This document shows positions 1 through 48,444 of a stretch of 48,444 nucleotides of DNA, in pieces. Position numbers and translations under genes: made by a program. The notes beneath the pieces were generated by a model that was not told where the DNA came from, did no database searches, and saw only the letters and a program-made list of their open reading frames with translations. How positions within the stretch are numbered: the stretch's first letter is position 1; the number at the start of each line of letters is the position of its first letter. This DNA is from Gammaproteobacteria bacterium. Its GTDB lineage: Bacteria > Pseudomonadota > Gammaproteobacteria > S012-40. The DNA is taken from NCBI GenBank assembly GCA_029884425.1, contig JAOUHV010000016.1, positions 1-48,444 of the forward strand, given 5' to 3'.

Positions 1-692
1 TGGCGGGCGCAAATTTGTGGCTGCTCAATCCGCAAGGTGTGCTGATGGGCGCGGGTTCCAGCGTCAATGTCAGTGGTTCTTTGCATATTGCCAGTGCTGA
101 TTATATTTTGCTGCCGGGTGGTATGCAGTATTCCGCCGATACGTCCAAAGTGTTTATCGCCGTGTCAGGCAATCCGTTGGCTGTAGGCGTTGATCCTGCG
201 CACACTGCAGGTGGTGAAGTGAATTTGCTTGGAGCGCGCATGGATGTCGGTGCAGCGGAAAATTTGTCGCTGGTCGGTGGTCGGGTGCAAGTGGATGGCA
301 GTTATTTGCAGGCATCGTCAGGTAAGGTGCAATTGTTGAGCATCGGCGAGTCTGGCGAAGTGCGTTACAGCGATAATGTATATCAGTCGATTGTCGCTGC
401 GCCTGGAGTGGTGTCGGTGAGCGCGTCGGTGCTGGATGGTCAGGTGGTGACGGTGGCCGATCAGGCTCAACACCTGGCGTTGGCAGAATATCAATTTTCA
501 CCGACGCCACTGAGTCTGGCATCGGCAGCAACAGAATTAGCTGTGGGTTCGTGTCAGCCGCGTGGTTTTAGTGGAACACCGGTGGAATTTGAAGTGCGCG
601 AGAAAGAAGACGATACGCACTACTTTATTCGTTACCCCACTCGTGGTGGTAAGGCCAGTGCCGATCGCTCACAGGAATGTGTTCAGCCATGA
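1..692 (+). CDS. TpsA-type exoprotein, filamentous haemagglutinin N-terminal (TPS) domain, 5' partial
   Basis: The reading frame is open from base 3, so the gene starts outside the window. The first visible residues contain an NLWLLNPQGV stretch, which matches the NPxG signature of the TPS domain that TpsB transporters recognise. Beta-helix-like text follows (SVNVSGSLHIASADYI, then GGEVNLLGARMDVG). Only about 225 residues follow the NPxG motif, so the protein is very short for a TpsA, most of which carry a long repetitive passenger. Two cysteines lie near the C-terminus (GSCQPRGF and QECVQP). The stop codon overlaps the start of the transporter gene (ATGA). By family knowledge it is exported by Sec and then secreted through the adjacent TpsB. 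The cargo function is unknown. Confidence 0.8.
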   Translation, partial: AGANLWLLNPQGVLMGAGSSVNVSGSLHIASADYILLPGGMQYSADTSKVFIAVSGNPLAVGVDPAHTAGGEVNLLGARMDVGAAENLSLVGGRVQVDGSYLQASSGKVQLLSIGESGEVRYSDNVYQSIVAAPGVVSVSASVLDGQVVTVADQAQHLALAEYQFSPTPLSLASAATELAVGSCQPRGFSGTPVEFEVREKEDDTHYFIRYPTRGGKASADRSQECVQP

Positions 693-2227
693 AAAAATTG
701 ATTTGTGGTTTGTTGCTGGTGTTGGCTGGCAGTTGGTGCACATTGGCGCAGTCAGCAGCCTTGGGTGTTTTCAGTGAAAAAAGTTACGCGACCGATAAAC
801 TGGAAGTGAAATTTATCGATGTGCAGGGCGGGCATATTTTCCCGCAAGCCTGGTTAAAAAAAGTAGTGTCCCAATACACCGGGCGTAAATTAACCGCCAA
901 GGATATTGCCGAGTTGCAGTCGCGACTGACGCGGTATTATGTCGAGCAAGGTTATGCCACATCCGGGGTGATAGTGCCCGAGCAGGAAGTGACCGACGGG
1001 GTTTTGGTGTTGCAGGTGGTGCATGGTCGCATTACCCAGGTTGCGCAGAATCGTACCGAGCAATTGTCCTCATCCTATGTGCAGGAATATTTTCGTCCAG
1101 CGATGACTGTGCCGGTGAATGTGCAGGCGTTGAATGAATCGCTGGCGCTGTTGCAAGAACATGAATTGGTCGAACAGGCCAGCGCGAAACTAAAGCCAGG
1201 GTCGCGCCTGGGCGAGTCAACATTGCTGGTGGATGTGATTGAGCGCGACGGCGATTTTTACGGCGTGAATCTGGATAATTATCAGTCGCCCAGTATTGGT
1301 GCAGCGCACTTGGCGCTGACGGCAGGTCATCGCAATTTGTTGGGCGCGCGCGATCGATTGCAGGCTTCGGTCGGCGCGACTCAGGGCTTGAAAGATTTTT
1401 CGCTGAGCTATCGTTTGCCGGTGAGTTTGAGTGATGTCAGTCTGCAAGGCAGTGCACAGGGCAGTGAATATTCGCTGGTGGAAGAGCCTTTCGACGTGGT
1501 TGATTTGCAGAGTCGTAGTGCGCGCGCTCAGTTTGGTCTGTATTGGCCGCTCAAACGGGAATTGGCGCAACGCGGCGAGACTTTTTTAAATCTGGAATAC
1601 ACGCGGACCCAACAGCGTTGGTTTGATGTTTACACCGAAAACACCAATAGCAAATCGGCACAATGGGGCGTGAACTGGCAATGGCGATCGTCTGCCGATC
1701 GTGCGGCGTTGCAGTTGAAACTTGAGGGCGGCGTGGCAGCGGGCGATGCCGGTGGTGTTGCCACGGAGACGCAAAATTTCCGTTTGGCACAAGTTCAGGG
1801 CGTGTATTGGCATTCATTGACTGCTGCGCAGGCGCTGCAATGGCGGGTTAACACCCAGTTGGCTGATGAGTTTGTGCCATCCATCAAACGCTTTTCGTTA
1901 GGCGGCGCGACCAGTGTGCGCGGCTATCGGCAGAATCGGTTTGTGCGCGATTCCGGTGTCACCACTAATCTTGAATGGCATTGGTATCCCGGTGCAGGAT
2001 GGACCTTGTATCCGTTTTTTGATTACGCCCTGGGAATGGAAAGTGACAATGGGCAGATGTCGTTGCCGAATCAGCAACTGTACAGCGCCGGTGTGGGCGT
2101 GCGTTGGCAGAAGGCTGGCTTTGACGCCAACCTGATGTGGGGCCAGGCCTTGCAGGATGTTGAATCCGTGGGTAGTGATCCTCAGGACAAAGGCATTTAT
2201 CTGAGCCTGGGTTACCGCACGCCCTAG
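689..2227 (+). CDS. TpsB / ShlB-FhaC-type two-partner secretion transporter
   Basis: This 512-aa outer-membrane protein has an N-terminal signal peptide (MKKLICGLLLVLAGSW, cut near AQSA). A POTRA-like region follows (about residues 35-190, with VEQGYATSGVIVPEQEV), then a C-terminal 16-strand-type barrel with the conserved RGYRQN segment near residue 412 that maps to the L6 loop motif of Omp85-family proteins. I chose the ATG at 689 because it begins the signal peptide and overlaps the upstream stop by 4 bp. An in-frame ATG at 677 would add four residues. It should secrete the upstream TpsA, with which it is translationally coupled. The family assignment is firm; the substrate is inferred from adjacency. 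Confidence 0.9.
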   Translation: MKKLICGLLLVLAGSWCTLAQSAALGVFSEKSYATDKLEVKFIDVQGGHIFPQAWLKKVVSQYTGRKLTAKDIAELQSRLTRYYVEQGYATSGVIVPEQEVTDGVLVLQVVHGRITQVAQNRTEQLSSSYVQEYFRPAMTVPVNVQALNESLALLQEHELVEQASAKLKPGSRLGESTLLVDVIERDGDFYGVNLDNYQSPSIGAAHLALTAGHRNLLGARDRLQASVGATQGLKDFSLSYRLPVSLSDVSLQGSAQGSEYSLVEEPFDVVDLQSRSARAQFGLYWPLKRELAQRGETFLNLEYTRTQQRWFDVYTENTNSKSAQWGVNWQWRSSADRAALQLKLEGGVAAGDAGGVATETQNFRLAQVQGVYWHSLTAAQALQWRVNTQLADEFVPSIKRFSLGGATSVRGYRQNRFVRDSGVTTNLEWHWYPGAGWTLYPFFDYALGMESDNGQMSLPNQQLYSAGVGVRWQKAGFDANLMWGQALQDVESVGSDPQDKGIYLSLGYRTP

Positions 2228-2263
2228 TTTGCGCGAGGACTGCCCGCCGATGGGGCTCCAATC

Positions 2264-3496
2264 ATGACTCCCCTCCCGTTATTTGAACGCTGCTATCGCG
2301 CCGCCTTGGCGGCGGTCAATGGTCACGCTGCCGTGGCCGCCTATCTGCAAACACACCCGTTACCCCCTGTCCGAGTCGTGGCGCTGGGCAAGGCTGCGCA
2401 ATCGATGATGTCGGGCGCAGCGGCGGTGCTGGGCGAAAATTTACGCGCGGGTCTGGTGATTACCGGTAGGGAATACTGGGACGAGGCGTTGAGTTTGCCC
2501 GAGCAGGTTGTGCGCGTTTGGGGGAATCATCCGGTGCCAGGAGAGGATTCGTTGGCGGCAGGCAGCGCATTAATTGAATTTGTTGCTCAGCCATCCGATA
2601 TACCGCTGCTGTTTTTGTTGTCTGGCGGCACGTCCAGTCTGGCGGAAGTGTTGGTGGCAGGAGCCGATTTGGCGCTGCTTGCTGACTTGAATCGCTATTT
2701 GCTGGGGGCGGGTCTGGACATTGCGACCATGAACGCGGTGCGCCAGCATGTGTCGCAGATCAAAAATGGCCGGTTGCGTCAGCACTTGGCGGCACCCTCG
2801 TTTGCCGCGCTGTATATCTCGGATGTGCCGGGTGATGATCTGCGGGTGATTGGCTCGGGGCCGTTGCTGGGCGAGGGCGTGAGTCGATTGGACGACGTGC
2901 CGCTGGATGCGGTCTGGAAGCAGCGGCTGCAACGTCTCTCTGTGTCTGCGGTATCGCCTTGGCGTGGTGCGGAGCAGCATGTGCTGGTCGCCAGTCTGGG
3001 CACAGCGATTGCCGCCGTGAAAAAACAAGCGCAGGCACTGGGCGTTGATGTGCATGTCCACGAAGAGTTCATCCAGGGCGAAGTTGGGGCGTTGGCGAAG
3101 CGCTTGGCGAATACTGCGCAGCAGTTGTCGCAGGGGTTGCATGTCTGGGGCGGCGAACCGCAGGTGATTTTGCCGGCGAACCCTGGTCGAGGCGGCAGAA
3201 ATCAGCAGTTGGTGTTGAGCACAGCGCGGGAATTGGCAGGGCGTGAACAGGTGTGGCTGTTTTGTGCAGCGACCGATGGTCGGGATGGGCATAGCGAAAC
3301 GGCAGCAGCCTGGTGCAGTGGTGACACCTGGGCAGAGGCACTGCGCCGGGGATTGCGGCCCGAGGAGGCACTGGCTGGTGCCAACGCGGAGGCGTGTTTG
3401 CAACCGCTGGGATGCACTTTACCGGCGGTGGCTTCAGCGACCAATGTGATGGATTTAATCCTGTTCTATAAGGGCAACTTAAACATAGCCCTTTAG
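2264..3496 (+). CDS. Glycerate 2-kinase (MOFRL family; older name hydroxypyruvate reductase TtuD)
   Basis: This 410-aa cytoplasmic protein matches the GckA/TtuD family. It has an N-terminal Rossmann-like part with ALGKAAQSM, a SGGTSSL phosphate-binding loop near residue 120, NAVRQHVSQIKNGRL, ISDVPGDDLRVIGSGP, and a C-terminal MOFRL domain with GGRNQQL and ATDGRDG. The family phosphorylates D-glycerate, giving 2-phosphoglycerate in the characterised class. It starts 36 bp after tpsB with no clear terminator between, so co-transcription is possible but has no functional logic. The last codons overlap a weak inverted repeat (AAGGGC / GCCCTT at 3471-3493). Old database names of hydroxypyruvate reductase for this family are considered misannotation. 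Confidence 0.88.
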   Translation: MTPLPLFERCYRAALAAVNGHAAVAAYLQTHPLPPVRVVALGKAAQSMMSGAAAVLGENLRAGLVITGREYWDEALSLPEQVVRVWGNHPVPGEDSLAAGSALIEFVAQPSDIPLLFLLSGGTSSLAEVLVAGADLALLADLNRYLLGAGLDIATMNAVRQHVSQIKNGRLRQHLAAPSFAALYISDVPGDDLRVIGSGPLLGEGVSRLDDVPLDAVWKQRLQRLSVSAVSPWRGAEQHVLVASLGTAIAAVKKQAQALGVDVHVHEEFIQGEVGALAKRLANTAQQLSQGLHVWGGEPQVILPANPGRGGRNQQLVLSTARELAGREQVWLFCAATDGRDGHSETAAAWCSGDTWAEALRRGLRPEEALAGANAEACLQPLGCTLPAVASATNVMDLILFYKGNLNIAL

Positions 3497-3545
3497 ACTA
3501 CAGGCATTCGGCATGGCCCGAGATACGCATTTTGGGAGAGGTCCT

Positions 3546-3893
3546 GTGGGAGACGAACGTCGCGTTTATGATCGCCAGTTGATCAACAGACAGTTGATTC
3601 TTGGTGCATTTGTGCTTGCGCACGCTGGGCGTCAAATCAAGTTTGAAGCGCTGGAAGATGTTTCAATTTCAGGGGTGGGAATCATTATCTCCGAGCGTTT
3701 AAACAATGGGGATGGTGTTGAATTGGGTTATCAGCACGAAGAAAAAACCATTACCGTGCGAGGTAAGGTCGTGTGGGTGGTAGATGATAGTCTAGGCTTT
3801 CGTACAGGAATCTATTTTGATCCAATCAACGTTCAGGACAATGTCACTTTTTTTATGAATATGCGGGAGTATGTAGAAGATTTCGCCAGATAG
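3546..3893 (+). CDS. PilZ-domain protein, predicted c-di-GMP receptor
   Basis: The protein is a single PilZ domain of about 115 aa. Both ligand-binding signatures are visible: RxxxR near the N-terminus (in DERRVYDRQ) and D/NxSxxG as DVSISG, followed by the usual beta-barrel pattern ending in GFRTGIYF. I prefer the GTG at 3546 because GGGAGAGG lies just upstream (3534-3541). An in-frame ATG at 3513 would add 11 unremarkable residues and has only a weak site. There is no other domain, so it probably acts by binding a partner. It lies 249 bp before chemosensory operon 1, whose CheA carries c-di-GMP-binding-like motifs, and a functional link is possible. Confidence 0.85.
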   Translation: MGDERRVYDRQLINRQLILGAFVLAHAGRQIKFEALEDVSISGVGIIISERLNNGDGVELGYQHEEKTITVRGKVVWVVDDSLGFRTGIYFDPINVQDNVTFFMNMREYVEDFAR

Positions 3894-4052
3894 ATTTTGC
3901 TCGCCAAAAGACTGCTCATCCCCCTTTTTTACCTTTCTCTCTCCAAGCTCTCTGCTTGAGTCAACGCTTGTCACCGTAGTGAACGGTAACGGTCCACTTA
4001 AAACTACACAAATAGAGTCATTCTAATTTGCTCGGCGTTGTTAAATACACGC

Positions 4053-4079
4053 TAAAGACTGGGTTTTTGCCACCGATAG
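4053..4079 (+). promoter_or_regulatory. Sigma-28 (FliA)-like promoter ahead of chemosensory operon 1
   Basis: TAAA (4053-4056), a 15-bp spacer and ACCGATAG (4072-4079) match the FliA consensus TAAA-N15-GCCGATAA with a perfect -35 box, exact spacing and 6 of 8 bases in the -10 box. It lies 63 bp before the MCP start. The match was found by eye and not scored genome-wide. Confidence 0.55.
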
Positions 4080-4142
4080 AGGTTCAGTATTTTTGGGGTT
4101 TATTGTCCAGTGAACCGCTATTCGAGCCAGGATGGGGTAAAA

Positions 4143-5297
4143 ATGACAGCCAAGCGGATGTCTATTTTGTCAGTGTTTGTGATATCGACTGCCGGATCGA
4201 TATCACTGCTGTTTCCCGTCATCGCCGATAACCTTGCCCTGTTACTGGTAACCAATACGCTGGCAATTACGGCTGCCATGGTGGTGTATGCAAAAATCGG
4301 CAACGTGGGACAGGGTTCGTCAACGGTTCCCGTTGTAATGGCAGAGGCGGCAGACAGCAGTGCAGAAAAAAGTCAGGAAGTGGTCAAGGAATTCCTTGAC
4401 CAGGTATTGCCCATACTGTGTCGCAATATTGAATCCGCACGCGATCTCACTGAAACATCTGTCAAGGATCTGTCTGAGTGCTTTTCAGTGATCCTGATGC
4501 GTATCAACCAGACGATGAGCGAATCCAGTGTTAAAAATTCGGGAGCAGATACGTTAACGGCGCTGCTGACATCCAGTCAGGACAGATTGGGAGTGGTGGT
4601 TGCTAATCTGGAAATGTTAACCAAAGCCAATGAACCCATTCTGGAAAAAGTAAGAACGTTGGTGGAGTACACCGATGAATTAAAAACAATGGCTGCCGAA
4701 GTGGGAGCTATTGCATCACAGACAAATTTGCTGGCGTTGAATGCCTCTATTGAGGCCGCCAGAGCAGGACAAGCGGGGCGTGGCTTTGCAGTGGTTGCCG
4801 GGGAAGTGCGTGAGTTGTCAATCATGTCCGGAAAAACCGGAAAACAGATTGGCGAGAAAGTTGAACGAATCAGTGAGTCAATTTCGTCAACGCTGGAAGT
4901 GGCGGAAAATTCAAACAGGGAAAAAGATAAGTTGGTTATTGGATCTGAAGGCGCTATTGAAATGGTTCTTGAGGAAATAAAAGAATCGTTTGATGCCATG
5001 AGTCAAACCAATGCCTTGCTGAAAGAGGAAAGCAAGGCAATGGCTAAAGATATATCAAATATTCTGGTTGATCTGCAGTTTCAGGATAGAACAAGTCAGG
5101 TTTTACGCCAGGTCATGGAAAGTATGGATTATGTTCGCGAAAGAGTTGTCAATAATGCTGACGCTATGAATAGCATCAGTGAAGAAGTGGAAAAAATTGC
5201 GAAAGGCTACACGACAGAAGAGCAGCGCAGAAATCACCATAGTTCGGTGGCAGTAAAGGCAGATTCTTCGAGTGATGGTGATATGGTGTTTTTTTAA
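4143..5297 (+). CDS. Methyl-accepting chemotaxis protein without a sensor domain, carrying a CheZ-like DxxxQ motif
   Basis: This 384-aa receptor has two closely spaced N-terminal membrane segments (about residues 7-25 and 31-49) with almost nothing between them, so no periplasmic sensor domain. A cytoplasmic coiled coil follows with the conserved hairpin tip ([18 protein letters not shown], about residues 195-215). After the return helix comes [10 protein letters not shown] with D315 and Q319, which resembles the FQDLTGQV active-site segment of CheZ (D143 and Q147 in E. coli). I chose the ATG at 4143 because GGGG lies 6-9 bases upstream; a GTG at 4110 is in frame but weaker. It is the first gene of chemosensory operon 1. 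Signals may be membrane or cytoplasmic, or the protein may act on CheY. Confidence 0.88.
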
Positions 5298-5311
5298 AGA
5301 GAGGAAATGAT

Positions 5312-5677
5312 ATGGCAAAGATAATGGTTGTTGATGATTCGGATACTCTAAGGAAAGTAGTTAGTATGGCGCTAGTGTCGGCAGGTTATGAGGTTATCGA
5401 GGCATGCGATGGCAAGGATGCGTTGAGCAAGTTAACTGGTGAAAAAATTAATTTAATAATCAGTGATGTCAATATGCCTAACATGGATGGGATTACTTTT
5501 GTCAAGGAAGTGAAGAAGCTGGCTAACTACAAGTTTACCCCTATTATCATGCTGACTACCGAATCTGAGGAAGGTAAAAAACAGGAAGGTAAGGATGCGG
5601 GAGCAAAGGCTTGGGTGGTTAAACCATTCAAGCCAGATCAGATGTTGGACGCAGTGCAAAAACTAGTTTCTCCATAA
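5312..5677 (+). CDS. cheY: CheY-type response regulator (operon 1)
   Basis: This 121-aa single receiver domain has all active-site residues: acidic pair D8/D9, phospho-acceptor D52 (SDVNMPNMDG), T82 and K104 (VVKPF). It has no output domain, so it works by binding a partner such as the flagellar switch or another target. The start has a clear site (AGAGGAAATG). It lies 14 bp after the MCP gene and 14 bp before the STAS gene, and should receive phosphate from the CheA encoded at 5998. There is no cheZ in the operon, so dephosphorylation may rely on other factors, possibly the DxxxQ motif in the preceding MCP. Confidence 0.93.
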   Translation: MAKIMVVDDSDTLRKVVSMALVSAGYEVIEACDGKDALSKLTGEKINLIISDVNMPNMDGITFVKEVKKLANYKFTPIIMLTTESEEGKKQEGKDAGAKAWVVKPFKPDQMLDAVQKLVSP

Positions 5678-5691
5678 TCTCAGAGAATATT

Positions 5692-5964
5692 ATGGCAATT
5701 ATCATAGATCAAGAAATGACGATATATCATGCGGCGGATATATGGAAAATGATTATTGAGAGCATACGTCAGGTTAATAGTGGCGCTGTAAAAATGGATT
5801 TGTCGGCTGTGGGAGAAATGGATACCGCAGGGGCGCAATTGTTGTTGATGACAAAAAAGGTGTGCGAAGAAAATAGTTATAAATTTAGCATTGATGATGC
5901 CAGTGACCAGGTGTTGTCTAGTCTTATTTTGTTGGGATTAGAAGATTTGGTTAGTGACAGGTGA
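5692..5964 (+). CDS. STAS-domain protein, anti-sigma-antagonist-like (operon 1)
   Basis: This 90-aa protein consists of one STAS domain, with the typical central strand and helix MDLSAVGEMDTAGAQLLL near residues 42-60. In SpoIIAA-type proteins the DSSG segment carries the phosphorylated serine; here it reads DTAG, so the acceptor position is alanine and classical serine phosphorylation looks unlikely. It sits between cheY and cheA with short spacers. STAS genes are common in chemosensory operons, where their role is mostly undefined. Operon 2 has a separate STAS gene at 16341 that keeps a serine at this site. Confidence 0.85.
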   Translation: MAIIIDQEMTIYHAADIWKMIIESIRQVNSGAVKMDLSAVGEMDTAGAQLLLMTKKVCEENSYKFSIDDASDQVLSSLILLGLEDLVSDR

Positions 5965-5997
5965 AGATCGTCAGTGCTGTATACGAGGTGAATTGAA

Positions 5998-8193
5998 ATG
6001 AACATGGATGAAGCCAAAGAAGCATTTTCTGTTGAGTGTAGTGAATTGCTGGAAGAAATGGAGTCGGCACTGCTGTGTTTGGAGGCAAGTCCGGATGACG
6101 ATAGTCAGATTAATGCCATATTTCGGGCGGCACATACCATTAAGGGAACGTCAGGGCTATTTGGTTATGATGATGTAGTTAAATTTACCCATGTTGTAGA
6201 AACATTTCTCGACAAGGTGCGCGACAAAAGAGTGGCTATTACCGATGATATTGTAGCTGTTCTGCTGAAGTGTCAGGATCATATGCGTCTGCTGGTTGAT
6301 CATGTGGTTGCCAATGATAATGCCAGTCTGAGTAGTGAAAATCAGCAGTCAGGTGATGAGCTGAGTCAGCAGTTAACTATGCTGGGTAAGGGTTGTGCTG
6401 TTGACGAAAAAGAAAAAGAGGATGAAGTTGTTTTGCCGGTAAATTTGATAGAAATCAATGAAGGCGAAAAGGTGTCTTCGCTTTGCTGGCATATATCAAT
6501 TCGCTTTGGAAGTAGTGTTTTGGTGAATGGAATGGATCCAATTTCATTCCTAAGATACTTGTCTCGTCTTGGTAAGGTGGTAAGCATATTTTCGGTGACG
6601 GATGCTATGCCGAAAACTGAGGAATTTAATCCAGAAAATTGCTGTTTGGGATTTGAAATTCTTCTGAAAGGTGAAACGAGTAAAAAAGAAATTGAGTCTG
6701 TATTTGAATTTGTAGTTGACGATTGTCAATTGCACATTGTTCCGCCGCAGGCTGTGTTGGCTCAATATGCTGATCTGATTAGGTCAATGCCAGAATCAGA
6801 CTTGCGCATTGGAGAAATTCTGGTTGCCAGTGGTGCCTTGACAGAAAAAGAGCTGGAAAGAGCGCTGACGATGCAAAAAGAAAAGTCAGATATTGGTAGT
6901 CAGTCACCTAAAATTGGTGACGTTTTGTTGGATAACCAGGATATAGATCCGGTGATTCTGGATGCGGCAATAGAAAAACAAAAAAGTGCGAAAGAGAAAG
7001 CCAGTGTTGCAAATCGATCTATTAGGGTTGATGCCGGGAAGCTTGGTGAACAGATAAATTTGGTTGGTGAGTTAGTTATTGCCGGTGCCAGGGCAAGGCT
7101 GTTGGCGCGTGGAACCGGTGATGAAGCTTTGATTGAATCAATTTTAGTGATGGAACGATTGGTTGAGCAAATTAGGGATAGCGCTCTTAGGTTGAGGATG
7201 GTTCAGATTGGCGAGAGCTTTAAAAAGTTCCAGCGTATTGTCAGGGATGTTAGCAGTGAGTTGCACAAGGATATTCGTTTGGAAATTAGCGGTGAAGAAA
7301 CCGAACTGGATAAAACTCTGGTAGAGAAAATAGGCGATCCTCTGATGCATCTTGTCAGGAACTCCATGGATCATGGGTTGGAAACGCCTGAGCAGCGTAT
7401 TGCTGAGGGCAAGGATAAGCAAGGTGTTGTGTCGCTGAATGCTTACCATGACTCGGGAAGTATTGTTATCGAAGTGAAGGATGATGGGCGAGGGCTTTCA
7501 AAGGAAAAGATTGTAGCCAAGGCATTGGAAAAGGGCTTGATTACAACGGCAGATGGATTGAGTGAAAGTGATATTTATCAGTTGATATTCGCGCCAGGGT
7601 TCTCCACTGCCGAACAGGTGACAAATTTGTCGGGACGTGGCGTTGGAATGGATGTCGTCAAGAAAAATATCCAGGCGGTTAGAGGCACCGTGGACATTGA
7701 TAGTATTCCAGGGAAAGGGACAACGGTATCAATCAGGTTGCCGCTGACGTTGGCGATCATTGATGGGTTTCTGGTTGATGTGGCTGGAACCTCGTACGTT
7801 ATTCCGCTGGATACTGTGGTGGAGTGTATTGAATTAACCCAACAGCATGATGATGCGTTTGTTGATCATCAATTCATAAAACTCAGAGGAAGTTTGCTGC
7901 CTTATATTCGCTTGAGAGAAACGCTTGGCGGTAATAGGGATAGAAGCCGGAGAGAGAATATTGTTGTTGTTCAGTGTGGTGATCTCAGAGCCGGACTGGT
8001 TGTGGATGATCTGATGGGTGAGTTTCAGACTGTTATCAAGCCCATGGGTAAGGTATTTGAAAAATTGCGTGGCGTAAGCGGGGCGACAATATTGGGAAGT
8101 GGTGAGGTGGCGATGATTTTAGATGTTACCTCCATCATTAGTCGCGTAAAAGGAATTACGGATAGCTATATTGCGCCAGGTCTGGTTGCTTGA
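5998..8193 (+). CDS. cheA: Chemotaxis histidine kinase CheA with MshEN-type tandem motifs (operon 1)
   Basis: This 731-aa kinase has an N-terminal Hpt/P1 domain with phospho-acceptor H46 (FRAAHTIKG). A P2-like domain lies at about 160-250. Two MshEN-like repeats follow at 270-293 (RIGEILVASGAL, LxxALxxQ) and 305-328 (KIGDVLL). Next come the dimerisation region and an HATPase domain with HLVRNSMDHG, DDGRGL and GRGVGMDVV, and then a C-terminal CheW-like domain from about residue 595. The start at 5998 follows GAGGTG. By family role it autophosphorylates and passes phosphate to CheY and CheB in response to receptors. The MshEN-like segment is absent from the operon-2 CheA and could make kinase activity respond to c-di-GMP. 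Confidence 0.95.
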   Translation: MNMDEAKEAFSVECSELLEEMESALLCLEASPDDDSQINAIFRAAHTIKGTSGLFGYDDVVKFTHVVETFLDKVRDKRVAITDDIVAVLLKCQDHMRLLVDHVVANDNASLSSENQQSGDELSQQLTMLGKGCAVDEKEKEDEVVLPVNLIEINEGEKVSSLCWHISIRFGSSVLVNGMDPISFLRYLSRLGKVVSIFSVTDAMPKTEEFNPENCCLGFEILLKGETSKKEIESVFEFVVDDCQLHIVPPQAVLAQYADLIRSMPESDLRIGEILVASGALTEKELERALTMQKEKSDIGSQSPKIGDVLLDNQDIDPVILDAAIEKQKSAKEKASVANRSIRVDAGKLGEQINLVGELVIAGARARLLARGTGDEALIESILVMERLVEQIRDSALRLRMVQIGESFKKFQRIVRDVSSELHKDIRLEISGEETELDKTLVEKIGDPLMHLVRNSMDHGLETPEQRIAEGKDKQGVVSLNAYHDSGSIVIEVKDDGRGLSKEKIVAKALEKGLITTADGLSESDIYQLIFAPGFSTAEQVTNLSGRGVGMDVVKKNIQAVRGTVDIDSIPGKGTTVSIRLPLTLAIIDGFLVDVAGTSYVIPLDTVVECIELTQQHDDAFVDHQFIKLRGSLLPYIRLRETLGGNRDRSRRENIVVVQCGDLRAGLVVDDLMGEFQTVIKPMGKVFEKLRGVSGATILGSGEVAMILDVTSIISRVKGITDSYIAPGLVA

Positions 8194-8227
8194 TGTGAGC
8201 ATTGTAATTACTAAGAGGTGCGACGGA

Positions 8228-8998
8228 ATGCGGTTAAGGAACTGTTTTTATATTGGTTTGTTTATGATGTTTTTTCCAGTGATTTTGCTCGCGCAAACTG
8301 CGTCTCATGGCGGCAAAGGTAATAAAGCGCATTGGTCATATGATGGTCAAGAGCGGCCAGAAAACTGGGGTAGTTTGTCGGACGACTATCATTTGTGTGC
8401 CAAGGGTGAGAATCAGTCACCTGTCAATATTGTTGATGCTGCAGAGCATGAGCTAGATGAATTAAAGATGACGTACGATGACGGCGCATCATCGGTTGTC
8501 AATAACGGTCATACCATTCAGGTGAATGCATCTGGCGGTTCGTTAATGGTTGCGGGTAAAAAGTATCAGTTGTTGCAGTACCACTTCCATACTCCAAGCG
8601 AGCACAAGATAGACAGTAAATCCGCGCCGATGGAAGTTCACTTTGTACACAAATCCGAAGACGGCCAGTTGGCTGTTGTTGGTGTGATGATGCGCGAAGG
8701 ACGAGATAGCAGTGGTTTGGATAGAGTTTGGCGAAATATTCCCCGTTCAGAAGGGAAAAGTGTAGGTGTTGAGGGGGATGGAATAATGCCGTCTCATTTG
8801 ATGCCAAAAAATAAGGAATATTTTTTTTACAACGGATCGTTGACAACGCCTCCATGCAGTGAAGGAGTCAGATGGTTTGTTTTGAAAGATGGTATTGAAG
8901 TGTCAGCGTCACAAATTGATCGTTTTAAACAGTTGTTTGCCAAGAATTCTCGGCCAATACAGCCAGTCAATGAACGTCATGTACGTATGATGCAGTAA
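8228..8998 (+). CDS. Alpha-class carbonic anhydrase, exported, inside chemosensory operon 1
   Basis: This 256-aa protein has a signal peptide (RNCFYIGLFMMFFPVILLAQ) and an alpha-carbonic anhydrase domain beginning HWSYDGQERPENWG. The three zinc histidines are visible: H119 and H121 in YHFHTPSEH, and H138 in EVHFVH. The C57 and TPPCSEG cysteines would form the usual disulfide. It should hydrate CO2 to bicarbonate in the periplasm. The ATG at 8228 follows AGAGGTG and begins the signal peptide; a longer frame from 8171 overlaps cheA and is not preferred. It lies 34 bp after cheA and 15 bp before an MCP gene on the same strand, so it is almost certainly co-transcribed with chemosensory genes. Confidence 0.95.
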   Translation: MRLRNCFYIGLFMMFFPVILLAQTASHGGKGNKAHWSYDGQERPENWGSLSDDYHLCAKGENQSPVNIVDAAEHELDELKMTYDDGASSVVNNGHTIQVNASGGSLMVAGKKYQLLQYHFHTPSEHKIDSKSAPMEVHFVHKSEDGQLAVVGVMMREGRDSSGLDRVWRNIPRSEGKSVGVEGDGIMPSHLMPKNKEYFFYNGSLTTPPCSEGVRWFVLKDGIEVSASQIDRFKQLFAKNSRPIQPVNERHVRMMQ

Positions 8999-9013
8999 AT
9001 TGAGGAATATATA

Positions 9014-10702
9014 ATGAATACGTTTAGAAATTTCAAAGTCGCGACAAAAATGTTCATTGCTCTGGGAATACCATTGACTATGTTGATTTTGGTGGCAGCA
9101 GTGTCGGTGGTTAAGGTTTCGTCAATCGAGGATGAAATTCGGGCAGTTGCCGAAACTGATATGCCATTGATCAGCATGATCACCATGCTGAGTGAGAAGC
9201 AGTTGGAGGTGAATCTTAATCTTGCCAATGCACTTCGGCATGGTGAATTGATGGGTTCAAGTGAGCGCTCAGCCAGAGGGTTTGCTGAGGCCGAGAAAGC
9301 TCTCGAAGAAACCATGGATTCTATTGTTGATGACATGAAGAAGTTGGATGGTTTTATCGCTGATCGATCTTCATTAACACACTCCGATTCGATTGCTGCT
9401 GAGTTGAATCGCTTGAAGATTGAGCTTGGGAAAATTGAAAAAGACTTTGAAGAGGTTCATGTCGAGATTAATGGTGTTATTTCCTCCTTTCACAAGGGTG
9501 ATATTGCCGGTGCGATGTCCAAAGCTGAGCGCGTAGAAAAAATGGATGCTGACATTGATGAGGCGATGAAGGCGATGCTCGCCGAGGTGGAAAAATTCAC
9601 CGCTGAAGCGGTTGAAACGGCAGACAGGGATGCTGTGGCTGCGGTTAAGTCATCGATTATTTTGTCGCTGATTGCTGTGATTGTTTCTGTGACATTTGGC
9701 TGGTTTTTTGTTCAGGGAATCACAAAGCCAATGCGTGAAATGCAGCACCTGGCTGATCGTATGGCGCATGGCGATATCAGTGGTGATTTGCCAGACTTTG
9801 GCGGTGATGAAGTAGGAAAGACCGCTGCCTCCATTAATCAGTTTGTTGGCAAGCTACGCTCGACCCTGGAAGAAGTTATCGTGGCGGTGGGTAATATTGC
9901 CTCGGCGTCTGAGCAGTTGAGCTCGTCATCACAAACATTGGCCGAGGGTGCCAGTGAGCAGGCTGCCAGCGTTGAAGAAACCAGTGCATCACTGGAGCAA
10001 ATGACTGCAACGATTGGCCAAAATACGGATAACGCCAAGGCTACGGAAGATATGGCCACCAAGGCGGCAAGACAGGCCGAAGAAGGCGGTGGTGCCGTTC
10101 GTGATACGGTCAAGGCAATGCATCAAGTTGCAGAGAAAATCGGCTTCATTGAAGACATTGCTTACAAAACCAATTTGCTGGCACTTAATGCCGCCATTGA
10201 AGCTGCTCGTGCCGGTGAGCATGGTAAAGGTTTTGCGGTTGTTGCCGACGAAGTGCGTAAACTGGCTGAACGCAGTCAGGTTTCTGCACAAGAAATCAGT
10301 GAGCTGGCGGGTGACAGCGTGAAAGTTGCCGAACGTGCCGGTGGCTTGCTGGAAGAGATTGTTCCCGGAATCAAGAAGACCGCAGATCTGGTGCAGGAAA
10401 TTTCTGCTTCATCGGCGGAACAGGAAGCCGGCGTCAGTCAAGTAGCTACGGCTATGGAACAGCTTGATAAAGTGTCGCAACAAAGTGCCTCATCGTCTGA
10501 GGAGTTATCGGCGACAGCAGAAGAGTTAAGTGCGCAGGCTGAACAGTTGCGTGCTGCGGTGGACTTCTTCAAGTTGGGTGACCGCCAGCCTAAAGTAAAA
10601 ACCAGAACTTCCTCCGGTGGCGGTGAGCGCAGTAAACCCCGTAATAACACAACGACCAAAGTAATTGAGGATGACTTTGAGCCTATCAAAGGAGTGGGCT
10701 GA
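9014..10702 (+). CDS. Transmembrane methyl-accepting chemotaxis protein (operon 1)
   Basis: This 562-aa receptor has a first membrane segment at about residues 13-35, a mostly helical acidic periplasmic region at 36-211 (four-helix-bundle type) and a second membrane segment at about 212-233. A HAMP domain follows to about 286, then the signalling domain with tip [26 protein letters not shown]. The C-terminal tail ends in FEPIKGVG and lacks the aromatic CheR-tethering pentapeptide seen in the operon-2 receptor. It directly follows the carbonic anhydrase gene and overlaps the next cheW by one base. The periplasmic placement means it could sense a product or substrate of that enzyme, such as bicarbonate or pH; this is inference only. 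Confidence 0.93.
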
Positions 10703-11229
10703 TGGTTCGCATGACGGTCAATGCCTCTGCTGAAGAAGATCGCGGTAAGTATTTGTCGTTCAGCATAGGCAAGGAAAACTTTGCGGTCGATATTTTAGGG
10801 GTTCGCGAGATCATTGAATTTTCCGAAGCGGTGGTGACGTCTGTTCCTTTGATGCCCACCGCCATTTTGGGAGTGATGAATCTGCGTGGCAAGGCAGTGC
10901 CGGTGGTTGATTTGGGGGCCCGTCTGACGGGTAATTCAGCCACCATATCTCGACGCAGTTGTATCGTGATTACCGAAGCGAGCAATGACCAGTTCAGCAT
11001 GGAACTAGGGTTGTTGGTTGATTCGGTACGCGAGGTGATGGAAATTCATTCGAATCAATTGGAACCCACCCCCTCCTTTGGTGAAGGCATCAGCACGGAG
11101 TTTATTTCCGGCATGGGGCGGGTCGGTGAACGGTTTGTCATGTTGCTGAATATTGGGCGCGTGGTGAGCATGAAGGATTTGATGCAGCTTCGAGGCGAAC
11201 ATCTTAGTCCGGAAAAGGGGGTAGCATGA
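10702..11229 (+). CDS. cheW: CheW-type coupling protein, first copy (operon 1)
   Basis: This 175-aa protein is a single CheW domain (KYLSFSIGKENFAVDILGVREIIE, then GVMNLRGKAVPVVDLGARL). It links receptors to CheA. Its ATG overlaps the MCP stop (TGATG) and its stop overlaps the next cheW start (ATGA), so the three genes are translationally coupled. The NLRG motif of the receptor- and kinase-binding surface is intact. It is one of two adjacent CheW copies, which differ enough to have distinct partners, perhaps one for each of the two MCPs in this operon. Confidence 0.93.
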   Translation: MVRMTVNASAEEDRGKYLSFSIGKENFAVDILGVREIIEFSEAVVTSVPLMPTAILGVMNLRGKAVPVVDLGARLTGNSATISRRSCIVITEASNDQFSMELGLLVDSVREVMEIHSNQLEPTPSFGEGISTEFISGMGRVGERFVMLLNIGRVVSMKDLMQLRGEHLSPEKGVA

Positions 11230-11765
11230 CAGCCGTAGAACAGTTTGGGAATGTTTCGGATTCGTTGGCAGAGTCAGGCTCAGAGAAATATTTATCATTT
11301 GTTGCTGATCGTAAAAACTATGGCGTGGCGATTTGCCGCATCAAAGAAATCATTGAGCAGTGCTCAGTGACTCGAGTCCCCTTGTCGCCAGATTATATTC
11401 GCGGAGTGATTAATTTGCGTGGTCGCGTGGTTCCTGTGGTGGATTTGTCCGCTAGATTGGGCGGGCCAGTGACGCAGGTTGGAAAGCGAAGCTGCATAGT
11501 TATCGTTGAAGTTCTGGCCGAAGAAGAATCCGTAGAAATTGGTTTTATGGTGGACGGTGTGACTGAGGTTGTGTCACTGAATGATGATCTTGTTGAGACT
11601 GCGCCATCTTTCGGACTGAATTTGCGACCGGACTTTGTGAGCGGCATGGGAAAAACCGACAGTGGCGTGATGGTGTTACTGAATGTAGAAACTGTTTTGT
11701 CGGTAAATGAGTTGGCTGATGCGTGTGAGCAGCACTCTACGCAAATCGTACGTGGTGCAGCTTGA
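11226..11765 (+). CDS. cheW: CheW-type coupling protein, second copy (operon 1)
   Basis: This 179-aa protein is a single CheW domain (KYLSFVADRKNYGVAICRIKEIIEQ, then GVINLRGRVVPVVDLSARLGG) with an N-terminal extension of about 18 residues. Its start overlaps the stop of the preceding cheW by 4 bp. It has the same NLRG motif as its neighbour. It ends 23 bp before cheR. Tandem cheW genes occur in many complex chemosensory operons; whether this copy joins the same array or swaps with the first cannot be told from sequence. Confidence 0.93.
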   Translation: MTAVEQFGNVSDSLAESGSEKYLSFVADRKNYGVAICRIKEIIEQCSVTRVPLSPDYIRGVINLRGRVVPVVDLSARLGGPVTQVGKRSCIVIVEVLAEEESVEIGFMVDGVTEVVSLNDDLVETAPSFGLNLRPDFVSGMGKTDSGVMVLLNVETVLSVNELADACEQHSTQIVRGAA

Positions 11766-11788
11766 CGTTGACTGAGGCAGGATGAAGT

Positions 11789-12637
11789 GTGGTAACAGAA
11801 ACGATCAGTGACGCAGAGTTTAGTCGAATACAGCAAGTGATGTTTGAGCGAGTGGGTGTGACTATTGGCTCAGCCAAGCGTGCGCTGGTGGTTGGGCGTT
11901 TGTCGCGTCGTCTACGGCATTTCAATTTGAAATCATATACTGAATATTTGAAGTTAGTAGAGCGCCAGGGATCGGAAGGCGAATGGCAAGTTATGATGGA
12001 TTTGCTGACTACTCACGAGACCTATTTTTTTCGCGAGCCCAAGCATTTTGAATTCCTGAATAGAGTTATCAAAGAACGCTCTAGCCGACGCGAGACTTTT
12101 CGTGTGTGGAGTGCCGCGTGTTCCAGTGGGGAGGAAGCGTATAGTATTGCCATGACGCTGGCTGATTCGGCAGTTTCCCTGGATTGGCAGGTGTTTGCCA
12201 GCGATGTTAGTCGTCGCATGGTCGATGAATCTCGTCAGGGGGTCTATCCTCAAAGTCGGGTAGCCAAGGTCTCACCAAGTGTTCTTGAGCGTCATTTCTT
12301 ACGCGGAGTGCGTAGTCAGGCAGGAAATTATTTGGTGTCTGCCGATTTGCGCAAGCGCATGGAATTTCACCAGATGAATTTGAACGAAAATATCGATAGT
12401 GAAGTAGGCCATTTTGATTTTATTTTTTTACGCAACGTATTGATCTATTTTAATGCGGAACAGAAAAAACAAATTGTGAAACGACTGGTGGCGCATCTTA
12501 AATATAACGGGTACTTGTTGGTGGGCCATTCCGAAACGCTGAACGGTGTCTCTGATGCAGTTGTGGCGACGGCTCCGTCCATTTATCAACGGCGCAGTGT
12601 GGCTAGTTCGCAGCAAGTTGCGGGCATGAATGGTTGA
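11789..12637 (+). CDS. cheR: Chemoreceptor glutamate methyltransferase CheR (operon 1)
   Basis: This 282-aa protein has the CheR N-terminal helical domain ([22 protein letters not shown]) and a SAM-dependent catalytic domain with [30 protein letters not shown] and LLVGHSETL. It methylates glutamates on receptors. The beta-subdomain loop reads [10 protein letters not shown] and lacks the G-x-G insertion of pentapeptide-dependent CheRs, which agrees with the operon-1 receptors lacking a tethering tail. The start is a GTG preceded by CAGGATG (11778-11784). It precedes cheB in the usual adaptation pair. Confidence 0.94.
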
Positions 12638-12656
12638 TGTTTTCAGGAAAGATGGC

Positions 12657-13742
12657 ATGACGAAAACCAAAGTGTTGATCGTGGATGATTCTGCGGTAGT
12701 TAGACAAGTGCTCAGTTCCATTTTGAACAAAGATCCTTCGCTGGAAGTGATAGGTGCGGTTGTTGACCCGATTTTGGCGATGAAGCGCATGGAAATGGAT
12801 TGGCCCGATGTGATCGTATTGGACATCGAAATGCCGCGCATGGATGGAATTACGTTTTTAACGCAGATTATGCAGCAGCGGCCAACGCCGGTGGTTATTT
12901 GTTCGACCCTGACTGAAAAAGGCACGGAAACGGCCATGCAGGCCATGGCGGCTGGTGCGGTTGATATTGTCACCAAGCCCAAAATCGGGTTGAAAGATTT
13001 TTTTGAGGAAGAAGCATCCATGCTGGTCCAAGCTGTCAAAGGGGCGGCCAAAGGGCGCTTGATGGCCATGCGCCAATTGGCGGCTAAGCGTGCTGGAACG
13101 ATGCGTCCAGCACCCGTGTTGAAAACAGCCCCGTCGCGCGAAGGTGCAATGGCCCGAACTACCCAGGGCGTGGTTGCGATTGGAACCTCGACGGGGGGGA
13201 CGCAGGCGCTGGAGTTGGTGCTGAGTTCGTTGCCATTGGGGGCGCCAGGAATTGTGGTGGTGCAGCACATGCCGGAAAAGTTTACCGCCGCATTTGCTCA
13301 GCGGTTGGATAGTTTGTGTGAGCTGGAAGTGATGGAGGCCAAGGACGGCGATCATGTGATTCCCGGTCGGGTGTTGATCGCACCCGGTGGTCGACACATG
13401 CGCCTGCAGCGCAGCGGCGCCCGCTATTGCGTCGAGGTTTTCGATGGTCCGCAGGTGAACCGTCATCGGCCTTCGGTGGATGTGTTATTTCGTTCGGTGA
13501 CCAAGGTGGCTGGGCAAAATGCCCTGGGGGTGATCATGACCGGCATGGGTGATGATGGTGCACACGCCATGAAGGAAATGCATGATAGAGGTATACATAC
13601 CATTGCCCAAAACGAGGAGACCTGCGTGGTTTACGGCATGCCAGCTGAAGCCGTCAAATTACAGGCGGTGGACGATATTGTGCCATTGGACGATATTTCC
13701 AGTCACATCATGCGCTTTGGTTCCAGGCACGGCGTTTTATGA
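12657..13742 (+). CDS. cheB: Chemoreceptor methylesterase/deamidase CheB (operon 1)
   Basis: This 361-aa protein has a receiver domain (D10/D11, phospho-acceptor D56 in [11 protein letters not shown]) and a C-terminal methylesterase domain. Catalytic-triad segments [10 protein letters not shown] (Ser), VQHMPEKF (His) and TGMGDDGA (Asp) are present. I chose the ATG at 12657 because AGGAAAG lies 5 bases upstream; an ATG at 12630 overlapping cheR is in frame but less likely. Phosphorylation by CheA should activate removal of methyl groups from receptors. It is the last gene of operon 1. Confidence 0.95.
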
Positions 13743-13753
13743 TCGAAAATCAT

Positions 13754-13786
13754 GGTCGGGGCCGGGGCCCTGGCCGCATTTTGTTT
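13754..13786 (+). terminator. Probable terminator after chemosensory operon 1
   Basis: A GC-rich imperfect inverted repeat (13754-13775, pairing with two G-T wobbles around a very short loop) is followed by GCATTTTGTTT. It lies 11 bp after the cheB stop and before the argJ promoter. No folding energy was computed. Confidence 0.5.
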
Positions 13787-13807
13787 GCAACAGCTATTGC
13801 GACTGTT

Positions 13808-13816
13808 TGATATAAT
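13808..13816 (+). promoter_or_regulatory. Extended -10 promoter for argJ
   Basis: TGATATAAT is a perfect extended -10 element (TGnTATAAT), 35 bp before the argJ start. No good -35 box is seen at 16-18 bp, which is usual for this promoter class. The argJ ribosome site AAGGTG is at 13842-13847. Confidence 0.65.
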
Positions 13817-13851
13817 CGCCGGGTTTGTCACTTTCAAACTTAAGGTGAATT

Positions 13852-15072
13852 ATGGCTGTTGCCTATCCTGGATTACCTGTGTTGTTGCCTGTTGCGGGGG
13901 TGCGTGTAGCTACCGTTGCGGCGGGAATCAAGTACGCCGATCGCCGTGATCTGGTGCTGTTCGAATTGTGCGAAGGTTCGACCGTCGCAGGCGTGTTTAC
14001 CCGTAACGCGTTTTGCGCGGCACCGGTGGTTCGCAGCCGGGATCATCTGGCCGAAGCCACGCCCCGTTATTGGCTGATCAATACCGGCAACGCCAACGCC
14101 GGCACCGGCGAAAAAGGCGCGCAGGACGCGCTGCACACCTGCGAGCAGTTGGCCAAGGTTGCCGGCTGTGCGACCAATCAAGTCTTGCCATTTTCAACCG
14201 GCGTCATCGGGGAACCCCTGCCAGTGGCTAAAATCGTCGCCGCCATGCCCAAACTGCTGGGCGCGTTGACGGCGGACGGCTGGAAGGACGCAGCCCATGG
14301 CATTATGACCACCGATACCGTGCCCAAAGGTGCCACCCGGGAAGTTGTCATCGGTGGCAAAACCGTGCGTTTTACCGGTATCTCCAAAGGGGCGGGCATG
14401 ATTCGCCCCAACATGGCGACCATGCTGGGTTTTGTTGCCTGTGACGCCGCGGTCGAAGCCTCAACGCTGCAGTTGGCCCTGAGCCGTGCCGCCGACAAAT
14501 CATTTAACTGCATCACCATCGACGGTGACACCTCGACCAATGATTCCTGCATGCTGGTGGCAACCGGCCGTGCGGGTAATGCGCTGATTGATGACCACAA
14601 CAGTGACGACTACGCCATTTTTGAGGAAACCCTGATCAGCATTTGCGAAGAATTGGCCAAGCTGATCGTGCGTGATGGCGAAGGTGCGACCAAGTTTATT
14701 ACCGTCAACGTCAACCAGGGCATTAACGAAGTAGAGTGCGAAGAAATCGCCTACGCCATCGCCCATTCTCCGTTAGTCAAAACGGCATTTTTTGCCTCTG
14801 ATCCCAATTGGGGACGAATTTTGGCGGCGATTGGTCGCGCCAATGTGCCGGCATTGGATCTGGACACGATCGATGTGTACCTTGATGATGTTTGCATCGT
14901 CCGCAACGGTGGTCGTGCGGCGGACTATACCGAGCAGGCGGGACAGACGGTCATGAAGCGCCAGGAAATTACCATTCGTGTTGAGCTGGGGCGGGGAAGT
15001 ATGTCGGCGACGGTTTGGACCTGTGACTTCTCATACGACTACGTGCGAATCAACGCCGAATATCGCAGTTGA
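13852..15072 (+). CDS. argJ: Bifunctional ornithine acetyltransferase / N-acetylglutamate synthase ArgJ
   Basis: This 406-aa protein matches ArgJ through its length. It contains NTGNANAGTGEKG, STGVIGEPLP, and the autoproteolysis site RPNMATMLGF, where T190 becomes the N-terminal nucleophile of the beta chain. SDPNWGRILAAIGR follows in the C-terminal half. It transfers acetyl from N-acetylornithine to glutamate in the cyclic arginine pathway, and in bifunctional forms can also use acetyl-CoA; sequence alone does not settle whether this one is bifunctional. It has its own promoter and lies 110 bp after chemosensory operon 1. GC content is visibly higher than in the preceding operon. Confidence 0.95.
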   Translation: MAVAYPGLPVLLPVAGVRVATVAAGIKYADRRDLVLFELCEGSTVAGVFTRNAFCAAPVVRSRDHLAEATPRYWLINTGNANAGTGEKGAQDALHTCEQLAKVAGCATNQVLPFSTGVIGEPLPVAKIVAAMPKLLGALTADGWKDAAHGIMTTDTVPKGATREVVIGGKTVRFTGISKGAGMIRPNMATMLGFVACDAAVEASTLQLALSRAADKSFNCITIDGDTSTNDSCMLVATGRAGNALIDDHNSDDYAIFEETLISICEELAKLIVRDGEGATKFITVNVNQGINEVECEEIAYAIAHSPLVKTAFFASDPNWGRILAAIGRANVPALDLDTIDVYLDDVCIVRNGGRAADYTEQAGQTVMKRQEITIRVELGRGSMSATVWTCDFSYDYVRINAEYRS

Positions 15073-15087
15073 TCTTGGGGTCAATGG

Positions 15088-15122
15088 CTCAGCGTCCCTT
15101 GCCAAACGGCTGGGGCGCTGAG
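15088..15122 (+). other. Hairpin between argJ and ispH
   Basis: CTCAGCGTCCC (15088-15098) pairs with GGGGCGCTGAG (15112-15122), giving an 11-bp stem with one T-G wobble and a 13-nt loop. No T-tract follows, so it is not a typical intrinsic terminator. It may limit read-through, stabilise the mRNA end or have a regulatory role. Confidence 0.45.
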
Positions 15123-15172
15123 GCGCAAACTGGACGAGACACGTCCAAACAATCAATAAGATAGAGGCAGCC

Positions 15173-16120
15173 ATGCAAGTGATGTTAGCCAATCCCCGAG
15201 GATTCTGTGCCGGGGTTGATCGGGCCATTGAAATCGTTGAACGTGCCTTGGAACTGTTCGGTGCGCCCATTTATGTGCGTCACGAGGTGGTGCATAACAA
15301 ATTTGTAGTCGACGGATTGCGCGCCAAGGGCGCGGTGTTTGTTGATGAACTGGATGAAGTGCCTGACGACCAAACGGTGATTTTCAGCGCCCATGGTGTG
15401 TCGCAGGCGGTGCGTGCCGAGGCGGATCGCCGCGGGCTGAGAGTGTTTGATGCCACCTGTCCTCTGGTGACTAAAGTGCACCTGGAAGTGGCTCGCCACC
15501 AACGGTCGGACAAGGAAATTATCCTGATCGGTCATGCCGGACATCCAGAAGTGGAAGGGACGCTGGGCCAGTTCAACGAGCATCTGCGCAAGGGGGCCAT
15601 TTATCTGGTAGAGACTCCCGAGGATGTAGCGACCCTGCAGGTCAATGACCCGGACAATTTGTGCTATGTCAGTCAGACGACCTTGTCGATGGATGATACT
15701 GCCGAAGTCATCGCCGCGTTGCGCGCGCGTTTTCCCAGCATCGAAGGGCCGAAAAAAGATGACATTTGTTATGCCACGCAAAATCGACAGGAAGCGGTCA
15801 AAGAACTTGCGCAGCGTTGCCAGGTGATTCTGGTAGTGGGTTCGCCCAATAGCTCAAACTCCAATCGCCTGCGTGAAGTGGCCGAGCGGGCCGGAGCACG
15901 CGCCTACCTGATTGATAACTCTCAGGCGATTGATCTGGCCTGGTTTGGGGCATCTGATACGGTGGGCGTGACTGCTGGTGCTTCTGCGCCGGAGGTGTTG
16001 GTCAAGCAGGTCATTGAGCGGCTGAAATCTGCCGGTGTGGTTGGCGTGGAGGAGCTTAAAGGCCGCGAGGAAAACGTGGTTTTTGCCTTACCCAGAGAGT
16101 TAAAACCACAGCAGGCATAA
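15173..16120 (+). CDS. ispH: 4-hydroxy-3-methylbut-2-enyl diphosphate reductase IspH (LytB)
   Basis: This 315-aa protein is the last enzyme of the MEP isoprenoid pathway, reducing HMBPP to IPP and DMAPP. The three iron-sulfur cysteines are at C12 (PRGFCAGV), C96 (DATCPLV) and C199 ([11 protein letters not shown]). [19 protein letters not shown] and [13 protein letters not shown] are also present. The start follows AGAGG. It is separated from argJ by a 100-bp spacer with a hairpin and is followed by a strong terminator. In many gammaproteobacteria ispH lies beside lspA and fkpB; it does not here. Confidence 0.97.
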
Positions 16121-16141
16121 TCCTTTCTGAACACCTATTTG

Positions 16142-16195
16142 GCCGGGTGATTTGCCCGGCAGTCCTTTGAAAAGCCGCAATTGCGGCTTTTTCTC
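16142..16195 (+). terminator. Intrinsic terminator after ispH
   Basis: Two hairpins lie in a row: GCCGGG / CCCGGC (16142-16160), then the perfect 10-bp palindrome AAAGCCGCAA / TTGCGGCTTT (16171-16190) running into further T residues. The second is a classic rho-independent terminator. Confidence 0.9.
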
Positions 16196-16205
16196 GTTTT
16201 AGCCT

Positions 16206-16232
16206 TAAGAAAAAAAATAGCTGTGTCGATAC
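16206..16232 (+). promoter_or_regulatory. Sigma-28 (FliA)-like promoter ahead of chemosensory operon 2
   Basis: TAAG (16206-16209), a 15-bp A-rich spacer and GTCGATAC (16225-16232) match the FliA consensus at 3 of 4 and 6 of 8 bases with exact spacing. It lies just after the ispH terminator and 108 bp before the STAS gene. It is weaker than the operon-1 site. Confidence 0.4.
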
Positions 16233-16340
16233 GCGCCCTAGGGAAGTCAAAACTGTGCGGTTTGATTTTTTGCATGGCACGCTTTTTTCATTCAAAGAAA
16301 AAGGCGACAGATGTGACAAAGGTCGAATGCGGAGGTCCGT

Positions 16341-16658
16341 ATGGACGAGCAACACGAGCCTGAACAGGTCGAGTCAAAGCAAGTTAAAAAAATGGTCATC
16401 ACCTGCGAGTCCAACGTGGACATCAGCGTAGCCAAAGATTTTTACGAATTGCTAATGCAGGCATTAGCAGAAAGACAGCTGGTAGAAATTGACGCATCAC
16501 AAGTGGAGCGAGTGGATGGCTCCATTCTGCAACTGTTATATGCCTTTTGGAAAGAGGCGGGCCAAATTGGACTGCCCGTTAGTTTCAAGGCGGCATCAAC
16601 ATCGTTTGTAACTTCAGCCAGATTATTGGGTATGGATAAGTCGATGAACTTATCCTGA
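16341..16658 (+). CDS. STAS-domain protein, anti-sigma-antagonist-like (operon 2)
   Basis: This 105-aa protein has about 15 polar N-terminal residues and then a STAS domain (VEIDASQVERVDGSILQLLYAF). Unlike the operon-1 STAS protein it keeps a serine in the position corresponding to the SpoIIAA phosphoserine (DGSI). The start has a good site (CGGAGG, ending 7 bases upstream). It is the first gene of operon 2, 70 bp before cheY. No partner kinase or anti-sigma factor gene is visible in the window, so its role in this pathway is unknown. Confidence 0.85.
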   Translation: MDEQHEPEQVESKQVKKMVITCESNVDISVAKDFYELLMQALAERQLVEIDASQVERVDGSILQLLYAFWKEAGQIGLPVSFKAASTSFVTSARLLGMDKSMNLS

Positions 16659-16728
16659 AGAAGTGTGCGTTTTATTTGCAGGATGCAACTGCCGATAGGT
16701 CTAAAAGCAAAGTGTTAGGAGATGGAGA

Positions 16729-17091
16729 ATGGCAAAGATTCTTGCTGTAGATGACTCAGCTTCCATGAGACAAATGGTGGCTTTCACCCTCAAAGGAGCT
16801 GGGCATGAAGTGGTCGAAGCAGGCGATGGTGTGCAGGCGTTGGCCGTGGCCAAAAATGGAAAAGTTGATCTGGTGCTAACCGACGTCAATATGCCCAACA
16901 TGGATGGCATCACCCTGATCAAAGAATTGCGTGCGTTGCCCGCATACAAATTTGTACCGATCTTGACGCTGACCACGGAATCCGGCCAGGACAAAAAAAT
17001 GGAAGGAAAAACGGCAGGTGCGACCGGATGGATAGTTAAGCCGTTCAGTCCAGACCAATTATTGGCGACGATAAAAAAAGTGCTGGGGTAA
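16729..17091 (+). CDS. cheY: CheY-type response regulator (operon 2)
   Basis: This 120-aa single receiver domain has D8/D9, phospho-acceptor D52 (TDVNMPNMDG), T82 and K104 (IVKPF). It is very similar to the operon-1 CheY. The start follows AGGAGATGGAGA. It ends 6 bp before cheA, its expected phosphodonor. The gene order STAS-cheY-cheA-cheW resembles the beginning of the Pseudomonas aeruginosa che2 cluster (cheY2-cheA2), in which the output is not simple flagellar control. Confidence 0.93.
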   Translation: MAKILAVDDSASMRQMVAFTLKGAGHEVVEAGDGVQALAVAKNGKVDLVLTDVNMPNMDGITLIKELRALPAYKFVPILTLTTESGQDKKMEGKTAGATGWIVKPFSPDQLLATIKKVLG

Positions 17092-17097
17092 TCGGCC

Positions 17098-19299
17098 ATG
17101 ACGGTGGATATGTCACAGTTCTACCAGACCTTCTTCGAAGAGAGCTTCGAAGGTCTGGATAACATGGAAGCAAGTTTGCTTACGCTGCAGGACGGCGAAG
17201 CCGATCTTGAAACCGTCAACACCATATTCCGTGCGGCACATTCCATCAAGGGTGGAGCTGCAACGTTTGGATTTGATGCGGTGTCTTCATTCACTCACGT
17301 GATGGAAACGCTGCTTGATCAGGTGCGCGGCGGCGAGCGTATGGTAACGCAGCCCATGATTGACCTGCTTTTAAAATCAGGTGATGCACTACGCGATATG
17401 TTGGCAGCGACGCGTGATGGAACTGAGTATGACGTTGCCAACGTCAAAGGCATAAAATCTCAACTCGAAGCCATGCTGCATGGCGGTCATGAAGCGGCGA
17501 ATACTACGCCGGCAAGTGCGTTGGTTGCGGCACCCGAAGCAGCAGAAGCGCCATCTATGATAGAGGGCTGGCATATCAAATGTCATCCCCATGAACACAT
17601 GATGCGTACCGGTAATGATCCGGTTCGCTTGTTTCGCGAAATTTCCGTGCTTGGTGAATTGACTGTTGAACTGGATGACAGCGGTTTGCCTCCGCTGGCA
17701 GAAATTGATCCGGAAAATTCCTATCTAAGCTGGAATTTGACCCTGATGGGCGATGTTGATCGCTCGCAGATCAATGAAGTGTTCGAATGGGTTGATGATG
17801 ATTGTGACATTGGTTTGACTGTTATTGGCTCGGAAGAAAAATCCGCACCGATGACACCTGTAGCTGAAGTTGCATCGGTAGCTGAGGTTGTGTCAGAAGA
17901 AGCGCCGAATACGGTTGCTCCAGCGCCGGTTGCATCGGCACCCCCCGCGCCTGTGGTTTCACCCTCGGCACCGGTTGTAGCACCAGCTGTGGCTGCCGCA
18001 GTAGACAGTGCTGCAGCCAAAGTTGCTGAAAAGCGCAAAGTAGCTGCTGCCTCCGGCGATACCGGCTCCATTCGCGTTAGCACCGATAAAATTGATGCAT
18101 TGATCAATATGGTGGGTGAGCTGGTTATCACTCAGTCGATGTTGAGTCAGTGGGGTGATGCGGATAATGATCAAATCAAAGACACAGAAAAATTACGCGA
18201 TGGCCTGGCCCAATTAGAAAGAAATACGCGGGAGCTGCAGGAAAGCGTGATGCGTATCCGGATGCTGCCGATCAGCTTTGTTTTCCAGCGTTTTCCCCGC
18301 ATGGTGCGTGATCTTGCGCAAAAACTGGGCAAGGAAGTCGAACTTAAATTATCCGGTGAGCAAACTGAATTGGATAAAACCGTCATGGAGAAAATCGGTG
18401 ATCCGATGGTGCACCTAGTGCGCAATTCCATGGATCACGGTATTGAGCGGCCTGACGTACGCAAGGCGGCTGGTAAAGATCCGGTCGGTACTGTGCACCT
18501 CGATGCCTATCATCAGGGCGGTAATATCGTGATCGAAATTACCGATGATGGTGCGGGTTTAAATCGGCAACGAATCAAACAGAAAGCAATTGAGCGTGGA
18601 GTGATCGCTGAAACCGATGAATTGAGCGATGAACGAATTCATGAGCTGATTTTTGAACCAGGATTTTCAACTGCCGCCGAAGTCAGTGATGTCTCAGGGC
18701 GCGGCGTGGGCATGGATGTGGTCCGACGCAATATTCGTGAACTGGGCGGAAGCATCGAAATCCATTCCAAAGATGGTGAAGGAAGCAAATTCACGATTCG
18801 CTTGCCATTGACGTTGGCTATTCTGGACGGGCAGTTGGTTCGTGTTGGTAACGATACCTACATTATTCCACTAGTGTCGATTATCGAATCTCTGCAAGTT
18901 AGTCGAGATCGGGTGAATGCAATTGCTGCCAAATCAGAATTGTACAAATTGCGTGATGAATATATCCCGGTGGTGAGATTGTACGAAGTGTTTGGGCGGA
19001 AATCTGAGCACACGGATTTATCCAAAGGCTTGTTAGTTGTTGTTGAAGGTGATGGTCAACGAGTTGGCGTGTTTGTTGATGATCTGTTGGGGCAACAACA
19101 GGTGGTTATTAAGAGTTTGGAAACCAATTTTAGGCGTGTTGATGGCATCTCCGGGGCAACCATTCTGGGTGATGGAACGGTTGCGCTGATTCTGGATGTG
19201 GGAGGACTGATCAGTCTTTCCAAGGATAAAAATGTCAGTAAGCGTCGTGCCGATGGTGGCAATGCCAATAATCAAGACGCGCAACAGGCTGTGGCGTAA
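17098..19299 (+). CDS. cheA: Chemotaxis histidine kinase CheA (operon 2)
   Basis: This 733-aa kinase has a P1/Hpt domain with phospho-acceptor H48 (FRAAHSIKGG) and a P2-like domain at about 158-245 (PHEHMMRTGNDPVRLFREI). A long Ala/Pro/Val-rich flexible linker runs to about residue 310, followed by dimerisation, HATPase (HLVRNSMDHG, DDGAGL, GRGVGMDVV) and C-terminal CheW-like domains. The linker takes the place of the MshEN-like repeats found in the operon-1 CheA. The start is 6 bp after cheY. It should be controlled by the soluble globin/PAS receptor encoded downstream and phosphorylate CheY, CheB and perhaps exchange with the Hpt protein at the operon end. Confidence 0.95.
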   Translation: MTVDMSQFYQTFFEESFEGLDNMEASLLTLQDGEADLETVNTIFRAAHSIKGGAATFGFDAVSSFTHVMETLLDQVRGGERMVTQPMIDLLLKSGDALRDMLAATRDGTEYDVANVKGIKSQLEAMLHGGHEAANTTPASALVAAPEAAEAPSMIEGWHIKCHPHEHMMRTGNDPVRLFREISVLGELTVELDDSGLPPLAEIDPENSYLSWNLTLMGDVDRSQINEVFEWVDDDCDIGLTVIGSEEKSAPMTPVAEVASVAEVVSEEAPNTVAPAPVASAPPAPVVSPSAPVVAPAVAAAVDSAAAKVAEKRKVAAASGDTGSIRVSTDKIDALINMVGELVITQSMLSQWGDADNDQIKDTEKLRDGLAQLERNTRELQESVMRIRMLPISFVFQRFPRMVRDLAQKLGKEVELKLSGEQTELDKTVMEKIGDPMVHLVRNSMDHGIERPDVRKAAGKDPVGTVHLDAYHQGGNIVIEITDDGAGLNRQRIKQKAIERGVIAETDELSDERIHELIFEPGFSTAAEVSDVSGRGVGMDVVRRNIRELGGSIEIHSKDGEGSKFTIRLPLTLAILDGQLVRVGNDTYIIPLVSIIESLQVSRDRVNAIAAKSELYKLRDEYIPVVRLYEVFGRKSEHTDLSKGLLVVVEGDGQRVGVFVDDLLGQQQVVIKSLETNFRRVDGISGATILGDGTVALILDVGGLISLSKDKNVSKRRADGGNANNQDAQQAVA

Positions 19300-19314
19300 C
19301 GTGGGAGAGCATCA

Positions 19315-19800
19315 ATGAATGCGGTATCACAGGATATAGAGTTAGAACTGCAAGGTGACTCCAATGGGGAGCAATATCTAACCTTCATTATGGCCAATGA
19401 AGAATACGGCGTAGATATTTTGCGGGTTCAGGAAATTCGTGGTTGGGATCATGTGACACCTATTCCGAATACACCATCATACATCAAGGGTGTAATAAAT
19501 TTGCGCGGTTCTATCGTTCCCATTATCGAACTGCGCTCTCGCTTTGGTATTGGCAGTCAGGAATATGGTCCAACTACGGTTGTTATCGTGCTTCGTGTAA
19601 TCACGGATGCTGGTGAGCGAATTATGGGAATAGTGGTTGATGCTGTTTCCGATGTGTACAACATTTCAGCCGAAGACATGAAGGATCCACCTGACTTTGG
19701 ATCGATGGTCAGTATTGATTATGTGAAAGGGTTGACTTCAGTGGATGAGAAAATGGTCATTATCCTGGATATTGATCGCTTGATGAATTGCACAGGCTAA
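19315..19800 (+). CDS. cheW: CheW-type coupling protein (operon 2)
   Basis: This 161-aa protein is a single CheW domain (QYLTFIMANEEYGVDILRVQEIRGW, then GVINLRGSIVPIIELRSRFG), typical in length and motifs. The start follows GGGAGAG. It lies between cheA and parA with spacers of 15 and 25 bp. It should link the cytoplasmic receptor to the operon-2 CheA. It is less like the two operon-1 CheW copies than those are in overall layout, having a shorter N-terminus. Confidence 0.94.
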   Translation: MNAVSQDIELELQGDSNGEQYLTFIMANEEYGVDILRVQEIRGWDHVTPIPNTPSYIKGVINLRGSIVPIIELRSRFGIGSQEYGPTTVVIVLRVITDAGERIMGIVVDAVSDVYNISAEDMKDPPDFGSMVSIDYVKGLTSVDEKMVIILDIDRLMNCTG

Positions 19801-19825
19801 ACGCGTTGGTGTTGGGGCGAAAAAC

Positions 19826-20614
19826 ATGAGCAGAGTGATCGCAGTTATGAATCAAAAGGGCGGGGTTGGTAAGACAACCACCTCGTTGAATCTTGCTCAT
19901 GGTTTGGCAAAGCTTGGCAAACGTGTACTGCTGCTGGATATTGATCCTCAAGCACATTTGAGTGCCAGCTTTGGTATGCATGGTCTGGGTATGAGCGGCA
20001 TGGATGCAGTCATGCTGGATGATGAAAAACTCGATGATGTGTGCATGAATGTTCGCGACGGATTGAGTTTGGTGCCTGCTGGCGATCGTCTTGGAGAATT
20101 GGAGTTCGTCAGTGCCGGTGGAGCTTCACGCGGATATCGTCTTGGTCGTGCGATTATGGCCAGTGAACAATCCTGGGATTTTATTATTATAGACTGTCCA
20201 CCTTCGACCGGGCTGTTGGGAATGAATTGTTTGTTGGCCGCTGAGGAATTGCTGATTCCGGTATCCAGTGATTATCTAGCGCTGCATGGTTTGTCTCGAC
20301 TGGTCAGTATTATAAATAACATTGAAGAGCGCTTGAATCGGAATACGCGCAAATGGCTGGTGGTGACGCGCTTCCAGCAGCGCCGTCGATTGGCTCGCAA
20401 TGTTCTTGAAAAATTATTGGAGTATTTCCCTGGTCAAGTATTGAAAACTGTCATTCGTGAAAGTGTTTCGTTGGCGGAAAGCCCAGGGTTTGGAAAAACA
20501 ATATTCGATTATCGAAAATCAAGTCACGGGGCAGAGGATTATTTGTCTCTGGCAAGAAATATCATTGATGAGCAGGTGATGCATGATCACAAAGTCGAAC
20601 ACGAAACGGCATGA
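19826..20614 (+). CDS. ParA-family ATPase in a chemosensory operon (array-positioning type)
   Basis: This 262-aa protein has a deviant Walker A motif (NQKGGVGKTTTSLNLA), Walker A' LLLDIDPQAHLS and Walker B IIIDCPPSTG. There is no N-terminal HTH, so it is the short ParA type that binds DNA non-specifically. Known chemotaxis relatives are ParC of Vibrio and PpfA of Rhodobacter sphaeroides, which place receptor arrays in the cell. It sits between cheW and a soluble receptor, which favours the PpfA-like role of partitioning a cytoplasmic array. Its last 32 bases overlap a small ORF that has its own ribosome site. No ParB gene is present. Confidence 0.92.
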   Translation: MSRVIAVMNQKGGVGKTTTSLNLAHGLAKLGKRVLLLDIDPQAHLSASFGMHGLGMSGMDAVMLDDEKLDDVCMNVRDGLSLVPAGDRLGELEFVSAGGASRGYRLGRAIMASEQSWDFIIIDCPPSTGLLGMNCLLAAEELLIPVSSDYLALHGLSRLVSIINNIEERLNRNTRKWLVVTRFQQRRRLARNVLEKLLEYFPGQVLKTVIRESVSLAESPGFGKTIFDYRKSSHGAEDYLSLARNIIDEQVMHDHKVEHETA

Positions 20615-20735
20615 AGTGACTGCAGCGCCGACAAACAAAGAGCTGTTGCTGGATGCTCGCATAAAGGGATCGAAAAAGAAACGATCAATGGAAATATTGC
20701 AGCGAGTTTTTGCAGATATGGCCTGGTTTGGCTAG
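20583..20735 (+). CDS. Small basic protein (50 aa) between parA and the soluble receptor; candidate ParA partner
   Basis: The ORF starts ATG ATC ACA AAG and ends TTT GGC TAG. AGGTG (20574-20578) lies 4 bases before the start. It overlaps the 3' end of parA by 32 bp and ends 19 bp before the receptor gene. The product is rich in Lys/Arg (MITKSNTKRHEV, then KGSKKKRSMEIL) and ends RVFADMAWFG. The start MITKSN resembles the receptor start MTKKSN. The tail AWFG and the KKKRSM-EIL stretch resemble the receptor's AWMAG and [11 protein letters not shown]. Basic N-termini that stimulate ParA ATPases are known for ParB proteins and for TlpT of Rhodobacter. I do not recognise the family. It could be a ParA activator, a relic of a duplicated receptor N-terminus, or chance. 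Confidence 0.6.
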   Translation: MITKSNTKRHEVTAAPTNKELLLDARIKGSKKKRSMEILQRVFADMAWFG

Positions 20736-20754
20736 GGCGGGAGGATAACTGGAT

Positions 20755-23688
20755 ATGACAAAAAAATCAAACTCGGCAATTGGCTATGACCCGTTGGCGT
20801 GGATGGCGGGCGACGATGCAGAGCCGGCAAGCAAGCCAAAAAAATCTGCATCCGGTAAAGGAAAAGGTAACAGTATGAATATTGATATTTTGCGCAGTAG
20901 CTTTGCAGCACTGGCCCCTCAGGGGGAGGAATTGACAAGGCGGTTTTATGCGGAATTATTTGAGCGTTTTCCCCAGGTTCGTCCAATGTTTACGGGGGAC
21001 GTCAAAGACCAGGAGCGTAAATTACTGGCTGCGCTGCAGACAGTTATTGCGTCATTGGATAAGCCGGCGGCACTAAAGAAAACGTTGGCAGAACTTGGTC
21101 GGCGGCACCAGAACTATGGTGCAGTTGCCGGGCATTATCAAGCAGTAGCTGAGACCCTACTTGATGTGATGGCTGATTTGGCAGGGTCACTTTGGACAAA
21201 TGAAGTGGCGTCAGCCTGGAAGCAAGCGCTGACCGTCGTCGCACAAGCGATGCTAGATGCGTATGAGGAGCAAGAGGACAAGAGTATGGTGGCTAACAGA
21301 AAATCGATGGAAAGTGAATTGAGTAATGATATGCACGATGAACTGGTGAGAATGAAGTCGGCGGTCAATGGTGCCATGACGGCGATCATGATGGTGGATC
21401 GTGACTTCAATATCACTTATGTGAATCAATCCACGGTTGAGTTGTTGAAGCCGCATGAGGATATATTGCGTAAAGCCTTTCCAGGATTTAGTGCCGAGAA
21501 TTTGATGGGGAAAAACATTGATGTTTTCCACAAAAATCCCCGTCGCCAGCGTCAGTTGCTTTCTAATCCAGCGTCATTGCCTTACTCGACAGATATTGAA
21601 ATTGGACCGCTGAAGTTCCGTCTCAACGTCACAGCCATCATGGATAATAGTGGAAATTACATTGGAAACACGCTGGAGTGGTCTGATGTTACCTCTGTGC
21701 GTCAAAAAGAAGTTGAAGTCGCGCGTTTGCAGTCTGCGGTAGACAGTGCTACTACAAACCTGATGATGTGTGATTCCAATCTGAATATCACCTACGCCAA
21801 TCCTGCGGTAGTGGCGATGTTACGCGCACGTCAAACCGAGTTGCGCAAAGTATGGCCAAGTTTGAATGTGGATAATCTGATTGGCCAAAATATTGACCAG
21901 TTCCACAAAAATCCCGCGCATCAGCGCTCATTGTTGTCCGATAAAAATCGTTTGCCTGCCAGAGCTGAAATCAAGGTGGGTGATTTGGAATTTGAAGTCA
22001 ACGCCACCTTTATTGCCGGGCCAAACGGTGAGTACATGGGCAACATGGTGGAATGGAAAGACTTAACCGATTCCAATAAGCAAAAACGCGAAGTTGCGCG
22101 CTTGCAATCTGCTGTTGATGGCGCTGCATCCAATCTGATGATTTGTGATGCCGATCTGAGAATAACCTATGTTAATCCCTCAGTGGTAAAAATGCTGTCC
22201 AAACGTGAAACAGAATTGCGTAAGGTCTGGCCATCGCTAGATACACGTAATTTGATCGGTCAGAACATTGACCAGTTCCACAGAAATCCAGCGCATCAGC
22301 GCAGTCTATTGGCAGACAGATCGCGTTTGCCTGCCAAAGCAGAAATTACCGTGGGCGATCTTGAGTTTGAAGTCAATGCAACCATGATCACCGGCCCCAA
22401 TGGTGAGTACATGGGGAACATGGTGGAATGGAAAGATATCACCGAGCAGAAAGATGCCGAGCGTCAGATTGAACGTCTGATCGAAGCTGCATCTGCCGGT
22501 AATCTGGATCAACGTATTAACTCGGATAATTACAGCGGGTTTATCCGTAACCTGGGTGAAGGTGTTAACCAGTTGATTGATGCGGTGGTCAAGCCGATTC
22601 GCGAAGGAACCCGAGTTGTTAAAGCGATGTCTGAGGGTGATCTGCGTGAAAACATGACCGGTGAGTTTGAAGGTGAATTTGCCGTGTTACGCGATGCAAT
22701 CAATCTGACTGTCGATAATCTGCGTCGCATGGTTGGTCAGATCAAGAGTTCAACGGTCAATATTTCAACCGCATCATCTGAGATTGCTCAGGGTAACGCG
22801 GATTTGAGTCAGCGTACCGAAGAACAGGCATCGTCGCTGGAAGAAACTGCTTCAAGTATGGAAGAGTTGACAGCCACCGTACGGCAGAATGCTGACAATG
22901 CTCGCCAAGCCAATCAGTTGGCGTCCGGTGCGAGTGAGCAGGCGCAGAAAGGTGGCGATGTCGTGCAGCGTGCTGTGACTGCAATGAGTGAGATCAATAC
23001 CAGTAGCAAGAAGATTGCTGACATTATCGGTGTAATCGACGAGATCGCTTTCCAAACCAACTTGCTGGCTTTGAACGCTGCGGTAGAAGCTGCGCGTGCC
23101 GGTGAGCAAGGTCGTGGTTTTGCGGTTGTAGCGGGCGAAGTTCGTAATCTGGCACAACGAAGCGCTGCGGCTGCCAAAGAAATCAAGACACTGATTCAGG
23201 ACAGCGTGGAAAAAGTAGAGGATGGAACCAAACTGGTGGATCAGTCCGGGGCAACGCTACAGGAAATCGTGTCTGCGGTTAAACGCGTCAGTGACATTAT
23301 TGCCGAAATTGCGTCTGCCAGCCAGGAACAGTCTGCCGGTATTGAACAGGTCAATAAAGCCGTAACTCAAATGGACGAAGTTACCCAGCAGAACGCGGCG
23401 TTGGTTGAAGAAGCTGCAGCGGCGAGCGAATCCATGGATGAGCAAGCCAGATCACTGACCGACATGATGTCCTTCTTCAAGATAGACGAGGATGGCGAGA
23501 TTAGTATGGCGCCAGTGGCACCTCGTGCGGCAAGCAAGCCCGTAGCAGCAGCAAGACCTGCGACCAAGGCAGCAGCGCCCGCATCAGCTCGTCCAGCAGC
23601 CAGACCTGCGGCTGCAGCAGCGAAGCCTGCGACACGTCGCGCACCGCCAGCCTCGGCCGGTGGTGATGAAGAGTGGGAAGAGTTTTAA
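20755..23688 (+). CDS. Soluble globin + three Aer2-type PAS domains + HAMP-like + MCP signalling domain receptor
   Basis: This 977-aa receptor has no membrane segment. The order is: a lysine-rich N-terminus with YDPLAWM; a globin domain (about 41-172, proximal His likely H127 in [11 protein letters not shown]); PAS1 (about 200-315); PAS2 (325-440); PAS3 (450-565). Two HAMP-like segments (565-660) and the MCP domain (tip [24 protein letters not shown]) follow, then an Ala/Pro-rich tether ending EWEEF. Each PAS has FHxNP and a Trp in (E)WxD. These match the haem-ligand His234 and the O2-contacting Trp283 of Pseudomonas Aer2: H259/W309, H384/W434 and H509/W559. I infer an oxygen or other gas sensor with up to four haems. 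The start follows GGGAGGA. Confidence 0.93.
21727..22446 (+). repeat. Tandem PAS2/PAS3 coding repeat, period about 375 bp
   Basis: PAS2 and PAS3 of the soluble receptor are near copies with a 125-residue period: VARLQSAVD at residue 322 recurs at 447, and GQNIDQFH and [12 protein letters not shown] recur at the same offset. PAS1 (about 21352-21700) is a more distant third copy. This suggests recent internal duplication of the last two domains. Confidence 0.85.
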
Positions 23689-23703
23689 TTGACAGGAAAT
23701 GAT

Positions 23704-24546
23704 ATGAGCGACGTTCAGGAGAGGGATTTCGTGTTTGATGACAAAGACTTCGAAGAAATTCGGGTCTTTGTCAAGCAACACACCGGTATTTCTCTGAGTG
23801 ATGCAAAGCGCAACATGGTATACGGCCGCCTTTCGAGGCGGCTTCGTCATTTAAACATTAAGAGTTTTGCGGATTATATGGATCTGGTCAAACAGCCAGG
23901 TTCACCTGAGGTCGGCGACTTTATAAATGCAATGACGACGAACCTCACATCGTTTTTTCGTGAGAATCATCATTTTGAATACGTACGAAAAACAGTTATT
24001 CCTGAAGTCATGAAGGCCAATATGGCGACGCGTAAAATTCGCATATGGTCTGCGGGTTGTTCAACCGGTGAGGAGCCGTATTCGCTAGCGATGACACTGG
24101 CGTCTTCGATTCCGTCAATCGACACCTGGGATGTGAAGATTCTGGCGACGGATTTGGATACCAATGTTTTGGCTCATGCAGAACGTGGAGTTTACGACAT
24201 TGATCGGGTTGAAAGCGTGCCTGATGAGTATCGTCGACGCTGGTTGATGAAGGGGAAAGGATCAAATAGCGGTAGCGTTTGTATGTCGAGAAAAATTAAA
24301 GACATGATTACGTTTCGCAAGCTGAATCTGATGATGGATTGGCCAATGAGGGGCCCGTTTGATTTTATCTTTTGCCGGAATGTTGTGATCTATTTTGACA
24401 AGGAAACACAGAAAAAGCTTTTTGATCGTTACGCAGATATCTTGATTCCACATGGTCATGTTTTTCTTGGGCATTCAGAATCTCTTTTTAAAGTGTCAAC
24501 TCGCTTTGAGCTGGTGGGCAATACCATTTACCGCAAAAAGGATTAA
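23704..24546 (+). CDS. cheR: Chemoreceptor methyltransferase CheR, pentapeptide-dependent type (operon 2)
   Basis: This 280-aa protein has the CheR N-terminal domain ([22 protein letters not shown]) and SAM-binding catalytic domain (IWSAGCSTGEEPYSLAM, FDFIFCRNVVIYFD, LGHSESLF). The beta-subdomain loop is MKGKGSNSG, containing the G-x-G insertion known from CheRs that dock on a receptor C-terminal pentapeptide (E. coli loop RGTGPHEG). This fits the EWEEF tail of the receptor encoded immediately upstream. I chose the ATG at 23704 after AGGAAA; an in-frame TTG at 23689 is less likely. Confidence 0.95.
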   Translation: MSDVQERDFVFDDKDFEEIRVFVKQHTGISLSDAKRNMVYGRLSRRLRHLNIKSFADYMDLVKQPGSPEVGDFINAMTTNLTSFFRENHHFEYVRKTVIPEVMKANMATRKIRIWSAGCSTGEEPYSLAMTLASSIPSIDTWDVKILATDLDTNVLAHAERGVYDIDRVESVPDEYRRRWLMKGKGSNSGSVCMSRKIKDMITFRKLNLMMDWPMRGPFDFIFCRNVVIYFDKETQKKLFDRYADILIPHGHVFLGHSESLFKVSTRFELVGNTIYRKKD

Positions 24547-24548
24547 TC

Positions 24549-25175
24549 ATGACCATTGTGCCGCCAAGCATGTATCCACCCTTGAAGGGATTCGAACACA
24601 TTAATCGCTATTGGGACAAGGCGAGAGGAATATATGGAGCTAAGATATTGCCTGGTCAATATTATGTGACCTTGCACGATGAATTAATCACTACCGTGCT
24701 TGGCTCATGTATTTCGGCATGTATTCGGGATAGAAAACTGGGTATTGGCGGGATGAATCATTTTATGTTGCCGTCCACGGATGATCAGGGAATGTTGGGG
24801 GCTGCCAGTGCGGCTGAGCGTTATGGCAATTTTGCGATGGAACATTTGATTAACCATATTTTGAAAAACGGGGGTAGGCGCGAGAATTTGGAAGTTAAAA
24901 TTTTTGGTGGAGGAAAGATCCTGGCCTCCATGACCGACGTTGGTCGGAAAAATATTAACTTTGTGAAAACGTACATTCAGGCTGAGGGTATGTCGTTGGT
25001 TTCGGAGGATGTTGGTGACATTTTTCCGCGAAAAGTTGTTTTTTTTCCATCGACTGGGAAAGCATTGGTTAAACGGTTGAGATCATTGCACAACGATACG
25101 GTATACGCACGCGAACGCGAATACCTCGATGGCATAGAGAAAACCGGAACTTCTGGTGATGTTGAGTTGTTTTGA
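24549..25175 (+). CDS. cheD: Chemoreceptor glutamine deamidase CheD
   Basis: This 208-aa protein matches CheD with catalytic Cys54 ([10 protein letters not shown]) and His71 (GGMNHFMLP), then KIFGGG and the NINFVKTYI region. It deamidates specific receptor glutamines and may be regulated by other chemotaxis proteins. It starts 3 bp after cheR and ends just before cheB, the same cheR-cheD-cheB order as in the P. aeruginosa che2 cluster. Operon 1 has no cheD. The N-terminal about 30 residues ([15 protein letters not shown]) precede the core domain. Confidence 0.95.
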
Positions 25176-25177
25176 TT

Positions 25178-26272
25178 ATGAGCAAAATACGCGTGTTGAT
25201 AGTTGATGATTCTGCGTTGGTGCGGCAAGTATTGACGCAGGTATTGCAATCCGATTCCGATATCGAAGTGGTTGGGACTGCTTCGGATCCTTTTATTGCT
25301 CGGGATAAAATCAAGCAATTGAAGCCCGATGTGTTGACGCTGGACGTGGAAATGCCGCGCATGGATGGCATCACGTTTTTGCGTAACTTAATGCGCTTGC
25401 ATCCGATGCCGGTGGTGATGATTTCCTCGTTGACCGAAAAAGGTGCCCAGATCACGCTGGATGCACTGGAAATTGGCGCGGTGGATTTCATGGCCAAGCC
25501 CAAAGAGGATTTGAAGTCCCAAATGCAGGAGTATTCGGCCACCATTATCGAGAAAGTGAAAATGGCGGCGAAGGCCAAGGTTCGTGTGCGGGTGGATGAG
25601 GCCGGGACGGCGAAACCGGCGGGAACGGCAGTGCCGCCCAAATTGGAATCGGATGCTATTTTGGCTAAAACTGCACCTCCACCCAGATCGATTGATTTGG
25701 GTGAACTGATTGCGATTGGTGCGTCGACGGGGGGTACGGAGGCCGTCCGCGATGTGCTGACACTGCTGCCGCCGGATTTGCCGGGTATTGTGATTACCCA
25801 GCATATTCCTGAAGCGTTCAGCGGGCCGTTTGCGGCGCGCCTGGATCGTTCTTGTGCACTGAGGGTAAAAGAAGCCCAGCACGGTGATGAAATTCTGCCG
25901 GGGCACGCGTACGTCGCGCCGGGCAGTCATCACTTGTTGGTGGAGCGCAAGGGCAAGCGTTATTTCTGTGTGCTCAACGATGGGCCTCGGGTGAATCGTC
26001 ACAAACCCTCGGTGGATGTACTGTTCCGCTCGGTGTGTCAGGCGGCGGGCGCCAAGGCCGTGGGCGTGATTTTGACCGGTATGGGTGACGATGGCGCACG
26101 TGGTCTGAAAGAAATGCGTGACGCGGGTTCATTCACCATTGCGCAGGATGAAAACACCAGCGTGGTTTGGGGTATGCCTGGTGAGGCGGTTAAATTGGGC
26201 GCGGCAGAAGTGGTTAAACCGTTGCGAGCTGTGTCAACGGAACTGATTCGTTATTTCAAAAAATCAGGGTAA
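25178..26272 (+). CDS. cheB: Chemoreceptor methylesterase/deamidase CheB (operon 2)
   Basis: This 364-aa protein has a receiver domain (D10/D11, phospho-acceptor D56 in [11 protein letters not shown]) and a methylesterase domain with [10 protein letters not shown] (Ser), TQHIPEAF (His) and TGMGDDGA (Asp). I chose the ATG at 25178, 2 bp after the cheD stop; a TTG at 25172 is in frame. With CheR and CheD it provides adaptation for the soluble receptor. It is followed after 29 bp by an Hpt gene that may belong to the same transcript. Confidence 0.95.
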
Positions 26273-26301
26273 ACTGCTGTACAGGGACGAATGGGTGTTT
26301 T

Positions 26302-26643
26302 ATGAGTGAAGTGATCAATCAAGATACCATTGCGATGCTCAAGGATGTGCTGGGCAGTGGTTTTGGCGAAGTGGTGGATGCGTTTCTTGGCGATACACCT
26401 GTGCGCCTGCAAAAGGCACAGGTGTGTGCCGCCAATGGTGACTTGGCCGGGCTTGAGCGTGAGATTCACGCGGTCAAAGGCAGCAGTGGCAATGTCGGAG
26501 CTACGCTGGTCTGCCAGTTGGCAACGGCTATTGTGGATGGCTGTCGACAGCGAAGCTTAACCGCCCCCAACGAGGCCGTGATTCAACTGATTGCGGCGTT
26601 TGAACAGACTGCCCCCCTCCTTGACGCATTAAAATCACCGTAG
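26302..26643 (+). CDS. Stand-alone histidine phosphotransfer (Hpt) protein
   Basis: This 113-aa protein is a single Hpt helical bundle with phospho-acceptor H56 in the motif REIHAVKGSSGNVGA. It has no kinase domain, so it must receive phosphate from a receiver-containing protein. It follows cheB by 29 bp and is probably the last gene of operon 2, where it could exchange phosphate with CheY or CheB or drain it as a sink. The ribosome site is weak (AGGGA about 13 bases upstream). No hybrid kinase is present in the window. Confidence 0.85.
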   Translation: MSEVINQDTIAMLKDVLGSGFGEVVDAFLGDTPVRLQKAQVCAANGDLAGLEREIHAVKGSSGNVGATLVCQLATAIVDGCRQRSLTAPNEAVIQLIAAFEQTAPLLDALKSP

Positions 26644-26716
26644 TACTGGCCCCTGATGGGTGTTTTCCTTTAAAATTTGCCTTTATTTCACCGGCAAAAG
26701 AGGAAACACAATCCGC

Positions 26717-28051
26717 GTGCAAATTATTCCCCGCAACGAGCACAATATTTCCCGTAGTCAGATTAGCGATGCTGCATTGAAGGTGCTGTATCGATTGAGA
26801 AAAGCCGGTTATGAAGGGTATCTGGTCGGTGGTGGGGTGCGTGACCTGTTGCTGCAAGGTAATCCCAAGGATTTCGACGTGGCGACCGATGCCACCCCTG
26901 AGGATGTTCGCCGCCTGTTTCGCAATTGTCGCCTGATTGGCCGTCGTTTTCGTCTGGCGCATGTGCATTTTGGTGACGAAATCATCGAAGTGGCCACCTT
27001 TCGGGGCCAGCACCAGGGTGATCAGGGCGATGCCGGTCAAATCGTCAACGGCATGATTGTGCGTGACAACGTCTATGGCACGCTGGAAGAAGATGCCTGG
27101 CGTCGTGATTTCACCGTCAATTCGCTGTACTACAACATCGCAGACTTTTCCCTGGTGGACCACGTGGGCGGCATGGAGGACATCCAGGCACGCCGTCTGC
27201 GCATGATTGGTGATCCCGAGGTGCGCTACAACGAAGACCCGGTGCGCATGCTGCGCGCGGTGCGTTTTGCCGCCAAGCTGGGGTTTAGCATCGAACAGCA
27301 CACGGAAGAACCGATGGTGCGTTTGGCGCATTTGCTGGTGGATGTGCCACCTGCGCGCCTGTTTGAAGAAGTGCTCAAGCTGTTTCTTAGTGGCTATGCG
27401 CAGCGCACGTTCGAGCTGTTGGACAAATACCATTTGTTTGCCCAGTTGTTTCCGCAGGCGCAGGACGGCGTAGATCATCAGCAGCGTTTCCGTAATTTTA
27501 TCGGCGCGGCGCTGGCCAATTGCGATCAGCGGATTGCGGAAGGCAAGAGCGTGACGCCGGCGTTTGTGTTTGCCGTACTGCTCTGGTACCCGGTGCAGCA
27601 TTTGCGCGAGCATTTTATGGAGCGCGGCGAAACCGAATCACAGGCTATGTCTGAAGCCGCCAATGCGGTGCTGGGTGGTCAATCGCAACGCGTTTCGATT
27701 CCGCGCCGCTTTCATGTGATGATCAAAGAAATTTGGCATTTGCAGGATCGCTTGGGTAAACGAGCCCCCAAGCGTTCTGCGCGTTTGCTGTCACATCCGC
27801 GTTTCCGTGCGGGCTATGATTTCTTGCTGTTGCGCGCGCAGGTCGGTGAGGTAGAGGCCGAACTGGCGCAGTGGTGGACGGAATTTGCTCAGGCCGGCGA
27901 TGCACATCAGGAAAAAATGGTGCGGAATTTCCGCCATCATGGTGCCGGCGCTGGTGCGGCAGCGGGCGCAGATGCGCCGGTCAAAAAGCGCCGTCGTCGT
28001 CGCAGCAATGCCCGTCGCAGTGCTGGTCCGATCAATCAAAATGAAGACTAG
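26717..28051 (+). CDS. pcnB: Poly(A) polymerase I PcnB
   Basis: This protein of about 444 aa matches PcnB. It contains ISRSQISDAALKVLYRLRKAGY, nucleotidyltransferase motif LVGGGVRDLLL with DFDVATDATPED, RRFRLAHVHFG, RRDFTVNSLYYN, and the RNA-binding region. An Arg-rich C-terminus (KKRRRRRSNARR) is typical of PcnB and separates it from CCA-adding enzymes. It adds poly(A) tails that promote RNA decay. The start is uncertain: GTG 26717 lies 12 bases after GAGGA, an ATC at 26711 is better placed, and a GTG at 26660 would give a longer protein. E. coli pcnB uses a rare AUU start. The stop overlaps folK by 11 bp. Confidence 0.93.
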   Translation: MQIIPRNEHNISRSQISDAALKVLYRLRKAGYEGYLVGGGVRDLLLQGNPKDFDVATDATPEDVRRLFRNCRLIGRRFRLAHVHFGDEIIEVATFRGQHQGDQGDAGQIVNGMIVRDNVYGTLEEDAWRRDFTVNSLYYNIADFSLVDHVGGMEDIQARRLRMIGDPEVRYNEDPVRMLRAVRFAAKLGFSIEQHTEEPMVRLAHLLVDVPPARLFEEVLKLFLSGYAQRTFELLDKYHLFAQLFPQAQDGVDHQQRFRNFIGAALANCDQRIAEGKSVTPAFVFAVLLWYPVQHLREHFMERGETESQAMSEAANAVLGGQSQRVSIPRRFHVMIKEIWHLQDRLGKRAPKRSARLLSHPRFRAGYDFLLLRAQVGEVEAELAQWWTEFAQAGDAHQEKMVRNFRHHGAGAGAAAGADAPVKKRRRRRSNARRSAGPINQNED

Positions 28052-28535
28052 TTACATCGGCCTCGGCGCCAACCTGGGGGATGCAGTGGCTACCCTGCAG
28101 TGGGCGTTGCAGCGACTGGATGCTTCGGCGGAGTGTCAGCTGCGGGCCTGTTCGTCGTTTTATCGCAGTCGCCCGTTGGCGGACATGGATCAGCCGGATT
28201 ATGTGAATGCGGTGGCTGAGTTGGTCACCGACTTGTCTCCCCCGGCATTACTGGCCTTGCTGCACCGCATCGAAGACGAACAGGGACGAGAGCGTTTGCA
28301 GCGTTGGGGCGCGCGGACGCTGGATTTGGATATTTTGCTGTATGCTGATGTCCAATGGCAGACAGCGTCGTTGACGATTCCACATATCGGATTAACGCAA
28401 CGGGAGTTCGTGGTTTTCCCGCTGTTGGAAATTGCTCCCCAATTGGTGTTGCCAGACGGACGGCAGCTTGCCGAGGTAGCGCAGGGATTGGATTGGCGCG
28501 GAATGGAAAAAATGACGAGTGGTGAACATGCCTAA
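28041..28535 (+). CDS. folK: 2-amino-4-hydroxy-6-hydroxymethyldihydropteridine pyrophosphokinase FolK
   Basis: This 164-aa protein matches HPPK: YIGLGANLGD at the start, SSFYRSRPLADMDQPDYVNAV, and the RWGARTLDLDILLY motif whose aspartates bind magnesium. It transfers pyrophosphate from ATP to the pterin in folate synthesis. The ATG at 28041 lies inside the end of pcnB, and the stop overlaps the panB start, so the genes are tightly coupled. A pcnB-folK-panB order is common in gammaproteobacteria. Confidence 0.96.
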   Translation: MKTSYIGLGANLGDAVATLQWALQRLDASAECQLRACSSFYRSRPLADMDQPDYVNAVAELVTDLSPPALLALLHRIEDEQGRERLQRWGARTLDLDILLYADVQWQTASLTIPHIGLTQREFVVFPLLEIAPQLVLPDGRQLAEVAQGLDWRGMEKMTSGEHA

Positions 28536-29325
28536 ACCCAGTGTGACTGACTTGCTGAACATGAAGCAGGAAGGCAAGAAAATAGTTTGTTTGACCGCCT
28601 ACGATGCGTCGTTCGCGGCGCAAGCGGTGGAAAATGGCGTTGATATTTTGCTGGTAGGCGATTCTCTGGGAATGGTGGTGCAGGGTAAGGAAAGCACCGT
28701 GCCTGTGACGCTGGACGAAATGATTTATCACACCGCCGCAGTTCGGCGCGGTTCGGCGCAGACGATGGTGATCGCCGACATGCCGTTCATGAGTTTTAGC
28801 GACGTGCAGCAGACGCTGCATAATGCCGGTCGCCTGATGAAAGAAGGCGGTGCGCACATGGTGAAGCTGGAAGGTGCGCATCCACAGATTCTCGACAGCG
28901 TGCGTGCGCTGAGTTCGTACGGCATTCCGGTGTGCGGCCATCTGGGGCTGTTGCCGCAGTCTGTTTACAAGCTGGGTGGCTACAAGGTACAGGGGCGCGA
29001 GGAAGATGAGGGCAAACTGATCCTCAAACAGGCGCTGGAACTGCAGGCGGCCGGGGCCGATTTGCTGGTGCTGGAGTGCCTGCCGGCGCGCTTGGCCGAG
29101 CGGATTTCATCGGCGCTGACTATTCCTACCATCGGTATTGGTGCCGGTGTTGATACTGACGGCCAGGTGCTGGTGTTGTACGACATGCTGGGCGTGACGC
29201 TGGGCAAGCGTCCCAAGTTTTCCAAAAATTTCATGCAGGGCCGCGACAGCATCGGTGCGGCGATTGCCGCTTACGTGGCCGAAGTTCGCTCCAGTCAGTT
29301 TCCTGCGCCTGAGCACGGCTTCTAA
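28528..29325 (+). CDS. panB: 3-methyl-2-oxobutanoate hydroxymethyltransferase PanB
   Basis: This 265-aa enzyme makes ketopantoate from 2-oxoisovalerate and methylenetetrahydrofolate. Motifs include VCLTAYDASFA, LLVGDSLGMVVQG, MVKLEGA, PVCGHLGLLPQSV, LVLECLPA and PTIGIGAGVDTDGQ. I chose the ATG at 28528 (MPKPSVTDLL), overlapping folK by 8 bp; a GTG at 28519 is in frame. It begins the panB-panC-panD pantothenate block. Confidence 0.97.
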   Translation: MPKPSVTDLLNMKQEGKKIVCLTAYDASFAAQAVENGVDILLVGDSLGMVVQGKESTVPVTLDEMIYHTAAVRRGSAQTMVIADMPFMSFSDVQQTLHNAGRLMKEGGAHMVKLEGAHPQILDSVRALSSYGIPVCGHLGLLPQSVYKLGGYKVQGREEDEGKLILKQALELQAAGADLLVLECLPARLAERISSALTIPTIGIGAGVDTDGQVLVLYDMLGVTLGKRPKFSKNFMQGRDSIGAAIAAYVAEVRSSQFPAPEHGF

Positions 29326-29328
29326 CCG

Positions 29329-30180
29329 ATGAAAACAGTCTCAACGGTAGAAGCATTGCGCGCCGAGATTGCCGATTGGCGCCGTCAGGGTCTGACGGTG
29401 GCATTTGTGCCGACCATGGGGAATTTGCACCAAGGCCATCTGGATTTGTGCCGGCACGGTGCAGAGCTGGCGGATCGGGTGGTGGTCAGTATTTTTGTCA
29501 ACCCGCTGCAATTTGGCGCCAACGAAGATCTGGACAGTTATCCGCGCACCCTGGCAGCGGACCAGCAAAAGCTGCAGGCCCAAGGGGTGCAGTTATTGTT
29601 TGCGCCAACCGAGGATCAACTTTACCCGTTTGGCCGCGAGGCTTCCTGTCGAGTCACTGTGCCCACCCTGACTGAGCAACTTTGCGGTGCCCATCGTCCG
29701 GGCCATTTCGATGGCGTGGCAACGGTGGTGACCAAGCTGCTAAACCTGGTTCAGGCCGATGTGGCAGTGTTTGGTGAAAAGGATTTTCAGCAATTGGCGG
29801 TGATCCGCCGGCTGGTGGCGGATCTATATATCCCTACCCGAATCATTGGTCATCCCACAACCCGTGAGGCTAGTGGTCTGGCGATGAGCTCGCGCAATGG
29901 CTATCTGAGCGATGAACAGCGCCAGCAGGCCGCGCAGATTTATGCCACGTTGGGGTGGGCAGGTCGCGAACTACAGCAGGGTAGAATGTGTCTAACGATT
30001 GAGCACGAGGCGCGTCAGGCACTGGAGCAGGCCGGGTTTGCGGTGGAATATTTTAGTATTTGTGACGTGGTTAAATTGCAGCCACTGAAGCAGCTCGCTG
30101 ATGAGGCCGTTATACTGGTGGCGGTGCGCCTGGGACGGACCCGCTTGATTGATAACCTACGGGTGGATTTGCGAAAATAG
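29329..30180 (+). CDS. panC: Pantothenate synthetase PanC
   Basis: This 283-aa enzyme joins pantoate and beta-alanine using ATP. Conserved parts include VPTMGNLHQGHLDL (nucleotide-binding), SIFVNPLQFG, RPGHFDGVATVVTKLLN, VFGEKDFQQLAVIR and GLAMSSRNGYLS. The start is 3 bp after panB. It ends 72 bp before panD, and the panD promoter overlaps its 3' end. Confidence 0.97.
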   Translation: MKTVSTVEALRAEIADWRRQGLTVAFVPTMGNLHQGHLDLCRHGAELADRVVVSIFVNPLQFGANEDLDSYPRTLAADQQKLQAQGVQLLFAPTEDQLYPFGREASCRVTVPTLTEQLCGAHRPGHFDGVATVVTKLLNLVQADVAVFGEKDFQQLAVIRRLVADLYIPTRIIGHPTTREASGLAMSSRNGYLSDEQRQQAAQIYATLGWAGRELQQGRMCLTIEHEARQALEQAGFAVEYFSICDVVKLQPLKQLADEAVILVAVRLGRTRLIDNLRVDLRK

Positions 30181-30197
30181 GCTCGAAAAGGCATAAT
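30169..30197 (+). promoter_or_regulatory. Sigma-70-type promoter for panD
   Basis: TTGCGA (30169-30174) and CATAAT (30192-30197) are separated by 17 bp and lie 55 bp before the panD start. The -35 box is inside the end of panC. It would allow panD to be made independently of panB-panC. Confidence 0.6.
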
Positions 30198-30252
30198 TGC
30201 GCGCCTAACCTCGATAGTAGAGTCTAAGACTCGGAAACAGGAATAGAGATAG

Positions 30253-30648
30253 ATGTATTTAACCTTACTCAAAGCCAAGCTTCACCGTGCCTGCGTGACT
30301 CATTCGGAGCTGGAATATGAGGGCTCCTGTGCCATCGACGCGGATTTGCTGGATGCTGCCGGCATTCGTGAGTACGAACAAATCCATATTTACAATGTGG
30401 CCAATGGTCATCGCTTTGTTACCTACGCTATTCGTGCTGAGGCGGGTTCCAAAATCATTTCGGTTAACGGCGCGGCGGCGCATCTGGCCAATCCAGGTGA
30501 TCGCATTATCATTTGCGCCTATGCCGGAATGGACAAAGCCGAAGCCGACCGTTTTGAACCCAGCATGGTGTATCTGAACGAACGCAATGAAATCACCGGT
30601 CAGCGCAATTTTATCCCGATGCAGCTGGCTGAAGTGGCCAACAACTAA
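30253..30648 (+). CDS. panD: Aspartate 1-decarboxylase PanD
   Basis: This 131-aa proenzyme makes beta-alanine for pantothenate. The self-cleavage site is G24-S25 in EYEGSCAID, where the serine becomes the pyruvoyl cofactor. K9 and the NGAAA segment are also conserved. It is preceded by a promoter-like sequence and followed by a clear terminator, so it can be a single transcription unit at the end of the pan block. Confidence 0.97.
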
Positions 30649-30653
30649 TTCTC

Positions 30654-30680
30654 AAGCCCGCCTGGCGCGGGCTTTTTTCT
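30654..30680 (+). terminator. Intrinsic terminator after panD
   Basis: AGCCCGC (30655-30661) pairs with GCGGGCT (30667-30673) around a short loop and is followed directly by a T-tract. Confidence 0.9.
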
Positions 30681-30813
30681 GCCTGCCTTTTCCTATTCCC
30701 GAGTACTCCAATAAGACAAATTTAATTTGCCGGCGCTAACTTTGCAGGATGCGTGTACGAGCAAACTTGCCGTGTGGCGGCAAATGCCGGTGCGCAAAAA
30801 AGGGGATGGAAGC

Positions 30814-31227
30814 ATGAGTAAAATAATAACGCTTTGTTTGTTAACTGTATTTTCTGCGTCGACCTGGGCGGCGGAAACCCGGATGCTGAGCAAGCACGAT
30901 GTGAAGGCAACCGCTGAACGGGCGGTAGCGGTGTTGCAGCGGGCACAATTGCCCGAGGTGGCCGAGCGCGAAACGCCAAACGGGATGGAAATCGAATTTA
31001 CCAATCCTTTGTACGGCAGTGCGATCGGCGCTTGTGCCAAGGGGCTGCGCAAAGACAAGCCACTGCAAATGCGTATTTACGAAGACATGAACGGCAATGT
31101 CTGGCTGGCCTATGAAGAGCCTCGGACCATCGTCAACGATTTTGGCGTGATTGAGTGCGGCAACGAAACCGCGCACATCAAGCAGACCTTGCAGGGATTT
31201 GCCTCGGCGGTGATTGGCGACGAGTGA
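30814..31227 (+). CDS. Exported DUF302-like protein
   Basis: This 137-aa protein has a signal peptide (MSKIITLCLLTVFSASTWA). It then has a domain resembling DUF302: AERAVAVLQRAQLPEVAERET, EFTNPLYGSAIGACAKGLRKDKPLQMRIYED and NGNVWLAYEEP. Function in this family is not established. The ATG at 30814 follows AGGGGATGGA and begins the signal peptide, so longer upstream starts are not used. Two cysteines (GACAKG and IECGNE) could form a disulfide. The gene stands alone between two terminators. Confidence 0.75.
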   Translation: MSKIITLCLLTVFSASTWAAETRMLSKHDVKATAERAVAVLQRAQLPEVAERETPNGMEIEFTNPLYGSAIGACAKGLRKDKPLQMRIYEDMNGNVWLAYEEPRTIVNDFGVIECGNETAHIKQTLQGFASAVIGDE

Positions 31228-31248
31228 TATTGTTCGCCACGTGATGAA

Positions 31249-31277
31249 TAAAAAAGCCCGCAAATTGCGGGCTTTTT
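31249..31277. terminator. Bidirectional terminator between the DUF302-like gene and ppc
   Basis: AAAAAAGCCCGCAA and its complement TTGCGGGCTTTTTT form a near-perfect palindrome with A-tract and T-tract on the two sides, so it can end transcription from both directions between the convergent genes. Confidence 0.92.
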
Positions 31278-31298
31278 TGTTGGGCAGTGCCTGGATGG

Positions 31299-34100
31299 CT
31301 AGCCTGTGTTGCGAATGCCGGTGGCCACGGCGTTGATGCTACGAAGCAGCGGCACCAGCCAGGCTTGCTTGGCCGGGTCATTGTCTGCCAGCGCACGGTA
31401 GCGCTTGAGCAAAATCACCTGGATGTGGTTGAGCGGGTCCAGGTAAGGATTGCGGCGTGACAGTGACAGCGCCAGACTGGGATTTTCTTCCAGCAGGCGC
31501 GAATGGTCGCCGGCGTTCAAGGTCTGCTTCAGTGTGCGCTTGAATTCCTTGCGGATCATTTCGTACACCTCGCGCGTGGCTTCCTGATCCACACACAGGC
31601 TCTGGTATTCCTCGGCGATGTCCATGTCGGCCTTGGTCAGCGCCATTTCGGTATTGCTCATCAGCGCGCGGAAGAATGGCCAGTGCTTGTTCATGGACTG
31701 CAAGGTGGCCAAATGCTGGGGGTTACTGTCACGCCATTTTTCCAGGGCAGCGCCAATACCATACCAGGCAGGCAAGGTGTGACGCGCCTGTGCCCAGCCA
31801 AATACCCACGAAATCGCACGGACTGAACCTTTGGTGCGGTCGCCTTTTTTGCGATGGGATGGGCGTGAGCCGATGTTCATCAGGCCGATTTCGCTGACGG
31901 GCGTGGCTTCGTAGAAATAATCCAGGAAGGCCGGCACGTTCTCGGTGAGGTGGCGATACTGATGCTCGCCTTCTGCGGCCAGTTCGCTCATGATCTGCAG
32001 GAAGTCTTCACGATCATCTTCCGTTTTTTCGATCAGGCAGCGGCTGGCTTTCATCAGGCCACTGGCACCCATGGTAAGTTCGTACACCGCCGTTTCGATG
32101 TTGCTGTATTTGAAGGACAGCACTTCGCCTTGTTCGGTGAATTTGATCTGGCCATGAACAGTGCCGGCGGGTTGCGACAGAATCGCTTCGTGAGTGGGGC
32201 CACCACCGCGACCGACGGTGCCGCCACGGCCATGGAACAGACGAATGTCCAGACCTTTGCTCTTGGCCAGGGCAGTGATTTGTTTTTGCGCCTTGTACAG
32301 ATTCCACACGGAAGCCAGAATGCCGCCATCTTTGCACGAATCGGAATAGCCCAGCATGACTTCCTGCAAATTGCCGGAGGCCTTGAGCAGGTGAGAATAG
32401 CAGGCGTTGTCGAACAGACGGGTCATGACCGGCTGAATGTGGGCCAAGTCTTCCACTGTCTCGAACAGCGGGCTGACGCGCACATGGCAGTGCCATTGGT
32501 CGTCTTTGAAACCGGCCAGCCCCGCCAAGCGTGCCAGGAACATGACTTCCATCACGTGCGAGGCTTCGTGCGTCATCGAGATGACGTATTCGCCGAAGGT
32601 GTTGGGGCTGAGGGTATTGCGCAGGCGACGCATGACCGAGAACACTTCAACCACGTCGCGGTTTTCTTCACTGAGCGCGGCAACATTGACTTCGGGCGCG
32701 TCCGGGCTCTGGATCAGCTCGGCGAGCAGGGCCAGCCGGCTTTCCTCGGACTTTTCCAGATAATCGGCTTTGCCGTAGTAGTCGGCAAGAATCTGCGCAA
32801 CTGCCAGAGTATGGCGGGTGGATTCCTGGCGAATGTCCAGCTTGTACAGATAAAAACCAAAGCTTTCCACCAGACGGATCAGGTCGAGCAACTCGCCGTT
32901 GGCCGAGAAATGGTCGCCCAGTTCGATCAACGAGTCGCGAATGACGTACAGGTCATCAAGGAATTCCTGCTCGTTTTTATAGGCGATGTTGTTGTCCTTG
33001 ACGGGCTTGTCCTGCAGTTTGCTCTTGATCGCGACCAGGTTGTCTTCCAGGCGGGTGCGAACAATGCGCAGCAGGCGACGATAGGGCTCGTGGGTAAATT
33101 GCTGCGGCTTATCGCCAAAAGCGCGGTCGCTGTAGTGCTCATATTGCGCCATGAGGCCGGTGATGGCGCTGCTGGACGGACACAGCTGGGCCGAGTGCGT
33201 CAGGTATTTCGCCAGCTTGCGCAGGCGGGTGACGTACTCGATCAATACGGTTTGCGCCTGCAGGTATAGAGCTAGTTCGGTAACTTCGGGTTTGACGTTG
33301 GGGTTGCCGTCGCGGTCGCCGCCAATCCAGGAGCCGAAATGAATAAAGCTGGGAGTGGTTACCCGTTGCCGACCTTTGGCATCGTAACCGTAATGCTTGA
33401 TCAGCGATTTATCCAGTTGGCGATAGACCTGGGGAATGGCTTCGAACAGGGTTTCGCGAGCGTAGTATAAACCCAGGCGGATTTCGTCGGACACGATGGG
33501 GCGCTGGCTGCGCACTTCGTCGGTGTGCCACAACACCCGGATCTGGCTTTCGAGTTTGTTCACCAGTTCGGCGTGCTCGTCCTTGGTCAGGCGGCTGTCG
33601 TCGAGCTCGGTGTTGATGTTGTAAATACGGCGCAGGTTTTCCATGATGCTGCGGCGTTTGGATTCGGTGGGGTGCGCAGTAATGACCGGAACATAGGCCA
33701 GGGACGACAGCAGCTTTTGTGCTTGGTCGGCGCTTATGCCTTGTTTTGTAAAGGATTTAACAATGCTGTCAAATGAGCCAGGGTAGGACTGGCCGCGGCG
33801 CAGGCCGGCACGACGCTGTTGCTGCTGGAAATCTTCCTCGGCGATATTCACCAGGCTGAAATAAATGCTGAACGCACGAATAACGTGAGTCAGGGTTTCC
33901 GGATCCAGATTGTCGATAATGCGCGCAAGGCGGCGGTGAGTGGTGGCATTGTATTGTTTGCGAAGGGTGATATAACCCGTGCGTAGCGCTTCTACAGCGG
34001 AAAACACGCCATCGCCTGCCTGCGTTTTCAGGACATTGCCCAAAAGTGTACCCAGCAGTTTTACCCGGTTGCGTAAAACTTTGTCACCTGCTTGTTTCAT
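31299..34100 (-). CDS. ppc: Phosphoenolpyruvate carboxylase
   Basis: This 933-aa enzyme adds bicarbonate to PEP to give oxaloacetate. Catalytic regions are visible: TAHPTESKRR with His143, the FHGRGGTVGRGGGPTHEA loop, GYSDSCKDGG, and the C-terminal RNTG that binds allosteric effectors in the family. I chose the ATG at 34100; a GTG at 34109 is in frame. It lies downstream of glgA on the same strand, with its own promoter-like TATAAT and a hairpin in the leader. Confidence 0.97.
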   Translation of the reverse strand: MKQAGDKVLRNRVKLLGTLLGNVLKTQAGDGVFSAVEALRTGYITLRKQYNATTHRRLARIIDNLDPETLTHVIRAFSIYFSLVNIAEEDFQQQQRRAGLRRGQSYPGSFDSIVKSFTKQGISADQAQKLLSSLAYVPVITAHPTESKRRSIMENLRRIYNINTELDDSRLTKDEHAELVNKLESQIRVLWHTDEVRSQRPIVSDEIRLGLYYARETLFEAIPQVYRQLDKSLIKHYGYDAKGRQRVTTPSFIHFGSWIGGDRDGNPNVKPEVTELALYLQAQTVLIEYVTRLRKLAKYLTHSAQLCPSSSAITGLMAQYEHYSDRAFGDKPQQFTHEPYRRLLRIVRTRLEDNLVAIKSKLQDKPVKDNNIAYKNEQEFLDDLYVIRDSLIELGDHFSANGELLDLIRLVESFGFYLYKLDIRQESTRHTLAVAQILADYYGKADYLEKSEESRLALLAELIQSPDAPEVNVAALSEENRDVVEVFSVMRRLRNTLSPNTFGEYVISMTHEASHVMEVMFLARLAGLAGFKDDQWHCHVRVSPLFETVEDLAHIQPVMTRLFDNACYSHLLKASGNLQEVMLGYSDSCKDGGILASVWNLYKAQKQITALAKSKGLDIRLFHGRGGTVGRGGGPTHEAILSQPAGTVHGQIKFTEQGEVLSFKYSNIETAVYELTMGASGLMKASRCLIEKTEDDREDFLQIMSELAAEGEHQYRHLTENVPAFLDYFYEATPVSEIGLMNIGSRPSHRKKGDRTKGSVRAISWVFGWAQARHTLPAWYGIGAALEKWRDSNPQHLATLQSMNKHWPFFRALMSNTEMALTKADMDIAEEYQSLCVDQEATREVYEMIRKEFKRTLKQTLNAGDHSRLLEENPSLALSLSRRNPYLDPLNHIQVILLKRYRALADNDPAKQAWLVPLLRSINAVATGIRNTG

Positions 34101-34138
34101 TGAAAACACTTCTTTGTTGATGTTCCGGAAGGAAAACT

Positions 34139-34167
34139 GTGTCTGCAGCGTTGCTATCTGCAGACAC
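34139..34167 (-). other. Perfect 10-bp hairpin in the glgA-ppc spacer / ppc leader
   Basis: GTGTCTGCAG (34139-34148) and CTGCAGACAC (34158-34167) form a perfect stem with a 9-nt loop. In the minus-strand transcript it is followed by AGTTTTCC. It could end glgA transcripts, act as an attenuator, or stabilise the ppc mRNA 5' end. Confidence 0.6.
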
Positions 34168-34180
34168 TCAAAAGGCCGGT

Positions 34181-34186
34181 ATTATA
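34181..34186 (-). promoter_or_regulatory. -10 element (TATAAT) for ppc
   Basis: The minus strand reads TATAAT here, 81 bp before the ppc ATG. The -35 region near 34204-34209 (ATACAA) is a poor match, so an activator may be needed. Transcripts would begin just before the hairpin at 34139-34167. Confidence 0.45.
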
Positions 34187-34209
34187 CCCCTAAAATGTCC
34201 TGTTTGTAT

Positions 34210-35655
34210 TTAGCGAGTTTGCAGCGCTTGCTGATATAGGGCTTGATAGCGTACCGCGCTTTGTTTCCAGCCAAAATCGATTTTCATGCCATTTAGCTGC
34301 AATTTATGCCAGATTTCCTTGGCATTGCGGTAGATATCGATGGCCGTCAAGGTGGTTTGGGTCATGGCCTGGGCCGAGCCGGTGTAAAAATGGAAGCCGG
34401 TAGCGGTGCCTTCGCGCAAAGTTTGTTCATTGGTATCGATCACCGAGTCGATCAAACCGCCGACATGGTGAACAATCGGCACGGTGCCGTAGCGCTGGCT
34501 GTAGATCTGGTTCAGCCCGCAAGGCTCAAATCGCGAAGGCATGAGGAACATGTCCGAGCCTGCTTCCAGCAAATGGGCGAGCGGTTCGCTGTAGCCAATG
34601 CGAACGCTGAATTGCTGCGGATGTTGTTGGGCGAGATTCTGCAGTGCCGTTTGCAATGTCTTGTCGCCGGAGCCAAGCATCACCACCTGCACGTCCTGCG
34701 CAAGCAGTGCCGGCAGGGCGGCCAGCACCCAGTCATAGCCTTTTTGCTCCACCATGCGACCCACCATGCCGATCAATGGCGCATCAGGGCGGACGGGCAA
34801 GCCGAACGCCTGTTGCAGTGCCGCTTTGTTGGCCGCCTTGGCATCCAGTTGGCGAACTGAATAGTTGGCCGCCAGATGCGGGTCTTTGGCCGGATTCCAT
34901 TCGCCGTCGTCGATGCCGTTGAGGATGCCCGACAGGCTGGCCTGACGATAACGCAGCAAATCTTGCAGGCCGCAGCCAAATTCGGCGCGGGTAATTTCTT
35001 GCGCATAACTGGGGCTGACGGTGTTGATCCGATCGGCGAAAACCAGGCCGCCTTTCATGAACGACAGTTGGTTGTAAAACTCCAGGCCATTCATACTCCA
35101 CAGTTGCGCAGGTAAATTCAGCCGGGCAAAGGTGCTGGCCGGAAACAGTCCCTGATAGGCCATGTTGTGGATGGTGAATACCGTGGCGGGGCGTGTGGTT
35201 TGCTGGGCGAGGAGTGCCGGTACCAGTGCTGTTTGCCAGTCATTGCAGTGCACGACATCGGCAGCCCAGTCCAGTCCCAGTTGGTTGTTGGCCAGTTGGC
35301 AGACAACGTTGCAGAAGGCGGCGAAGCGTTGCGCATTGTCCGACCAGTCGTCACCACTGGCGGTGCTGTAGGGGCCGCCGACACGCTCGAAGTATTCGGG
35401 AATATCGATAAACCAAACCGGAACTTTGGTTTTGGGCAATTTGCCTTGCAGTACGCGGCCAGGAAAATCGGTCTGAAATTCGGCGACCACCGTGGTACGT
35501 CCGGCATTTTTCAACGCACTAGGGTATGCTGGCATAACGATGCGAATGTCTTCGCCCAACTTTTGTAACGCGATGGGCAAGCCGCTGGACACATCTGCCA
35601 ATCCGCCGGTTTTGATTAGTGGAAAAACTTCGCTGCTCGCAAAAAGAATTCGCAT
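34210..35655 (-). CDS. glgA: Glycogen synthase GlgA (ADP-glucose type)
   Basis: This 481-aa glycosyltransferase begins MRILFASSEVFPLIKTGGLADV with the KTGGL ADP-glucose-binding motif. It also has FTIHNMAYQGLF, NTVSPSYAQEI, GILNGIDDGEWNP, and the C-terminal RFEPCGLNQIYSQRYGTVPIVHHVGGL. It extends glycogen chains from ADP-glucose. I chose the ATG at 35655, which fits the family start and follows AGGAA; a longer frame from 35697 adds 14 residues. No other glg genes are nearby. It is divergent from gnd. Confidence 0.96.
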   Translation of the reverse strand: MRILFASSEVFPLIKTGGLADVSSGLPIALQKLGEDIRIVMPAYPSALKNAGRTTVVAEFQTDFPGRVLQGKLPKTKVPVWFIDIPEYFERVGGPYSTASGDDWSDNAQRFAAFCNVVCQLANNQLGLDWAADVVHCNDWQTALVPALLAQQTTRPATVFTIHNMAYQGLFPASTFARLNLPAQLWSMNGLEFYNQLSFMKGGLVFADRINTVSPSYAQEITRAEFGCGLQDLLRYRQASLSGILNGIDDGEWNPAKDPHLAANYSVRQLDAKAANKAALQQAFGLPVRPDAPLIGMVGRMVEQKGYDWVLAALPALLAQDVQVVMLGSGDKTLQTALQNLAQQHPQQFSVRIGYSEPLAHLLEAGSDMFLMPSRFEPCGLNQIYSQRYGTVPIVHHVGGLIDSVIDTNEQTLREGTATGFHFYTGSAQAMTQTTLTAIDIYRNAKEIWHKLQLNGMKIDFGWKQSAVRYQALYQQALQTR

Positions 35656-35716
35656 TCGTGGTGTATTCCTGGCCCAATGATTGAAGTGCTTAGGCAATAA
35701 AGTAATCGCCCGTGAA

Positions 35717-35733
35717 TGACGTTATTGTCGTCA
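35717..35733. promoter_or_regulatory. Inverted repeat in the glgA-gnd divergent spacer
   Basis: TGACG and CGTCA are separated by 7 bp in the 136-bp divergent spacer. It may be an operator for either gene. It does not match the HexR consensus as I know it, and no regulator can be named. Confidence 0.3.
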
Positions 35734-35791
35734 GTTTGCGTTAATTTGCTGATTTTTACACAAAACAGGACTCGTATTAAAGGATCACGCT

Positions 35792-37219
35792 ATGCAAAAA
35801 GCCGATATCGGTCTCATTGGTCTCGCAGTAATGGGACAAAATCTGGTGCTCAACATGCTCGACCATGGCTTTCGCGTGGCGGTTTTTAATCGCACCACCA
35901 GCAAGGTCGATGAATTTTTGGCGGGACCCGGCAAGGCGTACGACAACGTACACGGTTGTCACAGTGTGGAGCAGTTTGTGGCGAGCCTGAAAAGTCCGCG
36001 CAAGATTATGCTGATGGTCAAGGCCGGTGCGGTGGTGGATGAGTTCATCGATTTGGTTCTGCCGCATTTGGACAAGGGCGACATCATCATTGACGGCGGC
36101 AATTCGCTGTACGTCGATACTGAGCGTCGTGTCAAACGCTGTCAGCAACAAGGTATGCGCTATTTGGGTGTCGGTGTGTCTGGCGGTGAGGAAGGTGCGC
36201 GGTTTGGGCCATCGTTAATGCCGGGTGGCGACAAGTCTGCCTGGCCAGAAGTGAAAAATATTTTTCAAGCCATCGCTGCCAAAGTGGATGGCGAGCCTTG
36301 CTGCCAATGGGTGGGTGAAGGTGGGGCCGGTCACTATGTGAAAATGGTGCACAACGGCATCGAATATGGCGACATGCAGCTGATTTGCGAGGCGTATCAA
36401 CTGTTGCGCGAGGGCGCGGGGTTGAGTGTGGATCAGTTGGCGCAAACCTTTGATGAGTGGAACAAGGGCCTGCTGGATTCCTACCTGATCGAAATTACCC
36501 GTGACATTTTTAAAGTCAAAGACAGCGATGGCCAGCCATTGCTGGACAAAATTCTCGATACCGCAGGTCAAAAAGGCACTGGCACCTGGACAGGCATTAA
36601 CGCACTGGAAATGGGCGTGCCGCTGACGCTGATTGGCGAAGCGGTGTTTGCCCGTTGTCTGTCGGCGATCAAGGATTCACGCGTCAAGGCAGCCAAAACA
36701 ATTTCACTGGACTTGCCCGCTGGCAAGGTTGATCAGCAGCAAATTAGCGCAGCGGTACACGACGCGCTGTACGCATCAAAAATTATTTCTTACGCGCAGG
36801 GCTTTATGTTGATGCGGCGTGCCGCCAAGGAATACGGCTGGCAATTAAATTACGGTGACATTGCGCTAATGTGGCGCGGAGGCTGTATCATTCGCAGCCG
36901 CTTCCTGGGCGAAATCAAACAGGCCTACAGCAAAAATCCTGAACTGGAAAATTTGCTGTTGGATGATTTTTTCAAAAAGGCGATTTTGCAGTCGCAGCAG
37001 GGTTGGCGTCGGGCGTTGAGCTTTGCCATTGAACGTGGCATTCCTGCACCTGCATTTTCATCGGCGCTGGCATTTTTTGATGGTTATCGCAGCGCAACCC
37101 TGCCAGCCAATTTACTGCAGGCGCAGCGCGATTATTTCGGTGCGCACACCTACGAGCGTATCGACCGGCCGCGCGGCGAATTTTTTCACACTGACTGGAT
37201 CAGTCTGGCGAAACACTGA
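35792..37219 (+). CDS. gnd: 6-phosphogluconate dehydrogenase, decarboxylating
   Basis: This 475-aa protein is of the long NADP-dependent class. It has N-terminal [13 protein letters not shown] (nucleotide-binding), the IIDGGNS segment, [19 protein letters not shown], and [19 protein letters not shown] with catalytic Lys and Asn. It oxidises 6-phosphogluconate to ribulose 5-phosphate and CO2. The start follows AAAGGA. It is followed after 14 bp by zwf, so the two NADPH-making steps of the oxidative pentose phosphate pathway are co-transcribed. The lactonase gene is not present. Confidence 0.97.
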
Positions 37220-37233
37220 TAGAGAGCATGATC

Positions 37234-38733
37234 ATGCACAACAAAGCCATTGTCGAACCTTGCACCTATGTGATTTTTGGCGCTACCGGCAACCTGTCGC
37301 GCCGCAAATTGATGCCCGCCCTCTATCATCTGGAAGTGGCCAATCGCCTGCCGGAAGGTACGGTCATTATGGCGTTATCCCGTCGTGACTGGACCAGCGA
37401 ACAGTGGATAGCGGAAGTGCGCGAAATGCTGGTTGCCCAAGCGCGCGGTGGTTTGGATGAGGTCGTTTTTACTCGCTTTGCCAAACGTCTTGAATACATG
37501 AGTTTTGATCTCAACGAAGAATGCTGCTACGGCGACATGAAAACCTTGCTGGATGATGACAGTCGTTTTCCCAGCAACGCGGCGTTTTACATGGCATTGC
37601 GTCCTGCCGAATTTGGCGTGGTGATTGAGCGTCTGGCAGCGCATGGTTTGACCCGTGAAGATCACGGCTGGCGTCGCGTAGTTATCGAAAAACCGTTTGG
37701 CTATGACCTGGAAAGCGCGCAGATGCTGCAAAAGCGGCTGCATCACTGCTTGGATGAGCATCAGGTGTATCGTATCGATCATTACCTGGGCAAAGGCACA
37801 GTGCAAAACATTTTGGTGTTCCGTTTTGCCAACGTGTTGATGGAGCCACTGTGGAATCGCAACTATATCGATCACGTTCAAATCACACATTCCGAGACTA
37901 TGGGAATTGGTGGTCGTGCGGATTATTACGATGGTGCCGGTGCATTGCGTGACATGATTCAGTCGCATTTGATGCAGTTGTTGACACTGGTGGCGATGGA
38001 ACCACCGCCCACCATGGATGCAGAATCGCTGCGTGACGAAAAAGTGAAAGTGCTGAAGTCCATTCGACCCATTGCCCCCAGTGCAGTGCACGCGCAATCA
38101 TTCCGTGCGCAATATGCCAGCGGCGTGGTCGATGGTGCTAAAGTGAAAAGTTATCTGGAAGAGGATGGAGTGCCGCATGACAGCACCACCGAAACCTATG
38201 CGGCGCTGAAGCTCTACATCGACAATTGGCGTTGGCGCGGAGTGCCGTTTTATATTCGCACCGGTAAACGCATGGCAGAAGGCAAATCAGCTGTCAGCAT
38301 TCGCTTCAAAGTGCCGCCGCAGCATTTGTTCCGCAACACCCAAGTGGATAAACTCAACCCTGACTGGGTGTTGCTGGGGATTCAACCCTACGAATGCGTG
38401 CGCATGGAAATGCAGGTCAAAGAACCTGGTCTGGAAATGAAAACGCGCACAACCAGTTTGGACGCGAGTTTCCGCAATGACAACGAAGTGGCGCACGATG
38501 CCTACGAGGATTTGCTGCTGGATGTGATCGAAGGCGACCGAACTTTGTTCTTGCGTTACGACGAAGTGGAATGGGCATGGAGGGTTGTGGATCCGATTTT
38601 GCGGGTGTGGTCGACCGAGCGTGATTTTATTCATACCTATCCAGCGGGCACCTGGGGGCCGCAGGAAACACGTCGTTTGTTTGATAAGGATGGGCAGTAC
38701 TGGCGTCATTCCCTTAGACCGAATGAGGACTAA
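37234..38733 (+). CDS. zwf: Glucose-6-phosphate 1-dehydrogenase
   Basis: This 499-aa protein begins with [17 protein letters not shown] (NADP-binding) and contains the active-site motif [13 protein letters not shown] and the IEKPFG segment. It oxidises glucose 6-phosphate to 6-phosphogluconolactone. Two ATGs lie close together at 37228 and 37234; I prefer 37234 because GAGAG ends 7 bases upstream. It forms an operon with gnd, which precedes it by 14 bp. Confidence 0.96.
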
Positions 38734-38797
38734 AGTCTGAGTGTCAGTGCTCGATATGGGAATAAGCGTTGTAAACCTGTGACATAGTTGGCGTATC

Positions 38798-39487
38798 GTG
38801 AAGCATAACAATTTAATCCGAATCTTGGTGGTGGGCTTGCTTGCCATCGGTGGCTTGTCGGCACCGGTGTTTGCTGATGAATTTGATAAACGCTTGCTTC
38901 CGGTTGATGACACGTACCGGGATGCGACGTTGCAGGAATTTCTCGATCGCCTGCGCCAAGTGGTGAAATTCCGCGAGCATGAATCGCTGGTGCCCTTTAT
39001 CGCGCCCAAAATTGTTAACAACAAAGGAGTGCCCGACGGTGCCCAGGCATTTGCCAACTACTGGCGGATGGATTCACAGGACTCTGAACTCTGGACCGAA
39101 CTGAGTCGGATTTTGAGCCTTGGGGGAACGTTTTTGCGCTCCAACCGAGGCGTAACATTTTGTGGACCGTATATTTTTACGGAATTCCCCGATAATTTAG
39201 ATATTTTTGGCCACGGTGTGGTGATTGAGGAAAACGTGCTGCTGAAGTCCGAGCCGGATTTCGGTAGCCGGACGCTACGTACCCTCTCGTACCATCTGGT
39301 GCAGGTGAAGGACTGGCGCAGCAAGGCAGATTCCAGTGGTGGCGCGTGGGTGAAAGTTACCGTGCTGGATAAAGGTGAGACTGGATATCTGCCCAAGGAC
39401 AAAATCCGCAGCCCGTCGGATTACCACATGTGTGTGTCACAGTTTGATAAAGGCTGGCTGATTATCTCATTGTCCACCGGCAGCTAA
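38798..39487 (+). CDS. Exported protein with SH3-like domain, function unknown
   Basis: This 229-aa protein has an N-terminal signal peptide (LIRILVVGLLAIGGLSAPVFA, cut near ADEF). About residues 30-125 form an unrecognised region. A C-terminal part (about 140-205) resembles a bacterial SH3 domain: ENVLLKSEPDFGS, VQVKDW, WVKVTVLDKGETGYLPKDKI. Such domains bind peptidoglycan or peptides in the periplasm. The start is a GTG with a poor ribosome site, so it is not certain. It follows zwf by 64 bp and is closed by a terminator. I do not recognise a specific family. Confidence 0.7.
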   Translation: MKHNNLIRILVVGLLAIGGLSAPVFADEFDKRLLPVDDTYRDATLQEFLDRLRQVVKFREHESLVPFIAPKIVNNKGVPDGAQAFANYWRMDSQDSELWTELSRILSLGGTFLRSNRGVTFCGPYIFTEFPDNLDIFGHGVVIEENVLLKSEPDFGSRTLRTLSYHLVQVKDWRSKADSSGGAWVKVTVLDKGETGYLPKDKIRSPSDYHMCVSQFDKGWLIISLSTGS

Positions 39488-39500
39488 TGCAGGGTGGACA

Positions 39501-39531
39501 CGTCTGGCGCCGAAAAACGCCAGACGGTTTT
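39501..39531. terminator. Terminator between the SH3-like gene and the PhnA-like gene
   Basis: CGTCTGGCG (39501-39509) pairs with CGCCAGACG (39518-39526) with an 8-nt loop, followed by GTTTTG on the + strand. It lies between convergent genes. Confidence 0.85.
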
Positions 39532-39537
39532 GATTTC

Positions 39538-40119
39538 TCAAATCGATTTTTTCACGTACTGGGTCAGTATCACAATCTGCTGACCATTAACCCGTCCTTC
39601 AATGTGTTCCGCGTTATCCCGCACTAGAGTAATTCCCCGTACTGCGGTGCCACGTTTGGCGGTAAAGCCGCCACCTTTGACGTTCAAATCCTTGATCAAG
39701 GTCACTGTGTCGCCGGCCTCCAGAATGGCGCCGTTGCAGTCGCGGTGAATGATTTTGTCTTCCTCTGCATCAGCCTCGCCCGTGGCGCGAGCCCAGCTCA
39801 GTGTGGCGTCGTCCAGGTACAGCATGTCTAGCAGCTCTTGTGGCCAACCTTCACCACGCAGACGATGCAGCATGCGCCAGGCGACAACCTGAACGGCGGG
39901 CGTTTGGCTCCACATGCTGTCGTTGAGGCAGCGCCAGTGGTTGGGGTCCATGCTCTCGGGATTATTGATCTGTTCCAGACAGGTGCCGCAGGTCAGGATG
40001 CTTTCGTCCAGTCCGCCAGTGGTGGTGGGCGGAACCTGGTATACCGCCAGATTATCGGTGGCGCCACAAAGTTCACATTTGGATTCGCTGCGTGCGTGAA
40101 GGGCTTGTTCTGTACTCAT
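39538..40119 (-). CDS. PhnA/YjdM-family protein with zinc ribbon
   Basis: This 193-aa protein has an N-terminal zinc-binding part with two CxxC pairs (KCELCGATDN and LTCGTCLEQ). Its C-terminal PhnA domain contains DCNGAILEAGDTVTLIKDLNVKGGGFTAKRGTAVRGI. The family is often named for alkylphosphonate use but is not shown to act in it; the domain is SH3-like. I chose the ATG at 40119, as the longer frame to 40140 begins with TTG. It is divergent from the TetR gene. Confidence 0.9.
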   Translation of the reverse strand: MSTEQALHARSESKCELCGATDNLAVYQVPPTTTGGLDESILTCGTCLEQINNPESMDPNHWRCLNDSMWSQTPAVQVVAWRMLHRLRGEGWPQELLDMLYLDDATLSWARATGEADAEEDKIIHRDCNGAILEAGDTVTLIKDLNVKGGGFTAKRGTAVRGITLVRDNAEHIEGRVNGQQIVILTQYVKKSI

Positions 40120-40291
40120 TATGCTGTATTCCGGGATCAAAAAACGCTCATTATAGCAAAAACCACCTAGCTCCGGTGTTGGCGGAGTGCGCGCCTATTG
40201 GCTTTGTTACTGTCCCAAAGGCGAGAATGAAGGTCGGTTGCTAAATAAAATATATTATTAATCAAATGGTTATGGCTTTATGAGAAAAGAA

Positions 40292-40305
40292 AGTAATCAA
40301 TTACT
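40292..40305. promoter_or_regulatory. Candidate operator of the TetR-family regulator
   Basis: AGTAATCAATTACT is a perfect 6-bp inverted repeat with a 2-bp spacer, 47 bp before the TetR gene and in an unusually AT-rich stretch. Autoregulators of this family usually bind such palindromes. Confidence 0.45.
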
Positions 40306-40352
40306 CACAAACTTCCCAGCCGGGCCGATAAGCTGATTAAGGCGGTGAGCAG

Positions 40353-40958
40353 ATGGGCAAAAGTCACGAAATTCGTAAGCAGGAGATGGTGCAGGCGGTG
40401 TTGGCGCTGGCGGCGGAACATGGTCTGTCGGGGGTGACTACCCAGCGGGTGGCCGATTTCGTGGGGGTGGCTCAGCCTACAGTGTTTCGTCACTTCAAAA
40501 CCCGCGAAGACTTATTGCGCGCGACTTTCGATGCTGTGGTGAACGGCCTGGGGCAGCAAACGTCACCTATATTTACCGCATCGGGTGATCCATTGGTTCG
40601 TTTGCAGCAGATTGTGTTTACCCATTTGGTGTATGTTAGCGAAGTGCGTGGTTTGCCCCGATTTTTGTTTTCTGACGATTTGCATTTGCAGTCGCCAGAA
40701 TTGAAGGCTCGTGTTCAGCAGGTGATGAATGTGTACGCGGATAATTTGGCATCCTTGATGGACGAAGCCAAAGCGCAGGGGCAGGTGAGAGATAATTTGC
40801 CATCAAGGCAAACAGCTTCCCTGCTGATTGCCACCATTCAGGGCTTGTTAATGCGTTGGTCGTTGGCGGATTTTTCGTTCTCGCTGAACGAACAAAAAGA
40901 GACAGTTTGGGAATTGTTTTTGACAGCGATGTTGCCGGTATCAAAACGTGAAAACTGA
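40353..40958 (+). CDS. TetR-family transcriptional regulator
   Basis: This 201-aa protein has an N-terminal helix-turn-helix of the TetR type (TTQRVADFVGVAQPTVFRHFKTREDLL, about residues 29-55) and a C-terminal all-helical ligand domain. The ligand is unknown. A perfect inverted repeat lies upstream. It ends 11 bp before a c'-type cytochrome gene, which is likely co-transcribed and may be a target. Confidence 0.9.
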   Translation: MGKSHEIRKQEMVQAVLALAAEHGLSGVTTQRVADFVGVAQPTVFRHFKTREDLLRATFDAVVNGLGQQTSPIFTASGDPLVRLQQIVFTHLVYVSEVRGLPRFLFSDDLHLQSPELKARVQQVMNVYADNLASLMDEAKAQGQVRDNLPSRQTASLLIATIQGLLMRWSLADFSFSLNEQKETVWELFLTAMLPVSKREN

Positions 40959-40969
40959 TGAGGTGATGT

Positions 40970-41392
40970 ATGACTAAGTTATTGCTAACGATGTTGACTC
41001 TGTTGATGGTGTCGCCAGCCATGGCGGCAGATGCAGAGGGAAAGCCAGAGAGTTTACAGGAAACCATGCAGATGATTTCGGCAGATATGCAGTCGATCGT
41101 CAAGGGCATAGGCGAAGCTGATTATGCGCTGATTGCCGACAAGGCAAAATCGGTGGCGTATCACAAAGAGCCCCCAATCAAACAGCGCCAGGCACTGTTG
41201 CTTGAGCTGGGATTCGAATTGCCCAAATTCAAAGGCCACGATAACGATGTGCACGCAGCGGCGATGGCGATGAAAGCGGCTGCGGAGAAAAAAGACATGG
41301 GCGGAGTGATCGAAAATTATGGCAAGGCGCTGAATGCGTGCGTTGCCTGCCATGACGGTTATCGCGAACGCATCAAGGCAGTGAAGTGGTAA
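40970..41392 (+). CDS. Cytochrome c'-like c-type cytochrome
   Basis: This 140-aa protein has a signal peptide (TKLLLTMLTLLMVSPAMA) and a helical domain ending in a single haem-c attachment motif CVACH (C124, C127, H128) close to the C-terminus, as in cytochrome c'. It would be periplasmic. Members of this family bind NO or take part in electron transfer; which applies here is not visible. It is probably in an operon with the upstream TetR regulator and is followed by a strong terminator. Confidence 0.85.
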   Translation: MTKLLLTMLTLLMVSPAMAADAEGKPESLQETMQMISADMQSIVKGIGEADYALIADKAKSVAYHKEPPIKQRQALLLELGFELPKFKGHDNDVHAAAMAMKAAAEKKDMGGVIENYGKALNACVACHDGYRERIKAVKW

Positions 41393-41413
41393 TTTAGCTG
41401 TGCGGATATTCCA

Positions 41414-41437
41414 GGCCGGGCTTGCCCGGCCTTTTTT
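41414..41437 (+). terminator. Intrinsic terminator after the cytochrome gene
   Basis: GGCCGGGC and GCCCGGCC form a perfect 8-bp stem with a 2-base spacer, followed by TTTTTT. Confidence 0.93.
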
Positions 41438-41509
41438 ATTGGGGATAGGCGGCGAGGGGCTGGCTGGGTATACTGGGGCCGGTTTTGACTCGGTACATGG
41501 GATGAGCGG

Positions 41510-41791
41510 ATGCGAATAGTTACACTGGTGGCGGCGTATGCCTTGATTGCGTTGTTTTTTGGCCTGTTGCTGATGTTCCCCAATCATCCAGCGTCATTGG
41601 CGGGGTTTGTGGCGCTGACCTGCGCGATGATTCCACTGGTGGCGGTGTTTGATTTGTTAGCACAAAAAATCATTGATGCCAGCGCGTTGGGCAGTTTGCG
41701 TTCGGTGATTGCGATAATTACGTTTGCGGTGTTCTTGTTTGCAGGTTATCAGTTGGTGGTTTTCTTGGATTTGCCAGCAAGTTCGTGGTGA
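41510..41791 (+). CDS. Small membrane protein, function unknown
   Basis: This 93-aa protein has three hydrophobic segments (about residues 3-22, 30-50 and 64-86) with a short charged loop LLAQKIIDAS between the second and third. There is no recognisable motif. The start codon ATG has no strong ribosome site (GAGCGG upstream). It stands alone between the cytochrome terminator and the convergent DUF2934 gene. Confidence 0.65.
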   Translation: MRIVTLVAAYALIALFFGLLLMFPNHPASLAGFVALTCAMIPLVAVFDLLAQKIIDASALGSLRSVIAIITFAVFLFAGYQLVVFLDLPASSW

Positions 41792-41840
41792 GGCGCAAAA
41801 TGACCGCCCCTGTTTGCAGGGGCGGAAGGTCTTTAGGGGG

Positions 41841-42083
41841 TTAAGCGTTATTCTCGGTAATATGCTGGCTTAACATCTGGTCAACCTGGCGTTCGGCTTC
41901 CAGCCAGTTTTGCTGATCGCGCCCAGGCTCAAATCCGTGTTGTTCAGCGATATAATAGGCTGTTTCTGCGATCATTTGCTGACGCTCTTCCTGGGTTAGG
42001 GTGTTGATGTTGAGCTCAGTCATGACGCTTGCTTTCTTGCTGCGCGGTTTTTTGGTGGAAGTGGTCGCGGTGGCTGTAGTCAT
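41841..42083 (-). CDS. DUF2934-domain protein
   Basis: This 80-aa protein has a basic Thr/Lys-rich N-terminus (TKKPRSKKAS) and a C-terminal DUF2934-like motif (IAETAYYIAEQHGFEPGRDQQNWLEAERQV). The function of this small domain is unknown. The start follows CAGGAGAG. It is convergent with the small membrane protein and divergent from mipA. Confidence 0.8.
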   Translation of the reverse strand: MTTATATTSTKKPRSKKASVMTELNINTLTQEERQQMIAETAYYIAEQHGFEPGRDQQNWLEAERQVDQMLSQHITENNA

Positions 42084-42415
42084 AAACTCTCCTGTTGTCG
42101 TTATTGTGTGTGCATGTTGATACGGGAAATCGTTTCAGCATGTTGCAGTGCATTCGCAAAAGGACCAGCTTGAGCTGGCTTTGCTTGATTGCGTTGCGGG
42201 CGTAAGTTTGTACAGACATTGCCGAGGCGTATGTTACGCTCTTTTGCACCGGAAGCTAGCAGTAAACATAGGATAGATTGTGGGGCAAATCCAGAAAGCC
42301 CAGTTCTTTTTGTGGTAAGGTTTGCCAAACAGTGCACCACTGCGTTACTGCTGTCTTCAGATTCCTGATTTGACATCGTTATAATCTATGTTGATTTTCT
42401 TTCGGGTTGAAAAGT
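42084..42415. other. Spacer between DUF2934 gene and mipA
   Basis: This 332-bp divergent spacer holds TATAAT at 42380-42385, 30 bp before mipA, with a partial -35 (TTCAGA, 42356-42361, 18-bp spacing). It also has a small inverted repeat CCAGCT / AGCTGG (42165-42178). A 91-codon minus-strand frame (42101-42376) lacks a ribosome site and recognisable content and is not called. Confidence 0.45.
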
Positions 42416-43249
42416 ATGAGTTCACTGCGTGCCTTGACGATAGTCCTGCTGCAATTACTGTCAACCCAGGCGCTGGCAAATCATTTACCGCTGTGGGAAT
42501 TGGGCATCGGCTTTGGCGGTCTGGCAGCACCGGACTATCGAGGCGCAAAAAATTATAGTTTTTTTGCTGCGCCCTTCCCGTATGGTCGCTATCGTGGCGA
42601 GAGCTTTCAGATTGATGATGGCGGCGTGCGCCAAAAGCTGTTTTCGACCAGCAGAGTTAAACTCGATCTAAGTCTGGCAGGAAATATTCCAGTCAGAAAC
42701 CATCATAACCCCCGGGTTGATATGCCCAAGCTGGACCCATTGGGCGAAATCGGGCCCTCGCTGCATTTCCGCATGTGGCCAGAGCAGGCGGGATCGACAC
42801 AGTCGCTGTGGCTGGTTAATCCCGTTCGAGCGGTGTTCTCATCAGATTTCAAGTCGCTGCAGAGTCGCGGCTGGACGTATTCCCCCTATGTGGAATATTA
42901 CCAGCGCTGGAATCCGGTTCGCCGCGCCTATACGCTGTCGGTGGTCGGTGGGCCCATCTGGGGTAGTGGTGAATATCATCGCTATTTTTATGAAGTTGCG
43001 CCGCAGTATGCGACACCTGACCGCCCCCAATATCGGGCAACAGAAGGTTATAGTGGTAGTCATGTCAGTATTAATTTTGCTGGCATCAGCCGCAAAGCCT
43101 GGGCGGGTTTGTTTGTTCGCTACGATACATTGAATGCGGCAGTTTTTGCCGACAGTCCGTTGGTGGAAACACAAAATTATTTGGTCGGTGGTGTTGTGGT
43201 GGGGTATTTGTTTTTTGGCTCCGACGCACGGGCCACCCATCATCGTTAG
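42416..43249 (+). CDS. MipA/OmpV-family outer-membrane protein
   Basis: This 277-aa protein has a signal peptide ([18 protein letters not shown]) and the MipA/OmpV pattern [18 protein letters not shown], then [17 protein letters not shown], with aromatic beta strands through to a C-terminal GYLFFGSD segment. MipA was described as a scaffold for murein enzymes; the wider family is an outer-membrane barrel of uncertain role. I chose the ATG at 42416; a TTG at 42407 is in frame. Confidence 0.88.
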
Positions 43250-43302
43250 TTTTTTTGAGTGATTGGCAAAAAGTATTAAGTACGATCGGTAAGGCTGAAT
43301 AT

Positions 43303-43755
43303 ATGAAAATTTGGGTAGACGCGGATGCGTGTCCCGTGGTCATTAAGGAAATATTGTTTCGCGCGGCGGAACGAACGCAAACGGAAATGGTGCTGGTGGC
43401 CAATCGTTCCCTGCGGGTGCCGCCGTCAAAGGTGATTCGCTCCATGGTGGTGATGGGCGGCTTTGATGTGGCGGACAATGAAATTGTACAGCGTTTGTCG
43501 GCGGGAGATTTGGTGATCACCGCCGACATTCCATTGGCGGCAGAAGTGCTGGCCAAAGGTGGCAATGCGCTCAATCCGCGTGGTGAGCTGTATTCCACCC
43601 AAACCATTAAAGCCAAATTGAACATGCGCGATTTTATGGATACCTTGCGTGCCAGCGGTATTCAGAGTGGCGGACCGCCGCCGCTAAATCAGGCGGACCG
43701 ACAGGCATTCGCCAATAACCTTGATCGATTGTTGATGCAAGCCTCCAAGCAGTAA
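43303..43755 (+). CDS. YaiI/YqxD-family protein (UPF0178, DUF188)
   Basis: This 150-aa protein begins [25 protein letters not shown], the hallmark of the family, and continues with [37 protein letters not shown] and LNPRGELYS. The aspartate-rich pattern resembles PIN/NYN-type nucleases, but activity is not established. I chose the ATG at 43303 after TAAGG; a longer frame from 43255 is not needed. Confidence 0.92.
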
Positions 43756-43900
43756 CGATTTGGGATTTGTCGGGTTTCTCAACGGCCTGGCTTTTGCCTG
43801 ATAGAGCTTTGGTCGGTTTCAGATTGTAGGAAGTATTGGTTGAGCCTGGATGGATGGAAAATGCTCCAGTGCCATTGATTGGGATTCCGAGGTTGTCAGC

Positions 43901-45034
43901 ATGTCGAAAAAAATGTTGTCGGATCAGGATGCTGCTAGGCTTGACGAGCTGAGGCAGCGTTTTCAGCAACAAATCGAACATTTTGTGGGCTATCCCTGTA
44001 ATCAGGTGTTTGATTATTCACCCTTGTACGATTTTCTGTCCTTGTCGCTGAACAATGTGGGCGATCCATACGCGGATTCCACGTTTCGTCTCAATACCCA
44101 TGACATTGAAGTTGAAGTGCTGAATTTTTTTGGCGAGCTTTGTCATGCCAAACCGGAAGAGTTGTGGGGATATGTCACCAACGGTGGCACCGAAGGCAAC
44201 ATGTACGGCATCTACCTCGCCAGGGAAATTTTCCCCGAGGGCATGGTGTATTACTCGGAAGATACCCATTACAGCGTCTCCAAAATCATGCGCGTAGTGC
44301 ATGCGCGCAATATCATGATTCGCAGCCTGCCCAATGGCGAAATTGATTACGAAGATTTGAAGGCGACCATTCGCATGCATCGCGATGTGCCGCCGATTAT
44401 TTTTGCCAATATTGGTACCACGATGAAAGGTGCGATTGACAATATCGCCACCATTCGGGAGATACTCAAAGAGTTGGCCGTTACGCGCTATTACATTCAT
44501 GCCGATTGTGCATTGAGTGGTATGATCCTGCCCTTTATGAACAATCCCCCGCCGTTTGACTTTGCTGATGGTGTGCATAGTTTATCGATTTCTGGCCACA
44601 AAATGATTGGTTCACCGTTGCCCTGTGGCGTGGTGCTGGCGACCAAGAAAAATGTTGAGCGGGTTGCTCGATCAGTGGAGTACGTGGGATCGTTGGACAC
44701 GACATTGGCAGGTTCACGCAGTGCCATCACACCGCTGTTTCTGTGGTACGCCATCAAGTCATATGGAATGGAAGGATTTCGCGATATGGTGGCGGGATGT
44801 CTGGATACTGCCAAATATGCGGTGAAGGTGTTTAATGAAAATGGCATCGCCGCCTGGCGTAATCTGAACTCAGTGACGGTGGTTTTTCCTCGGCCAAGCA
44901 GTGCGGTTATTCGAAAATGGCAGTTGGCGGTGCAAAATGACATCGCACATATCATCACCATGCCGCATGTAAAACAACGCCACATTGATGAATTATTGGT
45001 GGATATTTTGCGAAAAGATCAGGAGCCGACATGA
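43901..45034 (+). CDS. hdc: PLP-dependent histidine decarboxylase (group II type)
   Basis: This 377-aa protein matches Gram-negative PLP histidine decarboxylases, which are about 378 aa. It contains LWGYVTNGGTEGNMYGIYLARE, YYSEDTHYSVSKI (stacking His123), IHADCALSG (Asp202) and ISGHKMIGSPLPCGVVL (PLP Lys234). It should convert histidine to histamine and CO2. Some relatives act on other amino acids such as serine, so the substrate is probable, not proven. I chose the ATG at 43901 after GAGG. Its stop overlaps an ACT-domain gene by 4 bp. No histidine transporter or antiporter is seen. Confidence 0.85.
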   Translation: MSKKMLSDQDAARLDELRQRFQQQIEHFVGYPCNQVFDYSPLYDFLSLSLNNVGDPYADSTFRLNTHDIEVEVLNFFGELCHAKPEELWGYVTNGGTEGNMYGIYLAREIFPEGMVYYSEDTHYSVSKIMRVVHARNIMIRSLPNGEIDYEDLKATIRMHRDVPPIIFANIGTTMKGAIDNIATIREILKELAVTRYYIHADCALSGMILPFMNNPPPFDFADGVHSLSISGHKMIGSPLPCGVVLATKKNVERVARSVEYVGSLDTTLAGSRSAITPLFLWYAIKSYGMEGFRDMVAGCLDTAKYAVKVFNENGIAAWRNLNSVTVVFPRPSSAVIRKWQLAVQNDIAHIITMPHVKQRHIDELLVDILRKDQEPT

Positions 45035-45426
45035 AGCAAATCAGCATAGTCTCGGATAATCGTGCAGGCGTTATGGCAGAGATTACCGACTGCCTGGCCA
45101 AGGAAAATATCAACATAGATTCCATTGATGCAGAAACCTTTGGCGATTATGCGGTCACGATTCTTACCGTCAATAAATACGATCTGGCGCTACAGAATCT
45201 GCGGCAAATCCCCGGCATTAAATGCATTACCGAAGATGCAATCTTGATTCGATTAAAGGATGAGCCGGGCGCGCTGGCGAAAATTGCCATGCGTTTCAAA
45301 GATGCTAATATCAATATCCGCAGTTTGCGTTTCATAAAACGCGATGACACTAATGGCCTGGTGGCTATTTCCACAGATCGGACTCAAGAAGCCCTGGATT
45401 TGGTGAAGGATGTACTGGTTTCCTGA
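45031..45426 (+). CDS. Two-ACT-domain protein coupled to histidine decarboxylase
   Basis: This 131-aa protein is made of two ACT domains in tandem: KQISIVSDNRAGVMAEITDCLAKENINIDSI and ILIRLKDEPGALAKIAMRFKDANINIRSL. Such domains bind amino acids and regulate enzymes. There is no catalytic domain. The ATG overlaps the decarboxylase stop (ATGA), which suggests that it senses histidine or another amino acid and controls the enzyme allosterically, but this is inference. Confidence 0.88.
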   Translation: MKQISIVSDNRAGVMAEITDCLAKENINIDSIDAETFGDYAVTILTVNKYDLALQNLRQIPGIKCITEDAILIRLKDEPGALAKIAMRFKDANINIRSLRFIKRDDTNGLVAISTDRTQEALDLVKDVLVS

Positions 45427-45515
45427 GGCAGGCAAATACCATTATCGGTACTTGTTTGTATTAACGCTATCTAGCTGCCAAAGAGTGTTCTGAATAAAGC
45501 TTGGAACAGGGATGA

Positions 45516-45659
45516 TCAATGCTCGTGGTTGACTGACGTGACAGTCCAGTTGCTGCTGTTTATATCTGCAAGGTTATTATCTTGGAGTCGCGGACTGAGC
45601 CCTACTTCGGCGTAGGTGAGTGCGTAGAACAGCAAGGTAACAATGACTAACATTCTCAT
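45516..45659 (-). CDS. Small predicted exported peptide (47 aa)
   Basis: The ORF encodes MRMLVIVTLLFYALTYAEVG followed by a polar tail rich in Asn and Ser (LQDNNLADINSSNW, then HEH at the end). It has a very strong ribosome site, GGAGGAAGG, starting about 12 bases before the ATG. The N-terminus looks like a signal peptide, leaving a mature peptide of about 30 residues. I do not recognise it. It lies alone in a 438-bp spacer, 205 bp downstream of tsx on the same strand. Confidence 0.6.
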   Translation of the reverse strand: MRMLVIVTLLFYALTYAEVGLSPRLQDNNLADINSSNWTVTSVNHEH

Positions 45660-45693
45660 ACGCCTTCCTCCAGGTTAACCTCAAACGCCAAAA

Positions 45694-45710
45694 AACATAC
45701 CTGTTATGTT
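45694..45710 (-). promoter_or_regulatory. Inverted repeat upstream of the small exported peptide
   Basis: AACATA and TATGTT are separated by 5 bp, 35 bp before the small ORF start. On the minus strand the repeat is followed by TTTT, so it may be an operator or a weak terminator. Confidence 0.3.
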
Positions 45711-45785
45711 TGTTAGCGACGGCTGACGGAATACATTTAGAAAAAAGTCGTCAGGCTGGATAGTTCGATGAATTTATAGACATTT

Positions 45786-45817
45786 TTCGGTAGCCATCCG
45801 CAGGGATGACTACCGAA
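45786..45817. other. Long hairpin downstream of tsx
   Basis: TTCGGTAG-C-CATCC pairs with GGATG-A-CTACCGAA around a short loop, giving about 13 paired bases with one mismatch. A T-tract lies on the 5' side of the + strand, so neither strand has the usual 3' U-tract. It may still end or stabilise the tsx transcript. Confidence 0.5.
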
Positions 45818-45864
45818 CGTGGGAATTAAACGGAAGTTAACAAATTTGGCGGGGCTCAGGGGCG

Positions 45865-46605
45865 TTAGAGCACCCATTTGAACATTGCCTGGGTAACATT
45901 CTCATCCGTATCAGCAACGCCAAATTTGTTGCGCCAGATTTGCTGCTCAATACCAATGAATATCTTTCCTGGATGATCTCGTAGCGCGCCAGCGTCCAAC
46001 AACAGACGTGGTGCGGTCATGATGTTGTCGCGCTTGGGATGGCTGTTATTGTTTTCACCCCAGGCATAATCCAGGAAGCCTTCAAACAGCCATTGGGTGG
46101 AAGCAATCGCGATGGGTAATTGCCAGGTGGCGGTGATTTGTCCGCCGATGTCGGTGTCAGTCGTTGCCCAATCGCGGTGCGATTTTCGCGCGTAAAAATT
46201 AAGATTGGCAAAACGGAAGCCTGGCAAGTTCAACGCCACGCCAGGGCCCAGCAGTTGGGCGTTGAGGTTGTTGCCCATCTCCAGCGTGGATGCAATAAAA
46301 TACTCTTTGATCAAACCATCACTGACCGGGGCATCAAAAATTTTATTCAAACTGGCACGTGGCGAAAACTCCACGTATTGACCGGTTTTGTGTCCCCATG
46401 GATTAGTAATGTCGACAAAGAAAAAACTGTCGCCGTATTCCCAGCCAGCCGCATTTTCGATGGTGAGTATCGTGCGCTTGGCGGGACCAAGTTCATAACT
46501 GTCACCGCTGAGCACTTGGACATTGGTCGAACTCCAACTGGCCGCGTGAGCAGCGTTTGCCAGCATCAGCATACAGGGTAAGAGCCAAAGTGTTTTTTTA
46601 CGCAT
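45865..46605 (-). CDS. Tsx-like nucleoside-specific outer-membrane channel
   Basis: This 246-aa protein has a signal peptide (KKTLWLLPCMLMLANAAHA) and the Tsx-family pattern: ENAAGWEYGDSFFFVDITNPWG, YVEFSPRASLNKI, ANLNFYARKSH, DIGGQITATWQLP and FEGFLDYAWGE. It should be a 12-stranded channel for nucleosides or similar solutes; the exact substrate cannot be told. The start follows GAGG. Confidence 0.85.
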   Translation of the reverse strand: MRKKTLWLLPCMLMLANAAHAASWSSTNVQVLSGDSYELGPAKRTILTIENAAGWEYGDSFFFVDITNPWGHKTGQYVEFSPRASLNKIFDAPVSDGLIKEYFIASTLEMGNNLNAQLLGPGVALNLPGFRFANLNFYARKSHRDWATTDTDIGGQITATWQLPIAIASTQWLFEGFLDYAWGENNNSHPKRDNIMTAPRLLLDAGALRDHPGKIFIGIEQQIWRNKFGVADTDENVTQAMFKWVL

Positions 46606-46720
46606 GGAAACCTCGAAGAGAGATGTTTACTTTGACGGTAACGTCAATAACCGCTGGCAATTTAGCTGCAGATGGTGATGCAATAGAACCAAATGAGTAG
46701 GGTTTAAAGAGGAAAATTTT

Positions 46721-47263
46721 ATGGAATGGCGGTGTGAGGCACATGGGTTCATGGCGTGTAGTCTGGACGGATTTATTGCCGGGCCAGAAGGCGACTTGGA
46801 ATGGTTGCAGTGCGTTGCACAACCGGATGAGGATTATGGTTTTGGCCGATTTATGTCAGGTATGGATGCGTTGCTGATGGGGCGAAACACTTTTGAAAAA
46901 GTATTGGGTTTTTCCCCTTGGCCGTACACGATCCCGGTTTATGTGGCAACCCATCGCCCATTGCCGATGGCAGAAAATGTTGCCGGGGCAATCAGCGGCT
47001 CGCCATCCCACATGCTGCAACAGTTGCAGGCACAAGGAGTGAGGTCGCTGTATGTGGATGGTGGTCAATTGCTGTCGCAGTTTTTGCGTGCAGGGTTGCT
47101 GTCACGCTTGACCATCAGCCGGGTGCCGGTCATGTTGGGCTCGGGCATTCCGTTGTTTGATGGCCAACAGGGCGCGAGTCAATGGCATCTGGAGCAGTCG
47201 CAGAGCTTTGCCAGTGGTTTGGTGCAGGATACATATCGTTTGCGTGGTGCATCAGCGGGCTAA
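46721..47263 (+). CDS. DHFR/RibD-C-family reductase
   Basis: This 180-aa protein has the fold pattern of the RibD C-terminal/dihydrofolate reductase-like family: MACSLDGFIAGPEGDLEWL at the start, DALLMGRNTFEKVLGF, LYVDGGQLLSQFLRAGL and SRVPVMLGSGIPLFDG. Members bind NAD(P)H, but most have no known substrate; it is not classical FolA. The start follows AGAGGAAAA. It is divergent from tsx. Confidence 0.9.
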   Translation: MEWRCEAHGFMACSLDGFIAGPEGDLEWLQCVAQPDEDYGFGRFMSGMDALLMGRNTFEKVLGFSPWPYTIPVYVATHRPLPMAENVAGAISGSPSHMLQQLQAQGVRSLYVDGGQLLSQFLRAGLLSRLTISRVPVMLGSGIPLFDGQQGASQWHLEQSQSFASGLVQDTYRLRGASAG

Positions 47264-47269
47264 GGATTG

Positions 47270-48444
47270 TCATGGTCGGCTAATACTCAGCGTCATGATG
47301 CCCAGGCCAAATTTCTGTTCAGCCTGTGTCATTTGCGATACCTGGGTGATGTCCGCAATGTTGTGCGCTGTGCGCAGGCGGATGTCGGTCGATAATTTCC
47401 ATTCCAATAACTTGTCCAGATAGCGACTGGTGAACGCATCAAAATCATTGGTTTTAACCAATGGGTCGTTGTAGACAGTGAATGATGGCAACAATACTTT
47501 TTTGCTGATCAAAACCTTGTTGCCGGCCGCGATGCGATACCAGCCATTTTCTGCAGTCAATGTTTGGCCGGTGTTTAAGTTTTTGGCAATAAAACTGTGG
47601 AGCTTTCCGCTGCCTGTTGATGTGTTTATTTTTCGCTGATTGAGCGGATAGCCGGTAACGGATTCATACCTGATACGATTGATCTGATACAGGGTGTGGA
47701 TTTCACTGCAGGTTTGATTGATGAAGGTGTTGCTGCCGGCATCGTAAACATTGGCAGTGCGACTGCTGATGTAGGCGGCGGTGTCTGCCCATGGATTGGT
47801 CATGTAGTCGTAATGAAAATTATCGGTAGAATTGTAGGCGTGATTGCTGTCCAAGTGCAGTGGCGTTGGCGTGTCATCAATGTTGGCAGGCAGTGCTGCG
47901 CTGTTGATGTTGATTGTCTGTTCAATGATGCCTTGCGGTTTGTTAACTCGAATAAAACCATTGTTGGTAGTCGCGCCGTTGTATTTGAACAGATAATCGA
48001 CCTCTTGAGATTTTACGTCGCTGGTGGATGGGCACTGGCTGCCGTCGAATGCATGATCGGGCAAGGTGATTTGCCAAACCTTGTCGAGAATTTTATTGAC
48101 TTTGTGTTCGCTGGTTTTTTGTTCGTAACTTTGTGTCAATGAATAACTGCCTGCATCATCAAGGTACAGCAAAAAGTCTTTGCTGCTGGTGTTGCTGATT
48201 TCTTGATTGATGACGGAAAACGTTGCACCGGAATAGGCTTGGCGATTGCTGAATGTGTCGATTTGCAGCGGCGGCGAAATGTTCGATAGCGTCAATGCGG
48301 GCGGAAGGACATTGAGCTGAAAGGAAAAGTTTTTGCTGGCGGTTTGATTGGCTGCATCGGTAACGGTTACTTCCAGGCGATGTTTGTCCAGCGGAGTGAC
48401 CTGGTGCCATTGATTGTCCAGGGTTTCGCTGGCCAGCGAAACCC
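47270..48444 (-). CDS. Large surface or secreted protein with Ig-like repeat, 5' partial
   Basis: The frame is open to the window edge, so the gene continues beyond it; the visible part encodes 391 residues and the stop. The upstream end (HRLEVTVTDAANQTASKNFSFQLNV) resembles an Ig-like or cadherin-like repeat seen in surface proteins. The remaining about 340 residues (TLSNISPPLQID onward) are polar, rich in Asn, Thr and Ser, and have only two cysteines. I do not recognise this region. An internal TTG at 48295 is not the true start. Confidence 0.75.
   Translation of the reverse strand, partial: VSLASETLDNQWHQVTPLDKHRLEVTVTDAANQTASKNFSFQLNVLPPALTLSNISPPLQIDTFSNRQAYSGATFSVINQEISNTSSKDFLLYLDDAGSYSLTQSYEQKTSEHKVNKILDKVWQITLPDHAFDGSQCPSTSDVKSQEVDYLFKYNGATTNNGFIRVNKPQGIIEQTININSAALPANIDDTPTPLHLDSNHAYNSTDNFHYDYMTNPWADTAAYISSRTANVYDAGSNTFINQTCSEIHTLYQINRIRYESVTGYPLNQRKINTSTGSGKLHSFIAKNLNTGQTLTAENGWYRIAAGNKVLISKKVLLPSFTVYNDPLVKTNDFDAFTSRYLDKLLEWKLSTDIRLRTAHNIADITQVSQMTQAEQKFGLGIMTLSISRP

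Follow-up and report, generated by a model that had tools for sequence, protein, structure and literature searches.

The second messenger c-di-GMP tunes motility via PilZ proteins, motor brakes and transcription. One domain that binds it is the MshEN_N domain of V. cholerae MshE (5HTL), which consists of two 24-residue motifs in a four-helix bundle. As described in the accessible part of the original report, residue 3 of either motif (Gly11 and Gly40) forms backbone hydrogen bonds to guanine and its substitution abolishes binding, Gln32 and Gln61 contact the ribose and the phosphate, Gly18 and Gly47 only form turns, and helix alpha4 bears Leu54 and Leu58 of the second guanine site (PMC5013675). 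The same source describes XpsE as a protein that keeps the fold and does not bind, with the substitutions G11V, G40L and Q61V (PMC5013675). In PilF of Thermus thermophilus, a pilus and DNA-uptake ATPase, the GSPII-B and GSPII-C domains are both c-di-GMP binders according to the text available to us, GSPII-B, whose motifs begin with Lys and Leu at position 1, at 6 nM, and GSPII-C, in which Pro occupies position 1 of motif II, about as tightly as MshE. The GSPII-A domain of the same protein keeps the fold, does not bind and has A41, H33 and R62 at the corresponding sites; in a rebuilt GSPII-A, Ile for Leu costs about 2.4-fold (PMC11731258, PMC12002112).

The fusion of such a domain to CheA is already known in print from one line. 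In the part of Wang et al. (2016; PMC5013675) that was accessible, a single sentence states that MshEN is found with “chemotaxis protein kinase CheA,” and neither a clade nor the position, the spacer or the connector is described. A survey that covers thousands of CheA sequences (Berry et al., 2023; PMC10782961) gives P2, receiver and CheC/CheX domains as auxiliary domains in its accessible text, which does not list MshEN among them and does not mention MshE, T2SS or c-di-GMP. We found no experimental study of c-di-GMP binding by CheA, or of a CheA-MshEN protein, in the accessible literature that combines MshEN or c-di-GMP with CheA or chemotaxis. Judged by these sources, the position of the module, its conservation across a clade, the variable spacer, the fixed connector and a sister class with a one-residue spacer, which are presented here, appear to be undescribed so far.

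The window analyzed here is a stretch of 48,444 nucleotides (contig JAOUHV010000016.1) that encodes a CheA in which Hpt, H-kinase_dim, HATPase_c and CheW were each identified above the Pfam cut-off. P1, P3, P4 and P5 of the canonical five-domain CheA are likewise all found in this protein, and P2 gave a weak match to PF09078 below cut-off. It differs from the canonical kinase in having an additional module in the linker between P2 and P3. The features of the locus, all on the forward strand, are as follows.

3513..3893, + strand, PilZ-domain protein upstream of the operon (PF07238, 38.2 bits)
4110..5297, + strand, MCP-type protein whose C-terminal stretch is CheZ-like, encoded by the gene that opens the conserved operon (Pfam; motif in 33/33 relatives)
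5312..5677, + strand, CheY (Pfam; neighbor order)
5692..5964, + strand, STAS-domain protein (Pfam; neighbor order)
5998..8193, + strand, CheA histidine kinase, 731 aa (open reading frame; four Pfam domains above cut-off)
6019..6282, + strand, P1 / Hpt, residues 8–95 (Pfam)
6763..6786, + strand, short conserved helix ahead of the module, residues 256–263 (AlphaFold2 model; conserved in alignment)
6805..6876, + strand, MshEN-like motif 1, residues 270–293 (NF053729; shuffles)
6877..6909, + strand, spacer of 11 residues, 294–304 (sequence; class A spacers 5–23)
6910..6981, + strand, MshEN-like motif 2, residues 305–328, divergent at positions 1, 10 and 11 (alignments, shuffles, class counts)
6982..7020, + strand, 13-residue connector to P3, residues 329–341, mostly an extension of alpha4 (42/51 class A rows; models)
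7015..7191, + strand, P3 / H-kinase_dim, residues 340–398 (Pfam; P3 helices match CheA 3ja6_C)
7336..7749, + strand, P4 / HATPase_c, residues 447–584 (Pfam)
7765..8145, + strand, P5 / CheW-like, residues 590–716 (Pfam)

Motif 1 (RIGEILVASGALTEKELERALTMQ; CheA residues 270–293, nucleotides 6805–6876) and motif 2 (KIGDVLLDNQDIDPVILDAAIEKQ; residues 305–328, nucleotides 6910–6981) share with the MshE domain Gly3, Leu or Ile at positions 2, 17 and 21, and Gln24. The putative contact residues are R270, I271, G272, L286, L290 and Q293 in motif 1, and K305, I306, G307, L321, I325 and Q328 in motif 2. The first 24-mer is clear, and the second is divergent, with Lys for Arg at position 1 (Arg38 in MshE), Gln for Gly at position 10 (Gly47 in MshE, and also Gly in motif II of GSPII-C) and Asp for a hydrophobic residue at position 11. 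The spacer between the motifs is 11 residues long, as compared to five in the 53-residue MshEN_N domain of MshE, and the module is followed directly by P3 instead of an MshEN_C subdomain. Unlike in PilF, which has no kinase, the module lies inside the linker of one.

We compared the linker to family profiles, using CheA sequences classified as class A (two motifs, spacer of at least five residues) or class B (two motifs, spacer of exactly one residue). NF053729 (c-di-GMP_motif), the NCBIfam model of the MshE-related c-di-GMP motif with a curated cut-off of 38 bits, gave 37.9 bits (E 1.1e-9) on the whole CheA, just below the cut-off, and 45.2 bits on the 89-residue linker alone, which is above it; the alignment covers only profile positions 1–27 of 53, that is, motif 1. 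Across the whole genome from which the window was taken, this model matched two places, the CheA of the window, there listed over the cut-off, and a 569-codon frame in which all 53 profile positions were aligned. The other two CheA matches in this genome had no NF053729 match, and all 35 class A linkers scanned were matched. A search with the Pfam profile T2SSE_N (PF05157), as had been proposed in the sequence-only reading, returned no score for the CheA of the window, and T2SSE_N was absent from the Pfam families matched by the 35 class A linkers at E ≤ 0.1, of which DUF4388 had weak matches in 22.

Each motif was also scored against 10,000 shuffles with four profiles, all built without the window sequence. 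Motif 1 outscored every shuffle with each profile. For motif 2, none of the 10,000 shuffles was as good with the class A motif-2 profile and one was with the class B profile, but 177 scored equal or better with the class A motif-1 profile and 249 with a profile of seven known PilF, PilB and MshE motifs. Since the class A motif-2 and class B profiles single it out and the profile of known binders does so poorly, motif 2 is convincing through its relatives and not alone; as far as sequence comparison goes, it is a family-supported and not a stand-alone identification. A search of the PDB with the class A linker profile recovered 14 sequences at E ≤ 1, all of which were PilF, PilB or MshE, with the best values for 6f8l (2.4e-19) and 5htl (1.2e-6). 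Domain 3 of 6f8l is GSPII-C, the closest solved sequence to the class A linkers, and has a spacer of seven residues in the linker-profile alignment. With the class B profile, MshE was recovered at 2.7e-9.

An AlphaFold2 model of residues 255–343, built from an alignment of 34 rows, has a pLDDT of 86 and consists of helices at 256–263, 271–278, 283–298, 306–312 and 318–340, of which the last four are predicted to form a bundle as in MshEN_N, MshE-like structures having already been seen by AlphaFold2. In comparisons of this model with VIA-align, MshE with c-di-GMP scored the highest (Z 9.3, 1.9 Å over 59 residues), followed by c-di-GMP-bound PilF GSPII-B (Z 7.3–9.1; crystal structures 8.8–9.1) and the PilB-PilZ complex of X. 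citri (Z 7.3–7.4); GSPII-A reached 3.8, and no unrelated fold scored above 3.7. Foldseek also ranked GSPII-B and MshE at the top, at E-values of only 0.5–1.8 and with nothing at E ≤ 0.001; it was VIA-align on the Foldseek candidates that set the MshEN structures apart. In a second model that includes P3, the bundle is kept and P3 matches CheA P3 in 3ja6_C (Z 8.2), with a pTM of 0.56 and low confidence at the join of module and P3 (pLDDT 68).

These results bear on whether a helical linker could merely resemble the motif by chance. Motif 2 taken alone is weak against the known binders and Pfam gives no score, but the E-value of motif 1 with NF053729, the matches of 35/35 relatives to the same model, the restriction of PDB hits of the linker profile to MshEN proteins and the agreement of the predicted fold refute this explanation, which we consider hardly credible. 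It is near certain that the CheA of the window carries an MshEN homolog. The sequence-only reading had placed a 24-residue MshEN pattern at residues 270–293 and a second, weaker copy with Lys for Arg and Gln for Gly at 305–328; the first was borne out by NF053729 and the shuffles, the substitutions in the second were confirmed and the copy is backed by the family profiles, and the homology itself agrees with the profiles, the predicted fold and the conservation of ligand-contact residues in class A. Its start of motif 1 at position 6808 was one codon late, the motif beginning at 6805.

Relatives of this CheA were collected from genomes near that of the window, from GTDB genomes, from plasmids and, with a profile search, from 274 genomes of the class, 128 of which had some match at E ≤ 0.001. 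The scores in this search show a gap: 21 genomes contain 27 places with E ≤ 4.3e-19, and the next place follows at 3.7e-11. From this strong set of 27 places, 21 loci were fetched and all 21 are CheA; among the remaining 9 of the 30 fetched loci, the weaker L137 is a CheA and the other eight had no CheA match. Removal of identical sequences (L120, L134) and repeat loci (L002, L052, L119, L123, L130) left 127 distinct CheA rows, including the truncated L073 and the partial L091, L101, L014 and L015. These were classified, by a score to which Gly3 and Gln24 contribute positively, into 51 class A rows, 18 class B rows, 4 rows with a single recognizable motif and 54 with none.

In a quick IQ-TREE phylogeny of the P3–P5 core of the 127 rows, all 51 class A rows fall within one branch of 67 rows (SH-aLRT 100), which also includes 12 rows with no motif and 4 with a single motif. 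We therefore consider the module to be a trait of this lineage that was lost several times. A complete module is not needed for the kinase to work, as it is missing from 16 of the 67 rows, among them one truncated contig and one partial frame. Class A CheAs are mostly from Pseudomonadota, with a few from Spirochaetota and Myxococcota, and the class B rows are located in two separate other parts of the tree, with 10 and 8 rows.

The class B rows (L069, L071, L072, L074–L078, L080–L083, L085, L086, L088–L090, L101) belong mostly to Nitrospirota, and some to Myxococcota, Spirochaetota and Fibrobacterota. Gly10 is usually retained in both of their motifs, and the connectors are mostly 11, 15 or 18–19 residues long. 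The one-residue spacer may allow the MshEN geometry, or may require that domains be swapped between the subunits of the CheA dimer.

Where the flanking sequence suffices, most class A loci have the gene order MCP-CheY-STAS-CheA-MCP-CheW. The module could dock a protein, in that the bundle would bind a PilZ-domain protein, the STAS protein or a polar landmark, with or without c-di-GMP, in the manner of PilB from X. citri, whose MshEN-like N-domain binds PilZ. The fold match to that complex, the PilZ gene upstream of the operon in the window and the STAS gene that immediately precedes cheA at most class A loci are in line with this. However, conservation in the module centers on the residues that contact c-di-GMP in MshE, the class A rows L040 and L121 have no STAS match nearby, and the adjacency of PilZ is not conserved, so we regard docking as rather improbable. 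Among the PilZ matches listed (to about E 2e-6), none lies within 5 kb of CheA in the 20 genomes with a class A-type CheA, the nearest being at about 10 kb (G003) and 18 kb (G228), and the weak test of a single-sequence phmmer search returned no PilZ near the CheA of relatives. The PilZ gene that the sequence-only reading had cited in favor of c-di-GMP is real, but its adjacency was dropped as support. The genome has a background of c-di-GMP signaling, with 28 GGDEF and 7 PilZ matches.

Two other neighbors of cheA were noted. The CheZ-like C-terminal stretch of the MCP-like protein at 4110–5297 scored 24.2 bits, below cut-off, and a QFQDxxxQ-type motif is present in 33/33 scored relatives of this protein (2/33 with a stricter expression). 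We take this motif to resemble the catalytic Asp-Gln pair of CheZ, and the protein is possibly a receptor-phosphatase hybrid. Between cheA and the next MCP gene lies 8171–8998, the product of which matched no NCBIfam family and reads as a carbonic anhydrase of the alpha type, probably with a signal peptide; the relative L004 has the same neighbor.

Conservation within class A differs strongly between positions, in rows selected by the score that rewards Gly3 and Gln24. Gly3 is present in 51/51 rows in motif 1 and 50/51 in motif 2, the sole exception being L011, which has Glu and a connector of 45 residues, and Gln24 is present in 50/51 and 51/51. By comparison, the turn residue Gly10 of motif 2 is free to vary (14/51) and Arg1 is poorly kept (29/51 in motif 1, 6/51 in motif 2), Pro being the most frequent residue at position 1 of motif 2 (27/51). 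The Gly3 and Gln24 columns are also invariant or at least 90% conserved in free alignments, the rows of which were chosen by the same score; one of these, alignment A4, holds 47 of the 51 class A rows, with L011, L033, L041 and L048 left out. All six rows with a motif-1 relic and no motif 2 (L008, L137, L049, L053, L058, L063; about four independent cases by the tree) lack Gly3 or Gln24 of motif 1, which is supportive only, as relics may decay freely.

Spacers in class A range between 5 and 23 residues, with three rows at 5, and in 42/51 rows 13 residues separate Gln24 of motif 2 from the start of P3. A five-residue spacer is not strictly required, because the binder GSPII-C has seven, and since GSPII-C and GSPII-B bind despite their deviations, a long spacer and a missing Arg are no strong argument against binding. 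An initial worry that the spacer of the window is longer than in MshE was correct as to the 11 residues and is largely answered by the range in class A and by GSPII-C.

The same data can be read in terms of a degenerate module, in which the MshEN fold would be a rigid spacer or helical leader for P3, or would position P1/P2, with no binding of c-di-GMP, for which XpsE and PilF GSPII-A are precedents. This would account for the deviations of the window motif 2 at positions 1, 10 and 11, for the lack of conservation of Arg1 and for the 13-residue connector, which is the most length-constrained element and outlasts the bundle: in L065 and L137 the bundle is lost and “KQ” with the 13-residue lead into P3 is retained. 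Lys327 and Gln328 may thus be kept for packing against P3 and not for a ligand, and the two rows suggest that the helix leading into P3 has a structural role independent of the ligand. On the other hand, the residues that the known non-binders lose, Gly3 in both motifs and Gln24 in motif 1, are nearly invariant, Gly10 of motif 2, a structural residue, varies freely, and GSPII-C, in the accessible text, is a binder that has Pro as the first residue of motif II. We therefore consider a degenerate module unlikely, if less so than docking.

Because Gly3 and Gln24 are nearly invariant, Gly10 of motif 2 is free and non-binders lose such residues, we favor a ligand site, and because the connector is 13 residues in 42/51 rows while the spacer varies from 5 to 23, a collar on P3 is the simplest reading. 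The homology, the predicted fold, the clade-wide conservation of contact residues and the fixed connector were computed, and from them we infer binding, the sign of the effect and the coupling to the kinase. The resulting explanation, that residues 270–328 form an MshEN_N-type c-di-GMP bundle in CheA and a ligand-responsive collar that acts on P3, has in our estimate a probability of roughly 0.55. Binding of c-di-GMP by the module is by itself fairly probable, and direct control of kinase activity by c-di-GMP a little less so. The idea of a c-di-GMP-responsive CheA in the sequence-only reading is thus partly supported, by the family profiles, the fold prediction and the contact residues in 51 class A CheAs.

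If the module is a collar on P3, it would have been built into the P2–P3 linker of one CheA lineage. Each 24-mer would be a half-site, with the backbone amides of Gly3 and Leu or Ile at positions 2, 17 and 21 around the guanine and Gln24 directed to the ribose and phosphate, and a single c-di-GMP would clamp both hairpins together. Helix alpha4, the last of the bundle, is predicted to extend along the fixed 13 residues almost to the dimerization helices of P3. Clamping and release could then shift alpha4 and the P1/P2 arm relative to P3, and the shift of the arm would alter the access of P1 to the ATP site of P4 or phosphotransfer to CheY.

Since the module is kept across one CheA branch, the messenger may act on chemosensory signaling at the core enzyme. 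A receptor within CheA would, if confirmed, put the messenger of motile and sessile life at the central enzyme of the chemosensory array. It is conceivable, at somewhat short of even odds, that the CheA branch with the full module in 51/67 rows and the separate Nitrospirota-type CheAs with a one-residue spacer both carry in-kinase c-di-GMP receptors adjoining P3, with the messenger setting the gain of the chemoreceptor array directly at CheA and not via the motor or PilZ adaptors. The receptor may be an ancient part of CheA that the better-studied kinases have lost.

CheAs without the module were also observed in other contexts. In the che operon of a Xanthomonas sacchari plasmid (L034, 17811–19055), which has a module-less CheA, an EAL-domain response regulator is annotated. 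A second chemosensory cluster in the window, at 16729–26272, encodes CheY, a module-less CheA, CheW, a ParA-like ATPase, CheR, CheD and CheB, along with a globin-PAS-HAMP-MCP protein of 977 aa.

Follow-up and report, generated by a model that had tools for sequence, protein, structure and literature searches.

Results

A small gene between parA and a soluble chemoreceptor

The stretch of DNA that was analysed, hereafter called the window, comprises 48,444 nucleotides of a gammaproteobacterial genome (GenBank assembly GCA_029884425.1, contig JAOUHV010000016.1, positions 1 to 48,444 of the forward strand). It harbours an F7-like chemosensory operon with the gene order STAS (starting at 16341), cheY (16729), cheA (17098), cheW (19315), parA (19826), a small open reading frame (20583), a receptor gene (20755), cheR, cheD and cheB. 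The features that concern us here are the following:

16729..17091, + strand: F7-type cheY with Trp replacing E. coli Tyr 106 (from alignments; V. cholerae CheY4, 4h60/4hnr, is closest among solved structures); candidate partner of the small protein
19315..19800, + strand: cheW (Pfam CheW), part of the same operon
19826..20614, + strand: gene of a parA-like ATPase of 262 residues (Pfam AAA_31, CbiA), sharing 32 nt with the small ORF
20574..20578, + strand: Shine-Dalgarno-like AGGTG, 4 nt before the ATG, as read from the sequence
20583..20735, + strand: small-protein gene with ATG start and TAG stop, encoding the 50 residues MITKSNTKRHEVTAAPTNKELLLDARIKGSKKKRSMEILQRVFADMAWFG
Codons 36-50 of the small ORF: conserved C-terminal helix (predicted), MEILQRVFADMAWFG, following a variable, basic N-terminus
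20703..20735, + strand: tail RVFADMAWFG and stop, the conserved CheZ-tail-like segment (from column counts and comparison with CheZ)
20755..23688, + strand: gene of an Aer2-like soluble receptor of 977 residues (Pfam globin-PAS-PAS-PAS-HAMP-MCPsignal)
20782..20805, + strand: N-terminal box G-Y-D-P-L-A-W of the receptor (about residues 10-17), assigned to ParA by its linkage to parA

An in-frame TGA is located two codons before the ATG at 20583, which is thus the only start that yields a long frame. This frame shares its first 32 nt with the end of parA and terminates 19 nt before the receptor ATG, so that the geometry described in a first-pass annotation of this DNA, including the AGGTG 4 nt upstream, is confirmed by the sequence. 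Most relatives of the ORF described below equally contain an upstream match to GGAG, GAGG, AGGA, AGGT, AAGG or GGGA. Neither Pfam nor NCBIfam contains a model that fits the 50-residue product or its family, and a search of PDB sequences with the family profile retrieved only two weak matches, both of which are variants of the GCN4 coiled coil. The AlphaFold model of the product contains a helix between residues 18 and 49, with a mean pLDDT of 64 overall and of about 82 over the last 10 residues, which makes a helix at the tail plausible while the remainder of the model is uncertain. The adjacent receptor scores 1012.7 bits against NF041847, below the cut-off of 1200, and ends with the sequence WEEF, which resembles a tether for CheR and CheB. 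A stand-alone protein with an Hpt domain is encoded right after cheB (26302-26643) and may join the STAS gene at 16341 in the output of the system.

A family of small proteins conserved at the C-terminus

When used as query, the 50-residue ORF found only itself at a significant E-value and a relative in genome G006 appeared merely as a weak match (E 0.4), for which reason we have resorted to synteny, using cheW as anchor in 369 gammaproteobacterial genomes and reading the gap before the receptor in 80 stretches downstream of this gene. A small ORF of one type occupies this gap in 29 of the 44 operons of the window's kind. The family comprises, with the window copy, a total of 42 members of 23-78 residues, encoded in gammaproteobacterial che operons on the 5' side of a chemoreceptor gene. 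The only part common to these proteins is the C-terminus, which nearly always reads [LIVM]-E-[EQ]-[IVL]-[LF]-[SA]-x-[MLI]-[AV]-W-[N/x]-G-stop, with the Trp present in 38, Ser or Ala at position -4 in 39 and Gly at position +2 in 36 of the 39 members that were counted; three members carry one extra residue before the stop. The N-terminus varies across the family and is nearly absent in the members of 23 residues.

A profile of the tail, compared with the 369 whole genomes, gave 30 matches with E < 0.002, all of them directly before a chemoreceptor gene and two (G301 and G315) outside the sequences from which the profile was made. After slight enlargement, the profile detected six further members in two orders, five of them located between cheW and the receptor and one behind cheW at the end of a contig, which brings the number of members found only after the profiles were built to eight. 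A position-score scan added three stand-alone members of 23 residues (in L014, L015 and L017). Fusions of the tail to another protein were not seen in the operons scanned as lacking the small ORF, and 349 genomes of the wider phylum contained, besides the window, only matches at chance level. Two short pre-receptor ORFs ending in LLAELARAG (L120:552-644 in G269 and L121:552-647 in G364) look like degenerate members that have lost the Trp. We found no description of such a small protein in the open-access literature, and the small ORF almost certainly belongs to an unannotated family of F7-type chemosensory operons that had not been described before.

The tail of these proteins is under purifying selection. 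The pooled, uncorrected pN/pS amounts to 0.20 for the last 14 codons compared to 0.62 for the rest, the N-terminal part of this comparison being ungapped and rough. The information per base is 0.78, 1.33 and 0.42 bits at codon positions 1, 2 and 3, synonymous sites vary freely and the three stop codons occur at roughly equal frequency. The low information at the third position, the usage of stop codons and the pN/pS of the tail thus show selection on the C-terminal peptide at the protein level. The proposal of the first-pass annotation that the ORF encodes a separate protein is in this way supported by 42 family members at an equivalent place and by the two comparisons it had suggested, conservation of the frame in related che operons, where relatives were found by cheW synteny and tail profiles, and the ratio of non-synonymous to synonymous change. 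A short frame that overlaps another gene could in principle have arisen by chance or, as the same annotation had considered, be left over from a duplication of the receptor 5' end. The comparative data refute both, as the 42 members are conserved, their conserved part is C-terminal and under purifying selection, and similarity to the receptor is not significant, which leaves either origin with a negligible probability. The resemblance to the receptor N-terminus that had been claimed is not significant (BLASTP E = 7.4) and does not fall at the positions that were named. Since the N-terminus of the ORF is variable, the pairs MITKSN/MTKKSN and KKKRSM/GKGNSM look like coincidence, and the C-terminal 'AW' is the only piece with a conserved counterpart in the receptor, in a motif (DPLAWM) of different genomic linkage.

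The same data bear on the possibility that the ORF acts in cis, as a leader whose C-terminus would arrest the ribosome close to or at the stop codon and thereby control translation of the receptor. Such a role would agree with the location immediately upstream of the receptor gene, the restriction of conservation to the last 12 or so codons by the stop and the variable N-terminus. However, the geometry is not fixed: in L116 and L220 the ORF overlaps the receptor start, while in L221 and L224 the two are separated by about 200 nt and by 227 nt, respectively. Three members extend by one residue, and stop codon and synonymous sites are free to vary. In addition, conserved RNA structure was not found between the stop and the receptor start, and folding around the stop gives no signal (mean z 0.12). 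We thus regard a leader peptide as rather unlikely.

The small gene tracks the receptor and not parA

Among the 44 operons, 24 contain parA (that of G208 was found only in a longer stretch) and 20 do not. The small ORF is present in 13 of the former, being missing from 11, and in 16 of the latter. In G077, G208 and G311, the genes are arranged in the order cheW, small ORF, receptor, parA and STAS gene, which places the small ORF about 2.4-2.8 kb upstream of parA and still 5' of the receptor, indicating that it stays with the latter. In G315, where cheW has moved, it is found between parA and the receptor. Finally, in the divergent che operons of G301 and G121 (L221 and L224), it precedes a McpA-like transmembrane receptor at the operon head, and these operons have kept the tail and a W-type CheY whereas CheW, CheR and the receptor have diverged (with CheW 34% and CheR 33% identical in G301). 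The small gene thus tracks the receptor, not parA. As a separate observation, cheR of G287 extends over two adjacent frames (L235:6614-7476); the gene is either broken or was frameshifted during assembly.

That the small ORF is so strictly linked to the receptor gene argues for a role as receptor-bound subunit or anchor, where the helix would bind the Aer2-like or McpA-like receptor and aid array assembly or membrane attachment. The gene lies directly 5' of the receptor in each instance, even where cheW or parA have moved and in a different type of operon, and such an anchor would address a known gap, as Aer2 contains no transmembrane segment and F7 arrays are nevertheless associated with the membrane, by a mode of attachment stated to be unexplained (PMC7534058; PMC7184735). 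Conversely, the receptors following the small ORF in L221 and L224 already contain apparent transmembrane segments, and several operons with globin receptors do not contain the ORF. The helix is acidic, with a mean net charge of -1.1 in the family, and only modestly amphipathic. A membrane-targeting helix was rejected on these grounds, since helices of this kind are basic, and the same property speaks against the anchor, which we consider a credible but unlikely explanation.

A sequence box linked to parA

The motif that does follow parA is a box of the sequence G-[FY]-D-P-L-A-W-M, which all 24 operons with parA contain and none of the 20 without. It takes the form D-P-L-[ASG]-W, usually after lysines and G-[FY], on the first larger gene product 3' of parA. 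This carrier is usually the receptor. In G130, G077, G208 and G311, however, the receptor gene lies before parA and its product does not contain the box, which is found instead on a STAS-domain protein (STAS proteins at L240:2006-2401, L230:4750-5298, L231:3156-3719 and L232:7278-7835). The identity of the carrier in G130 had led us to expect the same for the family of G077 and G311, as was then found in the stretches fetched. In G148 and apparently also in G355, the box resides on a globin-STAS protein (L239:9083-10024). In these operons, ParA may thus position a STAS output protein instead of the receptor. In two further operons (L130, L155), parA immediately precedes cheR and the stretch read contains no box. 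In G195, which has no parA (L233:3970-6672), the receptor has the degenerate sequence MNFDPLVSM at its N-terminus, suggestive of a box that decayed once parA had been lost.

The linkage supports the receptor N-terminus as putative contact of ParA, from which we infer binding. The first-pass annotation had assigned this role to both proteins, with the small protein as soluble ParA-binding peptide offering the same motif. While the part concerning the receptor has gained support, the part concerning the small protein has not, as the family occurs at least as often in operons that do not contain parA and strict linkage to parA is a property of the DPLAWM box. Despite the shared [LM]-A-W core and the overlap with parA in the window, a ParA-binding role of the small protein is thus improbable.

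The F7 CheY and a tail resembling that of CheZ

Gammaproteobacterial CheZ proteins end in the sequence V-D-D-L-L-S-S-L-G-F, which we found in nearly all of the 29 representatives read, including that of the same genome, where a genuine CheZ gene is encoded elsewhere (G000:C33:13628-14245). If aligned with the family sequence L-E-E-I-F-S-S-M-A-W, both tails place hydrophobic residues at positions -9, -6, -5 and -2, acidic residues at -8 and -7, Ser at -4 and an aromatic residue at 0, and the C-terminal helix pattern of the family thus appears CheZ-like in character. In a position-score test, only 7 of 2,795 other C-termini scored as high as the CheZ tail or higher, and 4 of these are degenerate members or family tails contained in longer frames; the N-terminal peptide of E. 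coli FliM, another ligand of CheY, did not score. Since the 10-residue pattern was noticed only after the family consensus was known, this rank constitutes support and not proof, with bias lowered but not removed. We have rejected the assignment of the small protein as CheZ itself, as it does not match the CheZ domain (Pfam PF04344) and its 50 residues do not include the Q-D-x-[ST]-G-Q region of the helical bundle with the catalytic Gln.

The C-terminal tail of CheZ contacts the α4-β5-α5 face of CheY. CheZ and FliM share one common face of this protein (PMC3774744). The solved structures closest to the CheY of the window are those of V. cholerae CheY4 (4h60/4hnr). This protein contains a Trp in place of Tyr 106, FliM is not among its ligands, CheZ is expected not to be bound either, and it has no known target or partner (PMC3774744). 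A Trp at this position is found in the CheY of the window (16729-17091), of L221 (5173-5541) and of L224, and in every F7 copy read over this region. The F7 CheY is equally conserved in operons with and without the small ORF, although the group 'without' included L006, L014, L015 and L017, of which the latter three do have the ORF and L006 is cut by a contig end; with conservation this high in either case, there is no covariation in support of binding.

Discussion

The CheZ-like tail, in combination with a CheY of the tryptophan-containing CheY4 type and the retention of both in G301 and G121, makes docking to this CheY the leading explanation for the small protein, which we tentatively take to be, most likely, an independent docking peptide for the F7 CheY of the tryptophan type, similar to the tail of CheZ. 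As a free-standing CheZ tail without a phosphatase, it might constitute the first dedicated binding partner of a CheY of this type. According to such a mechanism, the small protein would be expressed with the che operon and made beside the receptor, independently of ParA. Its functional part would be the predicted C-terminal amphipathic helix L-E-E-I-F-S-x-M-A-W-N-G-COOH, while the variable N-terminal part is probably disordered and, as in the members of 23 residues, can be absent. Based on its residue pattern, the helix would dock on the α4-β5-α5 face of the operon's own CheY, as does the CheZ tail, and we speculate that CheY or CheY-P could thereby be sequestered, held at the array or handed on. 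The partitioning of the array by ParA would instead be the task of the DPLAWM box, carried by the product of the gene that follows parA. What argues against docking to CheY is the location of the gene, which adjoins the receptor and never cheY and which fits a receptor partner or a cis-acting element at least as well, together with the missing covariation of CheY, the FliM peptide that does not score and the late recognition of the CheZ pattern.

The role of F7 systems outside enterics, the target of their CheY and the membrane attachment of soluble receptors have been stated as open questions (PMC7184735, PMC7534058, PMC3774744). A conserved, unannotated peptide with a tail resembling a CheY ligand offers a concrete component of F7 operons to study in this respect. 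Likewise, the DPLAWM box provides a simple sequence marker for the protein that is carried by the ParA of a che operon, which is not always the receptor.

The properties of the small ORF can be compared to three known systems. Nascent-chain leaders of the TnaC and SecM type combine a conserved C-terminus with a variable N-terminus and a location upstream of a gene. The small ORF is alike in all three respects but differs in its variable spacing, the absent RNA structure signal, its position inside an operon and its helix-like pattern. The peptides of adaptors that link cargo to ParA, such as the N-terminus of ParB or TlpT/PpfA in Rhodobacter, are resembled by the receptor box with its lysine-rich IGYDPLAWM sequence near a basic N-terminus and its tie to parA, whereas the small protein is not tied to parA and is conserved at its C-terminus. 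With the tail of CheZ, the small protein shares the pattern of hydrophobic, acidic, small and aromatic residues over 10 positions, the Ser at -4 and a predicted helix close to a free C-terminus, although with Trp in place of Phe, Ala or Val in place of Gly and two more residues, usually Asn-Gly, at the end. It differs from CheZ as a whole by the absence of the four-helix bundle and the catalytic phosphatase domain, and by a genetic linkage to the receptor in contrast to the flagellar cheY-cheZ pair.
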